DNA from: Planctomycetota bacterium
Lineage (GTDB): Bacteria > Planctomycetota > Phycisphaerae > UBA1845
Length of the DNA stretch: 59,452 nucleotides
Direction of reading: 5' to 3'
Assembly: GCA_030616775.1 (NCBI GenBank)
Contig: JAUWWQ010000025.1
Span: 1 to 59,452, forward strand
Shown: piece after piece, positions 1-59,452 of the stretch
Numbering within the stretch: position 1 is the first letter of the stretch
Layout of the letters: each line of letters opens with the position of its first letter
Notes under the pieces: generated by a model
Told to the model about the DNA's origin: nothing
The model's input: the letters and a program-made list of their open reading frames with translations, nothing else
Database searches by the model: none
Made by a program: the position numbers and the translations under genes

Positions 1-232
1 GCCTCAGCCGCTCGCGTTGCCTGGGCGTCAGCTTGGGCTTCGGGCCGAGGTTCGGCCTGGCTCTCAAGGCGTCCGGCCCCGCACGCTGATACCTTTTCTT
101 CCACTGCGACACGGCCCCGGGGGTTACGCCAAGCATCTCGGCCACCTCGACACCGGACATTCCCTTGTCCAGCAGCATCATGGCCCGAAGCCGACGCCGC
201 TCCAACTCCTTCGGTGTGCCTTTGGGTCTCAT
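1..232 (-). mobile_element. IS630-type transposase, N-terminal part (cut by window edge)
   Basis: The reverse strand opens at an ATG at 230-232 and stays open to the window edge (about 77 codons). The peptide starts MRPKGTPKELERRRLRAMML and continues with MSGVEVAEMLGVTPGAVSQW and a KPKLTPRQRERL stretch. This is the helix-turn-helix DNA-binding head of IS630-family transposases, which is followed in full elements by a DDE catalytic domain lying outside the window. No clear Shine-Dalgarno precedes the start. The other end of the element is not visible, so terminal repeats and target duplication cannot be checked. It points the same way as the truncated repeat protein whose stop lies 42 bases away. 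Confidence 0.8.
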
Positions 233-274
233 ACATGACGATATCGGCTCATGCGACCCGATATATTTACCCGA

Positions 275-1012
275 TCAAGGATCAATAAGATCAGCGACTA
301 CGCTCAGCGAGCTGCTGATCTGGGTGTAGATGCCCAACTCGCCCGCGCCGAACCCGCGGAATGCAACGTCCCCGCCGTCCAGCGACACAGCATCGAAGAA
401 GGAAAACGTGCCGCTTCCACCGGGAATTGTTGTGCCGCGATCTGCGACGACATTCAATGTTCCGCCAATGTCCGTATAGACGCCACTCTGGCTGGACGCG
501 CCGGAGCCGACGAATGCCACGTTTCCACCGTCGATTGACGGCTCATTGGTGTCGAAGTCCGTAAAGTTGCCGGTGCCACCCGGGATGGCGGTGCCAGTGT
601 CGGCCACGACGCCAAGCACACCACCGATACGGGCGTAGACACCGACCTCGGTGCTGCCGGCTCCGCGAAAGGCGACGTCCGTTCCGGAAAGCGATGCGTT
701 GCTGAAGGAGATGAAGTTTTCGGTTCCTCCGGGGATGGACGTACTCGTGTCGGCTATGACGCTAAGCACTGCGGAAACGTCAAGGTATATACCCGAGTCA
801 TCTGCAGAATCTGTGCCAAGAAACGCGACGTTGGCTCCGCTGAGCGAGGGCGTCTTCCCGAACCCCGAGAACGTGCCGGTACCGCCGGGAACTGACGTAT
901 CAGTGTCGGTGATCTTGCGGAAAGTTACGACCTGACCGGGGGCCGTGTCCCCGGCCAGAAGAATTCCGCCCATGATGATAACGACCGTCTTGTATAGATT
1001 GTGTCTTCGCAT
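275..1012 (-). CDS. secreted DUF7453-like tandem-repeat protein, probably 3'-truncated
   Basis: A 245-residue protein with an N-terminal signal peptide (hydrophobic VVIIMGGILLAG) and about four tandem repeats of roughly 48-50 residues. Each has the pattern VADTxTxIPGGTGxF, then SLxGxxVAFxG, then GxYxxIGGxLxV. I recall this architecture as the DUF7453 or choice-of-anchor NxxG repeat type of planctomycetes and cyanobacteria, in which strand-rich repeats form a propeller-like secreted domain of unknown role. A strong AAGGAGGT lies at 1019-1026, seven bases upstream of the ATG. The last repeat breaks off after VVAD and the reading frame ends in LIDP, just before the IS630-type transposase. No C-terminal anchor is present, so this looks like a truncated gene. 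Confidence 0.7.
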   Translation of the reverse strand: MRRHNLYKTVVIIMGGILLAGDTAPGQVVTFRKITDTDTSVPGGTGTFSGFGKTPSLSGANVAFLGTDSADDSGIYLDVSAVLSVIADTSTSIPGGTENFISFSNASLSGTDVAFRGAGSTEVGVYARIGGVLGVVADTGTAIPGGTGNFTDFDTNEPSIDGGNVAFVGSGASSQSGVYTDIGGTLNVVADRGTTIPGGSGTFSFFDAVSLDGGDVAFRGFGAGELGIYTQISSSLSVVADLIDP

Positions 1013-1696
1013 CTCGAGACCTCCTTATGTCAAAACATGACCTTCTTACCCGACGGGATAGAAGCGATATAGAGCAGGCAGAAGGGCGTCTCAGTCGGCG
1101 TCAGGATGACATCGCCCGGAACCACTTCCATCCTCCGCTGATCAACAGAAACGAGTCTCTCGGACGGGGAACGCCGTAAGACGGCGATTCCTTAGACCCA
1201 CCTCGTTGTACGTGCCCTTAGTCTACCGCAAAGGCCGATCAATTGCAACGGGAAATGGAGTGAAAACGGGGGAACCAAGCCTGTTTTCTTAACTAGTGTG
1301 CTTCCACCGAGTGCCGTGTGGCCGTGCCTCGGGCCACACGGGTGGTGGCTCCCGGTCTTCCTCGTGACGCTACACAAAGGAGGCAATCGCAGGTCGGAGA
1401 AGAACGTGCGCGCCAAAAAGCCCTCAAAAGCATCGTCAACCTCTACGGCGCCTGGGGCAAGCCCGACAAGGCGGCTACGTACCGGGCGATGCTGCCGGCC
1501 GCGGGGGCGGCCGCACCCGCGGGTCCGTGAGTCGCCGGGGCACCTGCTCCAGGCAATTCGCCTTTACAGTTAAGGCGTTTGACTTTGGGAGCGGGCGTCG
1601 ATTACACTGCAAGCTGGTGAAGAGGCTCTGAGGCGGGTTGGCGAGTGCGCCAACAGGCTTGTGGCAGTGTGTTCATTTTCCAGGAGGGCTGTTGCC
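1013..1696. other. intergenic region with decayed gene tail
   Basis: No intact gene is seen. The region carries the promoter side of two divergent genes and, at 1301-1521, copy A of a repeat that encodes the end of a TPR-type protein (see the repeat entries). Confidence 0.5.
1301..1521 (+). repeat. direct repeat copy A: decayed 3' end of a TPR-protein gene
   Basis: About 220 bases that recur with strong similarity at 4554-4773, same orientation, on the other side of the metalloprotease gene. One frame reads KALKSIVNLYGAWGKPDKAA and YRAMLP, followed by an alanine-rich tail and a stop at 1528-1530. LxLYxAWGKPxKAAxYRxxLP is the usual ending of planctomycete TPR proteins and TPR serine/threonine kinases, so I infer this is the tail of such a gene with the rest lost. 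Confidence 0.65.
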
Positions 1697-4447
1697 ATGT
1701 CACGCTATACGAAAAACTGTGGGCGGCCGGGACGTATTATCACCGTGGTTTTATGCGTCGCGGCGCTATCGGCCGGCGGTGCCCAGAAGACCTTTGGGGC
1801 ACCGGCCTTCGGCGAAGTGTTCACCTTGCGGCAGCCGGATGATACGCACATCAACGTCCGCATCTGGGGCGATGAGTTCTACGGCGTAACCGAATCGCTC
1901 GACGGCTATACGCTTGTGCGCGACCCGAAAACCCAGGCATTTTGCTACGCGCGACTCTCCGCCGATGGGAATGAACTGCTTTCAACCGGGGTGCCGGTCG
2001 GCTCGACCCTGCCGGCGGGGCTCAACCTGAAGCAGCACATCCGCATCAATCGCGCCTCGGCCAGGGCGAAGATTGCTGCGGCCCGCGCTCGTTTCGCCAA
2101 AGGCAGTGCAGAGATACTGGCAACCCTTGGACGCGGACCTCGACTCGATCCGCCGAACAACGGATTGGTCAAGGGCATTACGCTTCTTGTAGACTTCTCG
2201 GATGATCCGGGTACGATCTTGCCCTCGGAGGTTGACAGTTACTGCAACCAAGTCGGCTATAACGGTAACGGCAACAACGGTTCGATTCGTGATTACTTCT
2301 ACGACGTTTCCGACGGGAATCTTACTTACACCAATTTTGTACCCACCGCCTACTACCGCGCCGTGCACCCAAAGACCTATTACGAGGACCCTCTGATAGA
2401 GTACGGCATCCGGGCTCGGGAGCTCATAATCGAAGCCCTGACCGACCTGGAAAACAACGACTTCGATTTCAGTCAATATGACTCCAACAGCGACGGCCTG
2501 ATCGACGGGGTCAACTGTTTCTATGCGGGATACACTAATAATAACTGGGCCGAGGGGCTCTGGCCCCATTCCTGGACGATCTCGTTCAGTGCTGACGGCG
2601 TCTCCACCTACAAGTACCAGATTACCGACATGGGCGACAGTCTGCTGCTGGGGACCTTCTGCCACGAAAACGGGCACATGATCTGCTACTGGCCGGACCT
2701 GTATGATTACGGTTATGAGTCTGCCGGGGTGGGCCGGTTCTGCCTGATGTGTTCCTCTGGTCCCGGAACCAATCCGGTCGAGCCGTGTGCATACTTGAAA
2801 TACATTGCGGGCTGGTCCACAACCACTGTTTTGACGACCCCGCAGGCAGGCCTGACCGTGCCGTCGGGTGTCAACACTTCATACAAGTTCGAACACCCCC
2901 TCAACCCCAACGAGTATTACATGATTGAGAACCGCCAGCGGGCCGGCCGAGACAGTTCCATTCCCGACGTCGGACTGGCCATCTGGCACATCGACACGGA
3001 AGGCAGCAACGGTAACGAGCAAATGACACACCAGTTGCACTACGAAGCGACCCTCGTACAGGCTGACGGAAACTGGGATCTCGAATACCGCAACAATTAC
3101 GGTGATTCCACCGATCTTTGGAAGGACCCTGCGTACACTGAGTGCCGCCCGTATACCCATCCCAACACGGACTGGTGGGACGGCAGCGGGTCGCATTTGT
3201 CAATTGGCAGCATCAGTCCGTCGGCCCCGACCATGACTTTCGACTTCGATATCCTCGTGGACTGCAACAGCAACGCGGTCCCCGACAGCCAGGACATCTC
3301 TATGAGCACCAGCGAGGATTGTAACAGCAACGTCGTTCCCGACGAATGCGATCTGAGAACGTCGTTTGTCTCCCAGTCGGGCGACCTTTCGCCAATCGGA
3401 TACGGATCGCCTCAAAGTTATACGGTCGTTTCACCGCCGCCGGGACTGCGGCACGTCACGCTCTACTTCGAGACCTTCGGCGATTTCAACGGCCCGGATC
3501 GAAGTCTAGACGTGGACATCAACGGCACGCCGGTCGGCAGCGTGTTCCAGACCGGCGCCGTCGGATGTCCATACACGCTCGATCGCGATGGCATTGTAGT
3601 GCCGTGTGGCGCCTTCAACGCCGCTGTTGCGGGCGGCGACGCCGTCATCAACATGGTGGCAACCAGCAACGTCGATCCCTACGCGTGCGACTCCTATATC
3701 CGCATGACCGTCAGATACACGGCTGTGGGCGCCAGTTGCAACGGGAACGGGATACCAGATGACTGTGACATCGCAACCGAGACCAGCGACGACTGCAACA
3801 CCAACGCCGTTCCCGACGATTGCGACACCACCGGTGGCGGCACACTATTGGACGAGGATTTCGAAAGCGGCCTGCCAACCGGCTGGTCCGTCACCGGAGG
3901 GTTCCAGATCACCGGCCAATGCGGCGCCGCCCACTCCTATTGCGGCGGAAGCTTGTGGGCCTACGCCGGCGACACCACAACCTGTACCTACGGCGACTAC
4001 GAGTTTCGTGAACTGATCGCTCCACCGGTCACCCTCGGGTATGGGCTCTCCGAGCTGCGCTTCTGCTCGCGTATCGAGACCGAGGCGGACTGGGACCTCG
4101 GGAAGGTACGGGTCAACGACACGCCGGTCTGGGAAGACAGCGGAGGGACGGGTGTGTGGCAGCAGCAGGTCGTCGACCTGCGCGCCTTCGCCGGGCAGAC
4201 CGTCACCATCACCTTCGAATTCACCAGCGACTCAAACACGAGCGGCTGGCTCGGATGGCAGGTGGACAACGTCTATGTCGTCTCCGGATCGCCGGATGAG
4301 GATGGCGACGGCGTCCCCGACGAGTGCCAAGCGGTAATCCCGACCCTCTCCGAATGGGGCATGCTTGCCATGGGCCTTCTGCTGATCGCCGCAGGCACGT
4401 TGGTGCTTGCCCAACGTCACACCTCCGCAAACACCCGAGTCAACTGA
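1697..4447 (+). CDS. secreted M6-family metalloprotease with calcium-type repeats and IPTL-CTERM tail
   Basis: 916 residues from the ATG at 1697. I chose this over an in-frame ATG 36 bases upstream because AGGAGG sits at 1682-1687 directly before it and it opens a typical signal peptide (IITVVLCVAALSAGG). A zinc-protease motif HENGH is at residues 323-327, followed by YWPDLYDYG, as in M6 (immune-inhibitor-A-like) peptidases. After the catalytic part come DCNSNAVPD, DCNSNVVPDECD, CNGNGIPDDCD and DCNTNAVPDDCD calcium-binding-type repeats, a jelly-roll-like domain starting DEDFESGLPTGW, and a last DEDGDGVPDECQ repeat. The C-terminus is IPTLSEWGMLAMGLLLIAAG then a basic tail, the IPTL-CTERM sorting signal. 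Likely exported, then processed at the envelope. Substrate unknown. Confidence 0.85.
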   Translation: MSRYTKNCGRPGRIITVVLCVAALSAGGAQKTFGAPAFGEVFTLRQPDDTHINVRIWGDEFYGVTESLDGYTLVRDPKTQAFCYARLSADGNELLSTGVPVGSTLPAGLNLKQHIRINRASARAKIAAARARFAKGSAEILATLGRGPRLDPPNNGLVKGITLLVDFSDDPGTILPSEVDSYCNQVGYNGNGNNGSIRDYFYDVSDGNLTYTNFVPTAYYRAVHPKTYYEDPLIEYGIRARELIIEALTDLENNDFDFSQYDSNSDGLIDGVNCFYAGYTNNNWAEGLWPHSWTISFSADGVSTYKYQITDMGDSLLLGTFCHENGHMICYWPDLYDYGYESAGVGRFCLMCSSGPGTNPVEPCAYLKYIAGWSTTTVLTTPQAGLTVPSGVNTSYKFEHPLNPNEYYMIENRQRAGRDSSIPDVGLAIWHIDTEGSNGNEQMTHQLHYEATLVQADGNWDLEYRNNYGDSTDLWKDPAYTECRPYTHPNTDWWDGSGSHLSIGSISPSAPTMTFDFDILVDCNSNAVPDSQDISMSTSEDCNSNVVPDECDLRTSFVSQSGDLSPIGYGSPQSYTVVSPPPGLRHVTLYFETFGDFNGPDRSLDVDINGTPVGSVFQTGAVGCPYTLDRDGIVVPCGAFNAAVAGGDAVINMVATSNVDPYACDSYIRMTVRYTAVGASCNGNGIPDDCDIATETSDDCNTNAVPDDCDTTGGGTLLDEDFESGLPTGWSVTGGFQITGQCGAAHSYCGGSLWAYAGDTTTCTYGDYEFRELIAPPVTLGYGLSELRFCSRIETEADWDLGKVRVNDTPVWEDSGGTGVWQQQVVDLRAFAGQTVTITFEFTSDSNTSGWLGWQVDNVYVVSGSPDEDGDGVPDECQAVIPTLSEWGMLAMGLLLIAAGTLVLAQRHTSANTRVN

Positions 4448-4553
4448 CCGTTGCGGGCACTGCCGGTTTTGGACTGACGGTTGGGGATTTGGAGATGCCC
4501 ACCCGGCCTTTGATCCCCAGTCGGCGGGAATCATCTGTTCCTTGCCGCAAGTA

Positions 4554-4773
4554 CTTCTGCCGAGTGTCGTGTGGCCGTACCTCGGGTCGCTCGGGTAATG
4601 ACGCCTAGTCTTCCTTATCACCCTACACAACGGGGCAATCGCAGGTCGGAGAACAACGTGCGCGCCAAAAAGCCCTCAAAAGCATCGTCAACCTCTACGG
4701 CGCCTGGGGCAGGCCTCCCAAGGCGGCTGGGTACCGGGCGGTGCTGCCGGCCGCGGGGCCGGCCGCACCCGCG
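4554..4773 (+). repeat. direct repeat copy B: decayed 3' end of a TPR-protein gene
   Basis: Second copy of the 1301-1521 unit. The TPR-like frame is still open here (KALKSIVNLYGAWGRPPKAA, YRAVLP), so both copies keep the coding phase over this stretch although neither has a gene body. The copies bracket the metalloprotease gene as direct repeats about 3.25 kb apart. Confidence 0.65.
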
Positions 4774-4801
4774 CACGCTAACATAACGAGTCGTACAAAC
4801 A

Positions 4802-6946
4802 TCAGGGGATCGGGTCAGCGCATTGGGGCGGCTCGGCCAAGATCTCTCTGATCAAATCGGCCTGGGCTTGAATCACCAACTCATCTTCTACTGCCTGTCG
4901 CAGGATGATCTGGCGCGTGTTCTGCGTGGTTGCCCATACCTCGGCCAGGTCCAGGCCCCGGGCCTCGACAATCTGGCAGAATGTCTGTCCACCGGCAACG
5001 GTAGCCGTCAGCTCCTCAACACTAATTCCCAAGGTGGCGGCCGCTACCTTGGTAAAGGTTTCGGTAATCTGCTCCTGGTTCGCATGTAAGGCCTGCAAAT
5101 CGAAAGTCCCGCAGGTGTCACAAGGCTCCGCCCCGTCATTTGTTATAGTTGCGTAGGACTCATCTTCACACCAGGCGTTCCAGTTGCTCTGCTCTTGCTC
5201 TGTGATGTCCGCCCACTGGTCTTTGTCGCAACCGTCGATCTTGCACGATGCGAAACACCAATCTTCCTCGCCGTTCGAGCCGACTGGTGGTACTAGCGTG
5301 GGGTGCGTGCCGGACGCTGTCATTTCTCTATGTTTCCAGCAAATCCCGAGCAGATAGAAGCTACAGCCTTTGACGGGCGGGCCCCAAACCCAGCGTTCAG
5401 TTGCCCCGGGGGGAAGATCCGCACTTTCTGCCGCCATCCAGGATTCCCCTTCCCCCCTCAGACTCACCAGGTTCGCGTCTGTGAACCACCAATCGTCTCT
5501 ACTCGCGGGGTCCCTGCGATCATTAAAATATCCGCAAGCCAGCGAAAAGCCAGGGATATAGCGTCGCGTTTCGGAATCGAAGTAGGTGCCATGGCTGAAC
5601 CTGCCCACGTACACCACGGGGCGCTGTGCTTCGAGTGCGTACCCGCCGAATTCAGTCTCAACGCCGCCCACCGAGCTCCACCGCGTGTAATAACCATAGT
5701 GCTGAAAATAACTGACTGCTTCGATTGTCGATCTGTCCGGGCTTGTGGTAATCATAACATGTTCCCAGTCGCCAACATGCTCACCGTTACTCACTGGACG
5801 ATCCGTGAACAGCCGGGCTAACTCATACTTCATGCTCCACTCGCACGGAAACTGGTATCCGTAGTACCGAAAGTACTTGATCCGAAGCGCTCCTGTTTCC
5901 TTGTTATTCATGACCTTGAAGTATGTCGGAACGTTGGGGCCCCCTTGTGGCCCATTGGTACCCCACGACCAATCCGGACCCAGTACCGGATCCTCGAAAT
6001 CCTCTACGTCCATCATAGCCTCTGCGGACGAAGATTCCTCAGGCAGCCTGCCATATGGCGGAGGGTTGCCCCACACTTCTCTGTCATTAGGAAACCGATA
6101 GTCGTGGGAATCCGAATCCCAGTCGGCGCATCGGTCGTAACGATACTCGCCGTCTTCGAATGGAGGTCCTCCCTGCTTGCCGCACAGCATTCGGTCAAAC
6201 CATCTCTGTGCTGACATGGGTAACTGCCATACGTCGCGATCGAACCTCACGACGGGAGCAAATTGCTCCACACTCTCCCGTGCGGTAAACTCGAGGTATT
6301 CCTCCGGTGGATAAGCGTTGGCGCGCAAGATTCGCTCAGCCAGAATGACATCGTCAACTTCGTAGACCAGTGCTAACACATCGTACGCTTCCTTTGCGCT
6401 ACAGCCGGCATTCTTCAGGGTTTCCACTACGCGCCACTCATCCTGGTCGAAGACATGCTTCAGCACTAGACCGATCCTAACCGCGGAGAACCCGGCATCC
6501 TTCAGAATCCGGGCCACACCCTGGGCATCCTGGGCAAATGCATCGCCCAGCGCCCGCCCAACCTCAACGGAAGAATAGCCAATCTCTTTCAGGATTTGGG
6601 CGATTTGTGCTGCGTCTACTGAGAGTACGTCTCGCATCGCCTTGGCAATTACGACCGGCTCATATTCTTCATCGGACAATATCCGTGCCGTTTCTAGTGC
6701 ACCTAGGCCAAACTCATCTCTCAACACCTCAGCAACTTCTGCGGCCGAGTAACCCTGCTGGTGTAGCGCCCGGGCTCGTATCACAGGGTGCTTCGCGATG
6801 TAACGTTCGCGCGATCGATGACGCGTCGTTTCCTGAGGCGATCGATCAACAGCGGACAGCCGCGTCGTGGCGCTGACGGCGATCAGCGCGGCCACGGCCC
6901 AGAACGTCAGGTTCAGAAAGCTTCGCGTTTCTTCTCTACGTACCAT
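4802..6946 (-). CDS. secreted VPS62/DUF946-like protein with N-terminal helical repeats
   Basis: 714 residues. ATG at 6944-6946 is preceded by GGAGGAGGT. A signal anchor (FWAVAALIAVSATTRLSA) is followed, at about residues 55-215, by five or so helical units of 30-34 residues with the pattern ARxLKDAGFSAxxVGxALxxxFxxD. The middle (about 225-520) has GDWEHVMI, SYFQHYGYYTRW, RPVVYVGRFSHGTYF and WWFTDAN, resembling the vacuolar-sorting-protein-62 (DUF946) fold known from fungi and some bacteria. The tail has paired cysteines (CFASCKIDGC, CDTCGTF) and a helix pair with LGISVEELTATVAGGQTFCQ, like small DUF2680-type domains. The function is unknown. The repeat domain is the unusual part. I see no enzyme motif. 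Confidence 0.6.
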   Translation of the reverse strand: MVRREETRSFLNLTFWAVAALIAVSATTRLSAVDRSPQETTRHRSRERYIAKHPVIRARALHQQGYSAAEVAEVLRDEFGLGALETARILSDEEYEPVVIAKAMRDVLSVDAAQIAQILKEIGYSSVEVGRALGDAFAQDAQGVARILKDAGFSAVRIGLVLKHVFDQDEWRVVETLKNAGCSAKEAYDVLALVYEVDDVILAERILRANAYPPEEYLEFTARESVEQFAPVVRFDRDVWQLPMSAQRWFDRMLCGKQGGPPFEDGEYRYDRCADWDSDSHDYRFPNDREVWGNPPPYGRLPEESSSAEAMMDVEDFEDPVLGPDWSWGTNGPQGGPNVPTYFKVMNNKETGALRIKYFRYYGYQFPCEWSMKYELARLFTDRPVSNGEHVGDWEHVMITTSPDRSTIEAVSYFQHYGYYTRWSSVGGVETEFGGYALEAQRPVVYVGRFSHGTYFDSETRRYIPGFSLACGYFNDRRDPASRDDWWFTDANLVSLRGEGESWMAAESADLPPGATERWVWGPPVKGCSFYLLGICWKHREMTASGTHPTLVPPVGSNGEEDWCFASCKIDGCDKDQWADITEQEQSNWNAWCEDESYATITNDGAEPCDTCGTFDLQALHANQEQITETFTKVAAATLGISVEELTATVAGGQTFCQIVEARGLDLAEVWATTQNTRQIILRQAVEDELVIQAQADLIREILAEPPQCADPIP

Positions 6947-7334
6947 TTCTTAACCTCCTCCGCCTTCTCCGCAAGGTAATACTCGCAAAGAGTCTGTTTA
7001 CCCGTGTACTGCTCAACGCCCGTGCCGGCAACGTGACATCGCCCGCCCTGCGTCCGAGAATGATCTACTCTACACCCTCTCAGACTCTCTTCGAGACTGC
7101 TTTCTCGCTCGCGGGTGACCTCCAGAACTCGTGCTACTCACGATTTCCCATCTCGCGCCTCCGTGACCGCCATTCTATAGGTTTAACCCACTCCCCTGCA
7201 AGCGAAGAGCGGGATCCCGCCCGCCATCCCTGAGTCGACGGTTGCCTTGGACCTGGGCTTGGATGACACCGTCTCCTAAACGCAGTGTGCATACCGCCCA
7301 ACCAGCACGTGGCCCGCTTCGTCGCAGACGCGGT
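6947..7334. other. intergenic region
   Basis: No gene is supported. A perfect 12-base palindrome GCGGGATCCCGC lies at 7209-7220. Otherwise nothing is recognised. Confidence 0.4.
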
Positions 7335-8477
7335 CTATTCCTGTAGCGAACGGCCCAGTGCCATCAGGCCGAAGGCGACGCCGTACGGCCGATCGTAGCG
7401 GTGCATGTCGTAATCCCATACGGAGCCGTTCTTCTGCTGGATGTTCATGATCTCACGTTGCAGCTTAGCCCAATAGACTGGCTGATTCGCAGGGGGGAGT
7501 CGCTCGATCACAAGTGCCGCGTAGTAGTGGCCGAACAAGTAGAAGTAGCCCGAGTTGTAATAGAAGGCCTCATGAGGAACCGGTTTGTGCATGGCAATCT
7601 CGAGGAATCTGTGGTCCCGGAAGAAGTGGGCCAAGCCGAACAAGCGGTCCTCAAGCGGGACCTCCTCCCCGGCAAGCAACAACGCCGCCTGGCACACCTG
7701 AATCCGCGATAGCGAGCCCTTCACCTGATCGATGTACTCAGGATGTAGGTTCGGGATCGTACGCACCCGATAGGTGTATGCGCCGTTGGGCAGGCGACAG
7801 CGGTGGATCACACGGACCGCCCGGTCGATCACCTTCCGATCAACGTCGAATCCCTGGTGTTTGGCGGTTTCCAGCGCAACGACGGCAGCGGCGGTCATGA
7901 AGCTGGTCGCCCATTGTGGCCGACGCGTCCGCGGTACATCAAACTCGAGGTATCCCCATCCACCGTTGATCGATTGCGACCGCGCAAGGTCGTCCAGGTA
8001 CTCTGGCACAGCGTGGCCTATTTCGGCCCGGAGCGGCGAGTCAGCGTAGCGGGAGTGTCCGTAAGCGGTGGCAAGTCCTTGGAGCCCGTAGATGTATGCC
8101 CAGTTGTTCATGGTGTCCCATTCATTGGGACGTTTCACGTCGGCGTTGTCGATCAGGTACGTCAGAGCGTGGTCAGCGGCTGCGCCGGCCGCATCTGAGG
8201 TTCCCACTTCGAGCAAGGCCGCGCAGCATAGCCCGGTCGTCGCCACCTTCCATGCGCGGTGGGTCTCGGGATTGGACCACATCTCCCCGCTCCAGGTCGT
8301 GATCGAGTCCTGAGGTCCGCCCCACGAGCCGTTCTTGTTTTGATCCTTAACGAGAAAGTCGATCCCCTGCTCGATGGCGGCACGAACCTGCTGGGATGTA
8401 AACCGGTCAGCCTGGTCGATGCCAGAGGCAGAGCCGAGGCAGACTGCCAGCCCGAAGACTGCCGTGACCACGTTCAT
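7335..8477 (-). CDS. secreted prenyltransferase/squalene-oxidase-repeat (alpha/alpha toroid) protein
   Basis: 380 residues. ATG at 8475-8477 with AAGGAG eight bases upstream. A short signal peptide (VVTAVFGLAVCLGSASG) precedes toroid repeats with QNKNGSWGG, SQSINGGWGYLEF, CRLPNGAYTYRVR and QQKNGSVWDYD, the QW-type motifs of terpenoid-cyclase toroids. The catalytic DxDD of squalene-hopene cyclases is absent and the protein is exported, so it is unlikely to be a terpene cyclase. Such exported toroids are common in planctomycetes and their role is unknown. It lies 23 bases downstream of the coiled-coil lipoprotein gene on the same strand, so the two are probably co-transcribed. Confidence 0.75.
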   Translation of the reverse strand: MNVVTAVFGLAVCLGSASGIDQADRFTSQQVRAAIEQGIDFLVKDQNKNGSWGGPQDSITTWSGEMWSNPETHRAWKVATTGLCCAALLEVGTSDAAGAAADHALTYLIDNADVKRPNEWDTMNNWAYIYGLQGLATAYGHSRYADSPLRAEIGHAVPEYLDDLARSQSINGGWGYLEFDVPRTRRPQWATSFMTAAAVVALETAKHQGFDVDRKVIDRAVRVIHRCRLPNGAYTYRVRTIPNLHPEYIDQVKGSLSRIQVCQAALLLAGEEVPLEDRLFGLAHFFRDHRFLEIAMHKPVPHEAFYYNSGYFYLFGHYYAALVIERLPPANQPVYWAKLQREIMNIQQKNGSVWDYDMHRYDRPYGVAFGLMALGRSLQE

Positions 8478-8500
8478 GTTTACTGCTCCTTCTCGTCCGC

Positions 8501-9325
8501 CTACTTCTCACGTTCTTTGCGCCGTTTTTCCATTTTCTGCTCGAGGGCGTCGATCTCGGCTTCGAGGCGTGCGACCTCAGCCTCGGCGCTCATCAATTCG
8601 ATCTGTTTGTCGAGTTGTGAAGCTTCAGCCTCGCGGCGGGCCTTGTCCACCTCCCGAGTCTTCTGTTCAAACCGTAAGGTGTGTTCCGCGGTTTCAAGAG
8701 GAATGGTCTTTTCCGTTAGGGTGGCGAAGCCTTCGCGTCGTATCTCCAGGCCCCGTTGCGTGCGTTCGAGCCGGCGTCGGCCCCGTTCCAACACGATCTC
8801 CTTGGTCTGGTCGGCGAACTCTTCTTCCGCATACATCATTTCGAGCTGCTTGAGCTCCTCCTTGGCCTCTTTGACGCGGTCCTCTGCCCGCCTCAACTCA
8901 AGCCGGGATTCCTCGATCCGGTTCGGCGCGGACCGCTCGGTGAAGATCTGCAACCGCTCCGTTTCCAGATGCAGCTCTTTCTCGGCTTTCGTCCAGGCGA
9001 CGGCATACTGGATCTTGGCGTGCGCCTGGGCCATCCGCGCCTTGACCACGCTCTGCTTCGCAATAGCGAGATCTCGCTGGAGCTTGGCATGCTGCCGGGT
9101 ATCCTTGGCTTCTTCCTCCTCTTGTTTTTCTTTTTTCTCTGCTGCCTCCTTTTCCGCCCCCTCTGTTTGCTCGGTAGGCTTCTCTATCGAACCCTTCTCA
9201 ACAGCGGATACGTCGGGACTCACAGCAGGGCCTGCCCGTTGTCCAGATGTGGCGCAGCCGGCAAATACGGCTGTGAAGACAACAGTGGCCAACAGTTCAA
9301 CAACACAGAGAGTTCTAGTATGCAT
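8501..9325 (-). CDS. coiled-coil lipoprotein
   Basis: 274 residues from the ATG at 9323-9325. I preferred it to an upstream in-frame start because AAGGAG precedes it and it opens a lipoprotein signal (VVFTAVFAGC) with the lipobox cysteine at about residue 23. The rest is highly charged and almost wholly helical: a Glu/Lys stretch (EKKEKQEEEEAKD) and long heptad-like runs such as EESRLELRRAEDRVKEAKEE, ending EKMEKRRKEREK. Probably an envelope-anchored coiled coil that could span or scaffold. No enzymatic motif. Next gene downstream is the toroid protein, 23 bases away. Confidence 0.7.
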   Translation of the reverse strand: MHTRTLCVVELLATVVFTAVFAGCATSGQRAGPAVSPDVSAVEKGSIEKPTEQTEGAEKEAAEKKEKQEEEEAKDTRQHAKLQRDLAIAKQSVVKARMAQAHAKIQYAVAWTKAEKELHLETERLQIFTERSAPNRIEESRLELRRAEDRVKEAKEELKQLEMMYAEEEFADQTKEIVLERGRRRLERTQRGLEIRREGFATLTEKTIPLETAEHTLRFEQKTREVDKARREAEASQLDKQIELMSAEAEVARLEAEIDALEQKMEKRRKEREK

Positions 9326-10169
9326 GATTTCTGGGCTCCTTACCTGAAGACCATACGCACCGAGATACGTGGGTGGTGAGCTTACGCCGGGGCTCCTGCC
9401 GCCAAGTCCACGATCCACTGCTCTAGGGCGCAGCCTACCATGGATCCGCTCGCTGCGGTAGTGTAACCGGCCAGCCGAACCGCGTAAGAGGTGCTTTGCG
9501 AATCTTGAGAAGGCTCAGCTAACCACTTAGGCGATTCGGCCTGTTCGAGAGCGGTTTCCGACCGCGAACAATTGCCGTCTGGCAGCCTGAAAGCTCGACG
9601 GGAGTTGACTTACCCGCTGCCCCCCCAAACTGCGACACTTGTACCGTGTTTCACAAATACTACGACTATAGATCACGCGCCGAGCCGCAGGCTTTAGCCA
9701 GCGCGGAGCACCGCGCGGGCAAAAGCCCGCGGATCAGGTAGTCGCGGAGCTTATGAAACACGGTACGAGTTCCCGAGCAATCGCGGTGCTACTATCAGGG
9801 CTCATGCAACTCTTCTATAAGACATCGCACGCAAGCCGGGGGGGGCGCAGAAGACTGCGGGGAGGTTCATGTGTGCATATTGCGCATATACAGAAGTACA
9901 TACCGGACTGTACAAGGGTGGCCGTCCCGTTGCTCCTATAGATTTCCGTTGGGACAGTGGTCCCTCTCTCTGTGGGTAGTCATTGTCGCTCGTTTCGACG
10001 CAGATCTCCCTCAGGGCGTCGTTCTCTAGTTCAGAATTCGTGAGAGTGATAGCAGCATTGCTATGGACAGCCCGCTCAGTCCCTATCAACCCCATAGACT
10101 GTGCAGAACGAAGACACGTCACGAGTCTACTCAGATGGCGAGAGCCGGTTATGCAATTGCACCCCGGTA
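9326..10169. other. gene-poor region containing a MITE-like palindrome
   Basis: No convincing gene. A 160-codon reverse-strand frame exists at 9802-10284 but its composition is not protein-like. The notable content is the nested palindrome at 9638-9769. Confidence 0.4.
9638..9769. repeat. 132-bp MITE-like nested palindrome with REP core
   Basis: The outer arms are 19 bases each: CTTGTACCGTGTTTCACAA at 9638-9656 and TTATGAAACACGGTACGAG at 9751-9769. They are inverse complements at 17 of 19 positions. Inside, 9681-9706 is a REP-type unit (CGAGCCGCAGGCTTTAGCC then AGCGCGG) and 9711-9732 is a related unit in inverse orientation (CCGCGCGGGC-AAAA-GCCCGCGG). The element has no coding capacity and no obvious target duplication. 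It may be a non-autonomous mobile element or a BIME-like composite. Confidence 0.55.
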
Positions 10170-10493
10170 TTACTTGACATTCGACGCTGAGGGCAGACCA
10201 CCACCTGAATCCAAAGCCATCTTGCACAGACCATCGACGAGTTCGGCCGACAGTATGACCCGATCCGCCTCGTGCAGGCGCCAAGGGCGAAGATTGTCGT
10301 GGTTCCTGCAGTACTCGATGAGCGACTCGAGGCTGTGGAAATCGCGGTGTTCGAGGATTAATCGCATGAGATGGTACACGGGATCGTGGACTTGCTGTCC
10401 GCCCCCGGGGGTGGCCCTCTCCCGGAAGTGGGTGAGTATCGCTTCGTTAGATATCTGCAACTTGGAGTATTCTTTTGTATCTTGGTGCTTCAT
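10170..10493 (-). CDS. small hypothetical protein
   Basis: 107 residues from ATG 10491-10493 (MKHQDTKEYSKLQISNE...). It reads as a soluble, partly helical protein (LMRLILEHRDFHSLESLIEY, LSAELVDGLCKMALDSGG). It starts 5 bases after the stop of the next gene upstream, which supports a two-gene unit. I do not recognise the family, and no good ribosome site is visible. It may be spurious. Confidence 0.4.
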   Translation of the reverse strand: MKHQDTKEYSKLQISNEAILTHFRERATPGGGQQVHDPVYHLMRLILEHRDFHSLESLIEYCRNHDNLRPWRLHEADRVILSAELVDGLCKMALDSGGGLPSASNVK

Positions 10494-10498
10494 CTCGG

Positions 10499-10858
10499 CT
10501 ACTGAGTATTCTTCCTGGACTTTCGCATGCAGAGCGAGCCCGGTACGGCCCTGGGGGCAGTCAGGAAGCCACAACCGGACAATCCTGCGTCAAAGGGTAC
10601 AGAACAAAACGCCTCGGCGTATGTTCCGGCTAAGAGCGGGGAATCGAACAGGCTGATGACGATCCCGATGATCGCGAATCTTGCGGCCATATTATGGCTC
10701 CGCCATTTTTCGAAAAGGCCCTCCAATAGATTGAGTTGATCGGCTGACCAACGCTGCTCAATACGCGCGCGAGTCGGAGTCTCATACACAAAGGCAACCT
10801 GTCGAGGGCCCAGGTGGGCGAATGATCTCTCGAGCCACCGGACCTTAGAGTTAGTCAT
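10499..10858 (-). CDS. small hypothetical protein, possible membrane segment
   Basis: 119 residues from ATG 10856-10858 (MTNSKVRWLERSFAHLG...). A longer frame runs upstream to 10960 but that part is not protein-like. One hydrophobic stretch (AARFAIIGIVISLFDSPLLAG, about residues 57-77) could be a membrane segment. Family unknown. Directly upstream of, and nearly abutting, the 107-residue frame. Confidence 0.35.
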   Translation of the reverse strand: MTNSKVRWLERSFAHLGPRQVAFVYETPTRARIEQRWSADQLNLLEGLFEKWRSHNMAARFAIIGIVISLFDSPLLAGTYAEAFCSVPFDAGLSGCGFLTAPRAVPGSLCMRKSRKNTQ

Positions 10859-11575
10859 GCCGTTCAGCCATTCCCGGCCAACGTGTGTGCGTAGGGTACT
10901 CACTTCTACGCCGACACCTCCCTTCTTGCGCCCGGCCGCAGTTGCTTGATGCGGCAGCAACGGTCTGCTCGCGTCTATTGGGCGCCGGGTCAGACACGAT
11001 GGAGGGTCAATAGCCGTCGTGCACCCGGCCGCTCACACCGAATCCCGCGCTAGCCGATAAGCGACGTATTGGAATCCTTGCATCTGTAAATATTGTTGCC
11101 ACTCGATCCGCGTTAAGATATGGCGTTTCCATGCCATTTGCGCGCGTACCGTTGTTGATGAACGATTGACTTACTCCCTCAGCAACACTGGTACCCATGA
11201 GTCGATCGGCGACGAGCAGCGTGGGCGCTCCCGGTGGTCGAGAGTGACGTATCCAGACCGTTTGACAGATCGTTTGCCCGTAAACATCGCGTAAAGACCT
11301 CGCATTGCGTCTGCGCGAGTCCTTGGCGAATTGCGTGCCGATTCAAACGGATCGTGGGTAGAAAGCCTAGCCTGGTGGGATTTCACGCAGCTCGGGGTAG
11401 GCTAGCTCCGGCCGGCCTGAACACGGTTGTGATTGTGCTGGTTGCGTCACCTGCGCTCGGGCAGTCCGTGCTAAACATGAATGCAAACGCCGCCGGGCCG
11501 GTCTCTGCGGGGCTGGTTCGTACCTACGTCAGGCTTGTAGACGTCATCGCCCACTGCCCACGCACTACCGCAGCC
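10859..11575. other. gene-poor region
   Basis: No supported gene. A forward frame at 11234-11590 contains a hydrophobic run NTVVIVLVASPALGQS that looks like a signal peptide followed by little else, so a decayed secreted-protein start is possible. Confidence 0.3.
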
Positions 11576-11935
11576 CTACCGCGACTGTGACAAGTCGAAG
11601 AACCACTCCTCGTTGTCGGCCCGAAGCTCGAACCGTCCCGACAGGCGGCCACCGCGCAACACGAAGATGCACCGCGTAGCTGTGATTTCGAGAATATCCA
11701 CCGTGCCGGCGTCGACACGGCGGACGTGGCCGCGGTTGCCGCTGAGGGGCCCCTCGTAGGTCAAATAGGCCTTGCGATGGTCGCCGATCCGCTTCGCGGG
11801 AATGGGCAGGCAGGACCGGTCGACCGGCTCGAGCACGAGCTGCCAAGTCAGCAGAACCTCGCCCCGCTCCAGCATCAGGTCCCAGTGCTCGCCATCATCA
11901 GCCTGGTGATGTAGAATGACGAACCTGCTGGGCAT
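11576..11935 (-). CDS. stand-alone LigD-type 3'-phosphoesterase domain protein
   Basis: 119 residues from ATG 11933-11935 (MPSRFVILHHQADDGEHWDL). It has the layout of the N-terminal phosphoesterase (PE) domain of bacterial DNA ligase D: RFVILHH, then HWDLMLE, LLTWQL, then RKAYLTYEGPLSGNRGHVRR and IFVLRGGRLSGRFEL. In LigD this metal-dependent domain trims 3' phosphates and ribonucleotides during end joining. Here it occurs alone, without ligase or polymerase domains or a ku gene in the window. A longer frame upstream of the chosen ATG lacks PE-like sequence. Role in DNA 3'-end processing is inferred. Confidence 0.7.
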   Translation of the reverse strand: MPSRFVILHHQADDGEHWDLMLERGEVLLTWQLVLEPVDRSCLPIPAKRIGDHRKAYLTYEGPLSGNRGHVRRVDAGTVDILEITATRCIFVLRGGRLSGRFELRADNEEWFFDLSQSR

Positions 11936-12088
11936 GGGACGTAACGCTCCGCCTAGTAGCGTGGCCAAGCCCGGGGAGCTAACGCCGGCTTGTCCGCAAC
12001 GCAGAATAACGAAAAACGTTGAACAGCGGCAGACTAGCTCCGCGCGGGGGTGTTGTATCGTCTTATGAACGCTAACGAGGTTACAACC

Positions 12089-12811
12089 ATGAACGACCTG
12101 CAAAGAAGGGTCCGATCCGTTTTCAATGTCGTTCTTGCAGCCGTGCTGGTGGTGTCAGTCCTTCTGCCCGGATGCGGCCCTGGTTATCGTGAGCTGCGTC
12201 GAGATGGGCAGGTGGCCATGCTGCACGGTATGTATGGCCCGGCCCGCAGATTCTTCCTTGACGCAGAGCAAGCCAGACCGCGGCGCATCGAGAATCTTCA
12301 CGATCTGGGGGCTTGCAGCGTCATGTTGGCCCGCCAAAAGTTCGAGCAGATGAACCACGCCGCGGCGATGCGCGAGCTGGATGATGCCACTGCGTACTAT
12401 TCCCGGGCGCTTGAAGTATTTCCAGGCCATCAGGCCTCGATCGAGGGCAAAAACGTCGCCTTGGAGCTTAAAGGGCAGTTCGACGAGGCGCTCGAGCACG
12501 CTGAGTGGGTGGCCAAGTTCGTCGGACCCTCCGCCAAGCAGTACATCTTCCTTGCCGGTGAACTCGAGGAACGTGGCGACGTGGACGGTGCCTTGCTGCG
12601 CCATCGGCAGGCCGTCGCGATGGAGCCCGACTACCCCGAGGCCCACGTGGCCTTCGCCAAGTTTCTGCTGCGTCATAAAAACGAGCAGGCGGCCATTCAT
12701 CACCTTCAGATAGCGTACCGCCTCAACCCCCAGGATGAATGGGTGCTCGATCAGTTGGTGGCCCGGAGTGCTCTTCCGCCGCTGGCTTCACCGGGTGATA
12801 AAGCGCCCTGA
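12089..12811 (+). CDS. TPR-repeat lipoprotein
   Basis: 240 residues from ATG 12089, chosen because it opens a lipoprotein signal (VVLAAVLVVSVLLPGCG) and follows a GAGG. Two upstream in-frame ATGs (12065, 12050-frame) are less likely. After the lipobox cysteine come TPR-like helices: YYSRALEVFPGHQASIEGKN, FDEALEHAEWVAKF, ALLRHRQAVAMEPDYPEAHV and AAIHHLQIAYRLNPQDEWVL. Probably an envelope-anchored protein-interaction module. It stands alone and its partner is unknown. Confidence 0.75.
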   Translation: MNDLQRRVRSVFNVVLAAVLVVSVLLPGCGPGYRELRRDGQVAMLHGMYGPARRFFLDAEQARPRRIENLHDLGACSVMLARQKFEQMNHAAAMRELDDATAYYSRALEVFPGHQASIEGKNVALELKGQFDEALEHAEWVAKFVGPSAKQYIFLAGELEERGDVDGALLRHRQAVAMEPDYPEAHVAFAKFLLRHKNEQAAIHHLQIAYRLNPQDEWVLDQLVARSALPPLASPGDKAP

Positions 12812-13198
12812 TCCAGGTGTGGGTCTCACCGGCAGGCCTCAAGTCCCGCCGGACCCTCTCTCACTGCGTGCAAGCACAAAGGTGGGTGTTGCCGATGACC
12901 CATTGGGTCAGCCCCGCCCTCCAGCGGCCTCCCCTCCGGCTGCGTCATCTTGACGCGAGCAGGTCCTTCTGATAGGAATCTAGTGCGCCGTCAGGTCCGA
13001 ATCTGCGGGCTTTTGAATGAGTGGCATGGGCAAACTTGTTTGCCCGTGCCGCAGTCTGCACGGGCAAGCTGACGCCTGCCCACGCCACCCGCGAGTTCAC
13101 GCGTGACGTAGCACTAGGAGTTGGCGTGACGTCCTAAGGAGCACGCGGTCGTTACAACGCCCAGCTCCGGGTGGGCGGTAGGAAGTAGTACGTGCCCA
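12812..13198. other. intergenic region with GTGGCATGGGCA palindrome
   Basis: 13023-13035 (GGCATGGGCAAAC) pairs with 13038-13050 (GTTTGCCCGTGCC) with one wobble. An outer arm, GTGGCATGGGCA at 13021, pairs with TGCCCACGCCAC at 13077-13088. Related strings recur at about 17517-17530 and 17630-17650, so this is a small dispersed palindromic repeat family. No gene seen. Confidence 0.5.
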
Positions 13199-13272
13199 GG
13201 GGCCGTAGCTCAATTGGATAGAGTACCGGACTGTCGATCCGGATGTTGCGGGTTCGAGTCCCGTCGGCCTCG
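13199..13272 (+). tRNA. tRNA-Asp (GTC)
   Basis: 74-nt cloverleaf. Acceptor GGGGCCG pairs with CGGCCTC (one G-T pair), anticodon stem CCGGA/TCCGG encloses GTC at 13233-13235, and the T arm reads GGGTTCGAGTCCC. Discriminator is G; CCA is not encoded. Confidence 0.95.
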
Positions 13273-13486
13273 ATGTGATAAACCGTTGTAGGTGTAAAGC
13301 TTATGACGGTTTTCTCTTGTGTTGACATTGACCAAAACCCGTCGCGCGCTGTGCGCTGCGCAGGCGAGCGACTCTAGCCGCAATTTCTCACCACGCCGGT
13401 AGAAAAAGGCCGCCAAAGGAAAGAAGAGGAGAAGAAGCCTGTCATAGGAACAGGCCCGGGGATCTCGTACCGTTCATACGGACGAG

Positions 13487-13891
13487 GTGACTACGGAACG
13501 ACACCGGGAAGCCGGGTCGGTCCATGTGGGGTATCAGTTCTGGAAGCCGTTGGGGCTGGATGACATTCTGTCGGAGGCAGGGATGACGGGGCGGGTTGGG
13601 GCGCTGACCTGTGTGATGACCATGAGCCGGCTGGTGCGTCCGTCGAGTGAGCTGGCCATGCCCGACCGGATCCGCCGCACCGCTCTGGACGACCTGATGG
13701 GGATCGATTTCGGGCTTTTGGGTGAGGATTCGCTCTATGGCAACCTCGACCGGCTGCACTCGCGCCGCCGAGTTACTCATAGCCGAACGTCGCTTACTAC
13801 CTTCGAACCGCGCCGCTCGTCTATGACTAACGTCGGAAAGTATATCAGGGACGGTGCTACAACCGCCACACAAAAGCGGAGATTGCTCTAG
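13487..13891 (+). pseudogene. IS1634/DUF4277-type transposase remnant
   Basis: A frame with no good ATG start whose first part reads VHVGYQFWKPLGLDDILSEA, then GRVGALTCVMTMSRLVRPSS and LLGEDSLYGNLDRLHSRR. This matches the N-terminal region of IS1634-type (DUF4277) transposases, where a phrase of the type LWxxLGLxxIL and a LYxxLDRL phrase precede the DDE core. After about 13775 the sequence stops looking like the family, so only the first quarter survives. It lies between tRNA-Asp and tRNA-Arg. Confidence 0.6.
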
Positions 13892-13898
13892 CGGTCAC

Positions 13899-13984
13899 GC
13901 CAATCCGTCTACGACGTTGAAGCACTACGACAAGGTGAGCGAGGACGACCTGCGGGACGCCGTGTGGCGGCTATCGGCTGGATG
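13899..13984 (+). pseudogene. tyrosine recombinase (integrase) C-terminal remnant
   Basis: A short frame reading ANPSTTLKHYDKVSEDDLRD then AVWRLSAG and a stop at 13982-13984. The LKHYDKVSEDDLRDAV ending is typical of the C-terminus of phage-type tyrosine recombinases, which includes the catalytic tyrosine region. No upstream catalytic R/H-R parts remain, so this is debris. Confidence 0.5.
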
Positions 13985-14052
13985 AACTGCCAGCCTCGCG
14001 CCGACCGAATGCCTACCGAATGGTAAAGGTGCGATAATAACACTGTTTTCAC

Positions 14053-14125
14053 CGCGCCGGGTAGGAATCGAACCTACGGCCACCGGATTAGAAATCCGGT
14101 GCTCTATCCGCTGAGCTACCGGCGC
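14053..14125 (-). tRNA. tRNA-Arg (TCT)
   Basis: 73-nt cloverleaf on the reverse strand. Acceptor GCGCCGG pairs with CCGGCGC, the anticodon loop gives TCT (reads AGA) inside the stem GGATT-type arm, and the T arm reads TAGGTTCGATTCCTA. CCA is not encoded. Confidence 0.95.
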
Positions 14126-14523
14126 CGGGGATTGCCCTTCAATGGCTTAACACGATGAGGGTGTTGCTGCAACAGCTCGAATCGCCCAGCGGCTTTGCGA
14201 TGGACCCTCTCGTCGCCCGCCGTGTCGCACAAGGCAACATCTGACCATATCGGGGCCTCGTCGAGGTCAGAGCAACAGACAGGAGGCGTAATAATCAAGT
14301 GCGGTCGGGATGTTAAGGGTGTACGATCGGCCCTGTGCGACGGCCGACGAGGCGGGGTGGATATCGCCGCTTCAGATGCCCGCTGCCATCACGCCGATCT
14401 TGTATGGAATGCACTCCGGCCTGTCTTCAGAGCCATCGGAATCTCAGGTGCCAGAGGACCGAGAAGGGATTCTCGGTCCAGCGTTGGCAGGAATCCGTGT
14501 CACATCGCGTATCCAAATCATGG
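14126..14523. other. intergenic region with terminator-like palindrome
   Basis: No gene. Contains the perfect 10-bp stem hairpin at 14466-14489 that lies past the nadE stop. Confidence 0.5.
14459..14493. repeat. dispersed 35-bp repeat with perfect hairpin
   Basis: GGACCGAGAA at 14466-14475 pairs with TTCTCGGTCC at 14480-14489 around a GGGA loop. The whole 35-base string recurs at 55304-55338 with one change. It lies 30 bases past the end of nadE and could act as its terminator, but there is no T-run. Confidence 0.65.
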
Positions 14524-16185
14524 CTACCGGTGGCGGGCGGCAATGGGCATCCGTCGCCCGGTCCCAAACGCCCGGCTGGTGACCTTCAAGCCCACCGGGG
14601 CCTGCTTACGCTTATACTCGCTCCGATCAACCATACGGGCCACCTGCTCCACGATCTTGCGGTCAAACCCCTCGCCGACAATATCATCGACGGCCTGTTC
14701 GCGCTCCACGTAGCGTTCCAGGATCGCGTCCAGGATGTCATAGGGTGGCAGCGTATCTTGATCGGTTTGATTCTCGCGCAGCTCGGCCGAAGGTACTTTC
14801 GCGATGGTGCGCTGGGGTATTCGGGGGTATCCGGCTGATTCATTGATGTGCCGCGCCAGCTCATACACGACTGTCTTGGGCACGTCACTCAAGACGGCCA
14901 GCCCGCCACACATGTCTCCGTATAAGGTGCAGTAGCCTACCGCGAGCTCGCTCTTATTGCCGGTGGTCACCAACAGTAATCCCAACTTGTTCGACAGGGC
15001 CATCAATATGTTGCCACGGATTCGTGCCTGAATATTCTCCTCCGTGGTGGTGAACGTGTCCCGGGTAGCCACTGGGAAGTGCGGTGTGACTGCCTCCTCC
15101 ATCGCACGGTGCACGCCCTCGATTGGGACGATCATGAAGTCGATTCCCAGATCCTCTGCAAGCTGTCGCGCGTCTTCGACGCTGTGGCTACTGCTGAACC
15201 GTGACGGCATCGCGACGCCCTGGACGCGCTCAGGCCCGACGGCTTCGACCGCCAGAGCAGCGGTTACCGCGGAGTCTATACCTCCTGATAACCCAATCAC
15301 CACCTTCTCGAAGCCGCATTTTCGAATGTAATCCCGCATCCCGAGCACCAGGGCCTCTCGAATGCTACCGACACGATCGGGATAGGTTTCGACACGGGCT
15401 CCGCGAGGCTTGGCAAGGTCAACAATCACAAGATCCTCGGCGAAGGCTTTGGCCCGGGCGAGGACTTCGCCCTTGGCACCAAGCACGAGACTTGCACCGT
15501 CAAAGATCAGATCGTCATTGCCACCGACCTGATTGACGTAGACCAGAGTCACGCCGCGGGCTCGGATCTGGGCGGCGAAGAGGGGCTCGCGCTCCTGTTG
15601 GACCCCGGCTCGATAGGGAGATGCGGAGAGATTGATCAGCAGGTCGGCTCCGGCGGCGACGTTGCGCTCGACCGGATCAATCCCGTAGACCCGACGTCCT
15701 TCAAACTGTCGGTCATTCCAGAGATCCTCGCAGATCGTCAGCCCGGCGCAAACCTGATCCTTACCTGTCGCAAGCAAAAACGTTTGCACCTCCGTGCCGG
15801 CGTTAAAGTAACGCGTCTCGTCGAACACGTCATATGTGGGGAGCAGCATCTTGGCATAAGTTGCCTGGATTACGCCGTCTGCGCACACAGCCGCTGCGTT
15901 GAAGTTGCCTTTGCCTTCCCCGCTTGGATCCGGCTGGATATATCCGACCACAGCCGTTATGGGGGTGCATTTCGAGGCGATGCGTTCGACAGCGGCGACG
16001 TTCTTGCGTACCAGGTCCTTCCGAAGCACCAAGTCCTTGGGCGGATAGCCGAATACTACCAGTTCGGGAAACACGATCAGTTGCGCGCCGGCTGACCGGG
16101 CTTGCTCGATGTGGTCCAAGACGCGCGCGGCGTTGCCTTCAATCTCTCCCACGGTCGGATTGACCTGAGCGAGCGCGACCTTCAT
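14524..16185 (-). CDS. nadE: NAD+ synthase, glutamine-hydrolysing
   Basis: 553 residues, cytosolic. It converts nicotinate adenine dinucleotide, ATP and glutamine to NAD+. The N-terminal nitrilase-type amidase (about residues 1-265) has its catalytic triad visible: Glu41 in FPELVVFGYPPKD, the lysine of YAKMLLPTYDVFDE and the cysteine of GLTICEDLW. The C-terminal synthetase domain has the ATP-pyrophosphatase P-loop GLSGGIDSAV and TTGNKSELAVGYCTLYGDM. Full length for the glutamine-dependent type. GGAG stands ten bases before the ATG. With nadC at 27.4-28.3 kb this window carries two steps of NAD synthesis, not in one operon. Confidence 0.95.
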   Translation of the reverse strand: MKVALAQVNPTVGEIEGNAARVLDHIEQARSAGAQLIVFPELVVFGYPPKDLVLRKDLVRKNVAAVERIASKCTPITAVVGYIQPDPSGEGKGNFNAAAVCADGVIQATYAKMLLPTYDVFDETRYFNAGTEVQTFLLATGKDQVCAGLTICEDLWNDRQFEGRRVYGIDPVERNVAAGADLLINLSASPYRAGVQQEREPLFAAQIRARGVTLVYVNQVGGNDDLIFDGASLVLGAKGEVLARAKAFAEDLVIVDLAKPRGARVETYPDRVGSIREALVLGMRDYIRKCGFEKVVIGLSGGIDSAVTAALAVEAVGPERVQGVAMPSRFSSSHSVEDARQLAEDLGIDFMIVPIEGVHRAMEEAVTPHFPVATRDTFTTTEENIQARIRGNILMALSNKLGLLLVTTGNKSELAVGYCTLYGDMCGGLAVLSDVPKTVVYELARHINESAGYPRIPQRTIAKVPSAELRENQTDQDTLPPYDILDAILERYVEREQAVDDIVGEGFDRKIVEQVARMVDRSEYKRKQAPVGLKVTSRAFGTGRRMPIAARHR

Positions 16186-17965
16186 TTGGCTTCGGCTCCA
16201 GGGTCGATTTGAAAGAACTCAGACAAGCCTTCAGGCTGCCGGACTAGCAATCAACAACAGAAAGCGAGACCAGCAGCGCTCTTCGTTGTTCGGGCCGGAG
16301 AGAGGATGATTGAAGAGCTGGGTTACCGCTGGCCTCGCTATATCATTATGGAACCAGGTGTACCGGTTCTCAATCGCAAAAAACTCCCGTTTCACTTAAC
16401 CGGAAAGTCGCGGACGGAAACGCCCTCCAATCCGACCGCTATGCCCGATGCCCGATAACAAACAAGCCGTGGACAGCAGCCTTAGCACAACGCATCCACT
16501 GCCTCCAACACAGCAGCAATCCCGGTGCCATCTTATCGCACGTTCCACCGCTGGGCCGGATCCTTGCCCCGTCCTATCGTGACGCCGGCCGAACGCGCAG
16601 TCAAGTCCAGGCTGGCGTTTGCAGCTTGGGTGAGGAAGATGCCCCACCGCTGTGCGGTCAATTCCACAAATCGCCGCTCTCGGCGCCTCCACGGCGCATT
16701 AAAACCCCATCCTGCGCCGGATCGAGCATGGCTTGCCGTGCCAATCAGCCAACCCGGCCGGCCCAGCCGCTGGTATTATCCACAGTTCCCTGAAATCGTG
16801 CAAGAGGGCCAACGCTTGCGGCTCGACTGAAACGGCAACCGTGAAGTTAAGGACCTTTATGGCTGGTTTGTCTTGCGATTGGCGTGCGGGCCGTTGAAAC
16901 CGCTCTTGTCAGGCTAACTGGCGTCCGCTAGAGCGCCCGATTGGAGGTTGCGGTTCGCTACACACTATGGCTAGTGTTCGTGTCCCGGTCAGGAGTAAAC
17001 CTACAGGGTTGTTGGGCTGGGTTATGGTTCTCATTCATCATTGGGCGCCAAAAAAGGAGGACGTTGTGATCCCGATGGGCCTGTCGGTGGCGTTTGCGGT
17101 AGACGTTGCAGGCCCTGTGACAGCCGATCAGCACCACGCCCACCTTCACGCGCTGGCGTGCAGGGCATCAAATAGAGCGCGTTTCGCACCCTTATCTGTA
17201 GACTGATTGCCCTACGATTAGCGCGTCTTTGAAGAGCCCCACACCGGCTGGCGATCGCAGCGGTGGTGGTGTTGTCGATCAGCATCACGTTGAATTCGCT
17301 CCGGCCCCAGAGGCGCGAGGATGAGATCGACCGGGCTGGCTCAGTGGCTATAACCTCTGGAGGTCAGTCCCGAAAAGATCGTTGTGCTCCAGAGACATCG
17401 CCTGCTTACTGGATTGGGAATCCACGTGTCGGATGATCAATCGTACAAGATTACACACATGGAAATGATGATCGCGACACGCAGCGCAGTCTTCATCGTG
17501 CTGCCGCCTGCGGCGTGTGGCATGGGCAAGCGGTGCAGCACTACGCTGGCGGCGGCAGCCCGGAAATGCCTACGAGGAATCCGGCAAGCGGACATGAAGA
17601 GGGAGCTTGCCCGTGCAGATGTCGGCTTTGCGCTGCCCATGGGCAAGGGTCGCTCCGGATGGATGCTCGACTGGTGGGAGGTTTTATGGGGGGCGGTCCT
17701 TGCTCATGCCACCCAACGCCGTGAACTCAAGAAGCCAGTGAGCTCCCACAAGCATTGCATTTGCAAGGACTTACAGCATGCTATCGCGCCTGCAAAGGCG
17801 CGCGGTTCCAAAATGGGGACATCCGCGTCCCCGTGCTGGAAACCATGTGGAGCCGTGTGAGTTTCGGCGTCAAGTTCACGGCGTTGTATGCCACCCGGAC
17901 GCATAAACGGTCATACACCGCGCGGATCGCTTGTGGGCGTGCGGGCGATCGCGTATGCTGGTCGT
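16186..17965. other. 1.8-kb gene-poor region
   Basis: Frames exist here (for example 16525-16830 forward and 17384-17860 forward), but their translations are rich in Arg, Cys, His and Trp without structure and match nothing I know. Copies of the GTGGCATGGGCA-type palindrome are seen near 17517-17530 and 17630-17650. No RNA gene recognised. Confidence 0.4.
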
Positions 17966-18184
17966 ATGAGAGGCAAACTCCCATTTGCAGGCCGTGTCTT
18001 CTGGAAGGTCCTGGTTGTAGTGGCTGTCCTGATCGTGGTCGCTTGGGCGGTGATCGTTCGCGTGACTGAATACAAGATGACATCAGCCGATTACGGCGGC
18101 TCAATCATCAGCGGTATCATCTTCGCCTACCTGGTGCATCTGTGGTTGCTGCCGGAAGAGGACTCCCCGTCAAAGGAGGAGTAG
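17966..18184 (+). CDS. small two-helix membrane protein
   Basis: 72 residues from ATG 17966. Two hydrophobic segments are clear: VLVVVAVLIVVAWAVIVRV and SIISGIIFAYLVHLWLLP, separated by a short polar loop TEYKMTSADYGG, with an acidic tail EEDSPSKEE. No family recognised and the ribosome site is weak. A longer frame upstream (from 17888) is not protein-like. Confidence 0.5.
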   Translation: MRGKLPFAGRVFWKVLVVVAVLIVVAWAVIVRVTEYKMTSADYGGSIISGIIFAYLVHLWLLPEEDSPSKEE

Positions 18185-18421
18185 GACCCGATCCGGCTTG
18201 AGAATCACGATCGGTTCGTCCCGAGGGCCGGGCCCAAGGGTGGGTTTTACAGGCCCAGGACTGATGCCCAACGTTTGATCTAGACGCGCGATCGGCGAAG
18301 CCGTCCTGTCACCGGGATAAGGAACACAGTCGGCAACTGCGCAGCGAACCGATCAGTTCCACGCGGGGACAGGAAATCTCACGCCGGCTCCCGGAGGGTG
18401 CAGTAATACCGTACAAGAATA

Positions 18422-19339
18422 ATGAACGTTACGGGTGACATCCAGGTCAGGGTACCTCCGCCTGGACAGCCTCTAACGGAAGACCTGAAATGTACCCGGT
18501 GCGGCTATAACCTGCGCGGCTTGACGCTCGACAAGTTGTGCCCTGAATGCGCAACTCTCATTGCCCGATCAATCCACGGGAACCTGCTTCGATACGCTGA
18601 CCCGGAGTGGCTGGATAAGCTTCGCCTGGGTGCCGAGCTGATGTTGTGGAATATCCTCATAGTAGGAGTGGTGCTTGGAGTTGCCGCTGGCCTTTTTATG
18701 ACGGTCGGACTGCCGCAGGTTGTTGTGAGTATCGTATTCATGCTTGCAGGCGTCTTGGCCCTATGGGCGATGTTCCTGATCACCACGCCGGAACCCGCCA
18801 TCGCCTTTGACGAAGACCCGGTGACGCTCCGGAAAGTCGTTCGGTGGTGTGCGGTGGTCAACCTCCTGGGTTGGGCAGCTCAGCAGGCCGCACAGACCGG
18901 CGGCCTAGGCACCACAGTGCTGGTTGCTGGACGTGTTCTGGCATTGATCGGTCTTGTCGCGTACATCGGACAGTTCATATACCTTCGGCGTCTTGCCATG
19001 CGCATCCCCGACGAGAAGCTGGCCAGACAGACTACGGTCGTAATGTGGGGTTACGTTGGCGCCTCTGGCGTATTCCTACTGGGAGGCGTTGTCACCATCC
19101 TTGCAATAGGTGGTTTGGCGGCCGTCGGCGGGGCCGGAACTGGCCCGGCCCCCGTCCCCGGTACCACTGCCGGGTCTATTATGGGCCCTTTTATGTGCCT
19201 CGGGGGCCTGGGCTCGCTCGTTTTCGGAATCTGGTCCGTAGTTCTGTTGCTCCGTTATCATGGAGCCTTCAAGAATGCGGTGGCTCAAGCCCGACAGAGC
19301 CTCTTGAACGGCTCTGCGGCGTTCACTCCCGAGCCCTGA
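18422..19339 (+). CDS. zinc-ribbon multi-pass membrane protein
   Basis: 305 residues. The N-terminus carries a treble-clef-like ribbon CTRCGYNLRGL ... CPEC (about residues 24-43), a motif very common in planctomycete membrane proteins, followed by about six hydrophobic segments (for example NILIVGVVLGVAAGLFMTVG, VVSIVFMLAGVLALWAMFLI, VLALIGLVAYIGQFIYL). Glycine-rich regions lie between late helices. Role unknown. GGAGG is 23 bases upstream of the ATG, too far to be the ribosome site, so the start is provisional. Confidence 0.75.
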   Translation: MNVTGDIQVRVPPPGQPLTEDLKCTRCGYNLRGLTLDKLCPECATLIARSIHGNLLRYADPEWLDKLRLGAELMLWNILIVGVVLGVAAGLFMTVGLPQVVVSIVFMLAGVLALWAMFLITTPEPAIAFDEDPVTLRKVVRWCAVVNLLGWAAQQAAQTGGLGTTVLVAGRVLALIGLVAYIGQFIYLRRLAMRIPDEKLARQTTVVMWGYVGASGVFLLGGVVTILAIGGLAAVGGAGTGPAPVPGTTAGSIMGPFMCLGGLGSLVFGIWSVVLLLRYHGAFKNAVAQARQSLLNGSAAFTPEP

Positions 19340-19448
19340 ACGATCCGACGCGGCAGACCGAGGAAGCGGCTGACACCCAGTTGTCGCCCACGATCGCTAT
19401 TCCCCTCTTTGATGGAGGTGCGGTGACCCGGCCTGCGAGGCCAGCCGC

Positions 19449-21002
19449 TCAGAACGCGTTGGCCGGCTTGTCGATGCGCTCGTCGACGTGCTGCTGGGTG
19501 GACTGCTCACCGTCGAATGTAAACAGGATCGGCTCGTCGTCGATGCGCCCATTGAGATGCACCGGGCGCTTCCAAATCTTGTGCAACCGCTTGAGGGTCT
19601 CCACAGCGTATTTAATGTCGATGTCGGCGCCGGTATGCCGATGGGCCAGGTACAGCTCGCCGCGGTTGCGATAGTTCCCGTCCATCACGTAGATATAGGG
19701 CTTGCTCAGGTTGGTGAGCATGAACAGGATCTGTTCTTTGATTTTGTTGAAATCACGGTTCACCACCACGATTCGCCCGCTGCTCGGGTCGTAGCGGTAG
19801 TGATAGAGCTTCTGATCGTCCACAAACTCCGGGGTGAGGAATTCGTCGAGAAAGGTCACGTCATTGTACAGTGCGCGAACCTCGAAGATTCTCTGGCGCC
19901 CGGGCGATCCCTGGCCAACAACAGGTCCCTTGGGCTCTTCCTCCTTACCCCATTCGCGCCGACGGGCCATATCGTCGCAGGCATCATACTCCGGGCCGTA
20001 CCGTCCGGTGTTCCAGCGCCTTTCGATGTCGCGCAACAGCTCCACACCCAGCTTGTAGGGATTCAGGCGGCCGGGCGAGGTGGCCAAGGTCCCGGCGTTG
20101 TGCTCGCAATAGTCGATCAACTCATCGTCCCTCAGGGCGTAACGGGTCATGATTACGGAGTGCCAGTAGCTGGCCCATCCCTCGTTCATGATCTTGGTGT
20201 GGGCCTGTGGTGCGAAGTAATATGCTTCCTCGCGTATTATGGAAAGGATGTCCGCCTCCCAGTCTTCCAGGGTGGCGTGCTGCAACAGAAACAAAAGCAC
20301 GTCGCGCACCTGTTTCTCAGGGAAGCGTTCCTTGGCTCGCTCCGCTTCCTGCCGGCGTGCAGCTCGATCACTGGCCAGCATATCAGGCGGATTGATGTAT
20401 CGATCCATATAGCCCTTGGCCGGGAAGCGGGTCACCTCGACGATGCGCTCGTCCTCCTTCTTGTGGCGTGGGGTTGCCTTGGGTTCACGCTGCATGAGCG
20501 CGGAATGGGGATCAATCAGATCCTCAAGTGACAAGAACGTGTCAAGGAGCCGTTCGACGCGTTGGACCCCGTACCGTTCTATGTATCGCCGGACCCTGGT
20601 GGCGTGATTGGCCATCTCGTCAATCATCCGGCGGTTGGTTTTGCTAAACCATACGTTGTTTTTGAAGAAGTCGCAGTGGGCAAAGACGTGGGCCATCACA
20701 GTTTTGTGGTCGACCATCATGTTGTCACTGAGCAGATAGGTGTAGCAGGGATCGTTGTTGATCACCATCTCATAGATTCTGCCCAGCCCGTACTTGTGTT
20801 GCTTTCGGAGCCGTTCGTACTCCATTCCGAAGCGCCAGTGCGGATACCGTTGGGGGAACCCGCCGTAGGCCGCGAACTGCGCCATCTGCTCGAAGGTCAG
20901 CATTTCAAAAACGATAGGGTAGAAATCAAGCTCCTCCTGACGCGCGTAGTCAGCGATGATTTCCGCTTGCTCGACAACCTTTTTGGGAAGCGAACCGTCC
21001 AT
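19449..21002 (-). CDS. spoVR: SpoVR family protein
   Basis: 517 residues from ATG 21000-21002. An in-frame TTG six codons upstream is possible, but GGGGA precedes the ATG. Family signatures: YPIVFEMLTFEQMAQFAAYG, HWRFGMEYERLRKQHKYGLG, NNDPCYTYLLSDN, HVFAHCDFFKNN, NEGWASYWHSVIM and RLNPYKLGVELLRDIERRW. SpoVR/YcgB proteins are soluble, of unknown biochemistry, and are conserved with PrkA and YhbH/YeaH. In Bacillus the family affects spore cortex, and in enterobacteria it belongs to a stress regulon. The start is 29 bases past the yhbH stop, so this is the third gene of the operon. Confidence 0.95.
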   Translation of the reverse strand: MDGSLPKKVVEQAEIIADYARQEELDFYPIVFEMLTFEQMAQFAAYGGFPQRYPHWRFGMEYERLRKQHKYGLGRIYEMVINNDPCYTYLLSDNMMVDHKTVMAHVFAHCDFFKNNVWFSKTNRRMIDEMANHATRVRRYIERYGVQRVERLLDTFLSLEDLIDPHSALMQREPKATPRHKKEDERIVEVTRFPAKGYMDRYINPPDMLASDRAARRQEAERAKERFPEKQVRDVLLFLLQHATLEDWEADILSIIREEAYYFAPQAHTKIMNEGWASYWHSVIMTRYALRDDELIDYCEHNAGTLATSPGRLNPYKLGVELLRDIERRWNTGRYGPEYDACDDMARRREWGKEEEPKGPVVGQGSPGRQRIFEVRALYNDVTFLDEFLTPEFVDDQKLYHYRYDPSSGRIVVVNRDFNKIKEQILFMLTNLSKPYIYVMDGNYRNRGELYLAHRHTGADIDIKYAVETLKRLHKIWKRPVHLNGRIDDEPILFTFDGEQSTQQHVDERIDKPANAF

Positions 21003-21031
21003 ACGGATTCCCCGACACAAGCCGCGTCCAC

Positions 21032-22129
21032 TTATCTCCCAGCGGCAAAGAACGTCTTAATGCTGTCGTAAATGTCATCCTTTGTATTCACCCGGCTTGT
21101 GACGACAGCCTCAATGTCCCCTAGATGTTCGTGCACCACATTGATGAAGTTGCCGCTGCCGTAGGCGCTGGCCACCTGGCAATAGCCGAACATGTTGAAA
21201 GAGGGAATCAGATGCTCGCGCAGCAGGGCACAACACTCCCGGCTGTCCGATTCGCTGCTGTTGTCGCCGTCGGAGAAGTGAAACAGATAGATGTTCCATT
21301 CGGATGGAGCGTAGCTGTTCTCAATCAGCTCACGGGCCAGACGAAATGCACTGCTGATCCGTGTACCCCCGTCCTCACGGATGCGGAAGAAGGTCTCGCG
21401 GTCAACTTCACCGGCGCGTACGTCGTGTACAATGTAGCGGCTCTCGATCCCCTGGTAGTTCTTGCGCAACCACGTATCGATCCAGAACGCCTCCAAGCGG
21501 ACAAGCTCCTTTTGCTCGTCGCCCATGGAGCCGGAAACGTCCATCATATAAATGATGACGGCGTTGGATTGCGGCTGGAGGATGGTTTTCCAACTGCGAT
21601 ATAGCTTGTCGCGCCGCTCAAAAATGATGCGCGGTGCGTCCGGATTGTACAGGCCGGACATGATCTGACGGCGTAGTGCCCGACGGAATGTCCGTTTGAA
21701 ATGCCTGAGTGATTCCGGTCCGGACTGCCGGATACCACTGTATCGGTCGCGTTCCGCTGTTATACGATGTTTCCCCTTGGGCTTGATGCGCGGCAGTTGC
21801 AGCTCTTCACCTAGAATCTCCGCGAGTTCGTCCAGACTGACATCGACCTCGAGAATGTGGTGCCCCTCCTGCTCACCGCCCGGCCCCAGGCCTCCTTCAC
21901 CGCTGACCGAGTCGCCGGCCTTCCCCTCACCCTTGCCGACGCCGGAGTCGCTGTTGTCTCCGTAGCGAAAGCGAGGGATGTCAATCCCGCGAACGGGGAT
22001 GCTAACGTAGTGTTTGCCCTCCCGGCCAAGCAGCTCCCCGCGCGTCAGGAACTTGCGAAGATCCTTCCGGATTCTGCCCTTGACGATCTTGCGAAAGCGC
22101 TGATGGTCGTTGTCGATCTGTAAGATCAT
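21032..22129 (-). CDS. yhbH: YhbH/YeaH family protein (DUF444, VWA-like)
   Basis: 365 residues. Middle gene of the prkA-yhbH-spoVR set. Its N-terminus [20 protein letters not shown], central [16 protein letters not shown] and the von-Willebrand-A-like region [17 protein letters not shown] with a DxSxS metal site are diagnostic of DUF444. A glycine-rich linker (residues 55-90) is normal for the family. These proteins are thought to work with the PrkA kinase in stress or starvation signalling. No Shine-Dalgarno is visible before the ATG, which is preceded by an AT-rich stretch. Translation may be weak or leaderless after processing. Confidence 0.95.
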
Positions 22130-22305
22130 GACAAAAAAACATCAAAACGTCGAAAAATCCAAACGTCAAAAATCAAAACGTCGGAGAGTCCCAACGCCAA
22201 AACATCGACATTTCGCAAGCATCGACGGCACAGGACCACTGGATCACCGCTCGGATCCCTGTTCCAATTATGACCTTTTGACTCTTCGACGTTTCGAGGT
22301 TTCCC
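22130..22305. repeat. AT-rich AAACGTC repeat island between prkA and yhbH
   Basis: Three direct copies of AAACGTC start at 22145, 22161 and 22176. AAACGTCGAA (22145-22154) is the exact inverse complement of TTCGACGTTT (22285-22294). The segment is far richer in A/T than its surroundings and separates the first two genes of an otherwise tight operon. Confidence 0.6.
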
Positions 22306-24369
<2,064 letters not shown>

Positions 24370-24783
24370 GGCCACAGCTCTCCTTGCAGACGCGGTAGCC
24401 TAAGCGTCCTTCGTTAACACCGAACTAATCCAGACTTCCCAATGGACGCGCGGGACTTAATCTGGGCGCGCCCATCCACCCATCGACACGCCGTCCCCTC
24501 CTGTTCAACCGGCCCTGACGAACCCCATTCCGATAAGCCGTAAAATCGTAGGACCGCACAAATGCGAAGTCAACGAATGACAAACGTAAGTCCTTGTGAA
24601 GTAATAGGTAACGCACTTTTCCCTGCGCGCAAACCGGACATTTCGGCGACACACCACCAACATATCGGTGGTGTGACCGACCCCCGTTCGCAAAAATCCG
24701 TGCGAACAAATGGACCACGATGCTCTCAGCACGAACGGTGACGATGACCGCAGGGATTATAGGTCAGGCGGTGTTGGCCGGCG
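24370..24783. other. intergenic region between prkA and thiE
   Basis: Promoter region of prkA is expected here. A perfect 9-bp stem hairpin, CACACCACC (24650-24658) with GGTGGTGTG (24667-24675), is visible; it has no T-run. The overlapping reverse frames are not protein-like. Confidence 0.4.
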
Positions 24784-25959
24784 TTATTGGCCGCTCGTCG
24801 GCCCGGCTGTAGCCTGATCAACGACCGCGCGAAGGCGAGCCGCCGCTTTGACCGTGTCCGCCTGAGCAATCACGGACGTGCAGACGCAAAGGCAGTTCGC
24901 CCCTGCGGAGAGGACCTCGGCGGCGTTGTGCTCGTCGATACCACCGATCGCGGCTAGCGGTAGCGATGTGAGCCTCCGGGCCGCCGCCAGCGTCTGCGGG
25001 CCGGCGATGTGATCCTGTGGTTTTGTGGCTGTTGCGAACATCGGCCCGACCGCGATGTAGTCCGGTGCCTCGCCTGCGGCAGCTTCCACCTGCTCTATGT
25101 CGTGCGTGCTGACACCGACCAGGAAGGTTGACGGAACGATTCTCCGGACGGCCGCGATGGATAGATCATCCTGGCCGAGGTGAACGCCATCCGCACCGGA
25201 AAGTGCGGCGATGTCCGGCCGGTCGTTGACCATGAACATGGTGTCATGATCGTGGCATAGTATGCTCAGCCGTTTCGCCCGATCCAGCAGCTCGCGATCC
25301 GACAGATCCTTTTCACGAAGCTGCAGGCAATCGGCTCCGCCGCGAATCGCGGCCTCCGCCGTCGCCAACCACTCCCCACAGCACGCCGATTCCGTCAGGA
25401 TCACATAAAGGCGAACATGGCCGAATCGCTGCGGCGCAGTTGCGGTCAGGCTGAGCCGCCGTTCCAGCTCATAGCCACGGTAACGGATCTTCTCAACCGC
25501 AGCCGCAAAGCCCGGGTCGATCGTCTTGCCATATTCCTCAACGGCCCGCAAGGCCTCGCTCAGCCGCTTCCCGGCTGCCAGAGCCACGTGCAGCGCATCT
25601 GCCCGTTGATACTCCGCAGGCGTCCCAACTTCACAGCCGACGTCACCCACGATGTCACGGGCGCGAAGCAGAGAATCTCCGAAATCACCCGAGCCGCGGG
25701 CTTTAGCCCGCGCGGACTTACCGCCCGAGCCGCGGGCTTTAGCCCGCGCGGACTCGCCCGGTGCCTCGGGTCCTGAGCGCCCCACAAACTCCGAAACCGC
25801 CTGCCCCAGCGCGTGCCGAATCTCTTTGATCGCAGCCGAAAGACTCGCATCATCAAGCCCCAACCGGGCATACTCCTCCATCACCCGCAGCGCCTCCCGC
25901 GCACGGTTCAAATTGGCATCGATGATGCGTATGGCGGTGTGGTCAGGCGTGGGCATCAT
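24784..25959 (-). CDS. thiE: ThiD2-ThiE fusion: HMP-phosphate kinase-like domain plus thiamine-phosphate synthase
   Basis: 391 residues, cytosolic thiamine synthesis. The N-terminal part (RIIDANLNRAREALRVMEEY, then KEIRHALG, RDIVGDVGCE and KRLSEALRAVEEYGKTID) is the ThiD2 domain, which in characterised relatives phosphorylates HMP phosphate. The C-terminal ThiE barrel couples HMP-PP to thiazole phosphate and shows LQLREKDLSDRELL, VNDRPDIAALSGADGVHLGQ, VGVSTHD, DYIAVGPMFATATK and AIGGIDEHNAAEVL. Residues about 70-90 are foreign: two 12-residue units of SARAKARGSG type encoded by a duplicated REP palindrome, placed between the conserved ThiD2 helices. Phase is kept, so the gene is probably functional. 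No TPP riboswitch motif is seen upstream. Two adjacent ATGs could serve as start. Confidence 0.9.
   Translation of the reverse strand: MMPTPDHTAIRIIDANLNRAREALRVMEEYARLGLDDASLSAAIKEIRHALGQAVSEFVGRSGPEAPGESARAKARGSGGKSARAKARGSGDFGDSLLRARDIVGDVGCEVGTPAEYQRADALHVALAAGKRLSEALRAVEEYGKTIDPGFAAAVEKIRYRGYELERRLSLTATAPQRFGHVRLYVILTESACCGEWLATAEAAIRGGADCLQLREKDLSDRELLDRAKRLSILCHDHDTMFMVNDRPDIAALSGADGVHLGQDDLSIAAVRRIVPSTFLVGVSTHDIEQVEAAAGEAPDYIAVGPMFATATKPQDHIAGPQTLAAARRLTSLPLAAIGGIDEHNAAEVLSAGANCLCVCTSVIAQADTVKAAARLRAVVDQATAGPTSGQ
25690..25751. repeat. tandem REP palindrome inside thiE
   Basis: Two copies, 25690-25715 and 25726-25751, exactly 36 bases apart, each reading CGAGCCGCGGGCTTTAGCCC followed by GCGCGG. 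The core CGCGGGC-TTTA-GCCCGCG is a perfect hairpin. The 36-base period equals 12 codons, so the insertion leaves the frame intact. Confidence 0.85.
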
Positions 25960-26303
25960 TTCATCTCTTTTGATTCGCCCGGGTAGTGTCTCGCGGAATT
26001 GTACCGTGTGGGCATGCCGCCGTCACCGGGCAGGTTGCACGTCCGAGCGAAGCACGGACATGCGAGAGGGCGGGCCATGCTCGCCTGCGTCGAGCATGCC
26101 ACCCATCGTGGCTTGGTGAGGTCGCCTGCGCCGCGCTGGCTGAAGCCCGCGGCTCGGTGCAGTGTTGGCTCCTTTTTTGGGAACTACGGCCATGCCGACC
26201 TGAAAAGCAAGATTGAATGCCCCTGCGGCGTTCTCCGAAGCGAAACAGAACCGCACGATGGCCCGGTCCAGCTCTCTCGCGCAACGGAACGCAATGTCAA
26301 AGC
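25960..26303. other. intergenic region with an inverted REP copy
   Basis: No gene supported. 26131-26156 holds the REP unit in the opposite orientation (CCGCGCTGGCTGAAGCCCGC then GGCTCG), two bases different from the thiE copies. Confidence 0.5.
26131..26156. repeat. REP palindrome, inverse orientation
   Basis: Inverse complement of the thiE-type REP unit with two mismatches. It lies 172 bases upstream of the thiE start. Confidence 0.7.
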
Positions 26304-27365
26304 CTACGAGCCCGGCGTGGCGTAGAAGGTCTGCCAGATGGCCTCGGCGAAGAGCCTGTTGGCGTGTTCGTTGGGATGGGCATCGTGGCCGTTGACCATC
26401 AGGTCCGACGGGTCGAGGCCGGTGATGGTCGGGAGTAGATCCACCACCGGCACCTGATTAGCTTCGAAAAATCGCTTCACCATAGCGTAAATCCGCTGTG
26501 GCTCGAACTTTTCGCCGCTCGTGCGGATAAACGGCAGCAGCACGACGTGGAAGGCAACGCCACGATCTTGGCAGTGCTGGATGATGTCATGGAGCTGTTG
26601 CTGATGTTGTCTCCAAATAGCGGGGTCGGCAAATCCCTCAGCCAGCCAGTCGTGATAGCCGCTTACGGTGTCAACCCGCGGCACCCAAATCCTATGGTAG
26701 TAATAATCGACCAGACATGAGGTGCTCGGATTGAGCAGCTTCGGCGTTGGCGGGCGGATGGGGTCGAAGTCGTCCGTTCTGGACAGCAGCTTCTCGATGT
26801 CATTGGCTATGTAGCACAGCACGACCTCATCCAGGCCGTAGATCGCGATCATGTCCTTGATCGGCTGAAGCTGGGCCCCGGTGTCCCAACCGGGCTTGGC
26901 GACGTTCATCACCTCCACCTTGCCCGGGGACTCCCGGTCGAACATGGCCTCGAGCAAGTCGGGGAAGCGGTCCTCCTCGCGCTCGATCCCCCAACCGTAG
27001 GAGAAGGAATCACCCACAAAGGCGATGCGTCGCACACCGGCCGGTTTGTCAACCGTCCACTCGTCGTCGCGACAGCCGAGCGAATTTAACCTGGTATGCA
27101 AGGCGAACCATCGCCGGGCCGGAAGTGACATACCGAAGGCATCGGTCTCGACGCAGATGAAGCGAAAGTAGCTCTCCGCCACCAGGCCCACCACACCCAG
27201 CATGCACACCAGGACAAGCCCGTTGCCGATGACAAGACCGCTCTTGCGGCACCTTTTCCTGGGAAAAAACCGAAAGAAGCACCAGGTGTGCACAAGCAGC
27301 GACAGATAGAGCACCCACCACAGGACGTAGTCGGCCATGTACCCGAACGCCCCGCTGGTGAGCAT
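26304..27365 (-). CDS. membrane-anchored SGNH/GDSL-type hydrolase
   Basis: 353 residues. Two N-terminal hydrophobic segments (ADYVLWWVLYLSLLVHTWCF and NGLVLVCMLGVVGLVAESYF) place the catalytic part outside the membrane. The nucleophile block is FVGDSFSYGWG, followed by NVAKPGWDTG (block II), IANDIEKLL (block III region) and the Asp-His block GHDAHPNEHANRLFAEAI. SGNH proteins are esterases or acyl modifiers of glycans, and the substrate is unknown here. The ATG overlaps the nadC stop as TGATG, so its translation is coupled to nadC. Confidence 0.8.
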   Translation of the reverse strand: MLTSGAFGYMADYVLWWVLYLSLLVHTWCFFRFFPRKRCRKSGLVIGNGLVLVCMLGVVGLVAESYFRFICVETDAFGMSLPARRWFALHTRLNSLGCRDDEWTVDKPAGVRRIAFVGDSFSYGWGIEREEDRFPDLLEAMFDRESPGKVEVMNVAKPGWDTGAQLQPIKDMIAIYGLDEVVLCYIANDIEKLLSRTDDFDPIRPPTPKLLNPSTSCLVDYYYHRIWVPRVDTVSGYHDWLAEGFADPAIWRQHQQQLHDIIQHCQDRGVAFHVVLLPFIRTSGEKFEPQRIYAMVKRFFEANQVPVVDLLPTITGLDPSDLMVNGHDAHPNEHANRLFAEAIWQTFYATPGS

Positions 27366-28312
27366 CAGATGCGCTCCATCGACAGATCGAGCGCCGTGGC
27401 GGAATGCGTGATCGCCCCTACGGAGATCCGCTCCACCCCCGTTTCGGCGACGGCCCGGACGTTCTGCAGCGTAATACCACCGGAGGCTTCCAGTGACACC
27501 TTCCCGCGCAAACCGAGGTCATCCCGAAGTGCAACGGCTTTGCGCAGATCGTCGAGCGAGAAGTTGTCGAGCAGAATCGCATCAAGACCGACGACCTTGA
27601 GCAGCTCTTCCACTTGAGCCAGGGTATCCGCTTCGACCTCGACGAACGTGGGCTTGGCACCGGCTGCATCCCGACGGTTCAACATTTCAAAGACGATAGC
27701 GGCGAGCTGCGGAGTCTCTACGCCGGCCAGGTGGTTGTCCTTAAGCAATACTGCGTCGAAGAGACCTTCGCGGTGATTGCATCCGCCGCCGCAGCGCACG
27801 GCGTATTTTTCCAGCTTGCGCCAGCCGGGCGTCGTCTTGCGGGTATCGAAAATGGCCGCACCGGTTCCTGCGACCGCGTCGACAAACGTCTTTGTCAGTG
27901 TGGCGACACCGCAGAGGCGCTGAAGAAAATTGAGCAGGACGCGCTCGGCCGACAGGATCGCACCAAGTGGTCCGCGAATCGTCGCCAACTCCGCCGGAAC
28001 GGAGCCGATGACCTGCGCGGCAAGCTGGATATCCCCACCAGCGGCCCCCGTCGTCACCGGGACTACACGGATCGCCCGCCCGTCACATCCCCAGTGGGTC
28101 CAGTTGATTTGAGTGGCTGCGTCGTAAGCCCTCAGAATAGCCGGAGCAATCTCCCGTCCTGCGAAAACGCCCGGCTGTTTCGCGATGAGCCGGAACGACG
28201 CCGGGGCATCAGGATCAGCCATCAGGCCCGTCGACAGATCGCCCGCACCAAGGTCTTCATCCTTGGCCAGCTCGATAAGCCGGACCACACTGTCGACGTC
28301 CACGATGCTCAT
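27365..28312 (-). CDS. nadC: nicotinate-nucleotide pyrophosphorylase (carboxylating)
   Basis: 315 residues. Converts quinolinate and PRPP to nicotinate mononucleotide, with release of CO2. Motifs: EDLGAGDLSTG near the N-terminus, SAERVLLNFLQRLCGVATLT, IFDTRKTTPGWRKLEKYAVR, CGGGCNHREGLFDAVLLKDNH, DAILLDNFSLDDLRKAV and LEASGGITLQNVRAVAETGV. The start is the ATG at 28310-28312, which overlaps the upstream stop as ATGA. A GTG 8 codons further up lies inside the upstream gene and is less likely. Second-last gene of a four-gene overlapping operon that begins with an AAA ATPase. Confidence 0.95.
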   Translation of the reverse strand: MSIVDVDSVVRLIELAKDEDLGAGDLSTGLMADPDAPASFRLIAKQPGVFAGREIAPAILRAYDAATQINWTHWGCDGRAIRVVPVTTGAAGGDIQLAAQVIGSVPAELATIRGPLGAILSAERVLLNFLQRLCGVATLTKTFVDAVAGTGAAIFDTRKTTPGWRKLEKYAVRCGGGCNHREGLFDAVLLKDNHLAGVETPQLAAIVFEMLNRRDAAGAKPTFVEVEADTLAQVEELLKVVGLDAILLDNFSLDDLRKAVALRDDLGLRGKVSLEASGGITLQNVRAVAETGVERISVGAITHSATALDLSMERI

Positions 28313-28953
28313 CCGAGCGCCTCGCGACCAAACCACGATCTGAGCCTGCTCTTCAGCTTAAGAAACCCCGGGTCATTGCAGCGCTCAAGGCTGACAGTAG
28401 ACGCCAGTTGGCCGTAAATGGCGGATGACCTGGGAATACGCGCCTCGCGCAGGGCACGCTCTACAGCGCGCTTGGGGTCATAAGGTTTGACAGCCTCTGC
28501 CTTAAGAAGGTCGTGCGACCGAAGCCATTCGCGCAAACCCGGACTGCGCCCCTCCCAGCACAACACAATGTCAACTTCCGGCGAGTCACTCCAGACCCAC
28601 GCTTCCAGTTCGGGGACAATAACGACCACTGCGGCTCGGTCGTGCCAGCCGCTGTTAGCCAGCCGCCTGTTCAGCTCGGCTTCTACATCTTCAGGGCTCC
28701 GATTCTCTTGTCCCGAGCCCGCGTGGTCGAACAGTACGAGGGCGTGGTCGGCCTTAGCTTGATAAGGTTGAAGAAGATCCGCAGCTTCAAGGAAACACCC
28801 CGGATCGCGACGGGGGTGCACAAGTATCCTATAGGCTACCTCGCGAATTCTCAGGCTTTGACGTCTCATCGATAGCAGCGTGGCCATCGTTGCCTCTTCG
28901 TCCTTGCCTGGAACCAGGATGACGAGATCCAGCAGGCTTGCGCCAGCGCTCAT
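28309..28953 (-). CDS. MAD4-like protein (defence-associated partner of an AAA ATPase)
   Basis: 214 residues. The phrases LVILVPGKDEEATMATLL, ILVHPRRDPGCFLEAADLL, HALVLFDHAGSGQENRSPED, WHDRAAVVVIVPELEAWVWS and RSSAIYGQLASTVSLERCND match, from memory, the family annotated MAD4 in the methylation-associated defence system MADS. It also has the spaced acidic residues (the D of LFDHAG, the E of PELEAW) seen in DUF4276/TOPRIM-like nuclease partners of OLD-type ATPases. The catalytic role is unproven. It overlaps the ATPase gene upstream by 4 bases (ATGA) and nadC downstream by 4 bases. No methyltransferase or kinase of a full MADS locus is present. Confidence 0.6.
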   Translation of the reverse strand: MSAGASLLDLVILVPGKDEEATMATLLSMRRQSLRIREVAYRILVHPRRDPGCFLEAADLLQPYQAKADHALVLFDHAGSGQENRSPEDVEAELNRRLANSGWHDRAAVVVIVPELEAWVWSDSPEVDIVLCWEGRSPGLREWLRSHDLLKAEAVKPYDPKRAVERALREARIPRSSAIYGQLASTVSLERCNDPGFLKLKSRLRSWFGREALG

Positions 28954-30203
28954 CCCAGCACTCCTGCCGCGAACAGTGTGCCGAGATCTGCGCCGCGCTG
29001 CCAGTCGCGGAGAACAGGATGCTCATGGCCGCGAATAACGGCGGTCTCGCCCTGCTCCGTCTTCGTGAAACACAATAGCTGCTCCGGCTCCGCGCGGCTG
29101 AGCACGACCGGCGAATGGCTGGCACAGAGCACCTGCACATCATAAGCCGATGAAAGTGACTGATAGACTGTTTCCACGGCAGCGGGATGTATACCGTTTT
29201 CCGGTTCTTCAATGACATAGACGCGCTCTCCGCCACCGAGATAGGCAAGGAGCGTCAGCGCCAGAAGACGCAGCGTACCGTCGGACGTCGTCCAGGATGG
29301 AACAGAAAGCCCCGTTGCGTAGCGGATGGAAAGATACCGATGGCGGTCCTCAGGGCGTTCGATCGTCTCAATGTCCTGGAGATCCGGAAGCGCCGTGGCC
29401 ACATGTGCAACCCATCGCTTAAAGCGCTCGGGAGCATCCTTTTGCAATTGATGGACAGCCCAAGGAAGATTGGATCCGTCAGGTTGAAATGCGCGTGGGC
29501 CCCCCGGTGCGGCGGGTCGGCGCATTGCCTCACTGTTGAGCACCAAGCGCTGGATACCGTCCATTAGGACCCGTTTCACCCAGGTTGCAACGGGGAAACG
29601 CTCCTCATCCTCCGGGAGATTCGCCAACGCAAGCTTCTGAGGTCCAAACCGGAAAGGTATATTCCACTTAGTGGTCTCTGAAGAGAGATAATCAATGCCC
29701 GATTCGGCCTTCTTTCTCACCACCTTTTTCCACCCAAGCGGGGCATGTTTGCCTTCCCCGATGACGACCGAATCAGGCGGCGGCGCCGACTCCGGGAATA
29801 GGCTTAGCTGTGTTTGCTTAGGACCTCTGTGCGGTTTAAGCCAAAGCGTTTCATCGAGTATCGTCAACTCCCCACGCGCATTTTCCCCGATGGCGACCTC
29901 ATAGCGCGCTCGTTTGTAAGCGTTCTGCGGAAGTTTGGATCTCCGCTCACCCGGAATCACCAGCTCGACAGCCAGCTCGATCCGGTCACTCTGCCCCATC
30001 CAAGCCAATGTCCGCAGGTCAGGCGAACGTTGATGGATGGCCTCGACCAATCCGTTGCAGAGCAAATCACCCAGAAGGGTTATGACATCCAGGAACGTCG
30101 ACTTTCCACTGGCATTCGGTCCCACGAGAACCTGGAACGGGCCAAGTTCCTGGCGAACATAGCGGAGACAACGATAGTTGAGCGCTTCCACGCAGGCGAT
30201 CAC
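28950..30203 (-). CDS. AAA (OLD/RecF-like) ATPase, MAD3-like
   Basis: 417 residues starting at GTG 30201-30203, with GGAG eight bases upstream. Walker A GPNASGKST (about residues 28-36) is close to the N-terminus. The ABC-type signature region TTSDGTLRLLALTLLAYLGG is followed by Walker B YVIEEPENGIHP and the H-loop ASHSPVVLSRA near the end, the layout of single-chain AAA_21/OLD-like ATPases used in many phage-defence systems as sensor or motor. No C-terminal TOPRIM domain is present; the MAD4-like protein encoded next may supply the effector. It heads a four-gene operon with 4-, 4- and 1-base overlaps that ends in nadC and an SGNH protein. Confidence 0.8.
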   Translation of the reverse strand: MIACVEALNYRCLRYVRQELGPFQVLVGPNASGKSTFLDVITLLGDLLCNGLVEAIHQRSPDLRTLAWMGQSDRIELAVELVIPGERRSKLPQNAYKRARYEVAIGENARGELTILDETLWLKPHRGPKQTQLSLFPESAPPPDSVVIGEGKHAPLGWKKVVRKKAESGIDYLSSETTKWNIPFRFGPQKLALANLPEDEERFPVATWVKRVLMDGIQRLVLNSEAMRRPAAPGGPRAFQPDGSNLPWAVHQLQKDAPERFKRWVAHVATALPDLQDIETIERPEDRHRYLSIRYATGLSVPSWTTSDGTLRLLALTLLAYLGGGERVYVIEEPENGIHPAAVETVYQSLSSAYDVQVLCASHSPVVLSRAEPEQLLCFTKTEQGETAVIRGHEHPVLRDWQRGADLGTLFAAGVLG

Positions 30204-30348
30204 GGACTCAGCTCCGTACGAGCAGCGGAATGATACAACCCAGTCCCCGACCTTCGGGGCCGCGTCGTACCTTGCTTATATCACTCGGCACACGTTCGAG
30301 CAAAGCACGGTCACACGACCGGTCAGATGCTGCCGAGCCTGCGATTGG

Positions 30349-31395
30349 CTAAACCAGAATGACCGTCTCTGCTGAACGGGGCCGGACTCTCCCGACGACC
30401 GCCGCGCAACGAGCACGATGCTTCCTCAACCGTTCAACAAGCCGTTCCGCGTGATCCGGCGGTACGGCAATCAGCAGGCCGCCGGAGGTCTGGGCGTCGG
30501 CCAGCACCTTAACGAGCGTCTCGTCGACACCCTTCGCGGTGAAGCGGTCGCCGAGGTATTCGAGGTTGTCCTTATGGATGCGCGTTACAATGCCATCGCC
30601 GGCCAGTCGTAGTGTACCCTCCAGCAGAGGTACACTGGCGGCCTCGATCTCGATGGTGACACCGCTGGCATCAGCCATTTCGTGGGCGTGACCGACCAGA
30701 CCGAAGCCGGTGACATCGGTCACCCCGCGCACGCCGACTTCCAGCATGGCCTCGCAAGCCCCGGCGTTCAGATCGGTCATAACGTCAATTACCTCGGCCA
30801 GATCGGACTCGCCGATTTTGCCCACCTTAGCAGCCGTGGTCAGGACTCCGGTTCCAATCGGCTTTGTTAAGACCAGGACGTCGCCGACCTTCGCCGCACC
30901 GTTGGTGTGAATGCGATCCGGATGCACCAGGCCGGTTACGGATAATCCATATTTGATTTCGCTGTCGCGGACGCTGTGCCCGCCCGCCACAACCGCCCCG
31001 GCGGCCAAGACTCGCTCCGCACCCCCGCGGAGAATCTCGACGAGGAGCCCCACCGGCAGGTCCTTGTCGGGGAAGCCGACGATGTTCAGGACGCAGAGCG
31101 GACGGGCACCCATCGCATATATGTCCGACAGGCTGTTGGCTGCGGCGATTCGGCCAAAGGTGTAGGCGTCGTCCACTAGCGGCGGGAAGAAGTCGAGCGT
31201 GGTCACCACAGCCGTGGATGCGTCCAGCTTGTAGACGCCGGCGTCGTCGAAATGGTCCACCCCCACAAGCAGGTTCGGATCCGTCACGTTCGGTAGTCCG
31301 CGCAGCACCTGCGCCGTTGCTCCGATGGGGAGCTTGCCTGCTCAGCCGGCGCAACTGGCGTAGTCGGTCAGGCGAGTCTTGTAGGGTTCATTCAT
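30349..31395 (-). CDS. selD: selenide, water dikinase containing selenocysteine (UGA at codon 18)
   Basis: 348 residues if the in-frame TGA at 31342-31344 is read as selenocysteine. Makes selenophosphate from selenide and ATP for Sec-tRNA synthesis. A simple stop-to-stop call would begin at 31308 and lose the catalytic end. From ATG 31393-31395 the peptide is MNEPYKTRLTDYASCAG-U-AGKLPIGA, which aligns with the catalytic YSHGAGCGCK of E. coli SelD: U18 falls on the catalytic Cys17 and K21 on Lys20. The rest is canonical: GVDHFDDAGVYKL, FGRIAAANSLSDIYAMGARP, GGHSVRDSEIKYGLSVTG, TDVTGFGLVGHAHEMA, DAQTSGGLLIAV. Two hairpins follow the UGA. It implies the organism decodes UGA as Sec, though selA/selB/selC are not in the window. 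Confidence 0.93.
31300..31344 (-). promoter_or_regulatory. Sec codon with candidate bacterial SECIS hairpins
   Basis: On the reverse strand the UGA (31342-31344) is followed by GCTCC-CCATC-GGAGC (31333-31319) and then GCGCAG-GTG-CTGCGC (31314-31300), both perfect stems. The second has a G-first apical loop about 34 bases after the UGA, within the spacing usual for bacterial SECIS elements. Which hairpin binds SelB is an inference. Confidence 0.6.
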
Positions 31396-31742
31396 GGCCC
31401 GTGGAGTATAGCCCACCCGCGATGCCTGGTCATTCCAGGGATTCGAGAGTCAAGCTTTCAAATACATAAGACCGATTCAGGAATGTGCGAGCAGCCTGCA
31501 ACCGGTACGGCGTCACGGAGGGCGGCCCCGGTTGCCCCGAGCCAACGGCCGCGTGATTCAGCCGGTCCTTCCGGGCACTCGGACTGCAACTTGGCGAGGC
31601 CCGGTGGGTAAAACTGCCGGGAGGACTTCAACAGTTGGCCCGCGCCCTGTTTGCCCTGAGGCTGGACAACCAGGCAGGGGGCAGGAGAATGGCGCACCGA
31701 ACGGGTGACAGGCACGGCGTTTCGTAGGATTGTCGACAGTCG
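31396..31742. other. divergent intergenic region between selD and a cyclophilin gene
   Basis: Promoters for both flanking genes are expected here; I cannot pick out convincing -35/-10 boxes. No gene is supported. Confidence 0.35.
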
Positions 31743-32738
31743 ATGCGATTAAGTGCGATCTGCACAACCACGGCCTTGATTACCTGCTCGGTACCGGTTT
31801 GGGGCCAGCCAATAAGCTTCATCCCGGAGATCCGGGCGGAATTGCGACCGGTCTCACCCCAGGTTCCCACCGGTCAGCCCGTTTGGGTGCGATTCTCCAT
31901 CGAGAATATCAGCAACGAACCAGTCACGCTTACGGTACCGGGTACGGAGCCCGAGATTCCATCCCCGGAGGCAGGTCTTCCGCTGGCGCATGTTTTCAGT
32001 GGGAGTTCAGCAAGTCCTGTGACAGTTACCACGGAGGTTGGGCGGCGGTGGGAGCAGCCCATGGGCTACAAGGCTAGTTCGCACGCGCCGATTCTGCTCA
32101 TTGCCCCGCATAGCACCGTTGGCATCACGCTTAATCTGCGAGACTATTATCCAGCCCTCCGGGGGGCCGGTCAGTACCGTGTGACCTGGCAGCCCTACGG
32201 CGGTGCGGTCAACACTGAGACGGTGCTTCTCACCATTGCTCCGCTGAAACGGGTGGAGATTATCACCGACGAGGGGGCAATGACGTTCCGCCTCTTTTAC
32301 GCTGTTGCCCCGCAGCACGTGGCCAACTTCATCGAGTTGGCGTCCTCCGGCTTCTACACCGGCAGAACGTTCCATCGTTTGGAACCGGGTCATCTTATAC
32401 AAGGTGGCTGTCCTCGCGGCGACGGGACCGGGATCCGCCCGAATGGCAAGCGTATCCGGGCGGAGTTCAGCGGCCACCCCATGCGAAAAGGCACCGTGGC
32501 GATGGCTCTTCTCGAGGACGATCCCGATTCGGCCAGTTGTCAGTTCTTCATCTGTAATACCCGACAAAAAGAGTGGGACGGGCGCTATACCGCTTTTGGC
32601 GAGCTGGTCGGTGACGAATCATTCGACACGCTCGACCGCCTGATGGCCACCCCTGTCGACGAAAACGGCCGCCCGGTCCGACCTCTGTACATGCGCAACG
32701 TGCGCGTCATGGACGCCCCACCTGACGAATTGCCATAG
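31743..32738 (+). CDS. secreted cyclophilin-type peptidylprolyl isomerase
   Basis: 331 residues. A signal peptide (ICTTTALITCSVPVWGQ) leads to a beta-rich domain of about 150 residues (VWVRFSIENISNEPVTLTVP, QYRVTWQPYGG), then a cyclophilin domain from about residue 165: TFRLFYAVAPQHVANFIELA, YTGRTFHRLEPGHLIQGGCP, GDGTG, RKGTVAMALLEDDPDSASCQ, FFICNTRQKEWDGRYTAFGE. The FHR...QGGCPRGDGTG and SCQFFI segments are the active-site framework. It likely assists folding in the periplasm or at the surface. The N-terminal immunoglobulin-like extension is unusual. Confidence 0.9.
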   Translation: MRLSAICTTTALITCSVPVWGQPISFIPEIRAELRPVSPQVPTGQPVWVRFSIENISNEPVTLTVPGTEPEIPSPEAGLPLAHVFSGSSASPVTVTTEVGRRWEQPMGYKASSHAPILLIAPHSTVGITLNLRDYYPALRGAGQYRVTWQPYGGAVNTETVLLTIAPLKRVEIITDEGAMTFRLFYAVAPQHVANFIELASSGFYTGRTFHRLEPGHLIQGGCPRGDGTGIRPNGKRIRAEFSGHPMRKGTVAMALLEDDPDSASCQFFICNTRQKEWDGRYTAFGELVGDESFDTLDRLMATPVDENGRPVRPLYMRNVRVMDAPPDELP

Positions 32739-32819
32739 CCTCTTCGGCACCCGTCCGAACCGTTCAGAGACGACAAAGGTCAGCTTTTTTTGGTCTGACA
32801 GTTGCGTTGCGGCCTGTAC

Positions 32820-33878
32820 CTATTGTGGAATCGCGTCAAGGAGGTTGTCCACAAAACGCTCGCAGCCTTCGTTTGTCAGGTGGCAAAGGTCATTAAAGTG
32901 TCGCCCGTCCTTGGGAATCAACCTGTCTTGATCGACGAAAATCACCTCGGGATACTGCCGTGCCAGCTCCGCGGCGACCTCGTTGTGGGCCGTGATTGCT
33001 GCAACGACGCACTCTGGTTTACCCCACAATTCCACCGGGAAAGTATGCACCGTATAGTCGAGTTTCCTGTTCTCGAAGTGCTCTTTGGTGTAATCCTCCG
33101 GCAAATAGAAGGCAAACGACATCAACAGCACGGGCTCTTTCCTTTCGGAGGCAATCTCGAGAATTCCCTCCAGATTGCGCCGGAACGAGGCCTTGGTCTT
33201 GACGTCGCAACCGTACTCCAGTGACTCAGGCTCGGGTTCATGGGTGGGAAGGAAGCCCGACCATCCCAGGCGGCCGGCAACCTTCAACACGACGAACTCC
33301 ACGGTATATGGAAAGACCAGCCACCGAGAGTCGGCCTTGCGCTCAAAATCGTTGATCAGCTTGTACCATGAAAGGTGCGAATAGTCCTCTTGGAAATCGG
33401 AGGGCTTGCAATTGTTGGCTCGGACTTCGTTCACACCGTGGTACACCATTACCAGATCGAAGCGCTTACCGGAGAGGTGCTTGTACTTGTAATAGCTGTC
33501 CAGCGACGTGTGGGCCGCCGCTGACGTATTATGGACCCGTACGCATTGTCCACGGGTGCGGGTCAGCCTCTCCCGTAAGACGTGCTCGATACCACCGTAC
33601 TCGGTGTGCAATACCGAACCGCCAAGCATCAAGACATCGAAACACTCTTCGTCCTTGTCGAGAGGCCTGCGCTCGAGCGACGAGACCGTTGGGTAGAACG
33701 ACCGGTAGATTTTCCTGTGGGCCGTGAAGAACGGCACACCACGGGCCTTCCAGAATGCCCGGGCACCCGACTCTACGAGTAAGACCAGGAACAGCGCATA
33801 GAGAGCATAGAATAAGAACCGTTTGGCTCTCAGGTTCAACTTCACCAGCCAGCCACCTCGCCCAACGCTTCTGTCCAT
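32820..33878 (-). CDS. membrane-anchored SGNH/GDSL-like protein
   Basis: 352 residues. One N-terminal membrane segment (FLFYALYALFLVLLVESGAR) is followed by an SGNH fold: VLMLGGSVLHTE carries the probable nucleophile serine, VHNTSAAAHTSLDSYYKYKH is block II, MVYHGVNEVRANN corresponds to the G-x-N-x block and FNDLCHLTNEGCERFVDNLL to the D-x-x-H block. Convergent with the cyclophilin gene. The substrate is unknown; a glycan or surface esterase role is inferred. It is not closely similar to the SGNH protein after nadC beyond the fold. Confidence 0.75.
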   Translation of the reverse strand: MDRSVGRGGWLVKLNLRAKRFLFYALYALFLVLLVESGARAFWKARGVPFFTAHRKIYRSFYPTVSSLERRPLDKDEECFDVLMLGGSVLHTEYGGIEHVLRERLTRTRGQCVRVHNTSAAAHTSLDSYYKYKHLSGKRFDLVMVYHGVNEVRANNCKPSDFQEDYSHLSWYKLINDFERKADSRWLVFPYTVEFVVLKVAGRLGWSGFLPTHEPEPESLEYGCDVKTKASFRRNLEGILEIASERKEPVLLMSFAFYLPEDYTKEHFENRKLDYTVHTFPVELWGKPECVVAAITAHNEVAAELARQYPEVIFVDQDRLIPKDGRHFNDLCHLTNEGCERFVDNLLDAIPQ

Positions 33879-34225
33879 TGCACCTATGCAGGAACCATTT
33901 GCGATAGTATAGCACAGATGCCGCCGTCTTTCGCTGCTGGCGTATTCAGCGGGTCGGGTTCGGGTTGCCTAACCTGCATTATTCACTGGTTCTCCCGCAC
34001 GTTTGGTGATTGGCGTGGGAAGAGGCCGATCGTCGTCGCCTTCGCACAACCTCTACCACAGTCGCTCTCCTGGAAACCGCGTCACGAAATACGCGCCTGC
34101 TGCCGACGAATCGCTCCGCATACCTCGAAATGAGGTGGGCTACCCAGGCTCGTCACCTTACGCGATCCATTGTCAGCCTCCGCGCGGACGCTTCGCTATT
34201 AAGCATTCCTTAAAGCTTGTCCGGT
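33879..34225. other. intergenic region
   Basis: Short forward frames here have no protein-like character. Nothing recognised. Confidence 0.35.
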
Positions 34226-34582
34226 TTACCAGACGAGACTTACAAGAGCGATCACGATCGCGGCAATCGAGAGCCATAGTGTCTTCATCCCTAGCGCCAT
34301 CTGACGGGCCGAATCCGAGTCGATCTTCGCTATCCAGCAGATGCGGTTCCATTCTGCGAAATGCTCTTCCCGGCAGGCGAGCATCTCCCCGGTTATCTTC
34401 TCGCGCCATGTGGCCGGGTGCAGGCGGCGTTGCCCACCGTCTTCGGGATCGTTCAGAATCTCGTACACCTCGTCCTCCAAGACGATAATGTCCGAGCCGA
34501 GCTTGCCAACGAAGCGAATGAAGTCGTCCTCCGGTAACGCCTCTAAGTGCCGCCGCATCTGTTGGTAATCATTCATGACCAT
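34226..34582 (-). CDS. small C-tail-anchored protein, third gene of a putative defence cassette
   Basis: 118 residues (or 116 from the second ATG at MNDYQQ). The first 90 residues are charged and helical (RRHLEALPEDDFIRFVGKLG, CREEHFAEWNRICWIAKIDS) and the C-terminus is one hydrophobic helix, LWLSIAAIVIALVSLVW. I do not recognise the family. It starts 27 bases after the stop of the winged-helix effector gene on the same strand, so it is probably in the same transcript. A small protein with a single terminal helix fits a membrane effector or an anchor, which is inference only. Confidence 0.6.
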   Translation of the reverse strand: MVMNDYQQMRRHLEALPEDDFIRFVGKLGSDIIVLEDEVYEILNDPEDGGQRRLHPATWREKITGEMLACREEHFAEWNRICWIAKIDSDSARQMALGMKTLWLSIAAIVIALVSLVW

Positions 34583-34609
34583 GCATCCGTTGTGTTGCTG
34601 GCATCGTCC

Positions 34610-35773
34610 CTAGTTCTGCGCGCTCGACCCAATTCGAGCTTCCGGGAAGAAAGTCAGTATTGGGTTGTCGTTAGACACCCCATCGGTTAGAGCTTGACGG
34701 ACATGGTTGGCAATCTCCGAACGATAGGTGTCGATCCGTGCCACAAGGTCATACTTGCAGGCCATGTCAATCTTGATAGTGCGAAAGTTCCCAATATCGA
34801 AAGGAATCCTGTCTTCCGCCCGAATGAGGTGAACGGTCGGCTTGCCCGTGACATGCCGGAGTGCTAGCTCGTAAAATACATTCGGGTTTTGGAAAGACAA
34901 GTCTGCAACGACCAGCCCGCTCCGTAGGATGTATTCGATCACTTGCTTTGAGATCATTCCAGCTTTGTCGATCTTGTCCGCACGGATGACCCTTAGGTTC
35001 TGATCCTCGATCGAGCGTTCTACGAACGACGAAAGAAGCATATCGGAGTGCTTCCTTTCTTCGTCGCCTTCCTTCCCTATTGGTGCGATGAAAAAGCAAA
35101 TACGATCAAAGTCTGCATCAGTCGTGAGCGACTCTTCGGTTGAGGATTCCCCGCCTTCTTCATGTTCGTCTGTGGGCTGTGAGGCTGATGGAAGCTCGTC
35201 GAGTAGCTTCTCAAGCGAAAGCAATCGTTCCGCGCCGGAAATCGTTTTGAGCAGTCCGACGGTTTTCGCGTTGCTGATGAAGATGTCAACGCACTGTTGC
35301 CTGTCGCCTTCATGCAAGTCTTCGAGCGCATCGCGCATGACTTCGCGCGCGGGAAGCTTGTTCGCTTTGAATCTTTCGTACAAGTTGGCGAATTGCTCAA
35401 CACTCTCTATACCCAGCTTGAAGCGAGCCTCCGCGCATTTGCGGTGTGACCCGTCTCCCGAAACAGCCGCGCGTCCGAGATCAGTCAGTTTGATCTCTTC
35501 TGCCGCATAGCTGCCCTGCGTCAGGCCATACTTATTCGAGTTGGTAATCAGATTCCGCGCCGCGAGCGTTCCGGAATCAAGCTTGAGCTTTTTCAACAGT
35601 GTCAGCCGCTTGATGGGATGGCCGGCAGCATGCTCCATGATGCCCTGCGCCAATGGCAGCACTTCATCAAAAGTCATCACCGGATACGGCTTTCGACCGC
35701 GCTTCCGCCCACCGTTACTCTGCGATGCTGCCTTGCGCTTTGCTTTTTTCCTTGTTGTCTTTTTCTTCGCCAT
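34610..35773 (-). CDS. winged-helix protein with nucleoside-deoxyribosyltransferase/TIR-like C-terminal domain
   Basis: 387 residues from ATG 35771-35773, chosen for AAGGA seven bases upstream; a frame runs on upstream but lacks a site. N-terminus is lysine-rich and disordered, then a winged-helix-like domain (FDEVLPLAQGIMEHAAGHPI, IKLTDLGRAAVSGD), a helical region (ARFKLGIESVEQFANLYERF) and an acidic linker. Residues about 240-350 form an alpha/beta domain: ICFFIAPIGKEGDEERKHSD, GMISKQVIEYILRSGLVVAD, LSFQNPNVFYELALRHVTGK, IPFDIGNFRTIKID. The DLSxxNPNVFYELxxRH phrase is the mark of a nucleotide-processing family related to deoxyribosyltransferase and TIR folds, often linked to immune systems. 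A glutamate in YELALRH could be catalytic. Function is inferred, not shown. Confidence 0.7.
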   Translation of the reverse strand: MAKKKTTRKKAKRKAASQSNGGRKRGRKPYPVMTFDEVLPLAQGIMEHAAGHPIKRLTLLKKLKLDSGTLAARNLITNSNKYGLTQGSYAAEEIKLTDLGRAAVSGDGSHRKCAEARFKLGIESVEQFANLYERFKANKLPAREVMRDALEDLHEGDRQQCVDIFISNAKTVGLLKTISGAERLLSLEKLLDELPSASQPTDEHEEGGESSTEESLTTDADFDRICFFIAPIGKEGDEERKHSDMLLSSFVERSIEDQNLRVIRADKIDKAGMISKQVIEYILRSGLVVADLSFQNPNVFYELALRHVTGKPTVHLIRAEDRIPFDIGNFRTIKIDMACKYDLVARIDTYRSEIANHVRQALTDGVSNDNPILTFFPEARIGSSAQN

Positions 35774-35808
35774 CTCAGGTTCCTTATCTTGCATTCTCCG
35801 TGTCGGGC

Positions 35809-36423
35809 TTATGCACCCCTGTACATCTCCGCGAAACACGCCGCCTCGGCGCGCACAATTGTCATCAAACCGTCGGCGCTATCCGGCGCGGTGAACAAAT
35901 TGCCGTGGCGGACATCCAACACACAGAAGCGGGGCGGATTGCGCTTTCCCGGCGCGAGGACGAAATCCATCAGATGCGTGATGATGTCGGCGTTGGCTTT
36001 CTTGAGCTTGGGCTTCTCGCGCATGTAGAGCTTGATCGCGTGTCGCTCGCCGTTGATGACGAGGCCCACCTCCGGGTGGAGACGCACCGCCAGCCCGGCG
36101 TGCGTCCAATCATCCTTCGGTGGATGGAACCACCAGACCTTCTTCCTGCCGAGGAATCGTTTGTACCCGGCGATGATCGTTGCGTACGCGCGCTGCTTGC
36201 GTTTGTCCGAAAGCCCGTCGAGGATCGCGTCCAGCGCCGACTTGGGTTGAGCCTTCTTGTGCATGTCCACGATGCCCTCGCGGACGGCCTTGTAGAAGTC
36301 GGCATAGACCTCGTAGTCCTCCGTGTTCTCCTTCCTCTGCTTGCGCACTACGGTCAGCTTCTGCGTCGTCGTCTTGCACACGAAATCCAGGAAATTCGTC
36401 AAACGGACAGGTACATCGTTCAT
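35809..36423 (-). CDS. hypothetical protein, first gene of a putative defence cassette
   Basis: 204 residues from ATG 36421-36423 with GGGAGGA seven bases upstream. Mixed alpha/beta, soluble, no signal peptide. Notable phrases are TNFLDFVCKTTTQKLTVVRK, AYATIIAGYKRFLGRKKVWW, DWTHAGLAVRLHPEVGLVIN and FCVLDVRHGNLFTAPDSADG. I know no named domain. It ends 35 bases before the winged-helix effector gene on the same strand. Its conserved-looking basic/aromatic centre might bind nucleic acid, but that is a guess. Confidence 0.65.
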   Translation of the reverse strand: MNDVPVRLTNFLDFVCKTTTQKLTVVRKQRKENTEDYEVYADFYKAVREGIVDMHKKAQPKSALDAILDGLSDKRKQRAYATIIAGYKRFLGRKKVWWFHPPKDDWTHAGLAVRLHPEVGLVINGERHAIKLYMREKPKLKKANADIITHLMDFVLAPGKRNPPRFCVLDVRHGNLFTAPDSADGLMTIVRAEAACFAEMYRGA

Positions 36424-37567
36424 TGCGGGTCCTCCCTGACGGCTCGAACGTCCAGTGTCATAAAAGTGGCGCTCAATCACGAAGGCGCCATGCGCGCACT
36501 TGCGCCCTGCGGCGCCCGTGCCCTAAATCCGCCGACTCATGCTTGCCGGCAGTCACGAAGGGGCCAAGTGGACTTGGCGGCAAGGCAGCACCAGAGGCAA
36601 TCGCCCATTCGAGCATTCAACGGACACTGCGAGCACCTCGTATACCACGCTGGCACTTCGCGCACTGAAATGCTGTAAACCTTTACTGGCGCAGGGTTTG
36701 CGCGGGGAGGATAGCACAACTAGTTGCATATCTGGTACGGGTGACCACTAGATCTGCCTGCCAATCTGACAGCGCTGGTCCATGCACACTGCCTGTTTGG
36801 CAGGTGTTTGGGTACCGTGGGTCACGTCTGTACGGCTCGCGGTTTGCGATTGCTCAGACGTGGTGTAGAAGCCCGAAGTAACGCCAAACGTATTGGGCCA
36901 CAGAGCGACGCGTTCGCGATGCGCGATGCATCGCTAGCCACGCCGCCTTGAGACGGTTCAGCCTTTGTATGAGACGATAATCGGCCGAGAGGAACGGGTG
37001 GCAGGGTGCCCAGTACTCTCGCCACGGTAAGGATATGAGCTCGAGCTGACCTGCACTTATCGCCAACTTGATCGGAACTTCCATCCGCCACGCAGCAGCG
37101 GCTAGGCGTCGTCGGTTCTTGGCCCTCGGTGTTGCGGACATTAGCAGCATGGTTCAGACTTCACCGGTGATTACGTTCGAGCCGCCTACCGCCCAGCCTA
37201 ACAAGAACCGAACCAGAGTCAAGGTCGGCCGCAGGCCAATGCGAGGGAGGACGCAATACACAGCTTCCCAAGCCAGGAACTCCGCGCCCGATCGTTCAAG
37301 CGTTGGCCTGGGCGGAGCAGTGGGGCGTCGCGCGAGAGACATCTGTGACGGACACCGTGATGATTCAGGATCAGATCGGAGGCGTGGGGAGGAGCCGCCG
37401 GGCTCGAGGCAGGCACGAATCAGTGGGGACTGACCGGGGACGCGATTTCGTGTGGGCGTAAGTCTATGGCAGAAAGGAGGTTAGCGCGCCCCAGGCGGGG
37501 GGAGCCGCACCCCCAGCCTACAGAGACGTAAGTCCTTGCAAGACAGAGACTTACGTTTAACCCGAAT
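36424..37567. other. gene-poor region upstream of a three-gene cassette
   Basis: No certain gene. A 98-residue reverse frame at 36854-37150 (with SLPWREYWAPCHPFLSADYR and KAAWLAMHRASRTRRSVAQY) has some protein-like character and could be a small or decayed gene; I give it about 0.25. The tmRNA 3' hairpin lies at 37526-37556. Confidence 0.35.
37526..37556 (-). terminator. hairpin just past tmRNA
   Basis: Reverse-strand ACGTAAGTC (37556-37548) pairs perfectly with GACTTACGT (37534-37526), 12 bases beyond the tmRNA 3' end. There is no long T-run, so it may be a 3' processing or stability element rather than a strong terminator. Confidence 0.45.
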
Positions 37568-37919
37568 TGGAGGCGGGGGGAATCGAACCCCCGTCCCGCG
37601 ACGGCTCCGGAAGCGCTTCTACGTGCGTAGTCGGTCTTTTGCATCTCGGGTCGGTGAACGCCGGCCGACAGGCTTTGGCCTTCCCCAGCCCGACTTTTGT
37701 TTCGCCCGTGTGCGGTCAGACATCACGCACGGGCTAGCCCACTAGTCGGCGCTTCGCAGGATAGCGGGCATCTCCTGGTCAGCGGGCTACCTACTTTTAG
37801 GCAGCCATGGCATACGAGTAGTTGCCATTTGTGGTTTCGTCAGGTGTTTTACGAGGCCTCCTGACAACCTCGGCACGCCGCACCTCCTTCAACTCGCCCG
37901 GTCGAATCCATTCGCCCCC
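37568..37919 (-). ncRNA. ssrA: tmRNA (transfer-messenger RNA)
   Basis: 352 nt. Rescues stalled ribosomes by adding a degradation tag. The 5' end reads GGGGGCGAATGGATTCGACC, the standard tmRNA start, and its GGGGGCG pairs with CGCCTCC at the 3' end (one G-T pair) before discriminator A; CCA is not encoded. The T arm reads GGGGGTTCGATTCCCCC. The tag frame (37797-37847) ends in PDETTNGNYSYAMAA followed by TAA. The first tag residue is probably the preceding ACA (Thr) or nearby; the exact resume codon is not certain from sequence alone. Confidence 0.95.
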
Positions 37920-38364
37920 GGAGACAACAGACCCACAGCAGATCAAGAACCCGACGCCGGAAAGCTGACCAGCCGGCCTTCTGACCGACTGGAAAGTCGG
38001 TTCCACAGGTTCTTGTGAGGTCGGCCCCACAGGTTCTTATGCGATTGGCCCCACAGTTCCTGAAACCGCCTCTTCGGCCTTACCTCTATCAGATGCTAAC
38101 CACGACATCGGCCAAGTCAACAGTCGCGGTCAGGTGTAAGCTATCAGCCGGCAGCCGTGAGGCCAGGGCGCGTCGCGCGACTGGGTGGCACCGTCTGGCG
38201 AAGCCAGGCCGTGGCTTACCGGCGTGCAGCTCGCTTGGCCATCCACACTGGCGGATCCCGATGTACCCCAACGAGCCGGGACGAAGACGCATCGGGACCA
38301 GTGGCACCTGCGCGTCGGTCCTCCAAGACCACACTGCGGGTCACTACGCCGGGCGAACGCCATA
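37920..38364. other. intergenic region upstream of tmRNA
   Basis: The tmRNA promoter should lie just above 37919. A near-repeat of GGTTCTTGTGAGGTCGGCCC / GGTTCTTATGCGATTGGCCC (about 38002-38050) is visible. No gene seen. Confidence 0.35.
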
Positions 38365-39000
38365 CTATGAGCGGCGGAGGGTGTACTGATCGGAACGGGC
38401 TATGCGAATGCGAAGGCGCTCATGGTTGGCCTTGGCGCCCATCGCGACGACCTGGACGACGAACGAGGATCCCTCCTCGTAGCAGGAGCGTTTGCGGATG
38501 CTCAAGTCGGCATCTGCGAACATGGCACCTATGCAGTTGAGCGCGTCGTCCGTGTTGGGTGCGACTATGTTGTAATCCTGAATATCGCGCCGCTCGCCGA
38601 CCCAATGCTCTATGAAATCGAAGACCAGAAGTGCCACGAGGATCACCAGAGTACCGAGCGTCGCCAGAGCCAACTCGCCGAAGCCCACTGCCATACCAAT
38701 GGCAGCGACAGCCCAGATGGTTGCGGCTGTTGTCAGGCCGAAGACGGCTTGGCGGTCGCGGATAATCGCACCGGCCCCCAAAAAGCCGATACCGGTCACG
38801 ATCTGGGCGGCGATGCGCGTACTATTCCAATCGGGCCCGCCGATCATCTCCGAGAGGATCGTAAAGACGCACGCCCCCACACAGATGAGGATGATGGTTC
38901 GCAAGCCGGCAGGTTTGTCGCGCAGCTCACGTTCGAACCCGATCAGCCCACCGAGCAGTACGGCGACAATGAGTCGCACAACATACGTCATCTCGGGCAT
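38365..39000 (-). CDS. MgtC/SapB family membrane protein
   Basis: 211 residues. Family marks are clear: RLIVAVLLGGLIGFERELRD, KPAGLRTIILICVGACVFTI, RIAAQIVTGIGFLGAGAIIR and GLTTAATIWAVAAIGMAVG, giving four or five membrane helices, followed by a cytosolic C-terminal ACT-like region (about residues 140-211). MgtC proteins affect magnesium stress survival and F1Fo ATPase activity in some bacteria; the role of this homologue is not known. A REP palindrome lies just upstream at 39015-39040. Confidence 0.9.
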   Translation of the reverse strand: MPEMTYVVRLIVAVLLGGLIGFERELRDKPAGLRTIILICVGACVFTILSEMIGGPDWNSTRIAAQIVTGIGFLGAGAIIRDRQAVFGLTTAATIWAVAAIGMAVGFGELALATLGTLVILVALLVFDFIEHWVGERRDIQDYNIVAPNTDDALNCIGAMFADADLSIRKRSCYEEGSSFVVQVVAMGAKANHERLRIRIARSDQYTLRRS

Positions 39001-39014
39001 GTCTGTCTCCGCAT

Positions 39015-39040
39015 CGAGCCGCAGGCTTTAGCCTGCGCGG
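39015..39040. repeat. REP palindrome
   Basis: CGAGCCGCAGGCTTTAGCCT then GCGCGG: same unit as in thiE with a compensated stem change (CGCAGGC pairing with GCCTGCG), which shows the stem is being preserved. It sits 14 bases upstream of the mgtC-like start codon. Confidence 0.8.
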
Positions 39041-39151
39041 ACTTCCCCGCGTCCTGAGCGTCGCGGGTGAGTCATTGGCCAGCCAATGACAAACGTCGTG
39101 CACCTATGGGTTGAAAACCCGTGCTACATTCGCTATTCGCAATTCAGTTGC

Positions 39152-40702
39152 TTACCAGCGTTCCGCAATGCTCTTTGCCTGCATGAAGAGCTGTAGATAG
39201 TCGCGACCGCCGGCTTTGGAATCGGTACCCGACATATTGAATCCTCCGAACGGCTGTACATCGACCAGGGCCCCGGTGCACTTGCGATTGAAGTAGAGGT
39301 TACCCACGTGGAACTCATGACGGGCCCGCTCCAACCGCAGGCGGTCGTTGGAGTAAAGGGCGCCGGTCAGGCCGTACTCCGTTCCGTTGGCAATCGCCAG
39401 CCCGTCGTCGAAATCCTTGAACTTGATCACCGCGAGTACCGGGCCGAAGATCTCCTCCTGAGCAATTCGCGCGTCGGGGGCGACGTCGGCAATGATCGTC
39501 GGGGGCACGAAGTAACCCTTGCTCGGGACCTTTCCCCCGCCGAGGACGGTCCGACCCTCAGCTTGGCCGACCTTGATGTATTCGTTCATTTTCTTGTAAG
39601 CAGGCTGATCAATGACCGCACCCATGAAGAGGTTATCCGGTGTTACAGTGTCACCGATTGTCAGTTCGCGGGCACGGGCGACCACCCGATCGATAAGCTC
39701 GTCGTAGATGTCCTTATGAGCGATGAGCCGGCTGCACGCCGAGCATTTTTGTCCCTGAAACCCGAACGCCGAGGCGACCACGCCCTCCGTCGCGGCGGCG
39801 ATGTCAGCAGTCTCGTCGACCACGATGCAATCCTTACCGCCCATCTCGAGCACCGTGCGCTTCAGCCAGATCTGCCCCGGCCGGACCTTGGCGGCTTTTT
39901 CAAAAATACCCACCCCCACCTCACGCGAACCGGTAAAGGAGATGAATCGTGTCAGTGGATGGCACACCAGGGCGTCGCCGACCGTACCTCCGGGCCCAGG
40001 TAGGAAGTTGAGGACGTTCTTCGGTAGCCCTGCTTGGTGCATTATCTCGACGAGCTTGGCCGCCACCACGGGTGCGGTGCTGGCCGGCTTGAGCACCACG
40101 GCGTTGCCCGCCGCCAGGGCCGCCGTGGTCATGCCTGCGCAGATCGCCAGGGGAAAGTTCCATGGCGGAATCACCACACCGACACCGAGCGGAATGTATC
40201 TAAGCTCGTTTTCTTCACCGGGGAAGGGTGTTACCGGATGCGAGCCGGCGAGGCGCATCATTTCCCGGCCGTAGAAGTCCAGGAAATCGATGGCCTCGCA
40301 CACATCAGCGTAGGCTTCGATCCAACTCTTGCTTTCCTCATAACACTGCCAGGCGGCCAGCTCGTACAGCCGCCGGCGCATGATGCGCCCGCCTTTAATG
40401 AGAATACGGGCCCGGGCATCGGGGTCCCAGCGGGACCACTCTTTGAACGCCTCAGCCGCGCAACGGACGGCCTTGTCCGCCAGGTCGGTATTCGACTTGG
40501 CCATAATGCCCACAACGCGATCAGGGTCGGCGGGGCTGACCGAGTCGAAAGTCGCACCGGGCGTCACCGCTTGACCGTCAATCCACAGCGGATAGCTGCG
40601 GCCCAGTTCGCTGGCGACCTTCTCCAGGGCGGCGAGCATCTTCGAACGAGGTTCATCCTGGCTGAAGTCGACGTACGGTTCAGGAGCAAAGGGAGGCAGC
40701 AT
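39152..40702 (-). CDS. L-glutamate gamma-semialdehyde (P5C) dehydrogenase
   Basis: 516 residues, the RocA/PutA-C type aldehyde dehydrogenase that oxidises glutamate semialdehyde to glutamate with NAD+, the last step of proline breakdown. Visible: PPWNFPLAICAGMTTAALAA with the catalytic-site asparagine, KPASTAPVVAAKLVEIMHQA, SFTGSREVGVGI, LEMGGKDCIVVDETAD (glutamate) and FGFQGQKCSACSRLIAH (nucleophile cysteine), then EEIFGPVLAVIKFKDFDDGL and QPFGGFNMSGTDSKAGG. AAGGA is placed eight bases before the ATG. No proline dehydrogenase gene lies beside it. Confidence 0.93.
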   Translation of the reverse strand: MLPPFAPEPYVDFSQDEPRSKMLAALEKVASELGRSYPLWIDGQAVTPGATFDSVSPADPDRVVGIMAKSNTDLADKAVRCAAEAFKEWSRWDPDARARILIKGGRIMRRRLYELAAWQCYEESKSWIEAYADVCEAIDFLDFYGREMMRLAGSHPVTPFPGEENELRYIPLGVGVVIPPWNFPLAICAGMTTAALAAGNAVVLKPASTAPVVAAKLVEIMHQAGLPKNVLNFLPGPGGTVGDALVCHPLTRFISFTGSREVGVGIFEKAAKVRPGQIWLKRTVLEMGGKDCIVVDETADIAAATEGVVASAFGFQGQKCSACSRLIAHKDIYDELIDRVVARARELTIGDTVTPDNLFMGAVIDQPAYKKMNEYIKVGQAEGRTVLGGGKVPSKGYFVPPTIIADVAPDARIAQEEIFGPVLAVIKFKDFDDGLAIANGTEYGLTGALYSNDRLRLERARHEFHVGNLYFNRKCTGALVDVQPFGGFNMSGTDSKAGGRDYLQLFMQAKSIAERW

Positions 40703-40874
40703 CGATTCATTCCTTCCAAAGGTCGGGGCGATCCACGTTCCTTGTTGGACCGCACCGGACCGCGCCGCGAGTCGTCTGACGGTCCATTCCGCAAAACCTC
40801 TTCAGGCCGCTTTTCTACACCAAGCAGACCTGCTTGACCAGAGTGGTTTTGGGGCTTCCGCGATGAGGGTGGAA

Positions 40875-42818
40875 TTACGGGAGTGTTGCGTTCAGGAAAG
40901 GTTCATAGGTGCCCGCGCCGTTGAGCAGATCTATTACGCGCAGGATGTCGGCCGGAGTCGCTTCACCGGAGCGGTCCACGTCGATCGACCAGATGGGCAG
41001 CTCGACAATCCCATTGAGTGCATCGATGATACGGAGGATGTCGGCCGGGGCGCTGGTACCGTCAGCATTGACGTCGCCGGGCAGGTAGCCCAGGTAAACG
41101 AAAGTACCGCTGTCGACGTGCGTCAGGATGGTCCAGGCCTTCGCCGAGATCTTGTAACCCAGAATCACCCTGACTACCCGCTCTTGGCCTTCAACCGGTA
41201 GGACAGCCACCACAGGAGGGGCCAGGGCAACGCCACCCTCCTGTGTTACCGCAAAATCCTCAATCGCCAACTCGGCGATCTGGGATACCTCGCCGCCGAA
41301 GGTCAGGTCAACCCATTGCCACCCGGCCGGACTCGAGCCGTCCGGTGCCGAGGGCTGACGGGCGTCGATCGCCCCATCCGGCGGTGAACTGGAGATGATC
41401 TGCGTCGGGCCGGCGACCACTAAGGCCCTGTAAGCATTGATCCGGCCGTAGCCGTACTGCTCGTCCCACCCTTCCGGGCCTAAATCATCCGCCGTCTCCG
41501 TGATAATCGCGCGGATCTCGTCGTGGGTCAGCTCCGGCGTGTAGGATTTGATCAGGGCTGCCAGACCGGTGACGTATGCGGTGGCCATCGAAGTTCCATT
41601 CATCTTATCGAAGCCACTGATCCACAAGGTCGAGTAAATGGCGTCGCCGGGTGCGCAGACATCAATCTCGTCACCGTAGTTGCTGCTCCAATACGGGTAG
41701 GTTGTGTTGGAGTGGGTGGCGAACTCGTCATCGTCGGTCGTCCCACTGACGGCCATGCTGTTGGTGAACCGCGCCGGGGCACACACGACGCCCGCACCGC
41801 AAAAGTCATTGTTGCCTGCGGCAGCGATGACTAGCAGACCTTTGTCATGGGCGTAGTTGACTGCATTTCGGAACGTGGTTGACCCGGTGGGGTACTGCAG
41901 GCTCATGTTGATGATGTCGGCACCATGATCGACTGCCCAGACAACGCCCTGGGCGGCAGCCAGCTCATAGCCCCAGCATCCGTTAAAGACACGCACGGGC
42001 ATGATCTTGGCTCCCCATGTCACGCCTGCGCCACAGACGCCGTTGTTGCCCTCTGCCGCAACGATGCCCGCAATATGGGTGCCGTGTGGACATCCGTCGG
42101 TGGTCAGATCGGGATTGGAAGGATCGTCCGTGTTAATGCCCGGGACCATGCGGTCCCGGTATTCGACGTGCCTGTTCACACCGCTGTCGACGATCGCAAC
42201 GGTCACGGTTCCCGGGTCCCCGGTATGGATGTCCCACGCTTCGGGGGCGTCGATGTCCGCGTCGACCAGGCCGCCAGTCTCCCCTATGTTGTGCAATCCG
42301 TATTGGCGCCAGAACCGTTCGTCGTCGGGAATGAATTCTGCCACGCCGCCGAGGGCATCTACCTCGGCGTACTCGATCTGATCGTTCAAGGCTGCGAAGG
42401 CTGCGGCCATTGCCGCGGTGTCTGTGCCCGCCGGAACCTCGAGAACGAAAGTGCGGTCCAGGCCGTAGCGTGCAGCCACTTCCGGGCTGCCGAACTCGTG
42501 CGGGTAGGCTCGGCGCATCCCGGCTACCCCCCACCGGTTCCACGCCGCCCTTAGGACAGCGCTCGCTCCGGCTGGTGCGGCCGATTTCACGGCAGGTTGA
42601 GAGTCAGAGTCAGCCACCGCATGAGTAGGGCGAGCGACATGGGCATCAGAAACACCGGGAGCGAACTGCACGATGATGCGCGTGTCGGAATGTCCGCCCA
42701 AGGGCCCAGGTCGACGCCCAGGATCCACCACGGGCACCGCACCTCGGGCCGGGGGGACAACCGCCATTGCAACCAGCAGAACGCTGTACAGAACCCGGAT
42801 TCGATCGACCTCCGACAT
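40875..42818 (-). CDS. secreted subtilisin-like (S8) protease with dockerin-type tail
   Basis: 647 residues. ATG 42816-42818 with GGGAGGT just upstream. A signal peptide (VLYSVLLVAMAVVPPARGA) and an inhibitor-like propeptide precede the catalytic triad: Asp in TVAIVDSGVNRH, His in CPHGTHIAGIVAAEGNNG and Ser in MNGTSMATAYVTGLAALIKS; the oxyanion Asn region is LVIAAAGNNDFCG. After a beta-domain comes a dockerin type I-like pair, GDVNADGTSAPADILRIIDA and IDVDRSGEATPADILRVIDL, with calcium-loop Asp/Asn residues. Exported broad-specificity protease or a maturation protease; dockerin tails in planctomycetes may dock to surface partners. Confidence 0.93.
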   Translation of the reverse strand: MSEVDRIRVLYSVLLVAMAVVPPARGAVPVVDPGRRPGPLGGHSDTRIIVQFAPGVSDAHVARPTHAVADSDSQPAVKSAAPAGASAVLRAAWNRWGVAGMRRAYPHEFGSPEVAARYGLDRTFVLEVPAGTDTAAMAAAFAALNDQIEYAEVDALGGVAEFIPDDERFWRQYGLHNIGETGGLVDADIDAPEAWDIHTGDPGTVTVAIVDSGVNRHVEYRDRMVPGINTDDPSNPDLTTDGCPHGTHIAGIVAAEGNNGVCGAGVTWGAKIMPVRVFNGCWGYELAAAQGVVWAVDHGADIINMSLQYPTGSTTFRNAVNYAHDKGLLVIAAAGNNDFCGAGVVCAPARFTNSMAVSGTTDDDEFATHSNTTYPYWSSNYGDEIDVCAPGDAIYSTLWISGFDKMNGTSMATAYVTGLAALIKSYTPELTHDEIRAIITETADDLGPEGWDEQYGYGRINAYRALVVAGPTQIISSSPPDGAIDARQPSAPDGSSPAGWQWVDLTFGGEVSQIAELAIEDFAVTQEGGVALAPPVVAVLPVEGQERVVRVILGYKISAKAWTILTHVDSGTFVYLGYLPGDVNADGTSAPADILRIIDALNGIVELPIWSIDVDRSGEATPADILRVIDLLNGAGTYEPFLNATLP

Positions 42819-43041
42819 TCCACCTCCCAGCTATTCGATGGTCAGCGTTACCGGCGCGTTCCGGACAGACAACTTCACCGGTTGATTGACGCGGCAGCGA
42901 ACCTCTCACGGTCAGTCTGGCGGACGATGTATTAGGACCTAAGAGCACACCCCGTTTGTCAACAGCGCATCATAGTAGCGCAGCTCGCCGGGATCAACCC
43001 TCGTGCATAAGACCCAACCGTGCGAATTGAGCCCGCAGTCA

Positions 43042-43626
43042 CTATGTGTTCCACGTGGGGCGCGTGCCGCTAAGGAAACGAAGGCGTTGGAAGAGATGGT
43101 GACGCACGGTGATCAGGTCCCGTAAGCGTCGGAGGGTGGCCTCATCAATTCGTCCACCGTAGCGCCAGGACAGGAGATCCTCTTCGAGTTCCAGCCATCG
43201 GCGAGTACCGCCGAGCTTACGTTTTCGCTTGGGGTCCCTTCCCTCGAGCAGCTTGCGAACCTCGGCTTCGACCCGTTTGAGCTCCACGACGATCTTGTGT
43301 GCCGACACCTCATTGGCCCAGTTCGGTGGTTTGGGTGCCTCGGCGGTTTCGGCGGGTGCCTCGGGCTCAGCCACAATAGCCTCGGTGTCGGACGTGTCGT
43401 TGCTGTCCGCGGGTGCCGCCGCCTCAGTGGCAGGCGTCGCCACGACCTCGTCCGCGTCGTCACCTTCCAGGGCCCGTATGGCCGGGTCGAGAAGCTGCAG
43501 ATCATCTTCATCCACCACCTGCTCGGGCGATTCGTCGGGGGAGTACGCGTCCTCGATCGCAGGTAGATCACTGGGCGGCGGTCGTGAACCTGGTTGGTCC
43601 GAAGTAGGTGTATCTTCAGGTGCCAT
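43042..43626 (-). CDS. hypothetical acidic protein with C-terminal helical domain
   Basis: 194 residues from ATG 43624-43626; a GGGG stands just upstream and the extension to 43695 looks unlike protein. The first 115 residues are low-complexity and acidic, rich in Ala, Pro, Glu and Asp (for example EAPAETAEAPKPPNWANEVS). The last 75 are charged and helical (AHKIVVELKRVEAEVRKLLE, RLRDLITVRHHLFQRLRFLS). No membrane segment or known domain. It lies just downstream of the toroid gene end (about 130 bases) on the same strand and could be part of that unit. Confidence 0.55.
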   Translation of the reverse strand: MAPEDTPTSDQPGSRPPPSDLPAIEDAYSPDESPEQVVDEDDLQLLDPAIRALEGDDADEVVATPATEAAAPADSNDTSDTEAIVAEPEAPAETAEAPKPPNWANEVSAHKIVVELKRVEAEVRKLLEGRDPKRKRKLGGTRRWLELEEDLLSWRYGGRIDEATLRRLRDLITVRHHLFQRLRFLSGTRPTWNT

Positions 43627-43758
43627 CGTTAACCCCGGGCAGTTGTCTCCACGCCGAACGAGACTTTCACTGCCTGCTCGCCCCAGCGATCCCAAGTATA
43701 GACTGCCGTGTACCTCAACGGGCCGTCATCCGCAAGCGGTCACGTGAATCTCCCAAGG

Positions 43759-44901
43759 TCACGGAGAGAGCGCCGCTTGGAGCGCTAACACTGCGTAGGC
43801 GGTGACCAGATGAGGATTGCCTTCGTACCAGCGGTCCTCTTTGTTGATCCAACTCCCGTCCTCGCCCTGGAGTGAAATCAGCTTCTCGCACAGCTCGGCT
43901 CGCCAGGCGTGTGGCACTCCATCTGCGTCGCGGACGGTCTCCTCACCCCAGGCGTGCATGGCCCTGGCAAACACGTGATAGAAGTAGTAAAGGCCCTGCT
44001 TGGATTGGGCGTGCGGCATGTTGGGGTTGTGGTCGAGAGTGTAGTGGCGGCGTATCCACTCGATGGCCCGTTGCACTCGCGCATCGTTGCGATCCACCCT
44101 GGCATAGAGCATGCTCTTGAAACCCGCGTAGGTCATCGAGCCGTAGCTGCGCAGGCGCGGCTTTCCGTCAACGAGTTGCGTGCCCGCCTTGGATTCACCG
44201 CCGTTGACCGGTGTATAGACGAATCCACCGTCCTCGCTGCCGCCTGCGAAGGACTGATCGTTGGTCGTGCCGAGCATCTGGCACCGCGACACGAACACCA
44301 TGGCCTTCTGATACACCGGATCGTCAGGAGGCAAACCGCTTTGCTGAAGGGCTTCGAGCATTAGCTGGGTGTTGGACAGGTCCGGGCGCTTGTGCTGCCC
44401 ATAGCCCTGCCCACCGAAAAAGGTGCTCGACGCCTCGTGTCCCTCGCCGTCGTCCCATTGCAGTTTCTTGAGGAATCGCTGTGCCTTCTTAATGGCCCCG
44501 GCATGTGCGGAGTCTTTGGTTGCAGCCAGGGCCATTAGCGCCACGCTAGTGTGATAATTCCGCATGCCCTCGCCGGGCACGTAAATGCCGCCGTCTGGCT
44601 GAACATAGCGAAGGGTGAAATCGAGCCCGCGCCTGGCGGCCGCATGTTTCGCACCGTAGTCCTTGTCCTGGATCAGACACTTGACGACCAGAGCGGTGAT
44701 GGCCGGATGCGACTTCCCGAACGCCTCCCACCCACCGTCGGCCTGCTGAGATGCAGCGAGATAGCCAAGGGCCTTGTCGATAGCCTCCTGCGTCCTGATC
44801 CGAAGGCTCAGATCAACCGGGACCTCATCGGCCGCCGCGCCCCCAGCCAAGCAGGCCACACTCAACAGGCTGCACAACGACGTCAATCGTGGATGCTTCA
44901 T
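43759..44901 (-). CDS. secreted prenyltransferase/squalene-oxidase-repeat (toroid) protein
   Basis: 380 residues from ATG 44899-44901, picked because it opens a signal peptide (SLCSLLSVACLAGGAAA) and follows GGGAG; the frame extends upstream without a site. Toroid motifs: LAASQQADGGWEAFGKSHPA, YVQPDGGIYVPGEGMRNYHT, KAQRFLKKLQWDDGEGHEAS and LISLQGEDGSWINKEDRW. No DxDD, and it is exported, so it is not a standard squalene-hopene cyclase. It is a paralogue in fold to the toroid protein at 7335-8477. The next gene upstream on the same strand is a membrane glycosyltransferase ending 147 bases away. Confidence 0.75.
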   Translation of the reverse strand: MKHPRLTSLCSLLSVACLAGGAAADEVPVDLSLRIRTQEAIDKALGYLAASQQADGGWEAFGKSHPAITALVVKCLIQDKDYGAKHAAARRGLDFTLRYVQPDGGIYVPGEGMRNYHTSVALMALAATKDSAHAGAIKKAQRFLKKLQWDDGEGHEASSTFFGGQGYGQHKRPDLSNTQLMLEALQQSGLPPDDPVYQKAMVFVSRCQMLGTTNDQSFAGGSEDGGFVYTPVNGGESKAGTQLVDGKPRLRSYGSMTYAGFKSMLYARVDRNDARVQRAIEWIRRHYTLDHNPNMPHAQSKQGLYYFYHVFARAMHAWGEETVRDADGVPHAWRAELCEKLISLQGEDGSWINKEDRWYEGNPHLVTAYAVLALQAALSP

Positions 44902-45047
44902 TGACGAATGCTCCCAAACTCCAAATAGCGCCCCGTCCTCTAAGTAGCGCGCTTTGTCGCGTTTATTATAGGTGGTCTGCAGGCAAATACGTAGTGGCTC
45001 GGTACGTGCAACATTGTCAGGCACTATGTCGTGCGAATGCCGGAACG

Positions 45048-46799
45048 TTACGGAGCATCACTCCTCTCCTTCGGATCACGCCTGTCGCCGGTACTTTGTG
45101 GAATCTTTACTTCCGCCATACGCTCTGAATCTGCCGTGGGTTCTCCGTCTGCCGTGGGTCTGGTATCACCTGGAGGCGCATGGGGTTGCGGCTCGGGCGG
45201 TTTGCCGTCAGGAGGCGTGCCTGCCTTACGAACGATCACCGCGTCACCGTGGGCGCTGCACTTGCCTGAAGGGTCGCGTTTTTGGCGCACGTTGGCAACC
45301 GCGGTTGCGCCCTTCAAGGCTGCGGCCGCTTTGAGACCTTCCAGGGCATCTTCCGGTCGGCGGAAGCCATCGACGAAGACGGCTTCGACCTGCTCGACGA
45401 TCTCGTAGCCGGCTACCACGGCGGTGCTAGAGGTGGCCAGGATACGGGCCGCCTCCGCCCGGCGCTTGGCAAGGAACGCCTCATCCGGCTCAGTTTGGCT
45501 CTCACCGTATTTCTGCAACAGCGGATGGGTGGTCGGCTCCTCGATCCCTTTGGCGGCCGCGGGCTCGGAAAGCGATCCGACGGCGTCTTGGCCTTCGAGC
45601 TGATGGCCCCGATAAGTCGTACCTCGCCAGGTGGTCGGTCTCGCTCCCACCGCCTTGAACATGGCGTTGATGAGCATCCCAAAAACTACGAACGCACCGA
45701 GGACGTAAGTCAACGACCAAGCGCGTCCCGTTCGCAGAATGCCATATACCCGCCACATGACCAACTGCATGAGCGCAACCGCCGCACCCCACAGACAAGC
45801 GGCCAGGCCCCACTCCGTCGCGCTGCCTACGTGCGACCCTTGCAGACCCGCAAGTGCGATAACCAGACTCACCCACGGCACGATGCACAGAAGTGCCAGC
45901 AGCAAGGCAGCGGCTGACAAGCGCCTCAGCGACACCAGGCAGCCGTAGAAAAGGCGGCTCCACCCGCGCCAGGCCGCCGGAAGGGAATCGTACATCCGCG
46001 TACGGTACAGATCGTCGTTCTCCACCACGCGTAAGCCCAGCCCCATTTGCTTGGCCAATCGGGCCATCTGGACATCTTCATTCAATTCGTTTCGGACCCG
46101 TTCATAGCCGCCGATCGCCTCATAGCAGCTCCGCTGCATCAAGATGAACGCACCGTTGGCGTAGGCTGCCTTCCGCCACGGCTTGTTCACCCGATGAGGC
46201 AAAAACCAGGTCATAAGCGCAAGTGTGCAAACCGGTTGAATAATACGCTCCCACACCGTGTGCGTTTCAAGCACCGGAGTTACCGAAAGGAAGTCGATCT
46301 CGTGGGCAGCCGCTTCACGCATGGCCATCGAGAGCGTGCGGCGCGAGGTCTGCCGGCAGTCCGCATCAGTGAACAGAAGCCATTCGCCATCGGCAACGGC
46401 CACACCCTCGCGCATCGCGTTGCTCTTTCCGAACCATCCTTTGCGAAGAGCCTTGACGGTGATGACCCGGAGACGACCACCGGCCTGCCGTTCGAGTCGG
46501 CGCAAGATGACCGGCGTGCGGTCGTGGCTGCGGTCGTCGACGACGATCAGCTCGTAGCCGGGATAGTCCTGATCGAGCAGGCCCGTCACGCAGGTCTCGA
46601 TGTTGTCTTCCTCGTCTTTAGCCGCAACGATGATCGAGACCTTCGGAGCGTCTGGTGGTGGTCCGGGATGGGAACGCGAGCTGAGTATCTGGCGCTGGCG
46701 CGTAATCCGCCCTATGTTGGCATATCGGATAAGCCAGACAATCCCGGCCATACCGGCCAAGGCAAGCCATAAGGTAAACCATGCGGACATCGATGACAT
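45048..46799 (-). CDS. membrane GT2 glycosyltransferase fused to a YbjQ-like domain
   Basis: 583 residues from ATG 46797-46799; a TTG three codons upstream is spaced better from GGAG and may be the real start. One N-terminal helix leads to a GT2 catalytic domain: VSIIVAAKDEEDNIETCVTG, YELIVVDDRSHDRTP, LLFTDADCRQ (DxD site), NELNEDVQMARLAKQMG (ED base region) and a QxxRW-like RGWSRLF, then three or four C-terminal helices. It resembles the hopanoid/carotenoid-linked HpnB/CruC group. Residues about 475-550 (VVAGYEIVEQVEAVFVDGFR, LKGATAVANVRQKRD, GDAVIVRK) look like a YbjQ/UPF0145 heavy-metal-binding-type domain, an unusual fusion. A Pro-rich tail follows. Confidence 0.8.
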   Translation of the reverse strand: MSSMSAWFTLWLALAGMAGIVWLIRYANIGRITRQRQILSSRSHPGPPPDAPKVSIIVAAKDEEDNIETCVTGLLDQDYPGYELIVVDDRSHDRTPVILRRLERQAGGRLRVITVKALRKGWFGKSNAMREGVAVADGEWLLFTDADCRQTSRRTLSMAMREAAAHEIDFLSVTPVLETHTVWERIIQPVCTLALMTWFLPHRVNKPWRKAAYANGAFILMQRSCYEAIGGYERVRNELNEDVQMARLAKQMGLGLRVVENDDLYRTRMYDSLPAAWRGWSRLFYGCLVSLRRLSAAALLLALLCIVPWVSLVIALAGLQGSHVGSATEWGLAACLWGAAVALMQLVMWRVYGILRTGRAWSLTYVLGAFVVFGMLINAMFKAVGARPTTWRGTTYRGHQLEGQDAVGSLSEPAAAKGIEEPTTHPLLQKYGESQTEPDEAFLAKRRAEAARILATSSTAVVAGYEIVEQVEAVFVDGFRRPEDALEGLKAAAALKGATAVANVRQKRDPSGKCSAHGDAVIVRKAGTPPDGKPPEPQPHAPPGDTRPTADGEPTADSERMAEVKIPQSTGDRRDPKERSDAP

Positions 46800-46992
46800 C
46801 CAGTGCAATTCGCTCCGCGCCGCGACGGATTATGGCCCAAGCGGTGCTCTGCGGCAACTTGGCGCGATTTGCGGCGTCCCATGCGGTTGGCTGGCTCGTG
46901 GTTGGAACGCGCGGTGCTAAGGAGGCGTGGAGGAGTATGCCCTGCAATCCCTATGCGGCCCTCCACCGCTGAAGAATAGCTCAGTCGAGTAG

Positions 46993-47658
46993 GTCGGGTC
47001 AACAGACCCGGCATTTGACGCCGTTACCTTCCAGACGGCTGAATTCGATGCAACGGGACGCCGGATCAAGAAGAGCGTTACAAATTCCGGCGACTTTGAC
47101 GCCGTGACCCGGTATTATTATGATGGTCACAAGATCGTGGAGACGCGAGTCGGGGACAGTCCGACCACGTACCATCAGCAGTTCATCCACGGCACGCAGT
47201 ACATCGACGAGCTGGTCATGATCCGGGTGAAGGACAAAGGCGACCTATACGTCCATCAGGACGCCAACTGGAACGTCATCGGCCTGACCGACCTGGGCGG
47301 CCACCTCGTGGAGCGCTACGTCCTCACCCCTTACGGTGAAGTGACCGTCTACCAGGAAACGGGCTACGGGGACCGCGACGGTGACGGTGACGTGGACGCC
47401 ACGGACAAGGGCACACCGGGCACGACCTGCACTGGCACGGTCTCAGGCGCTTGCCGAATCCTGGACCTGGATTTCGACGGCGATTACGACTCAACCGATG
47501 CAGGACTGTTCGATTCGCTCCCGGGGGCCATAGTGCGCGCACCCTGCGCTCTACTTCGTTTGCTGCTTTCACGTCCACTTCTTCCTACGCTGAGCCTTCC
47601 TGTCGGCCGTAGGTCTCCCCAATCCGGGTGGGCAGGCAACCGAGCGGGGAAACGTTAG
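46993..47658 (+). pseudogene. Rhs-repeat protein remnant
   Basis: A frame without start codon reads FDATGRRIKKSVTNSGDFDA, YYYDGHKIVETR, LYVHQDANWNVIGLTDLGGH and LVERYVLTPYGEVTVYQETG, followed by dockerin-like DRDGDGDVDATDKG and DLDFDGDYDSTDAGLFDSLP. This is the C-terminal repeat region of planctomycete Rhs proteins. The usual RARxYDPxxGRF core that should follow is absent: homology stops at about 47530. Both ends are lost, so it is a relic. Confidence 0.8.
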
Positions 47659-47670
47659 GGCGGAAGTGCA

Positions 47671-48390
47671 ATGAGCGACGGTTTGCAGACGCAAGTAGAA
47701 CAGACGTTGGCATTCGCACGCTATTTGTCCTGGGCAGATCTGCTGAGGAACCTGTTCGAAGCAGAGATGAGCAGGGAAGTCGATGCGCCAGACGCCACTA
47801 CATTGAGGGAACACGAATGGCGGTGGTTCGGCCTGATGTGCTACTGGTACGCGAGTCTTCACGTAGTTATCGAAGCTTGGAGGAAGCTTGGGTTCTCCGA
47901 TCCTGTCATCGATCGCCTCTTGGCCCATCCAAAGGAGCTTCGAAGGCTGCTGCGGCGATATCGCAATGCGGTCTTCCATTATCAGGAATCTCTACTCGAC
48001 CCACGGTTCATTGAGCTGCCCGCACAAGGCGCTGTGCACGTTTACTGGGTCTGGGCCTTGCACGATGAGTTCATGCGCTTTTTGGCCGAGCACCTGTCCG
48101 CTCAGGTGATGACAGATGCCCAGCGAGCAGAGCTTCGTGAGAATATCGAGGCGGTCATCCACTGGTACCCGTACCGCGAGGTACCACAGGTCGAGTCAAT
48201 TGAGCGCAGTGTGGCCCACGGGCGGGAGTTGCTGGGCAGGTACCCCGACGATCGGTCTGAGGAGCGCCAAGAATTTGAGCGTAGTGTGGAATTCGCAGAG
48301 GCGACTCTGCGCGAAGGACGGCAAGAGTGGGCAGCACTGCGCGCTGACAGACTCCGTGAGGCCGGGGTTGAACAGGACGAAGCATCCTAA
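47671..48390 (+). CDS. hypothetical protein with HEPN-type RNxxxH motif
   Basis: 239 residues, GGCGGAAG just upstream of the ATG. Mostly helical. The stretch LRRLLRRYRNAVFHYQESLL contains RNAVFH (about residues 97-102), the R-N-x-x-x-H signature of HEPN ribonuclease/regulatory domains, inside the expected helix after WRWFGLMCYWYASLHVVIEA. The C-terminal third is charged and helical. HEPN proteins act as RNases in toxin and defence systems, but one motif is weak proof and no MNT antitoxin is adjacent. It lies directly after an Rhs remnant. Confidence 0.55.
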   Translation: MSDGLQTQVEQTLAFARYLSWADLLRNLFEAEMSREVDAPDATTLREHEWRWFGLMCYWYASLHVVIEAWRKLGFSDPVIDRLLAHPKELRRLLRRYRNAVFHYQESLLDPRFIELPAQGAVHVYWVWALHDEFMRFLAEHLSAQVMTDAQRAELRENIEAVIHWYPYREVPQVESIERSVAHGRELLGRYPDDRSEERQEFERSVEFAEATLREGRQEWAALRADRLREAGVEQDEAS

Positions 48391-48664
48391 CACGCGCTTG
48401 TAGCCGACGGTGCCTCCTGCGAATATGAAGTGCCGCCGCAAGGCCTTGCCCGCCACCGGCGGCTCTTTCATTCTACCGCAATCCAACCCGCCAGTGGCTG
48501 CCCCATCCTTCTCGAAGATGACGGTGGGGACGCCGTTTTCCTCTTATCCCTCCATCTACGAAGTATCGGGCCAGGCCCGCCCGCGACAGATATATCGTAT
48601 TATGTGAAAGCAGGTCTCTCGTCTGCGGGAAAGACCTATAACAGATCAGGGGGGAGATGCCGAA

Positions 48665-49054
48665 ATGAAGCCTCAGGAAAAGCAATTCACTTGTGTGGCG
48701 CAGATCCAAAGCAGTCTTGCGAAAGTGGTTGACCTTGGGCACGGCAATGACGAGTGCGAGCATGGAATGCTGGTCATGTTCGAGGACGTTGTCCGTCAAG
48801 CTGTACCGCGTGAAGAGCTTCGCAATCTAACCTTCCAATTGCCCGTAAGACTGCCCGAAAAGGAGAACACCTACGTCCATCTGCTCGGGCTGGCGACGGA
48901 AGTCCAGCATTACTTCGAAGGCGAAGTCGCCGTCGTCGACCGGGAACCTCGCAGGGGCCCGGTGGTTTTCCCGTTTATAACGACGCTGGGCATATCAGGC
49001 GGTATATTCATGATTGCCTTCCACGTCGCTCGCCTTGCGCCGATGGTAGTCTAG
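48665..49054 (+). CDS. hypothetical protein with C-terminal membrane segment
   Basis: 129 residues. GGGGAGA lies just before the ATG. The soluble part (FTCVAQIQSSLAKVVDLGHG, ENTYVHLLGLATEVQHYFEG) is followed by a hydrophobic end, VVFPFITTLGISGGIFMIAF HVA. I do not recognise the family. It is 274 bases downstream of the HEPN-motif gene on the same strand, so a common transcript is possible but not clear. Confidence 0.5.
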   Translation: MKPQEKQFTCVAQIQSSLAKVVDLGHGNDECEHGMLVMFEDVVRQAVPREELRNLTFQLPVRLPEKENTYVHLLGLATEVQHYFEGEVAVVDREPRRGPVVFPFITTLGISGGIFMIAFHVARLAPMVV

Positions 49055-49534
49055 CGCCCGATCAGGCACTGCACACAGGCTGACGGCGCCGTCGCGCCGG
49101 CGTCCCGTCCTTCTCCAAGACGGGCACGGAAGACGGACATTTGTCCGATTAGTGCCTCACCGGCCGCTATGGACGCTCTCCACTTTCGCTGCCAGGCCCA
49201 GAGTGCAGCCTGCCAAACGGAGCGCTGAACCGGGTCATCGAATATCAGTGGAGACATACCGATCACCCACCAGCCGGCGTGCCGGCAAGTCCACCCCCTC
49301 GTTGAACAATTACGGGTCGGGCCGCTCGGCGATGACCTGCCGGCTAAGCCCACCGTAATCGAAGTATACCAGCTCCGACTTGCACCAATCGAGGTGGTCT
49401 TGTGGCTCTGTCCCGGATACCGGTACGATGCCGTCTGCGGACCGGTCGGGCGTAACGCCGTCCGCACAGTCGGGCGACCTGGCTGGGCGCTATCGTCTGG
49501 TTCAGTCAGGTCGAAGCCGCACGTGTAGGTCATC
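49055..49534. other. gene-poor region
   Basis: A reverse frame at 49051-49662 is open but overlaps two forward genes and its translation is unstructured. Other reverse frames carry protein-like pieces (for example SELVYFDYGGLSRQVIAERP, then a stop), so a decayed gene is possible. I cannot name it. Confidence 0.3.
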
Positions 49535-51655
49535 ATGGCGAGTGACGCGACATCAGTCGAAGGCAAACGCATGCCGGGTCGGACGCGCAGACCGTGGTGG
49601 AGCCGGCCGGAGCTGGTATCTGCGGCGGCCGCGATCGTCTGCTTTGTCAACGTACTGCCCAACGGGTTCTGCTACGATGACGATCCGATCGTCCGCTTCA
49701 ACCCGAAGGTAAACGACCCCGGCCAGTGGCGTGCGATCTGGACTACTGATTACCGGCCCGAAACAAAAGAAGCCTCGCCCAACCGTGATCTTCTCTATCG
49801 TCCGGTATCTCTTTCGTCCTATCGCCTGCTCAGGACCATCGGCGGTGACAATCCCTTTCCGCACCACGCAGTAAACGTGATTCTCCACGCGCTAATCTGC
49901 GTTCTGGTTGCACGATTATGCCGGACCGTAGGCGGATCGGAAGCGGCGGCGCTGGTGGCGGGCGTCCTCTTCGCGGTCCTGCCGATCCACAGTGAGGTCG
50001 TCGCGTCGATTGTCGGCCGGGCCGATTTGCTGGCCACAATGGGCGTCCTACTTACTCTTCAGGCTCATCGACGATCCATGTTGGCTACCACGCCCTGGCG
50101 CACCGCATGGTGGCGTGCGGCTGGGGCGCTGGCGGCGCTGGGTGCAATGGGCTCGAAGGAAGTCGGCATAAGTGTCGTGGTGCTGACGCTGCTGTTCGAT
50201 GGGTTTGTATATCACCGCTCCCGAGAAGCGAGCACCGATCGGCATTGGTGGACTTGGCGCACACTTATGCGACTTGTGTACCTTACGGTCCCCTTGGCCT
50301 TTTACCTTATCCTTCGTTACCACGCCCTTGGAGGCTGTCTTTATCAGCAGCCTCCGCTGACCAAGAGCGTGAACGTGCTTGTGCATGCGCCGTCGTGGCA
50401 GCATGTGCTCGGTGTCTTTCAGAGCTGGGGGATGTACTGGGCGAAAACCGTCTGGCCCGCGGTTCTCAGCGTGAAGTATTCCATCAACGCGATCCGTCTA
50501 GCCACGGCCCCGACGGATCCACATGTGCTGATCGGTGTTTCGGCTCTGCTGGGGCTTGTGATCGCTTCGGCGGCGGCCTGGCGAAAGGGCGTACGCAGTG
50601 TCGCGTTTCTGTCAGCCGCAATGGTACTTACTTATGTACCCACTTCCAACGCGCTGGTGCTGATTCAAGTGTTCTTCGCCGAGCGAATCTGGTACTTGCC
50701 GTCGGTGTGGATCGTGATTCTGGCGGCGTTTGCGATTAATCCTGTGGTAAATCGTCGCACCTGGCGGGCGGCGTTCGGCGTACTTCTACTGGCCATGATG
50801 TTGCGTTGCTGGTACAGGAATGCGGAGTGGCAAGACAATGGAACGTTGTATGCAGCGGCCCACCGCGATCAGCCCAACGGCGTCGGTCCGCTTCATTTGT
50901 ACGGCCGGTGGCTGGTCAACCGTGGTCAGTATGAACGTGGAGTTGAACTGCTGAACCGAGCGATCGAGATCGACCTGGGATTGACCAATGCCCATCGAGC
51001 CCTCGGCGAAGCGCATCTCATGGCGGGCAACGTGGAAGCGGCCTTGCGGCATCTGCAAATCGCCGACATGCAGGTGCCCGATCATCCACCGACGGCGGCA
51101 GCACTTTTACAGGTGAGTCGGCAGCTTGTTGACGCCGACGAAGAGCTGAAACGCCTGATGCAGCAAGTTGGCGACAGCCCCGAAGATGTTGATGCGGAGA
51201 TCGCCATGGTGCGCAGGCTGCGCGAATTGGGACTTGTAACCGAAGCCCTGGCCCGCCTGGAGCGGCGGGAACGCCGATTCGCCGATCGGGTCTCCTGGCA
51301 GACGGAGTATGCCGTAACGTTGGTGTATCTCAACGAGCTTGATCAGGCCATCGAGCGCTATCGGAAATGCCTGGAACTTGCTCCCGACGATTCCCAGCTT
51401 ATGGTCGAGCTGTGCATGCTTCTTTTGGAACGCCGCCATGGAGACGATTTAGACGAGGCGCAGCGCTGGGCAATGCGTGCTTCGACGTTGGCACCTGGGG
51501 CACCGTCTGTGCTGGCCTGTCGTGCCGAGCTGCTTGCCTTGCGTGGAGACCTTGCCACCGCCGCCGCCCTGTATGAACAGGCTATCCGGGCATTGCCACC
51601 CGACAGCGAGCGGCGCAGAGTCTTCGAGCAACGAGCCAAGACGCTGGGAGGATAA
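49535..51655 (+). CDS. TMTC-like multi-pass membrane protein with C-terminal TPRs
   Basis: 706 residues. About ten membrane helices (for example LVSAAAAIVCFVNVLPNGFC, AALVAGVLFAVLPIHSEVVA, LVYLTVPLAFYLILRYHALG) with GT-C-like loop residues NGFCYDDDPIVRFNP and NPFPHHAVNVILHALICVLV, plus PIHSEVVASIVGRADLLA. This is the plan of TMTC proteins, which in animals are O-mannosyltransferases; bacterial homologues are uncharacterised. From about residue 445 TPR repeats follow (HLYGRWLVNRGQYERGVELL, AHRALGEAHLMAGNVEAALR, YRKCLELAPDDSQLMVELCM). The first acidic loop likely binds the lipid-sugar donor or metal. Start at ATG 49535 after AGG; a second ATG 12 codons in is possible. Confidence 0.85.
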   Translation: MASDATSVEGKRMPGRTRRPWWSRPELVSAAAAIVCFVNVLPNGFCYDDDPIVRFNPKVNDPGQWRAIWTTDYRPETKEASPNRDLLYRPVSLSSYRLLRTIGGDNPFPHHAVNVILHALICVLVARLCRTVGGSEAAALVAGVLFAVLPIHSEVVASIVGRADLLATMGVLLTLQAHRRSMLATTPWRTAWWRAAGALAALGAMGSKEVGISVVVLTLLFDGFVYHRSREASTDRHWWTWRTLMRLVYLTVPLAFYLILRYHALGGCLYQQPPLTKSVNVLVHAPSWQHVLGVFQSWGMYWAKTVWPAVLSVKYSINAIRLATAPTDPHVLIGVSALLGLVIASAAAWRKGVRSVAFLSAAMVLTYVPTSNALVLIQVFFAERIWYLPSVWIVILAAFAINPVVNRRTWRAAFGVLLLAMMLRCWYRNAEWQDNGTLYAAAHRDQPNGVGPLHLYGRWLVNRGQYERGVELLNRAIEIDLGLTNAHRALGEAHLMAGNVEAALRHLQIADMQVPDHPPTAAALLQVSRQLVDADEELKRLMQQVGDSPEDVDAEIAMVRRLRELGLVTEALARLERRERRFADRVSWQTEYAVTLVYLNELDQAIERYRKCLELAPDDSQLMVELCMLLLERRHGDDLDEAQRWAMRASTLAPGAPSVLACRAELLALRGDLATAAALYEQAIRALPPDSERRRVFEQRAKTLGG

Positions 51656-51706
51656 CCCTATTGCACCACACTGAATACTCCATCGGGTACCATCGGAGGT
51701 GCCGCT

Positions 51707-52738
51707 GTGGTTAGCGAGTTGAAAGCCTGTGGACCACAGACGCTGGTGAAGGTACGCGATCTTCGTACCTACTTTCCAGTTCGTCGCGGCCCGCTGGGCC
51801 GCACTGTCGCGTACGTCCGCGCCGTCGACGGTGTAAGCTTCGACATCGAAGGAGGAACAACATTGGGGCTGGTAGGCGAGAGCGGCTGCGGGAAGACGAC
51901 GGTCGGGAGGACGATCCTGCGGCTGGTTCACGCGACCGGCGGGCGCGTTTGGTTCGACGCTTCTGACGTACTGGCGGCGTCACGGACAACCCTTCGCCGG
52001 CTCCGGCGCAATATGCAAATCGTGTTTCAGGACGCCTCAGGTAGTTTGAACCCACGAATGACCGTAGGGCGGATCGTCGGAGAGCCTCTGACGCTGCACC
52101 GCGTTGCCCGCGGACCGAAGTGGCGGGAGTGTGTCGCGACGCTTCTGGAGCGGGTAGGACTTCGCACTGCCGATGCGGACCGATATCCGCACGAATTGTC
52201 GGGCGGTCAGAGACAACGCCTTGGCATCGCCCGCGCAATTGCCCTGAATCCGAAGTTCGTGATCTGCGACGAGCCGGTAAGTGCGCTTGATGTATCGATC
52301 CAGGCTCAGATTCTCAACCTGCTAAATGATCTCAAGCGTGAGCTGGGTTTGACCTATCTGTTCATCGCCCACGATCTTTCCGTCGTCGAGCATTTCAGTG
52401 ACCGTGTTGCTGTCATGTACCTGGGAAAGATTGTCGAAATCGCCGATGCGGCCGAGTTGTACGAGAGGCCGAAACACCCATACACAATCGCGTTGCTCTC
52501 GGCAGTGCCGAACCCCGATCCGCACCGGCGGCCCAAGCACATCGTGGTCACCGGCGACGTGCCCAGCCCGATTGATCCGCCGCACGGCTGCGCCTTTCAC
52601 CCCCGATGCCCCATCGCGACGGACGAGTGTCGCCGTGTAACACCATCGCTCCAAGGACACACCGACCTGCCGTCTGGGCATCTTGTCGCGTGTCATCACG
52701 TTGACAAGACCGGTTCATCCAGTCTCCCAGGCCGGTGA
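51707..52738 (+). CDS. peptide ABC transporter ATP-binding protein, OppF/DppF type
   Basis: 343 residues with GTG start at 51707 and GGAGGTG five bases before it. Walker [17 protein letters not shown]-loop [17 protein letters not shown], signature [16 protein letters not shown], Walker [15 protein letters not shown] and the H-loop [20 protein letters not shown] are all intact. The C-terminal oligopeptide-transporter extension is present with [16 protein letters not shown] and the [11 protein letters not shown] cysteine group that ligates a cluster or metal in OppD/DppD/F subunits. No permease, second ATPase or binding protein lies beside it, so it is an orphan in this window. It follows the TMTC-like gene by 51 bases. 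Confidence 0.93.
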
Positions 52739-52922
52739 TCATAGGGTCTTGGGCCTCTTCCAGGTGGATCCTCGCTGCCTTTGAGCGAACTTCGTTATTG
52801 TGTATCGCTCACACCCCTGTTGTCCCCCCTTCAAGGGGGGACTGGGCCGGTGGATCGTTCTTGCCCGATGGTGTACCATCGCTCCGGCCATGAACCGAAA
52901 CCAGTGATCGAGGAACGGTCTT

Positions 52923-55241
52923 ATGATTCACTTCCTGTTTGTGTTCGTGCTTACAGTGTCGGGGGTCACTGCTGCTCGAGATGCGCTGTCATCTACGGAC
53001 AATCCACCGACAGTTGAACGACACCAAGAGAGGCCGGTTGCGGATCAGGCGACAGCGCCGGCCGACGAAGAACCCGAGGGGCAACCGAAGCGGACCCTTG
53101 ATCTGAGTAATCCGCGGGCTGCCATGCGTACGTTTCTCGTGGCGATCCAGGACGCAGCCGGCGATCACCCGGAGCGTATAGACGACGCAGTGAGATGTCT
53201 GGACACGTCCCAGCTCGAAGGCGAGGGCGAGGACCGAACCAAACTCGCCCGCTCGCTCGCTCAAAGATTATATGACATTATTGACAAGAGAGGCGTCAGA
53301 CTCGACGACGTCCCCGAAAAAGAGGACGGGGCGGATCATCTCTTCCACCAGCTCAAAGTCGAAGAGGGCATCACCCCTGTGCCCGAGATCAGGCTGGCAC
53401 GCAACCGAGTGACGGGAGAGTGGCAGTTTACTGTGCTGACCCTTGCGTCGATCCCGGCGCTGGAAGAAGCCGTCGAAGGGCAAGCGGAATCGGCGAAGCC
53501 GACCGAGAGCGACGTGCCGGCGGGGCGCCGATCTCCCCGGGCGACCATGATCACCTTCCTGGAAGCCATGAACGCCGACCCGCGCAATTTTGATGAGGCC
53601 CTCAAGTGCCTCGATCCCACTGGGAAAGATCCGGGGGTGTGGAACGTTCGCGGCAAGGATCTTGCGGTCAAGCTCAAAAACGTGATGGACAAGATCGAAG
53701 AGGTGGTCTTTCCCGAGATTCCCGACGATCCGGTCGGGGAACCATACGTCTGGTACACCAGCAAGACGGGGAACATCGTCATCGGACGAGTCGAGGAGGA
53801 ACCGGCGGAGGAGACCGAATGGCAATTCGCGCCGCAGAAAGGTGAATGGCGATTTACACCCAAGACCCTCGACAAACTCGATGCCCTGTATCAAGAGTTC
53901 GAAGACCGGCCAATCGTTCAGGAACTCCAGGAGGCCGGTATCAAGGAGGAGCTCCCGTTTGGCCTGTGGCTGCAACGCCAAATGCCGCAGTGGCTACGCA
54001 CGGAGTTCTGGCAGTTGCAGGGGTGGCAGTGGGTGGTACTTGCGGTGCTGCTGCTGTTGGGATGGTTGGTCAAGGCGGTGGCCGCAGCGATTGCGGCAGT
54101 GATACTGCGCACCTGGCTCACTCGACGAAAGATCGACATAGATCGCGAGGCCCAACGAAGAGTGGTGCACTCGGTTGGTGTCGCGGTGGCCGTGCTCTTC
54201 TGGTTCTACGCCATCAAGAATCTGGGATTGCCTGAAGGTTGGCTGGGGTTCTTGCTGCCCGCAACCAAACTCGTGTTGGGTGTGACTGCTGTATGGGTCG
54301 GCTATCGCTCCGTCGATATTTTGGGCGGACACATCGCGGCCAACAAGGAGGTCCAGATCACCCATTTCGACGACGTGCTGATACCCTTGCTGCGCACGAT
54401 TCTCCGCATGTTCGTCGTTTTGGTCGCGGTGCTCCTGGTGCTTGATCTGATGGGCTACAAGCCCTTGGCCGTGCTGGGCGTGTTGGGAATCGGTGGTATC
54501 GCCCTGGCATTTGCCGCCCAGGATACGCTGGGCAACTTTTTCGGCTCCATCACGGTGCTGTTCGATCGGCCCTTCGGGATCGGGGATTGGATCGTAGTCG
54601 GCGATGTTGAAGGCATGGTCGAGCGCGTCGGTTTCAGGTCCACCCGGGTGCGCACCTTTTACAACTCTGTGATCACTATTCCCAATTCCAAGATGGTCAA
54701 CACCCAGGTGGACAACTACGGTGTCCGGCAGTATCGGCGGGCCAAGATCATGCTATCCATCACCTACTCCACACCTCCTGAAAAGATCGACGCGTTCTGC
54801 GAGGGTATTCGCGAGCTGATCCGGCTGCACCCCTATACGCGAAAGGATTATTACCACGTGTATTTCAACAAGTTCGGCGCCTCGTCGTTGGATATTCTGC
54901 TGTATCTGTTCTTCGAGGTTCCTGACTGGTCGACGGAACTTCGCGAGCGGCACCGCCTTTTCGTGGATATCTTGCGATTGGCGGACAGGATTGGCGTCGA
55001 GTTCGCGTTCCCCACGCAAACCCTCTGGCTGGAACGAATGGGTAAAGCCGGTCCACCTGCGGAGCGGGTCACGGTTGCGCCCCCCAAGGAAGACCCCGAG
55101 AAGATCGGGATCGAGGAAGCCGCCAAGATGTTTGAGAATGTCTACGGTCCGGCCCCGACGCCTCTCGGCCAGGTTGTGATCGAAGCCAAACCGCGATCCA
55201 AAGACCGCAAACCCAACCCCGATGATGTACCGCCGAGGTAG
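52923..55241 (+). CDS. MscS-type mechanosensitive channel with duplicated N-terminal domain
   Basis: 772 residues. Signal peptide at the N-terminus (FLFVFVLTVSGVTAARD), then two copies of a roughly 120-residue periplasmic domain that begins PRAAMRTFLVAIQDA...AVRCLD (from about residue 63) and PRATMITFLEAMNAD...ALKCLD (from about residue 203), each ending with W.FT/W.FAP-type strands. Four membrane helices follow, the last (VLGVLGIGGIALAFAAQDTL) giving the pore helix, then the MscS beta domain GNFFGSITVLFDRPFGIGDW, RTFYNSVITIPNSKMVN and the C-terminal alpha/beta part. Opens on membrane tension to release solutes. The duplicated extracytoplasmic domain is extra relative to E. coli MscS. Confidence 0.92.
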   Translation: MIHFLFVFVLTVSGVTAARDALSSTDNPPTVERHQERPVADQATAPADEEPEGQPKRTLDLSNPRAAMRTFLVAIQDAAGDHPERIDDAVRCLDTSQLEGEGEDRTKLARSLAQRLYDIIDKRGVRLDDVPEKEDGADHLFHQLKVEEGITPVPEIRLARNRVTGEWQFTVLTLASIPALEEAVEGQAESAKPTESDVPAGRRSPRATMITFLEAMNADPRNFDEALKCLDPTGKDPGVWNVRGKDLAVKLKNVMDKIEEVVFPEIPDDPVGEPYVWYTSKTGNIVIGRVEEEPAEETEWQFAPQKGEWRFTPKTLDKLDALYQEFEDRPIVQELQEAGIKEELPFGLWLQRQMPQWLRTEFWQLQGWQWVVLAVLLLLGWLVKAVAAAIAAVILRTWLTRRKIDIDREAQRRVVHSVGVAVAVLFWFYAIKNLGLPEGWLGFLLPATKLVLGVTAVWVGYRSVDILGGHIAANKEVQITHFDDVLIPLLRTILRMFVVLVAVLLVLDLMGYKPLAVLGVLGIGGIALAFAAQDTLGNFFGSITVLFDRPFGIGDWIVVGDVEGMVERVGFRSTRVRTFYNSVITIPNSKMVNTQVDNYGVRQYRRAKIMLSITYSTPPEKIDAFCEGIRELIRLHPYTRKDYYHVYFNKFGASSLDILLYLFFEVPDWSTELRERHRLFVDILRLADRIGVEFAFPTQTLWLERMGKAGPPAERVTVAPPKEDPEKIGIEEAAKMFENVYGPAPTPLGQVVIEAKPRSKDRKPNPDDVPPR

Positions 55242-55586
55242 AGCGGTTTCCGAAAACACGTAGCGGGCCCCCCACGCTGTGCCGAGAATCCTTTCTCGGC
55301 ACCTGCCAGAGGACCGAGAAGGGATTCTCAGTCCAGCGATGATAGTCGCCCTGAAGCAGTGCTTCCCCTGGATTTTGAGCGGCGACGGGCATTTTTTGCT
55401 TGCATTTGCACTGCGAATGTAGTAACGTGTTGGTGTTATCGGCCGGGCCGGAGAGCAGAATATCGGGTCGTCCGGTGAATCGGCGTCAATTCAGTTTCGC
55501 AGATAGGCAGGGGGCGGCTACTTATGCAGTCCCGAGCGGGAAAACGCAGCGTCGGCTTTCTTCTCTTTTTCCAGTGGAGGTGTGCA
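55242..55586. other. intergenic region with two hairpins
   Basis: GTGCCGAGAA-TCCT-TTCTCGGCAC at 55279-55302 is a perfect 10-bp stem, just past the MscS stop. The second hairpin at 55311-55334 has one mismatch and belongs to the dispersed 35-bp repeat. Either could end MscS transcription. No gene. Confidence 0.5.
55304..55338. repeat. dispersed 35-bp repeat, second copy
   Basis: Matches 14459-14493 at 34 of 35 positions. The stem GGACCGAGAA/TTCTCAGTCC has one broken pair (G to A), so this copy is decayed, while the other is perfect. Confidence 0.65.
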
Positions 55587-57998
55587 ATGAACCGAAGCAT
55601 TGCAACGATGGCACTCGTCTGTCCGGCCATGGTCCTGCTCGGCGTCAGTCAGCTCGCTCATGGCGAAGGTGGGTCGATCGTGGGTTGGGGGTCTCAGGTC
55701 GTCGTCGCCCAGGAGGATCTGACCGATCTTGTCGCAGTCGCGGGCGGCAAGGAGCATAGTCTGGCTTTGAAGGCCGACGGGTCGATCGTGGCGTGGGGGA
55801 GCAACGTTAACGGGCAATGCAGCGTCCCGGTGCCGAATACCGATTTCATCACCGTCGCTGCGGGCGGGTACCACAGTCTCGGGCTGAAGGCCGACGGGTC
55901 GATAGTGGCATGGGGAACGAACAACCACGGGCCATGTGACGTCCCGGCGCCCAATGGCGACTTCATCACCGTAGCGGCGGGTTGGTACCACAGCCTCGGC
56001 CTGAAGGTTGACGGCTCGATCGTGGCGTGGGGAGACAACGGCGTCGGCCAGTGCAACGTCCCGGCGCCGAATGCCGACTTCGTGGCCGTCGCGGCGGGCA
56101 CGTCCCACAGTCTCGGTCTGAAGGCCGACGGCTCGGTCGTGGCATGGGGATCGAACATCCAGGGGCAATGCGACGTCCCGGCGCCCAATGGCGACTTCAT
56201 CGCCGTTGCGGGCGGCGGGGGGCACAGTCTCGGGCTGAAGGCCGACGGGTCGATCGTGGCGTGGGGATTGAACATGTACGGCCAATGCAACGTACCGGGG
56301 CCGAACACGGACTTCGTGGCGGTTGCGGGGAGCGGCGGGTACCACAGTCTCGGCCTGAAGGACGACGGCTCAATCGTGGCGTGGGGATCGAACTACTACA
56401 GTCAGTGCAACGTCCCGGCGCCAAATATCGGGTTCGTCGCTGTGACGACTGGCGGGTACCACAGTCTCGGCCTTAAAGACGACGGCTCGATCGTGGCGTG
56501 GGGAAAGAAATCCTACGGCGAATGCGACGTCCCGGCCCCCAACGCCGACTTCGTCGCCGTCGCGGTGGGGCTATTCCACAGTCTCGGCCTGAAGGCCGAC
56601 GCCTCGATCGTGGCTTGGGGATGGAACGGGTACGGGCAATGCAACGTCCCGGCGCCCAACAGCGATTTCGTCGCCGTTGCGGCCCACGCGCACCATAGTC
56701 TGGGCCTCAAGGCTGACGGTTCGATCGTGGCGTGGGGATGGAACAGCGACGGCCAATGCGACGTCCCGATCCCCAATGCCGGATTTGTCGCTGTGACGAC
56801 GGGCGGGTACCACAGTCTCGGGGTGAAGGCCGATGGCTCGATCGTGGCGTGGGGGTGCGGATACTACGACTACGGGCAATGCAATGTCCCGGTGCCCAAT
56901 GACGACTTCACCGCCGTGGCGGCGGGCAGTTACCACAGTCTTGGTCTCAAGGCCGACGGCTCCATCGTGGCGTGGGGTCGGAACGACCACCGCTAATGCA
57001 ATGTACCGGCACCCAACAACGGTTTTATTGCCGTCGCGGCGGGCGGGCGGCACAGTCTCGGGCTGAAGGCCGATGGGTCGATCGTGGCATGGGGATCGAA
57101 CACCTACGACCAATGCGGCGTCCCGACGGCGAGTCCCTGTTTCACTGCCGTCGCGGCTGGGCCGTCCTATAGTCTGGGCCTCAAGCCCGTTGGCAGCCCG
57201 GACATCGACGGCGACGGCATGGTCGATGCCTGCGACAACTGCCCGCAGGACGATAATCCCGATCAGGCAGACTCCGACGGCGACCGTCTCGGCGATGCCT
57301 GCGATCCTTGCTTCAATGCCTCTCCACCCATCATGCCCTCACGGGGGGAAGGCTATCCGAAGATTCGCTATATCTCCCTGGTACCGCCCAATCCGGGGTG
57401 GCAGACGGCTTTGAGGGTCACCCTAACCAATTTACCGGCGCCGTTTGACGGACTTGACGGCACCAGGATGTGGGTCGGCGAGCCGCGGCAAGTCAGCGAG
57501 AACGCCGGCAAGATTGTGCACACACCAGGGTTCCTTGACTTTATGGGTGCCAACCTGCAATGCACACCACACTGCATGGATTGGGGAGCTGTGGGGCCCC
57601 TTCACGTGACCGATGACGAGATCATTCCCGGCGCCCTTTACGAGATCGAGGCCATCGGCTGCCAGTGCGACTTCGGTGTCGAGAACAGTTACTCGGCGCC
57701 GTTTACGATAACCGCCAGCATTTGGGGCGATCTGGTGAGGACATGTGCGGTCATTCCGTGCACACCGCCGGATGGAGTCGTGAACGTCACCACCGATGTC
57801 ACGGCGTGCGTGGACAAGTTCAGGAACTTGGAGGGCGCGGTGCTAAAGTCCAGGGCAGACATCGAGCCCAACTTCCCGGACTGGCTGGTGAACATTGCAG
57901 ACGTGACCTATGTCCTGGATGCGTTCCGCGGGTTCGCCTATCCGGCGGCGCAAACGCCTCCGCCACCCGGCTGGTCCGGCCCGACCGGATGTCCATAA
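55587..57998 (+). pseudogene. secreted RCC1-repeat (beta-propeller) protein interrupted by an in-frame TAA
   Basis: Start ATG 55587 follows GGAGGTG and opens a signal peptide (MALVCPAMVLLGVSQLAHG). About 12 or 13 RCC1-type repeats of about 39 residues follow, each like [20 protein letters not shown] then VAWGSNIQGQCDVPAPN. At 56994-56996 (codon 470, 11th repeat) a TAA stands where the other repeats have CAA (Gln, in GQCNVPAPN). Reading continues in the same frame with [20 protein letters not shown], a further repeat, a thrombospondin-3 repeat ([26 protein letters not shown]) and a C-terminal domain ending with [14 protein letters not shown]-like [18 protein letters not shown] single C-to-T change explains the break. 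Alternatively the second part is a separate short ORF. Confidence 0.75.
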
Positions 57999-58388
57999 CG
58001 ACGTAGGGTGGGTTGTTTCGACCCACCTTCTCTTGCATCCAACAACCGAAATGGTGGGTCCACAGGACCCACCCGCCTACGCCTCCTTTGCAGCAGCAAG
58101 ATCAGGCGTCCTGGCCACCCACTTGAACTCGATCGCCTGGTCTGGTAACATGATGTTCCAAACTCAGGCAGCCGGGTGATTCCGGCAGAGCGCAGCCGTG
58201 CGGAACGCGTTTCCACACGCAAGGGAGAGAAAGATGCTCCCCGTGCGAACTCAGCTCGCTCACAAACCTGGCGGCGACTTATGGCCTGAGCTATCTTGCC
58301 ACGGTAGCGGCAGCAATGATCAATCTGCCAACAGCCTGTCAATGGGGCCAAGGGGTTATCCCGCCGGATATCGACGGAGATACTTAAA
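57999..58388. other. intergenic region with two terminator-like hairpins
   Basis: Hairpins GGTGGGT/ACCCACC (58007-58013 with 58021-58027, followed by TTCTCTT) and GGTGGGTCC/GGACCCACC (58053-58073) lie right after the RCC1 gene. Further on, one forward frame ends with NLAATYGLSYLATVAAAMIN, then a stop at 58384-58386 three bases before the next gene; it lacks a clear start and may be the tail of a decayed secreted protein. Confidence 0.45.
58053..58073. terminator. 9-bp stem hairpin after RCC1 gene
   Basis: GGTGGGTCC-ACA-GGACCCACC is perfect, and the hairpin just upstream (58007-58027) is followed by a pyrimidine-rich run. Together they could act as a terminator for the RCC1 transcript. Confidence 0.4.
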
Positions 58389-59357
58389 ATGAGGCAAAGC
58401 AAAATCTGTCTGCACTTTTATCTGCTTGTTAGTCTTCTGATCATCGGGGGTGCCTCGGCGGATGGCCGGGACGATCTCCTCAAAGCCTACGAGACGGGCG
58501 AAAGGGAATTCACCAAAGTCCAGATCGGGGACACAACGGTCTATTCCCACCAGAGGACGCTTAACGGCGCCATCGTAGAGAAGGACTTCATTGTGTACCA
58601 GTTTGATCGGGATAGTGAAAAACTTCTGGACAAAAGGACCCATTGGCGCCCCGACTTGCCAGAGGAGGTAGTGCCCGTAGTGCCTAGGGATCAGGCGGAG
58701 TCCATGGCCGAGGGAGCGGTCCAGTTTTCCGAGCTGTACATCATATCTCCTAAGTCTGACGTATTCCCTCTTGATCCGACGCCCGAGAATCCCTGCTGGG
58801 TCGTAAGGAGCATTAAGGACGGCGAGCCAATCGTCACTGTCATTGACGCGGTGACTGGTCGTCACTTGGGCTTCGGCGTTCCGCCGCCGCAGATCACCGG
58901 CTTCGCAATGTCAGGGGCCCAGTTCTCCGAGCCCTGCGGCGGGGCATGGACCAGTTGGTACACGCACGCCAGGGATTGGTTTGTGTACATGGGATATCCC
59001 ACTGCGACTGCACAATGGCCCACCGATGCCGAGATCATCAGCCATGTTTCAAGCAACGAGACAGCAGTGTTCTATGAGATTGGACACAGCCATCTCACTC
59101 ACGGCCTGCTGTTCTGCAGCGGGTGCCAGGACGGCTACTGGTGTGTAGATACAACGGCAGAGGAAATCGAGAGCTGGATCAGCGGCTACTGCAAGATGCC
59201 CTTCGCTTTTCTGGCGAGCTGTTACGGACTGTGCGATGTGGGCCCGGGCACGCTCTCATACGCGTTTCGAAAAGGCTCAGACACGGACACCGCCACGGTG
59301 GGCTACTGCGATATGTCTGAGAGTTACCCCCCACGTTGCATAAAACCCAGCTCGTAG
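58389..59357 (+). CDS. secreted protein with PepSY-like region and possible caspase-like His/Cys
   Basis: 322 residues. Signal peptide (LHFYLLVSLLIIGGASADG) then a beta-rich region; CWVVRSIKDGEPIVTVIDAV looks PepSY-like. The C-terminal 120 residues contain VFYEIGHSHLTHG (His at about residue 234-238) and FAFLASCYGLCDVG (Cys at about residue 275), spaced as in caspase/gingipain-fold peptidases where a His is followed by a Cys after a hydrophobic strand, with GTLSYAFRKGSDTDTATVGY afterwards. This is a fold-level guess. It ends PPRCIKPSS; the sequence is close to the window end and a frameshift is possible. Confidence 0.5.
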   Translation: MRQSKICLHFYLLVSLLIIGGASADGRDDLLKAYETGEREFTKVQIGDTTVYSHQRTLNGAIVEKDFIVYQFDRDSEKLLDKRTHWRPDLPEEVVPVVPRDQAESMAEGAVQFSELYIISPKSDVFPLDPTPENPCWVVRSIKDGEPIVTVIDAVTGRHLGFGVPPPQITGFAMSGAQFSEPCGGAWTSWYTHARDWFVYMGYPTATAQWPTDAEIISHVSSNETAVFYEIGHSHLTHGLLFCSGCQDGYWCVDTTAEEIESWISGYCKMPFAFLASCYGLCDVGPGTLSYAFRKGSDTDTATVGYCDMSESYPPRCIKPSS

Positions 59358-59452
59358 CGGGCGGAAGTCTTGAAATCTCCCGACGAATCGCAGTCGTTTG
59401 CGCTCCATCAACCGGTGTTGACAAACCCCACGTTCAGTGAGTTCTGCCGACC

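What the first reader, a model, noticed from the sequence alone, without database searches (positions are those of the whole stretch)
4802..6946. VPS62-like protein preceded by novel helical repeats
The N-terminal 160 residues contain about five units of 30-34 residues with a clear pattern (RILKDAGFSA, VGxAL, FxxDA) not obviously TPR, HEAT or ankyrin, fused to a DUF946/VPS62-like beta domain and a Cys-rich tail in an exported protein.
Basis: partly seen in the sequence, partly recalled or inferred. Interest (0 to 1): 0.5.

Follow-up and report, generated by a model that had tools for sequence, protein, structure and literature searches.

The report
Unnamed 29-residue helical repeat, exported protein
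This apparently exported bacterial protein carries a rod-like stack of helix pairs built from an exact 29-residue repeat for which no fitting family model was found, and the same repeat turns up in scattered bacteria of four named phyla, often in proteins that look exported or surface-bound.

Summary
The ORF at 4802-6946 (minus strand, 714 aa) has a signal-like N-terminus, five clear repeats plus a degenerate sixth hairpin, a Vps62-like domain, a Cys cluster and a tail. The repeat is exactly 29 residues, not 30-34. The same repeat occurs in Deinococcus, Hymenobacter, Herpetosiphon and Sporosarcina and, degenerate, in giant proteins of one family of Sporosarcina's class. Against Sporosarcina, unit 1 aligns to unit 1 over 146 residues without a gap, 34% identity, E 7e-25. 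AlphaFold2 gives six two-helix hairpins (pLDDT 92). No Pfam or NCBIfam model fits the window's array; a short UBA_DHX29 match passes its cut-off in the two Deinococcus proteins. No PDB chain reached Foldseek E 0.001. In the phylum sample only the window's genome has the repeat (1 of 392). A congeneric homologue lacks 73 residues, about 2.5 units. Best reading: an undescribed family of alpha-alpha solenoid used as an extracellular scaffold for a Vps62 domain with conserved H-x-G-D-W-E and second-His motifs. The fold is a confident prediction; the function is inferred.

The parts
4802..6946 (-). whole ORF, 714 aa (P0001)
6851..6946 (-). signal-peptide-like N-terminus, residues 1-32 (hydrophobic core, then LSA)
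   Evidence: read from the sequence; no predictor run
6764..6790 (-). N-cap of the array, residues 53-61 (HPVIRARAL); shared with the two Deinococcus proteins and Sporosarcina, similar (NPIIRARQL) in L071
6350..6784 (-). five 29-residue two-helix repeats, residues 55-199
6263..6349 (-). sixth, degenerate helical hairpin, residues 200-228
   Evidence: helices 149-158 and 163-177 of the model; not scored as a unit
6518..6736 (-). residues 71-143 (73 aa, about 2.5 units) absent from the congeneric homologue in G002
5267..6274 (-). Vps62-like domain, about residues 225-560 (outer limits set by eye)
   Evidence: alignment with other Vps62 proteins
5519..5788 (-). core of the Pfam Vps62 match, residues 387-476
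5759..5779 (-). H-x-G-D-W-E-H motif, residues 390-396
5588..5596 (-). second conserved His (SHG), residues 451-453
5168..5257 (-). conserved Cys cluster C564, C568, C573, C593
4829..5089 (-). C-terminal, possibly helical tail, residues 620-706
   Evidence: low-confidence model only; best Pfam match E 0.15, below cut-off

Best explanation
An exported protein of two main modules. The first is an alpha-alpha solenoid of an undescribed 29-residue repeat family (consensus xAxAxILKxxG[FY]xAxx[IV]AxALKxV[FY]xLxA). I think it works as a stiff, length-variable extracellular scaffold that displays the second module and binds a partner along its surface. The second is the C-terminal part of the Vps62 domain, whose conserved H-x-G-D-W-E and second-His motifs suggest a metal-assisted binding site for a surface ligand (glycan or lipid). 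Shown: the repeat, its exact period, its recurrence in other phyla, the Vps62 relationship, the conserved motifs. Predicted: the hairpin fold. Inferred: export, scaffold function, metal and ligand binding.
For: Period 29 far beyond shuffles. Similar arrays found by tblastn in 4 plasmid records at E 4e-10 to 2e-7 and in Sporosarcina at 34% identity without gaps. Steps between scanned units are 29 throughout in 7 of 12 proteins; exceptions: P0003 15 of 16 steps, L010b 6 of 7, L071 9 of 13 (three are 28), and the degenerate L073 (2 of 6) and L072 (3 of 11). Model pLDDT 92.2, pTM 0.84, 12 helices. Some carriers look exported: a lipoprotein-like start in P0003, a signal-like start in L071 and in the G002 homologue, SLH domains in L073 (E 6.7e-33). 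Length changes: 73 aa missing in G002; six Sporosarcina units average 91% identity in DNA, so probably multiplied recently. H-x-[GA]-D-W-E and the second His are present in all 13 rows of the alignment, that is own, G002 and 11 of 13 other matched proteins. In two of six other Vps62 proteins scanned the domain is paired with other repeat modules, Tectonin and SBBP beta-propeller repeats.
Against: No experiment and no solved homologue. The solenoid model rests on 4 alignment rows, three of them from one Sporosarcina locus, with the N-cap misaligned. Several carriers show no obvious signal peptide as read: Hymenobacter, Herpetosiphon, Sporosarcina, D. taeanensis and D. sp. QL22, so the repeat need not always be extracellular. 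UBA_DHX29, a UBA-like model, passes its cut-off in both Deinococcus proteins (36.4 and 52.3 against 27 bits). The Vps62 part could not be modelled (pLDDT 38), and the window protein alone is borderline for the family. The NPP1 likeness is weak (E 0.029 and 0.06, in 2 of 7 proteins scanned) and not seen for the window protein itself. No conserved gene neighbourhood gives a function.
Confidence: 0.55

Rival explanations
1. The array is a string of small helix-turn-helix or UBA-like units that bind DNA or another macromolecule one unit at a time, rather than a continuous solenoid.
For: UBA_DHX29 passes its cut-off in P0002 (36.4 bits) and P0003 (52.3 bits, E 4.9e-14; best stretch 30 residues) against 27; RuvA_C passes in L073; weak HTH_38, RecX, HTH_7 and UBA matches.
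Against: UBA_DHX29 was not listed for the window protein, Hymenobacter or Herpetosiphon; the best stretches are 15-40 residues and the scores sum over many units; steps are mostly exactly 29 with no linkers; the model is one confident domain.
Confidence: 0.1
2. The protein is mainly a secreted binding or membrane-acting protein of a Vps62/NPP1-like kind, and the array is only a passive spacer.
For: Vps62 motifs kept in all 13 aligned rows; weak NPP1 matches over the same motif; the array is shortened by 73 aa in a congeneric homologue whose residues 141-710 equivalent stays 65% identical.
Against: NPP1 scores are below its cut-off (14.9 and 13.9 against 21 bits); array sequence and N-cap are conserved with Sporosarcina, more than a pure spacer would seem to need.
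Confidence: 0.25
3. The arrays are amphipathic, low-complexity helices that arose separately and resemble each other by composition (as the DotG/IcmE decapeptide repeats do).
For: Ala/Leu/Gly-rich units; similarity of the profile to DotG (E 1.2e-6) and of the window's array to Pfam Decapeptide (E 4.1e-5, below cut-off); one low-complexity false hit in G702.
Against: Here the period is 29 with fixed L7, G11, F/Y12, L21 and F/Y25, where a decapeptide repeat has 10 (by its name); unit-1-to-unit-1 alignment with a shared N-cap; shuffled proteins give 0 to 0.1 units on average.
Confidence: 0.08

Closest known systems
Alpha-alpha solenoid repeats in general (TPR, HEAT, ARM, clathrin heavy chain repeat, designed helical repeats)
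   Same: Two helices per unit in tandem. Best structural rows: designed proteins 8cws and 8cwy (Z 7.3), designed helical repeats 7udk (6.2) and DHR4 5cwb (6.0), clathrin heavy chain 9r9b (Z 5.5 over 83 residues); 5ods_C (Z 6.6, same residue range) is clathrin too by my recall.
   Different: Unit of exactly 29 with its own consensus; no TPR, HEAT, ARM or ankyrin model listed; the structural scores lie in the range the tool calls common for helical repeats.
Vps62, Pfam PF06101
   Same: The G002 homologue passes the cut-off (28.8 against 22.1 bits); FAP, KYxxYY/EYWxFY-type, H-x-G-D-W-E and second-His motifs align.
   Different: Only a C-terminal part of the model matches (365-446 of 541); a helical array precedes it; there are insertions relative to the other proteins.
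UBA_DHX29, Pfam PF24899
   Same: Passes its cut-off in the two Deinococcus proteins.
   Different: Not listed for the window protein; 23-30 residue stretches of a 55-position model; no tandem array implied by the model.
NPP1, Pfam PF05630
   Same: Weak overlap at the H-x-G-D-W-E motif in the homologue and L039.
   Different: Below the curated cut-off; homology not established.
DotG/IcmE decapeptide repeats, Pfam PF25296
   Same: LKDAGFSA-like phrases.
   Different: Score 23.8 against a cut-off of 45; period 29 here.

Membership tests
Alpha-alpha solenoid (structural kind) | tandem two-helix units packed into one elongated domain | tested here: met
   12 helices in 6 hairpins, pLDDT 92.2; a prediction, coordinates not inspected
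TPR, HEAT, ARM or ankyrin repeats | sequence match to the family's Pfam model | tested here: not met
   none listed for the array with E up to 10 allowed, nor for P0002-P0005 with E up to 1; HMMER filters may drop weak matches
TPR, HEAT, ARM, clathrin or other solved solenoid | fold match well above the background of helical repeats | tested here: inconclusive
   Foldseek: 0 matches at E <= 0.001, best 2.8e-3 with TM 0.15; VIA-align Z at most 7.3
Vps62 (PF06101), window protein alone | score over the curated cut-off of 22.1 bits | tested here: inconclusive
   20.3, 21.7 for the domain, 21.6 and marked over as 22.1 with neighbours
Vps62 (PF06101), congeneric homologue | score over the curated cut-off of 22.1 bits | tested here: met
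   28.8 bits
Vps62 (PF06101) | motifs shared with other matched proteins (H-x-G-D-W-E, second His) | tested here: met
   13 of 13 rows
Beta-tripod (part of the old Vps62 model) | D-X-G-S/T-G-X3-D signature (PMC8624791, passage) | not tested
   match covers model positions 365-446 only; signature not searched
UBA_DHX29 (PF24899), window protein | score over the curated cut-off of 27 bits | tested here: not met
   not listed for the window protein; met in P0002 and P0003
NPP1 (PF05630) | score over the curated cut-off of 21 bits | tested here: not met
   not listed for the window protein; 14.9 in the homologue, 13.9 in L039
Decapeptide repeats (PF25296) | score over the curated cut-off of 45 bits | tested here: not met
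   16.2 bits whole protein, 23.8 for the array

The most novel reading that the evidence does not exclude
A solenoid whose true module is a single helix of 14-15 residues: helices A and B of each unit are related and interchangeable, so arrays grow and shrink by half units and can flip their faces. It spreads between phyla, partly on plasmids, as a scaffold fused to very different domains.
Probability: 0.3. Interest if true: 0.6.

Novelty: new variant of a known kind. Interest (0 to 1): 0.45.

Why it matters
A repeat of almost fixed length with natural arrays of up to 17 units is useful for studying how solenoids evolve and as a template for repeat-protein design. A family model would give a name to 'hypothetical proteins' in several phyla, including giant proteins in one family of Sporosarcina's class, and would make the half-unit question directly testable.

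Tried and rejected
Structure of the Vps62 part: residues 201-714 folded without relatives, pLDDT 38, discarded. Phage relatives: no tblastn match for the window protein or for the D. peraridilitoris protein; viral-contig scans gave pattern matches but no confirmed relative or no pattern match. The Vps62 part on plasmids: no match at E 0.1. Foldseek against viral models: no match at E <= 0.001. PHROGs: none for P0001, only weak matches for the others. Gene neighbourhood: of seven window ORFs compared with 19.5 kb around the G002 gene only P0001 matches. A resemblance of the tail to DUF2680 came to mind (recalled); Pfam did not list it, so it is not claimed. G702 matches were dropped as low complexity after reading one of the two places. 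No TPR, HEAT or other family stood out in the VIA list; families not listed there are not excluded. Literature: searches listed no title that I recognised as describing this repeat (two found no paper); I saw listings only, so a description under other words, or in papers not held, could exist. For Vps62, searches were listings, and I saw passages of two papers.

Full report
What is there. The ORF at 4802-6946 on the minus strand encodes 714 aa. Residues 1-32 look like a signal peptide (no predictor run). Residues 55-199 are five units of exactly 29 residues; a sixth, degenerate hairpin runs to about 228 in the model. From about 225 a Vps62-like domain follows, then a conserved Cys cluster and a tail.

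Is the repeat more than chance. Sliding residues 55-215 against themselves without gaps gives 177 at offset 29 and 101 at offset 58. Over 1000 shuffles the best score at any offset from 10 to 79 was 48; over 1000 shuffles that keep hydrophobic and polar positions it was 74. The five units are on average 30% identical in protein and 44% in DNA, and Tandem Repeats Finder reports no such array at 4700-7000, so the array looks old.

Where else it occurs. tblastn of the protein against 72,556 plasmid records matched 4: two Deinococcus, one Hymenobacter, one Herpetosiphon. With the D. peraridilitoris protein as query 6 records matched, the two extra being plasmids of Deinococcus sp. QL22. A position-specific scan gave 16 and 17 units in the two Deinococcus proteins, 10 in Hymenobacter and 8 in a row in Herpetosiphon (the first scan, counted one isolated, probably false unit there). 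Of the 12 proteins, 7 have steps of 29 only; P0003 has 15 of 16, L010b 6 of 7, L071 9 of 13 (three of 28), and the large degenerate L073 and L072 have 2 of 6 and 3 of 11. Shuffled proteins gave 0 to 0.1 hits on average.

The genome-contig scan returned one confirmed relative out of 71 pattern matches, Sporosarcina globispora; the two peptide patterns used were narrow, so this says little about true frequency. Its first units align to the window's without a gap over 146 residues, 34% identity, E 7e-25 for the single comparison. The phrase PV[IV]RA[RH] that opens the array is shared with both Deinococcus proteins. In the class of that genome 3 of 299 genomes matched: Sporosarcina itself, G747, and G702, which is low complexity. 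In the family of G747, 16 of 148 genomes matched. Most open frames there are about 1,960-4,830 aa; the one I scanned, L073, has SLH domains. L071 (577 aa) has 14 units behind a signal-like start and a small N-terminal domain that resembles that of Sporosarcina (E 2e-7); the Deinococcus one is less surely similar (E 0.001). The Hymenobacter and Herpetosiphon carriers share a different, large N-terminal module (E 3e-86).

Distribution near the window. The repeat profile matches 1 of 392 genomes of the phylum, the window's own, whose sequence is in the profile, and 2 of 51 of the family: own and G002 of the same genus. The full protein matched 2 of 60 (own and G002); G001, of the same genus but 76% complete, had none. 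The C-terminal 484 aa matched 1 of 392, own. The gene is therefore rare and sporadic.

Half-unit changes. The G002 homologue (650 aa, 63% identity) lacks residues 71-143, 73 aa or about 2.5 units, in frame. One step between units is 44 in P0003 and one is 45 in L071, about 1.5 units. Comparing the unit profile with itself, offsets 14 and 15 score best (79.4), above the 99th percentile (78.5) but below the maximum (81.5) of 2000 column permutations; helix periodicity alone may add to this. The half-unit idea is suggestive, not proven.

Structure. With a 4-row alignment AlphaFold2 gives pLDDT 92.2 and pTM 0.84 for residues 52-232, with 12 helices. Foldseek found no PDB or viral match at E <= 0.001; the best PDB one was a designed helical repeat, E 2.8e-3 with TM 0.15. 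VIA-align's best were designed proteins (Z 7.3), with clathrin heavy chain 9r9b at Z 5.5, in the range the tool calls common for helical repeats. By sequence the best PDB relative of the profile was DotG/IcmE (E 1.2e-6), then a designed nanocage component (E 1e-4).

Family models. For the window's array no Pfam model passes its cut-off and NCBIfam lists none. Above-cut-off but short matches occur in other carriers: UBA_DHX29 in P0002 and P0003, RuvA_C in L073 and SCGB3A in L071. The UBA_DHX29 match (52.3 bits in P0003) is the strongest result against calling the repeat wholly unlike described families; it is not listed for the window, Hymenobacter or Herpetosiphon arrays.

The Vps62 part. PF06101 matches residues 387-476 at 20.3 bits and 21.7 for the domain alone, just under the cut-off of 22.1; the homologue scores 28.8. 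In the phylum sample 13 of 392 genomes have a match at E <= 0.001, own included. In an alignment of 13 rows (own, G002 and 11 of the 13 other matched proteins) H-x-[GA]-D-W-E and a later His are kept in all; those others were found with the family model, so this is expected of them, but the window protein keeps the motifs too. Of 7 Vps62 proteins scanned (6 of the 13 others, and G002's), one has Tectonin repeats, one SBBP propeller repeats, and two show weak NPP1 matches over the same motif. Passages of PMC8624791 and PMC7613979 say that Vps62 matches in some other proteins are better described as a beta-tripod domain; the window protein matches a C-terminal part of the model, and I did not test for the tripod signature.

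How it probably works. I propose an extracellular scaffold (array) presenting a ligand-binding Vps62 module. The scaffold idea rests on the predicted solenoid, the length variation and the company the repeat keeps in some carriers (SLH, lipoprotein-like starts). The binding idea rests on conserved motifs and on fusion of Vps62 with Tectonin and propeller repeats (lectin-like by recall). Both functions are inference. Five carriers read here show no obvious signal peptide, which speaks against a purely extracellular role.

What is new. The general fold kind is known. What I could not find described is this 29-residue family; the literature searches were by phrase, listings only.

Noticed in passing
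window 1661-4447 (+): Large protein with an HENGH (HExxH-type) motif and an IPTL-CTERM motif over its Pfam cut-off; looks like an exported metalloprotease.
   Followed up: partly
window 275-1012 (-): DUF7453 protein (E 1.3e-17).
   Followed up: no
window 7335-8477 (-): Protein with a weak squalene-hopene cyclase C-terminal match (below cut-off).
   Followed up: no
L007:2140-5643 and L008:2458-6150: Hymenobacter and Herpetosiphon plasmid proteins share a large module (E 3e-86 over 522 aligned positions and E 4e-25 over 168) without a Pfam match at or over cut-off, in front of the 29-residue arrays.
   Followed up: partly
L072, L073 and other genomes of the G747 family: Giant proteins of about 1,960-4,830 aa with degenerate copies of the repeat; L073 carries SLH domains.
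   Followed up: partly
ends of P0002, P0003, the second L010 ORF and the L037 protein: Four arrays end in a short hydrophobic stretch with two Cys, the last one at the C-terminus (read by eye).
   Followed up: no
L010:8400-8921: Six Sporosarcina units are on average 91% identical in DNA, a recently multiplied array; the locus also holds unknown bases.
   Followed up: partly
L039, L040: Vps62 domains of the same phylum fused to Tectonin and to SBBP beta-propeller repeats.
   Followed up: no

What the first reader, a model, noticed from the sequence alone, without database searches (positions are those of the whole stretch)
31300..31395. SelD is itself a selenoprotein; its 5' end is hidden by UGA
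The frame upstream of the apparent selD start continues through an in-frame TGA to an ATG at 31395. The peptide YASCAG-U-AGK aligns with the catalytic YSHGAGCGCK of E. coli SelD, and two perfect hairpins follow the UGA. Gene callers would start the gene at 31308 and lose the catalytic residues.
Basis: partly seen in the sequence, partly recalled or inferred. Interest (0 to 1): 0.6.

Follow-up and report, generated by a model that had tools for sequence, protein, structure and literature searches.

The report
SelD that itself contains selenocysteine
This planctomycete gene makes an enzyme (SelD) that activates selenium and probably itself contains selenocysteine, written as an in-frame UGA 'stop' that gene finders would mistake for the end of the reading frame; this is a known kind of gene, but the genome also carries a second, cysteine-type SelD fused to a cysteine desulfurase.

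Summary
On the minus strand, an ATG at 31395 opens a frame that crosses one TGA (31344-31342) and runs to the TAG at 30351-30349, giving a 348-residue SelD. The UGA falls at the catalytic Cys17 of E. coli SelD. All 37 planctomycete relatives covering the site keep TGA; more distant ones have TGA or TGC/TGT. A hairpin 27-43 nt after the UGA, with a GU-start loop, is kept by compensatory changes and fits the published bSECIS model. The GTG at 31308 that an ORF finder picks is the loop of that bSECIS. The genome has selA and selB side by side, and an fdhA with its own UGA and hairpin. Intact selC was not found in this draft genome, only its 3' 35-38 bases near a recombinase gene; a same-genus genome has intact selC. 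Sec insertion is therefore very likely. Sec-containing SelD, also with a CxxU motif, is already described, so this is a new member of a known kind. The unusual extra is a second SelD in the same genome: a Cys-type NifS-SelD fusion from a separate clade.

The parts
30349..31395 (-). selD coding sequence, 348 residues, with one in-frame UGA read as Sec (stop TAG at 30351-30349)
   Evidence: TIGR00476 366.7 bits, Pfam AIRS and AIRS_C; frame checked
31342..31344 (-). UGA codon 18, the Sec codon; aligns with catalytic Cys17 of E. coli SelD
   Evidence: alignment; TGA in 48 of 66 relatives and TGC/TGT in the other 18
31345..31395 (-). hidden N-terminus MNEPYKTRLTDYASCAG, with Cys15 forming a CxxU motif with Sec18
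   Evidence: conserved in relatives, changes mostly at third codon positions
31299..31315 (-). bSECIS apical stem-loop GGCGCAG-GUG-CUGCGCG, 27-43 nt after the UGA
   Evidence: 5 of 7 pairs show change on both sides, 0 of 500 shuffles as high; local MFE -10.5 kcal/mol, 6 of 200 shuffles fold as well
   Evidence: covariation no better than shuffles (401 of 500 as high)
31306..31308 (-). GTG that an ORF finder takes as the start of selD; it is the loop of the bSECIS hairpin

Best explanation
The gene is a standalone selD whose product, selenophosphate synthetase, carries selenocysteine at residue 18. When the ribosome meets the UGA, SelB bound to the bSECIS stem-loop (27-43 nt downstream, inside the coding sequence) delivers Sec-tRNA(Sec). 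The Sec then acts as the catalytic residue in the flexible N-terminal loop, with Cys15 three residues before it (CxxU) as the likely redox partner. Shown here by sequence: the frame, the conservation of TGA, the exchange with Cys codons, the covarying hairpin, and selA, selB and a UGA-containing fdhA in the genome. Inferred: the Sec residue itself, SelB binding, the role of Cys15, and that an intact selC lies in a gap of the draft assembly.
For: Frame through the UGA. SelD family match that needs the extension. TGA at this codon in 48 of 66 relatives, including all planctomycete rows covering the site; TGC/TGT in the other 18. Hairpin covaries in the TGA set, and its stem fails in the Cys set (5, 5 and 1 of 17 paired at pairs 31-39, 30-40 and 29-41). 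It fits the published bSECIS limits: 3-9 nt loop, G in the first two loop positions, 16-37 nt spacing (PMC13188914). SelA 580.8 bits and SelB 360.4 bits, both over cut-off, adjacent on C45. fdhA on C36 with one UGA at the active site and a strong hairpin, z -3.8. 24 of 30 related genomes have tRNA-Sec over the cut-off, among them G002 of the same genus. TGA is a normal stop in this genome: selB, nadC, queC and the fusion selD end in TGA, so the code is not simply reassigned.
Against: No intact tRNA-Sec was found in the 4.45 Mb draft; the best match to a same-genus selC is only its 3' 35-38 bases. No protein-level evidence of Sec. In the window alone the 57-nt region after the UGA does not fold better than shuffles (z -0.2).
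Confidence: 0.94

Rival explanations
1. The lineage has lost tRNA-Sec recently through disruption of selC by a mobile element, so the UGA now ends translation and the Cys-type NifS-SelD fusion alone makes selenophosphate.
For: Only the 3' end of selC was found, about 2 kb from a serine-recombinase gene fragment at the end of contig C24. A Cys-type SelD fusion is present.
Against: selA, selB, the bSECIS and the fdhA UGA site are all intact. In G002, same genus, an intact selC coexists with a similar 3' fragment 2.7 kb away, which is the usual outcome of integration at a tRNA gene. The draft has 108 contigs and is 97.8% complete, so one missing 95-bp gene is not surprising.
Confidence: 0.04
2. 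The true start is GTG 31308 and the upstream frame is coincidence or a remnant.
For: A mechanical ORF starts there.
Against: That start lies in the bSECIS loop, would remove the catalytic residue, and leaves the conserved upstream frame, the third-position bias and the invariant TGA unexplained.
Confidence: 0.01
3. UGA is read as another amino acid (Trp or Cys) by a reassigned code or by leaky readthrough.
For: None specific.
Against: Several genes of this genome end in TGA, and the UGAs found inside genes sit at known Sec sites with bSECIS-type hairpins.
Confidence: 0.01

Closest known systems
Sec-containing bacterial SelD (selenophosphate synthetase, TIGR00476)
   Same: Same family, Sec at the same catalytic position, bSECIS directly downstream; [quoted passage not shown]
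   Different: Nothing essential; it is a planctomycete member
Single-domain SelD with a CxxU motif (GOS survey, PMC2398784)
   Same: Cys three residues before Sec; reported for about 5.6% of single-domain Sec-SelDs in the GOS data
   Different: Here CxxU is in 47 of the 48 TGA relatives found, and the planctomycete clade is uniform for it
NifS-SelD fusion (Geobacter sp. FRC-32, PMC2398784; two instances in PMC4561486)
   Same: The second SelD of this genome has the same domain order, cysteine desulfurase then SelD
   Different: The fusion here has Cys (GLGCACK), whereas the Geobacter one has CxxU; and it coexists with a separate Sec-SelD

Membership tests
Sec-containing SelD (TIGR00476) | SelD family score over curated cut-off, covering the N-terminal catalytic loop | tested here: met
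   366.7 bits against 125, profile 1-310 of 311
Sec-containing SelD (TIGR00476) | In-frame UGA at the catalytic Cys position, with Cys homologs | tested here: met
Sec-containing SelD (TIGR00476) | Sec residue present in the protein | not testable with these tools
   needs mass spectrometry or 75Se labelling
bSECIS element | Stem-loop with 3-9 nt loop, G in the first two loop positions, 16-37 nt from the UGA | tested here: met
   loop GUG, 33 nt between UGA and loop; model limits from PMC13188914; covariation
bSECIS element | Bound by SelB | not testable with these tools
   binding assay needed
Bacterial Sec-decoding trait | selA and selB in the genome | tested here: met
Bacterial Sec-decoding trait | selC (tRNA-Sec) in the genome | tested here: inconclusive
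   intact gene not found in the draft; 3' end found; present in 24 of 30 relatives
Bacterial Sec-decoding trait | At least one further selenoprotein gene | tested here: met
   fdhA with UGA at C36:155735-155737

The most novel reading that the evidence does not exclude
This bacterium keeps two working SelDs with a division of labour. The Cys-type NifS-SelD fusion draws selenium from cysteine/selenocysteine breakdown and starts the system, while the Sec-type SelD, which cannot be made until some selenophosphate exists, takes over when selenium is plentiful. That would be a feed-forward switch and would answer how a Sec-containing SelD is first made.
Probability: 0.25. Interest if true: 0.5.

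Novelty: new member of a known kind. Interest (0 to 1): 0.25.

Why it matters
As a gene it mainly corrects annotation: a standard ORF caller starts selD inside its own bSECIS loop and loses the catalytic residue, and the same risk applies to the planctomycete relatives that share the UGA. The wider interest is the pair of SelDs in one genome. A Sec-containing SelD needs its own product to be made; an organism with a Cys-type SelD beside it offers a direct way to test how the loop is started. The uniform UGA across a planctomycete clade of 38 rows also suggests lasting selection for Sec there.

Tried and rejected
Tested whether both hairpins are bSECIS parts: only the second covaries. Looked for selC by Rfam model, DNA similarity and patterns in the own genome: only a 3' piece. 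Tried to place the missing selC next to the TadG-like gene at the end of contig C21, because its distance to the contig end matches the TadG-selC distance in G002; the bases upstream of the gene do not align with G002, and C21 carries two TadG-like copies, so I drop this as evidence. Tried synteny of the gene downstream of the selC fragment (DUF2891): its G002 ortholog lies 4.4 Mb along the record from selC, so it gives no help. Considered contamination for the NifS-SelD contig: GC of that stretch is 60.7% against 59.5% for the window and GC3 is similar (69.1 and 74.1), so there is no sign of it, but it is not excluded. Looked for a report of planctomycete Sec-SelD in the papers held: no direct mention in those checked.

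Full report
What is in the sequence. On the minus strand an ATG at 31395 opens a frame that reaches TGA at 31344-31342 after 17 codons and goes on to TAG at 30351-30349. Read through, it is a 348-residue protein that matches NCBIfam SelD (TIGR00476) at 366.7 bits from profile position 1 to 310 of 311, and Pfam AIRS and AIRS_C. The TGA residue aligns with the first Cys of E. coli SelD YSHGAGCGCK (3u0o). A mechanical ORF finder starts the gene at GTG 31308. An in-frame TGA lies 19 codons before the ATG.

Conservation. A scan of one genome per species returned 68 relatives. At codon 18, of the 66 that cover it, 48 have TGA, 11 TGC and 7 TGT. Every planctomycete row (37) has TGA. The residues around it are conserved (RKIRLTDYASCAG-U-AGKLP), and base changes in the hidden part fall mostly on third codon positions. 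This rules out a chance open frame. A maximum-likelihood tree puts the window SelD in a clade of 38 rows, planctomycetes plus one row named only 'bacterium', all UGA (support 100/96); its nearest row is L019 at 78% identity.

The recoding signal. The second hairpin (31315-31299) has seven pairs, five of them with change on both sides across 32 sequences, a covariation score above all 500 shuffles, and the signal falls when the partner strand is slid. Its loop is GUN in 44 of 47 distinct TGA sequences. The Cys homologs do not keep the stem. The 33 nt between UGA and loop and the G-first loop fit the consensus in PMC13188914. The first hairpin is not supported. The GTG that a gene caller would use is exactly the loop of the bSECIS. 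In the window alone the whole 57-nt region does not fold better than shuffles (z -0.2); the local hairpin does moderately (z -2.1). The case rests on covariation, not on energy.

The Sec machinery. The window lies in a draft genome of 4.45 Mb, 108 contigs, 97.8% complete. selA (C45:42144-43499, 581 bits) and, next to it, selB (360 bits) are present and over their cut-offs. A formate dehydrogenase alpha gene on C36 has one in-frame UGA at the active-site position (HQARN-U-HSATVASLATSFGRGAMTNHW) followed by a hairpin GUCGCCA-GUU-UGGCGAC. An intact tRNA-Sec was not found. The best DNA match to the same-genus selC is its 3' end, 35 bases identical, at C24:2195-2229, about 2 kb from a contig end that cuts a serine-recombinase gene. 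In G002, same genus, selC is intact at C1:137801-137895 and a longer partial copy of its 3' part lies 2.7 kb downstream. Partial 3' copies of a tRNA gene are what site-specific integration at that gene leaves (general knowledge). I infer that selC in this genome is the target of such an element and that the intact copy falls in an assembly gap; this is not shown. 24 of 30 genomes in the search of relatives have selC over the cut-off.

A second SelD. The genome also encodes a 735-aa protein at C69:8824-11031, with a cysteine desulfurase domain (Aminotran_5; NifS model 487.7 bits, under that model's cut-off of 530.75) followed by a full SelD with Cys (GLGCACK) and no internal stop. Its SelD part is 46.5% identical to the window SelD and groups with Cys-type fusions of Bacteroidales, Anaerolineales, Krumholzibacteriota and Eiseniibacteriota at support 100/98. 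16 of the 18 Cys-type relatives found have a cysteine desulfurase domain in the same frame upstream. So the two SelDs are old paralogs, or one was acquired; they are not recent duplicates. NifS-SelD fusions were described as very rare (PMC2398784, PMC4561486). In the papers I could read I found no case of a NifS-SelD Cys fusion beside a Sec-SelD in one genome, but I did not search this exhaustively.

A motif remark. In the Sec type the extra Cys sits three residues before Sec (CAGU, CxxU); 47 of 48 TGA relatives have it. In the fusion type it sits two residues after the catalytic Cys (GCAC). The sample was drawn by similarity to the window protein, so these fractions are not population estimates.

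How it most likely works. SelB bound to the bSECIS delivers Sec-tRNA(Sec) at UGA 18, and the Sec is the catalytic residue of SelD. Because SelD makes the selenophosphate needed for Sec, a Sec-type SelD can only be made when selenophosphate is already present. The Cys-type fusion could supply the first selenophosphate. This last step is inference.

Novelty. Sec-containing SelD is among the most widespread bacterial selenoproteins (PMC1794560, PMC13188914, PMC4561486) and CxxU forms are known (PMC2398784). The finding is correct and well supported but of a known kind. What deserves a second look is the genome with two SelDs.

Noticed in passing
L145:5825-8032 (own genome C69:8824-11031, +): Second SelD: a 735-aa NifS-SelD fusion with Cys at the catalytic site, in the same genome as the Sec-type SelD
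   Followed up: partly
L121:2192-2229 (own genome C24): 3' end of selC, 35 bases identical to the same-genus selC, about 2 kb from a contig end that cuts a serine-recombinase gene; looks like an attachment-site copy left by an integrative element
   Followed up: partly
L131:7802-7896 and 10520-10595 (genome G002): Intact selC plus a partial copy running from before the anticodon to the 3' end, 2.7 kb downstream, in a same-genus genome; selC seems to be an integration site in this group
   Followed up: partly
L146:3198-6305 (own genome C36:153197-156304, -): Formate dehydrogenase alpha gene with an in-frame UGA at the active site and a strong bSECIS-like hairpin
   Followed up: yes
L121:1985-2043: A tRNA-like fragment (41.9 bits to the tRNA family, 59 bases) about 150 bases before the selC fragment; a second tRNA piece at the same island edge
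   Followed up: no
window 25560-25780: The thiamine-phosphate synthase-like ORF (24784-25959) holds two copies of the peptide SARAKARGSG in its N-terminal half; opposite or shifted frames read SPRGLKPAA-like repeats, perhaps a dispersed repeat inserted in frame
   Followed up: no
window 55755-57125: Tandem array of a 117-base unit, about 11.5 copies (RCC1-like peptide repeats by eye: [14 protein letters not shown])
   Followed up: no
window 37568-37919: tmRNA gene with tag peptide GNYSYAMAA
   Followed up: no
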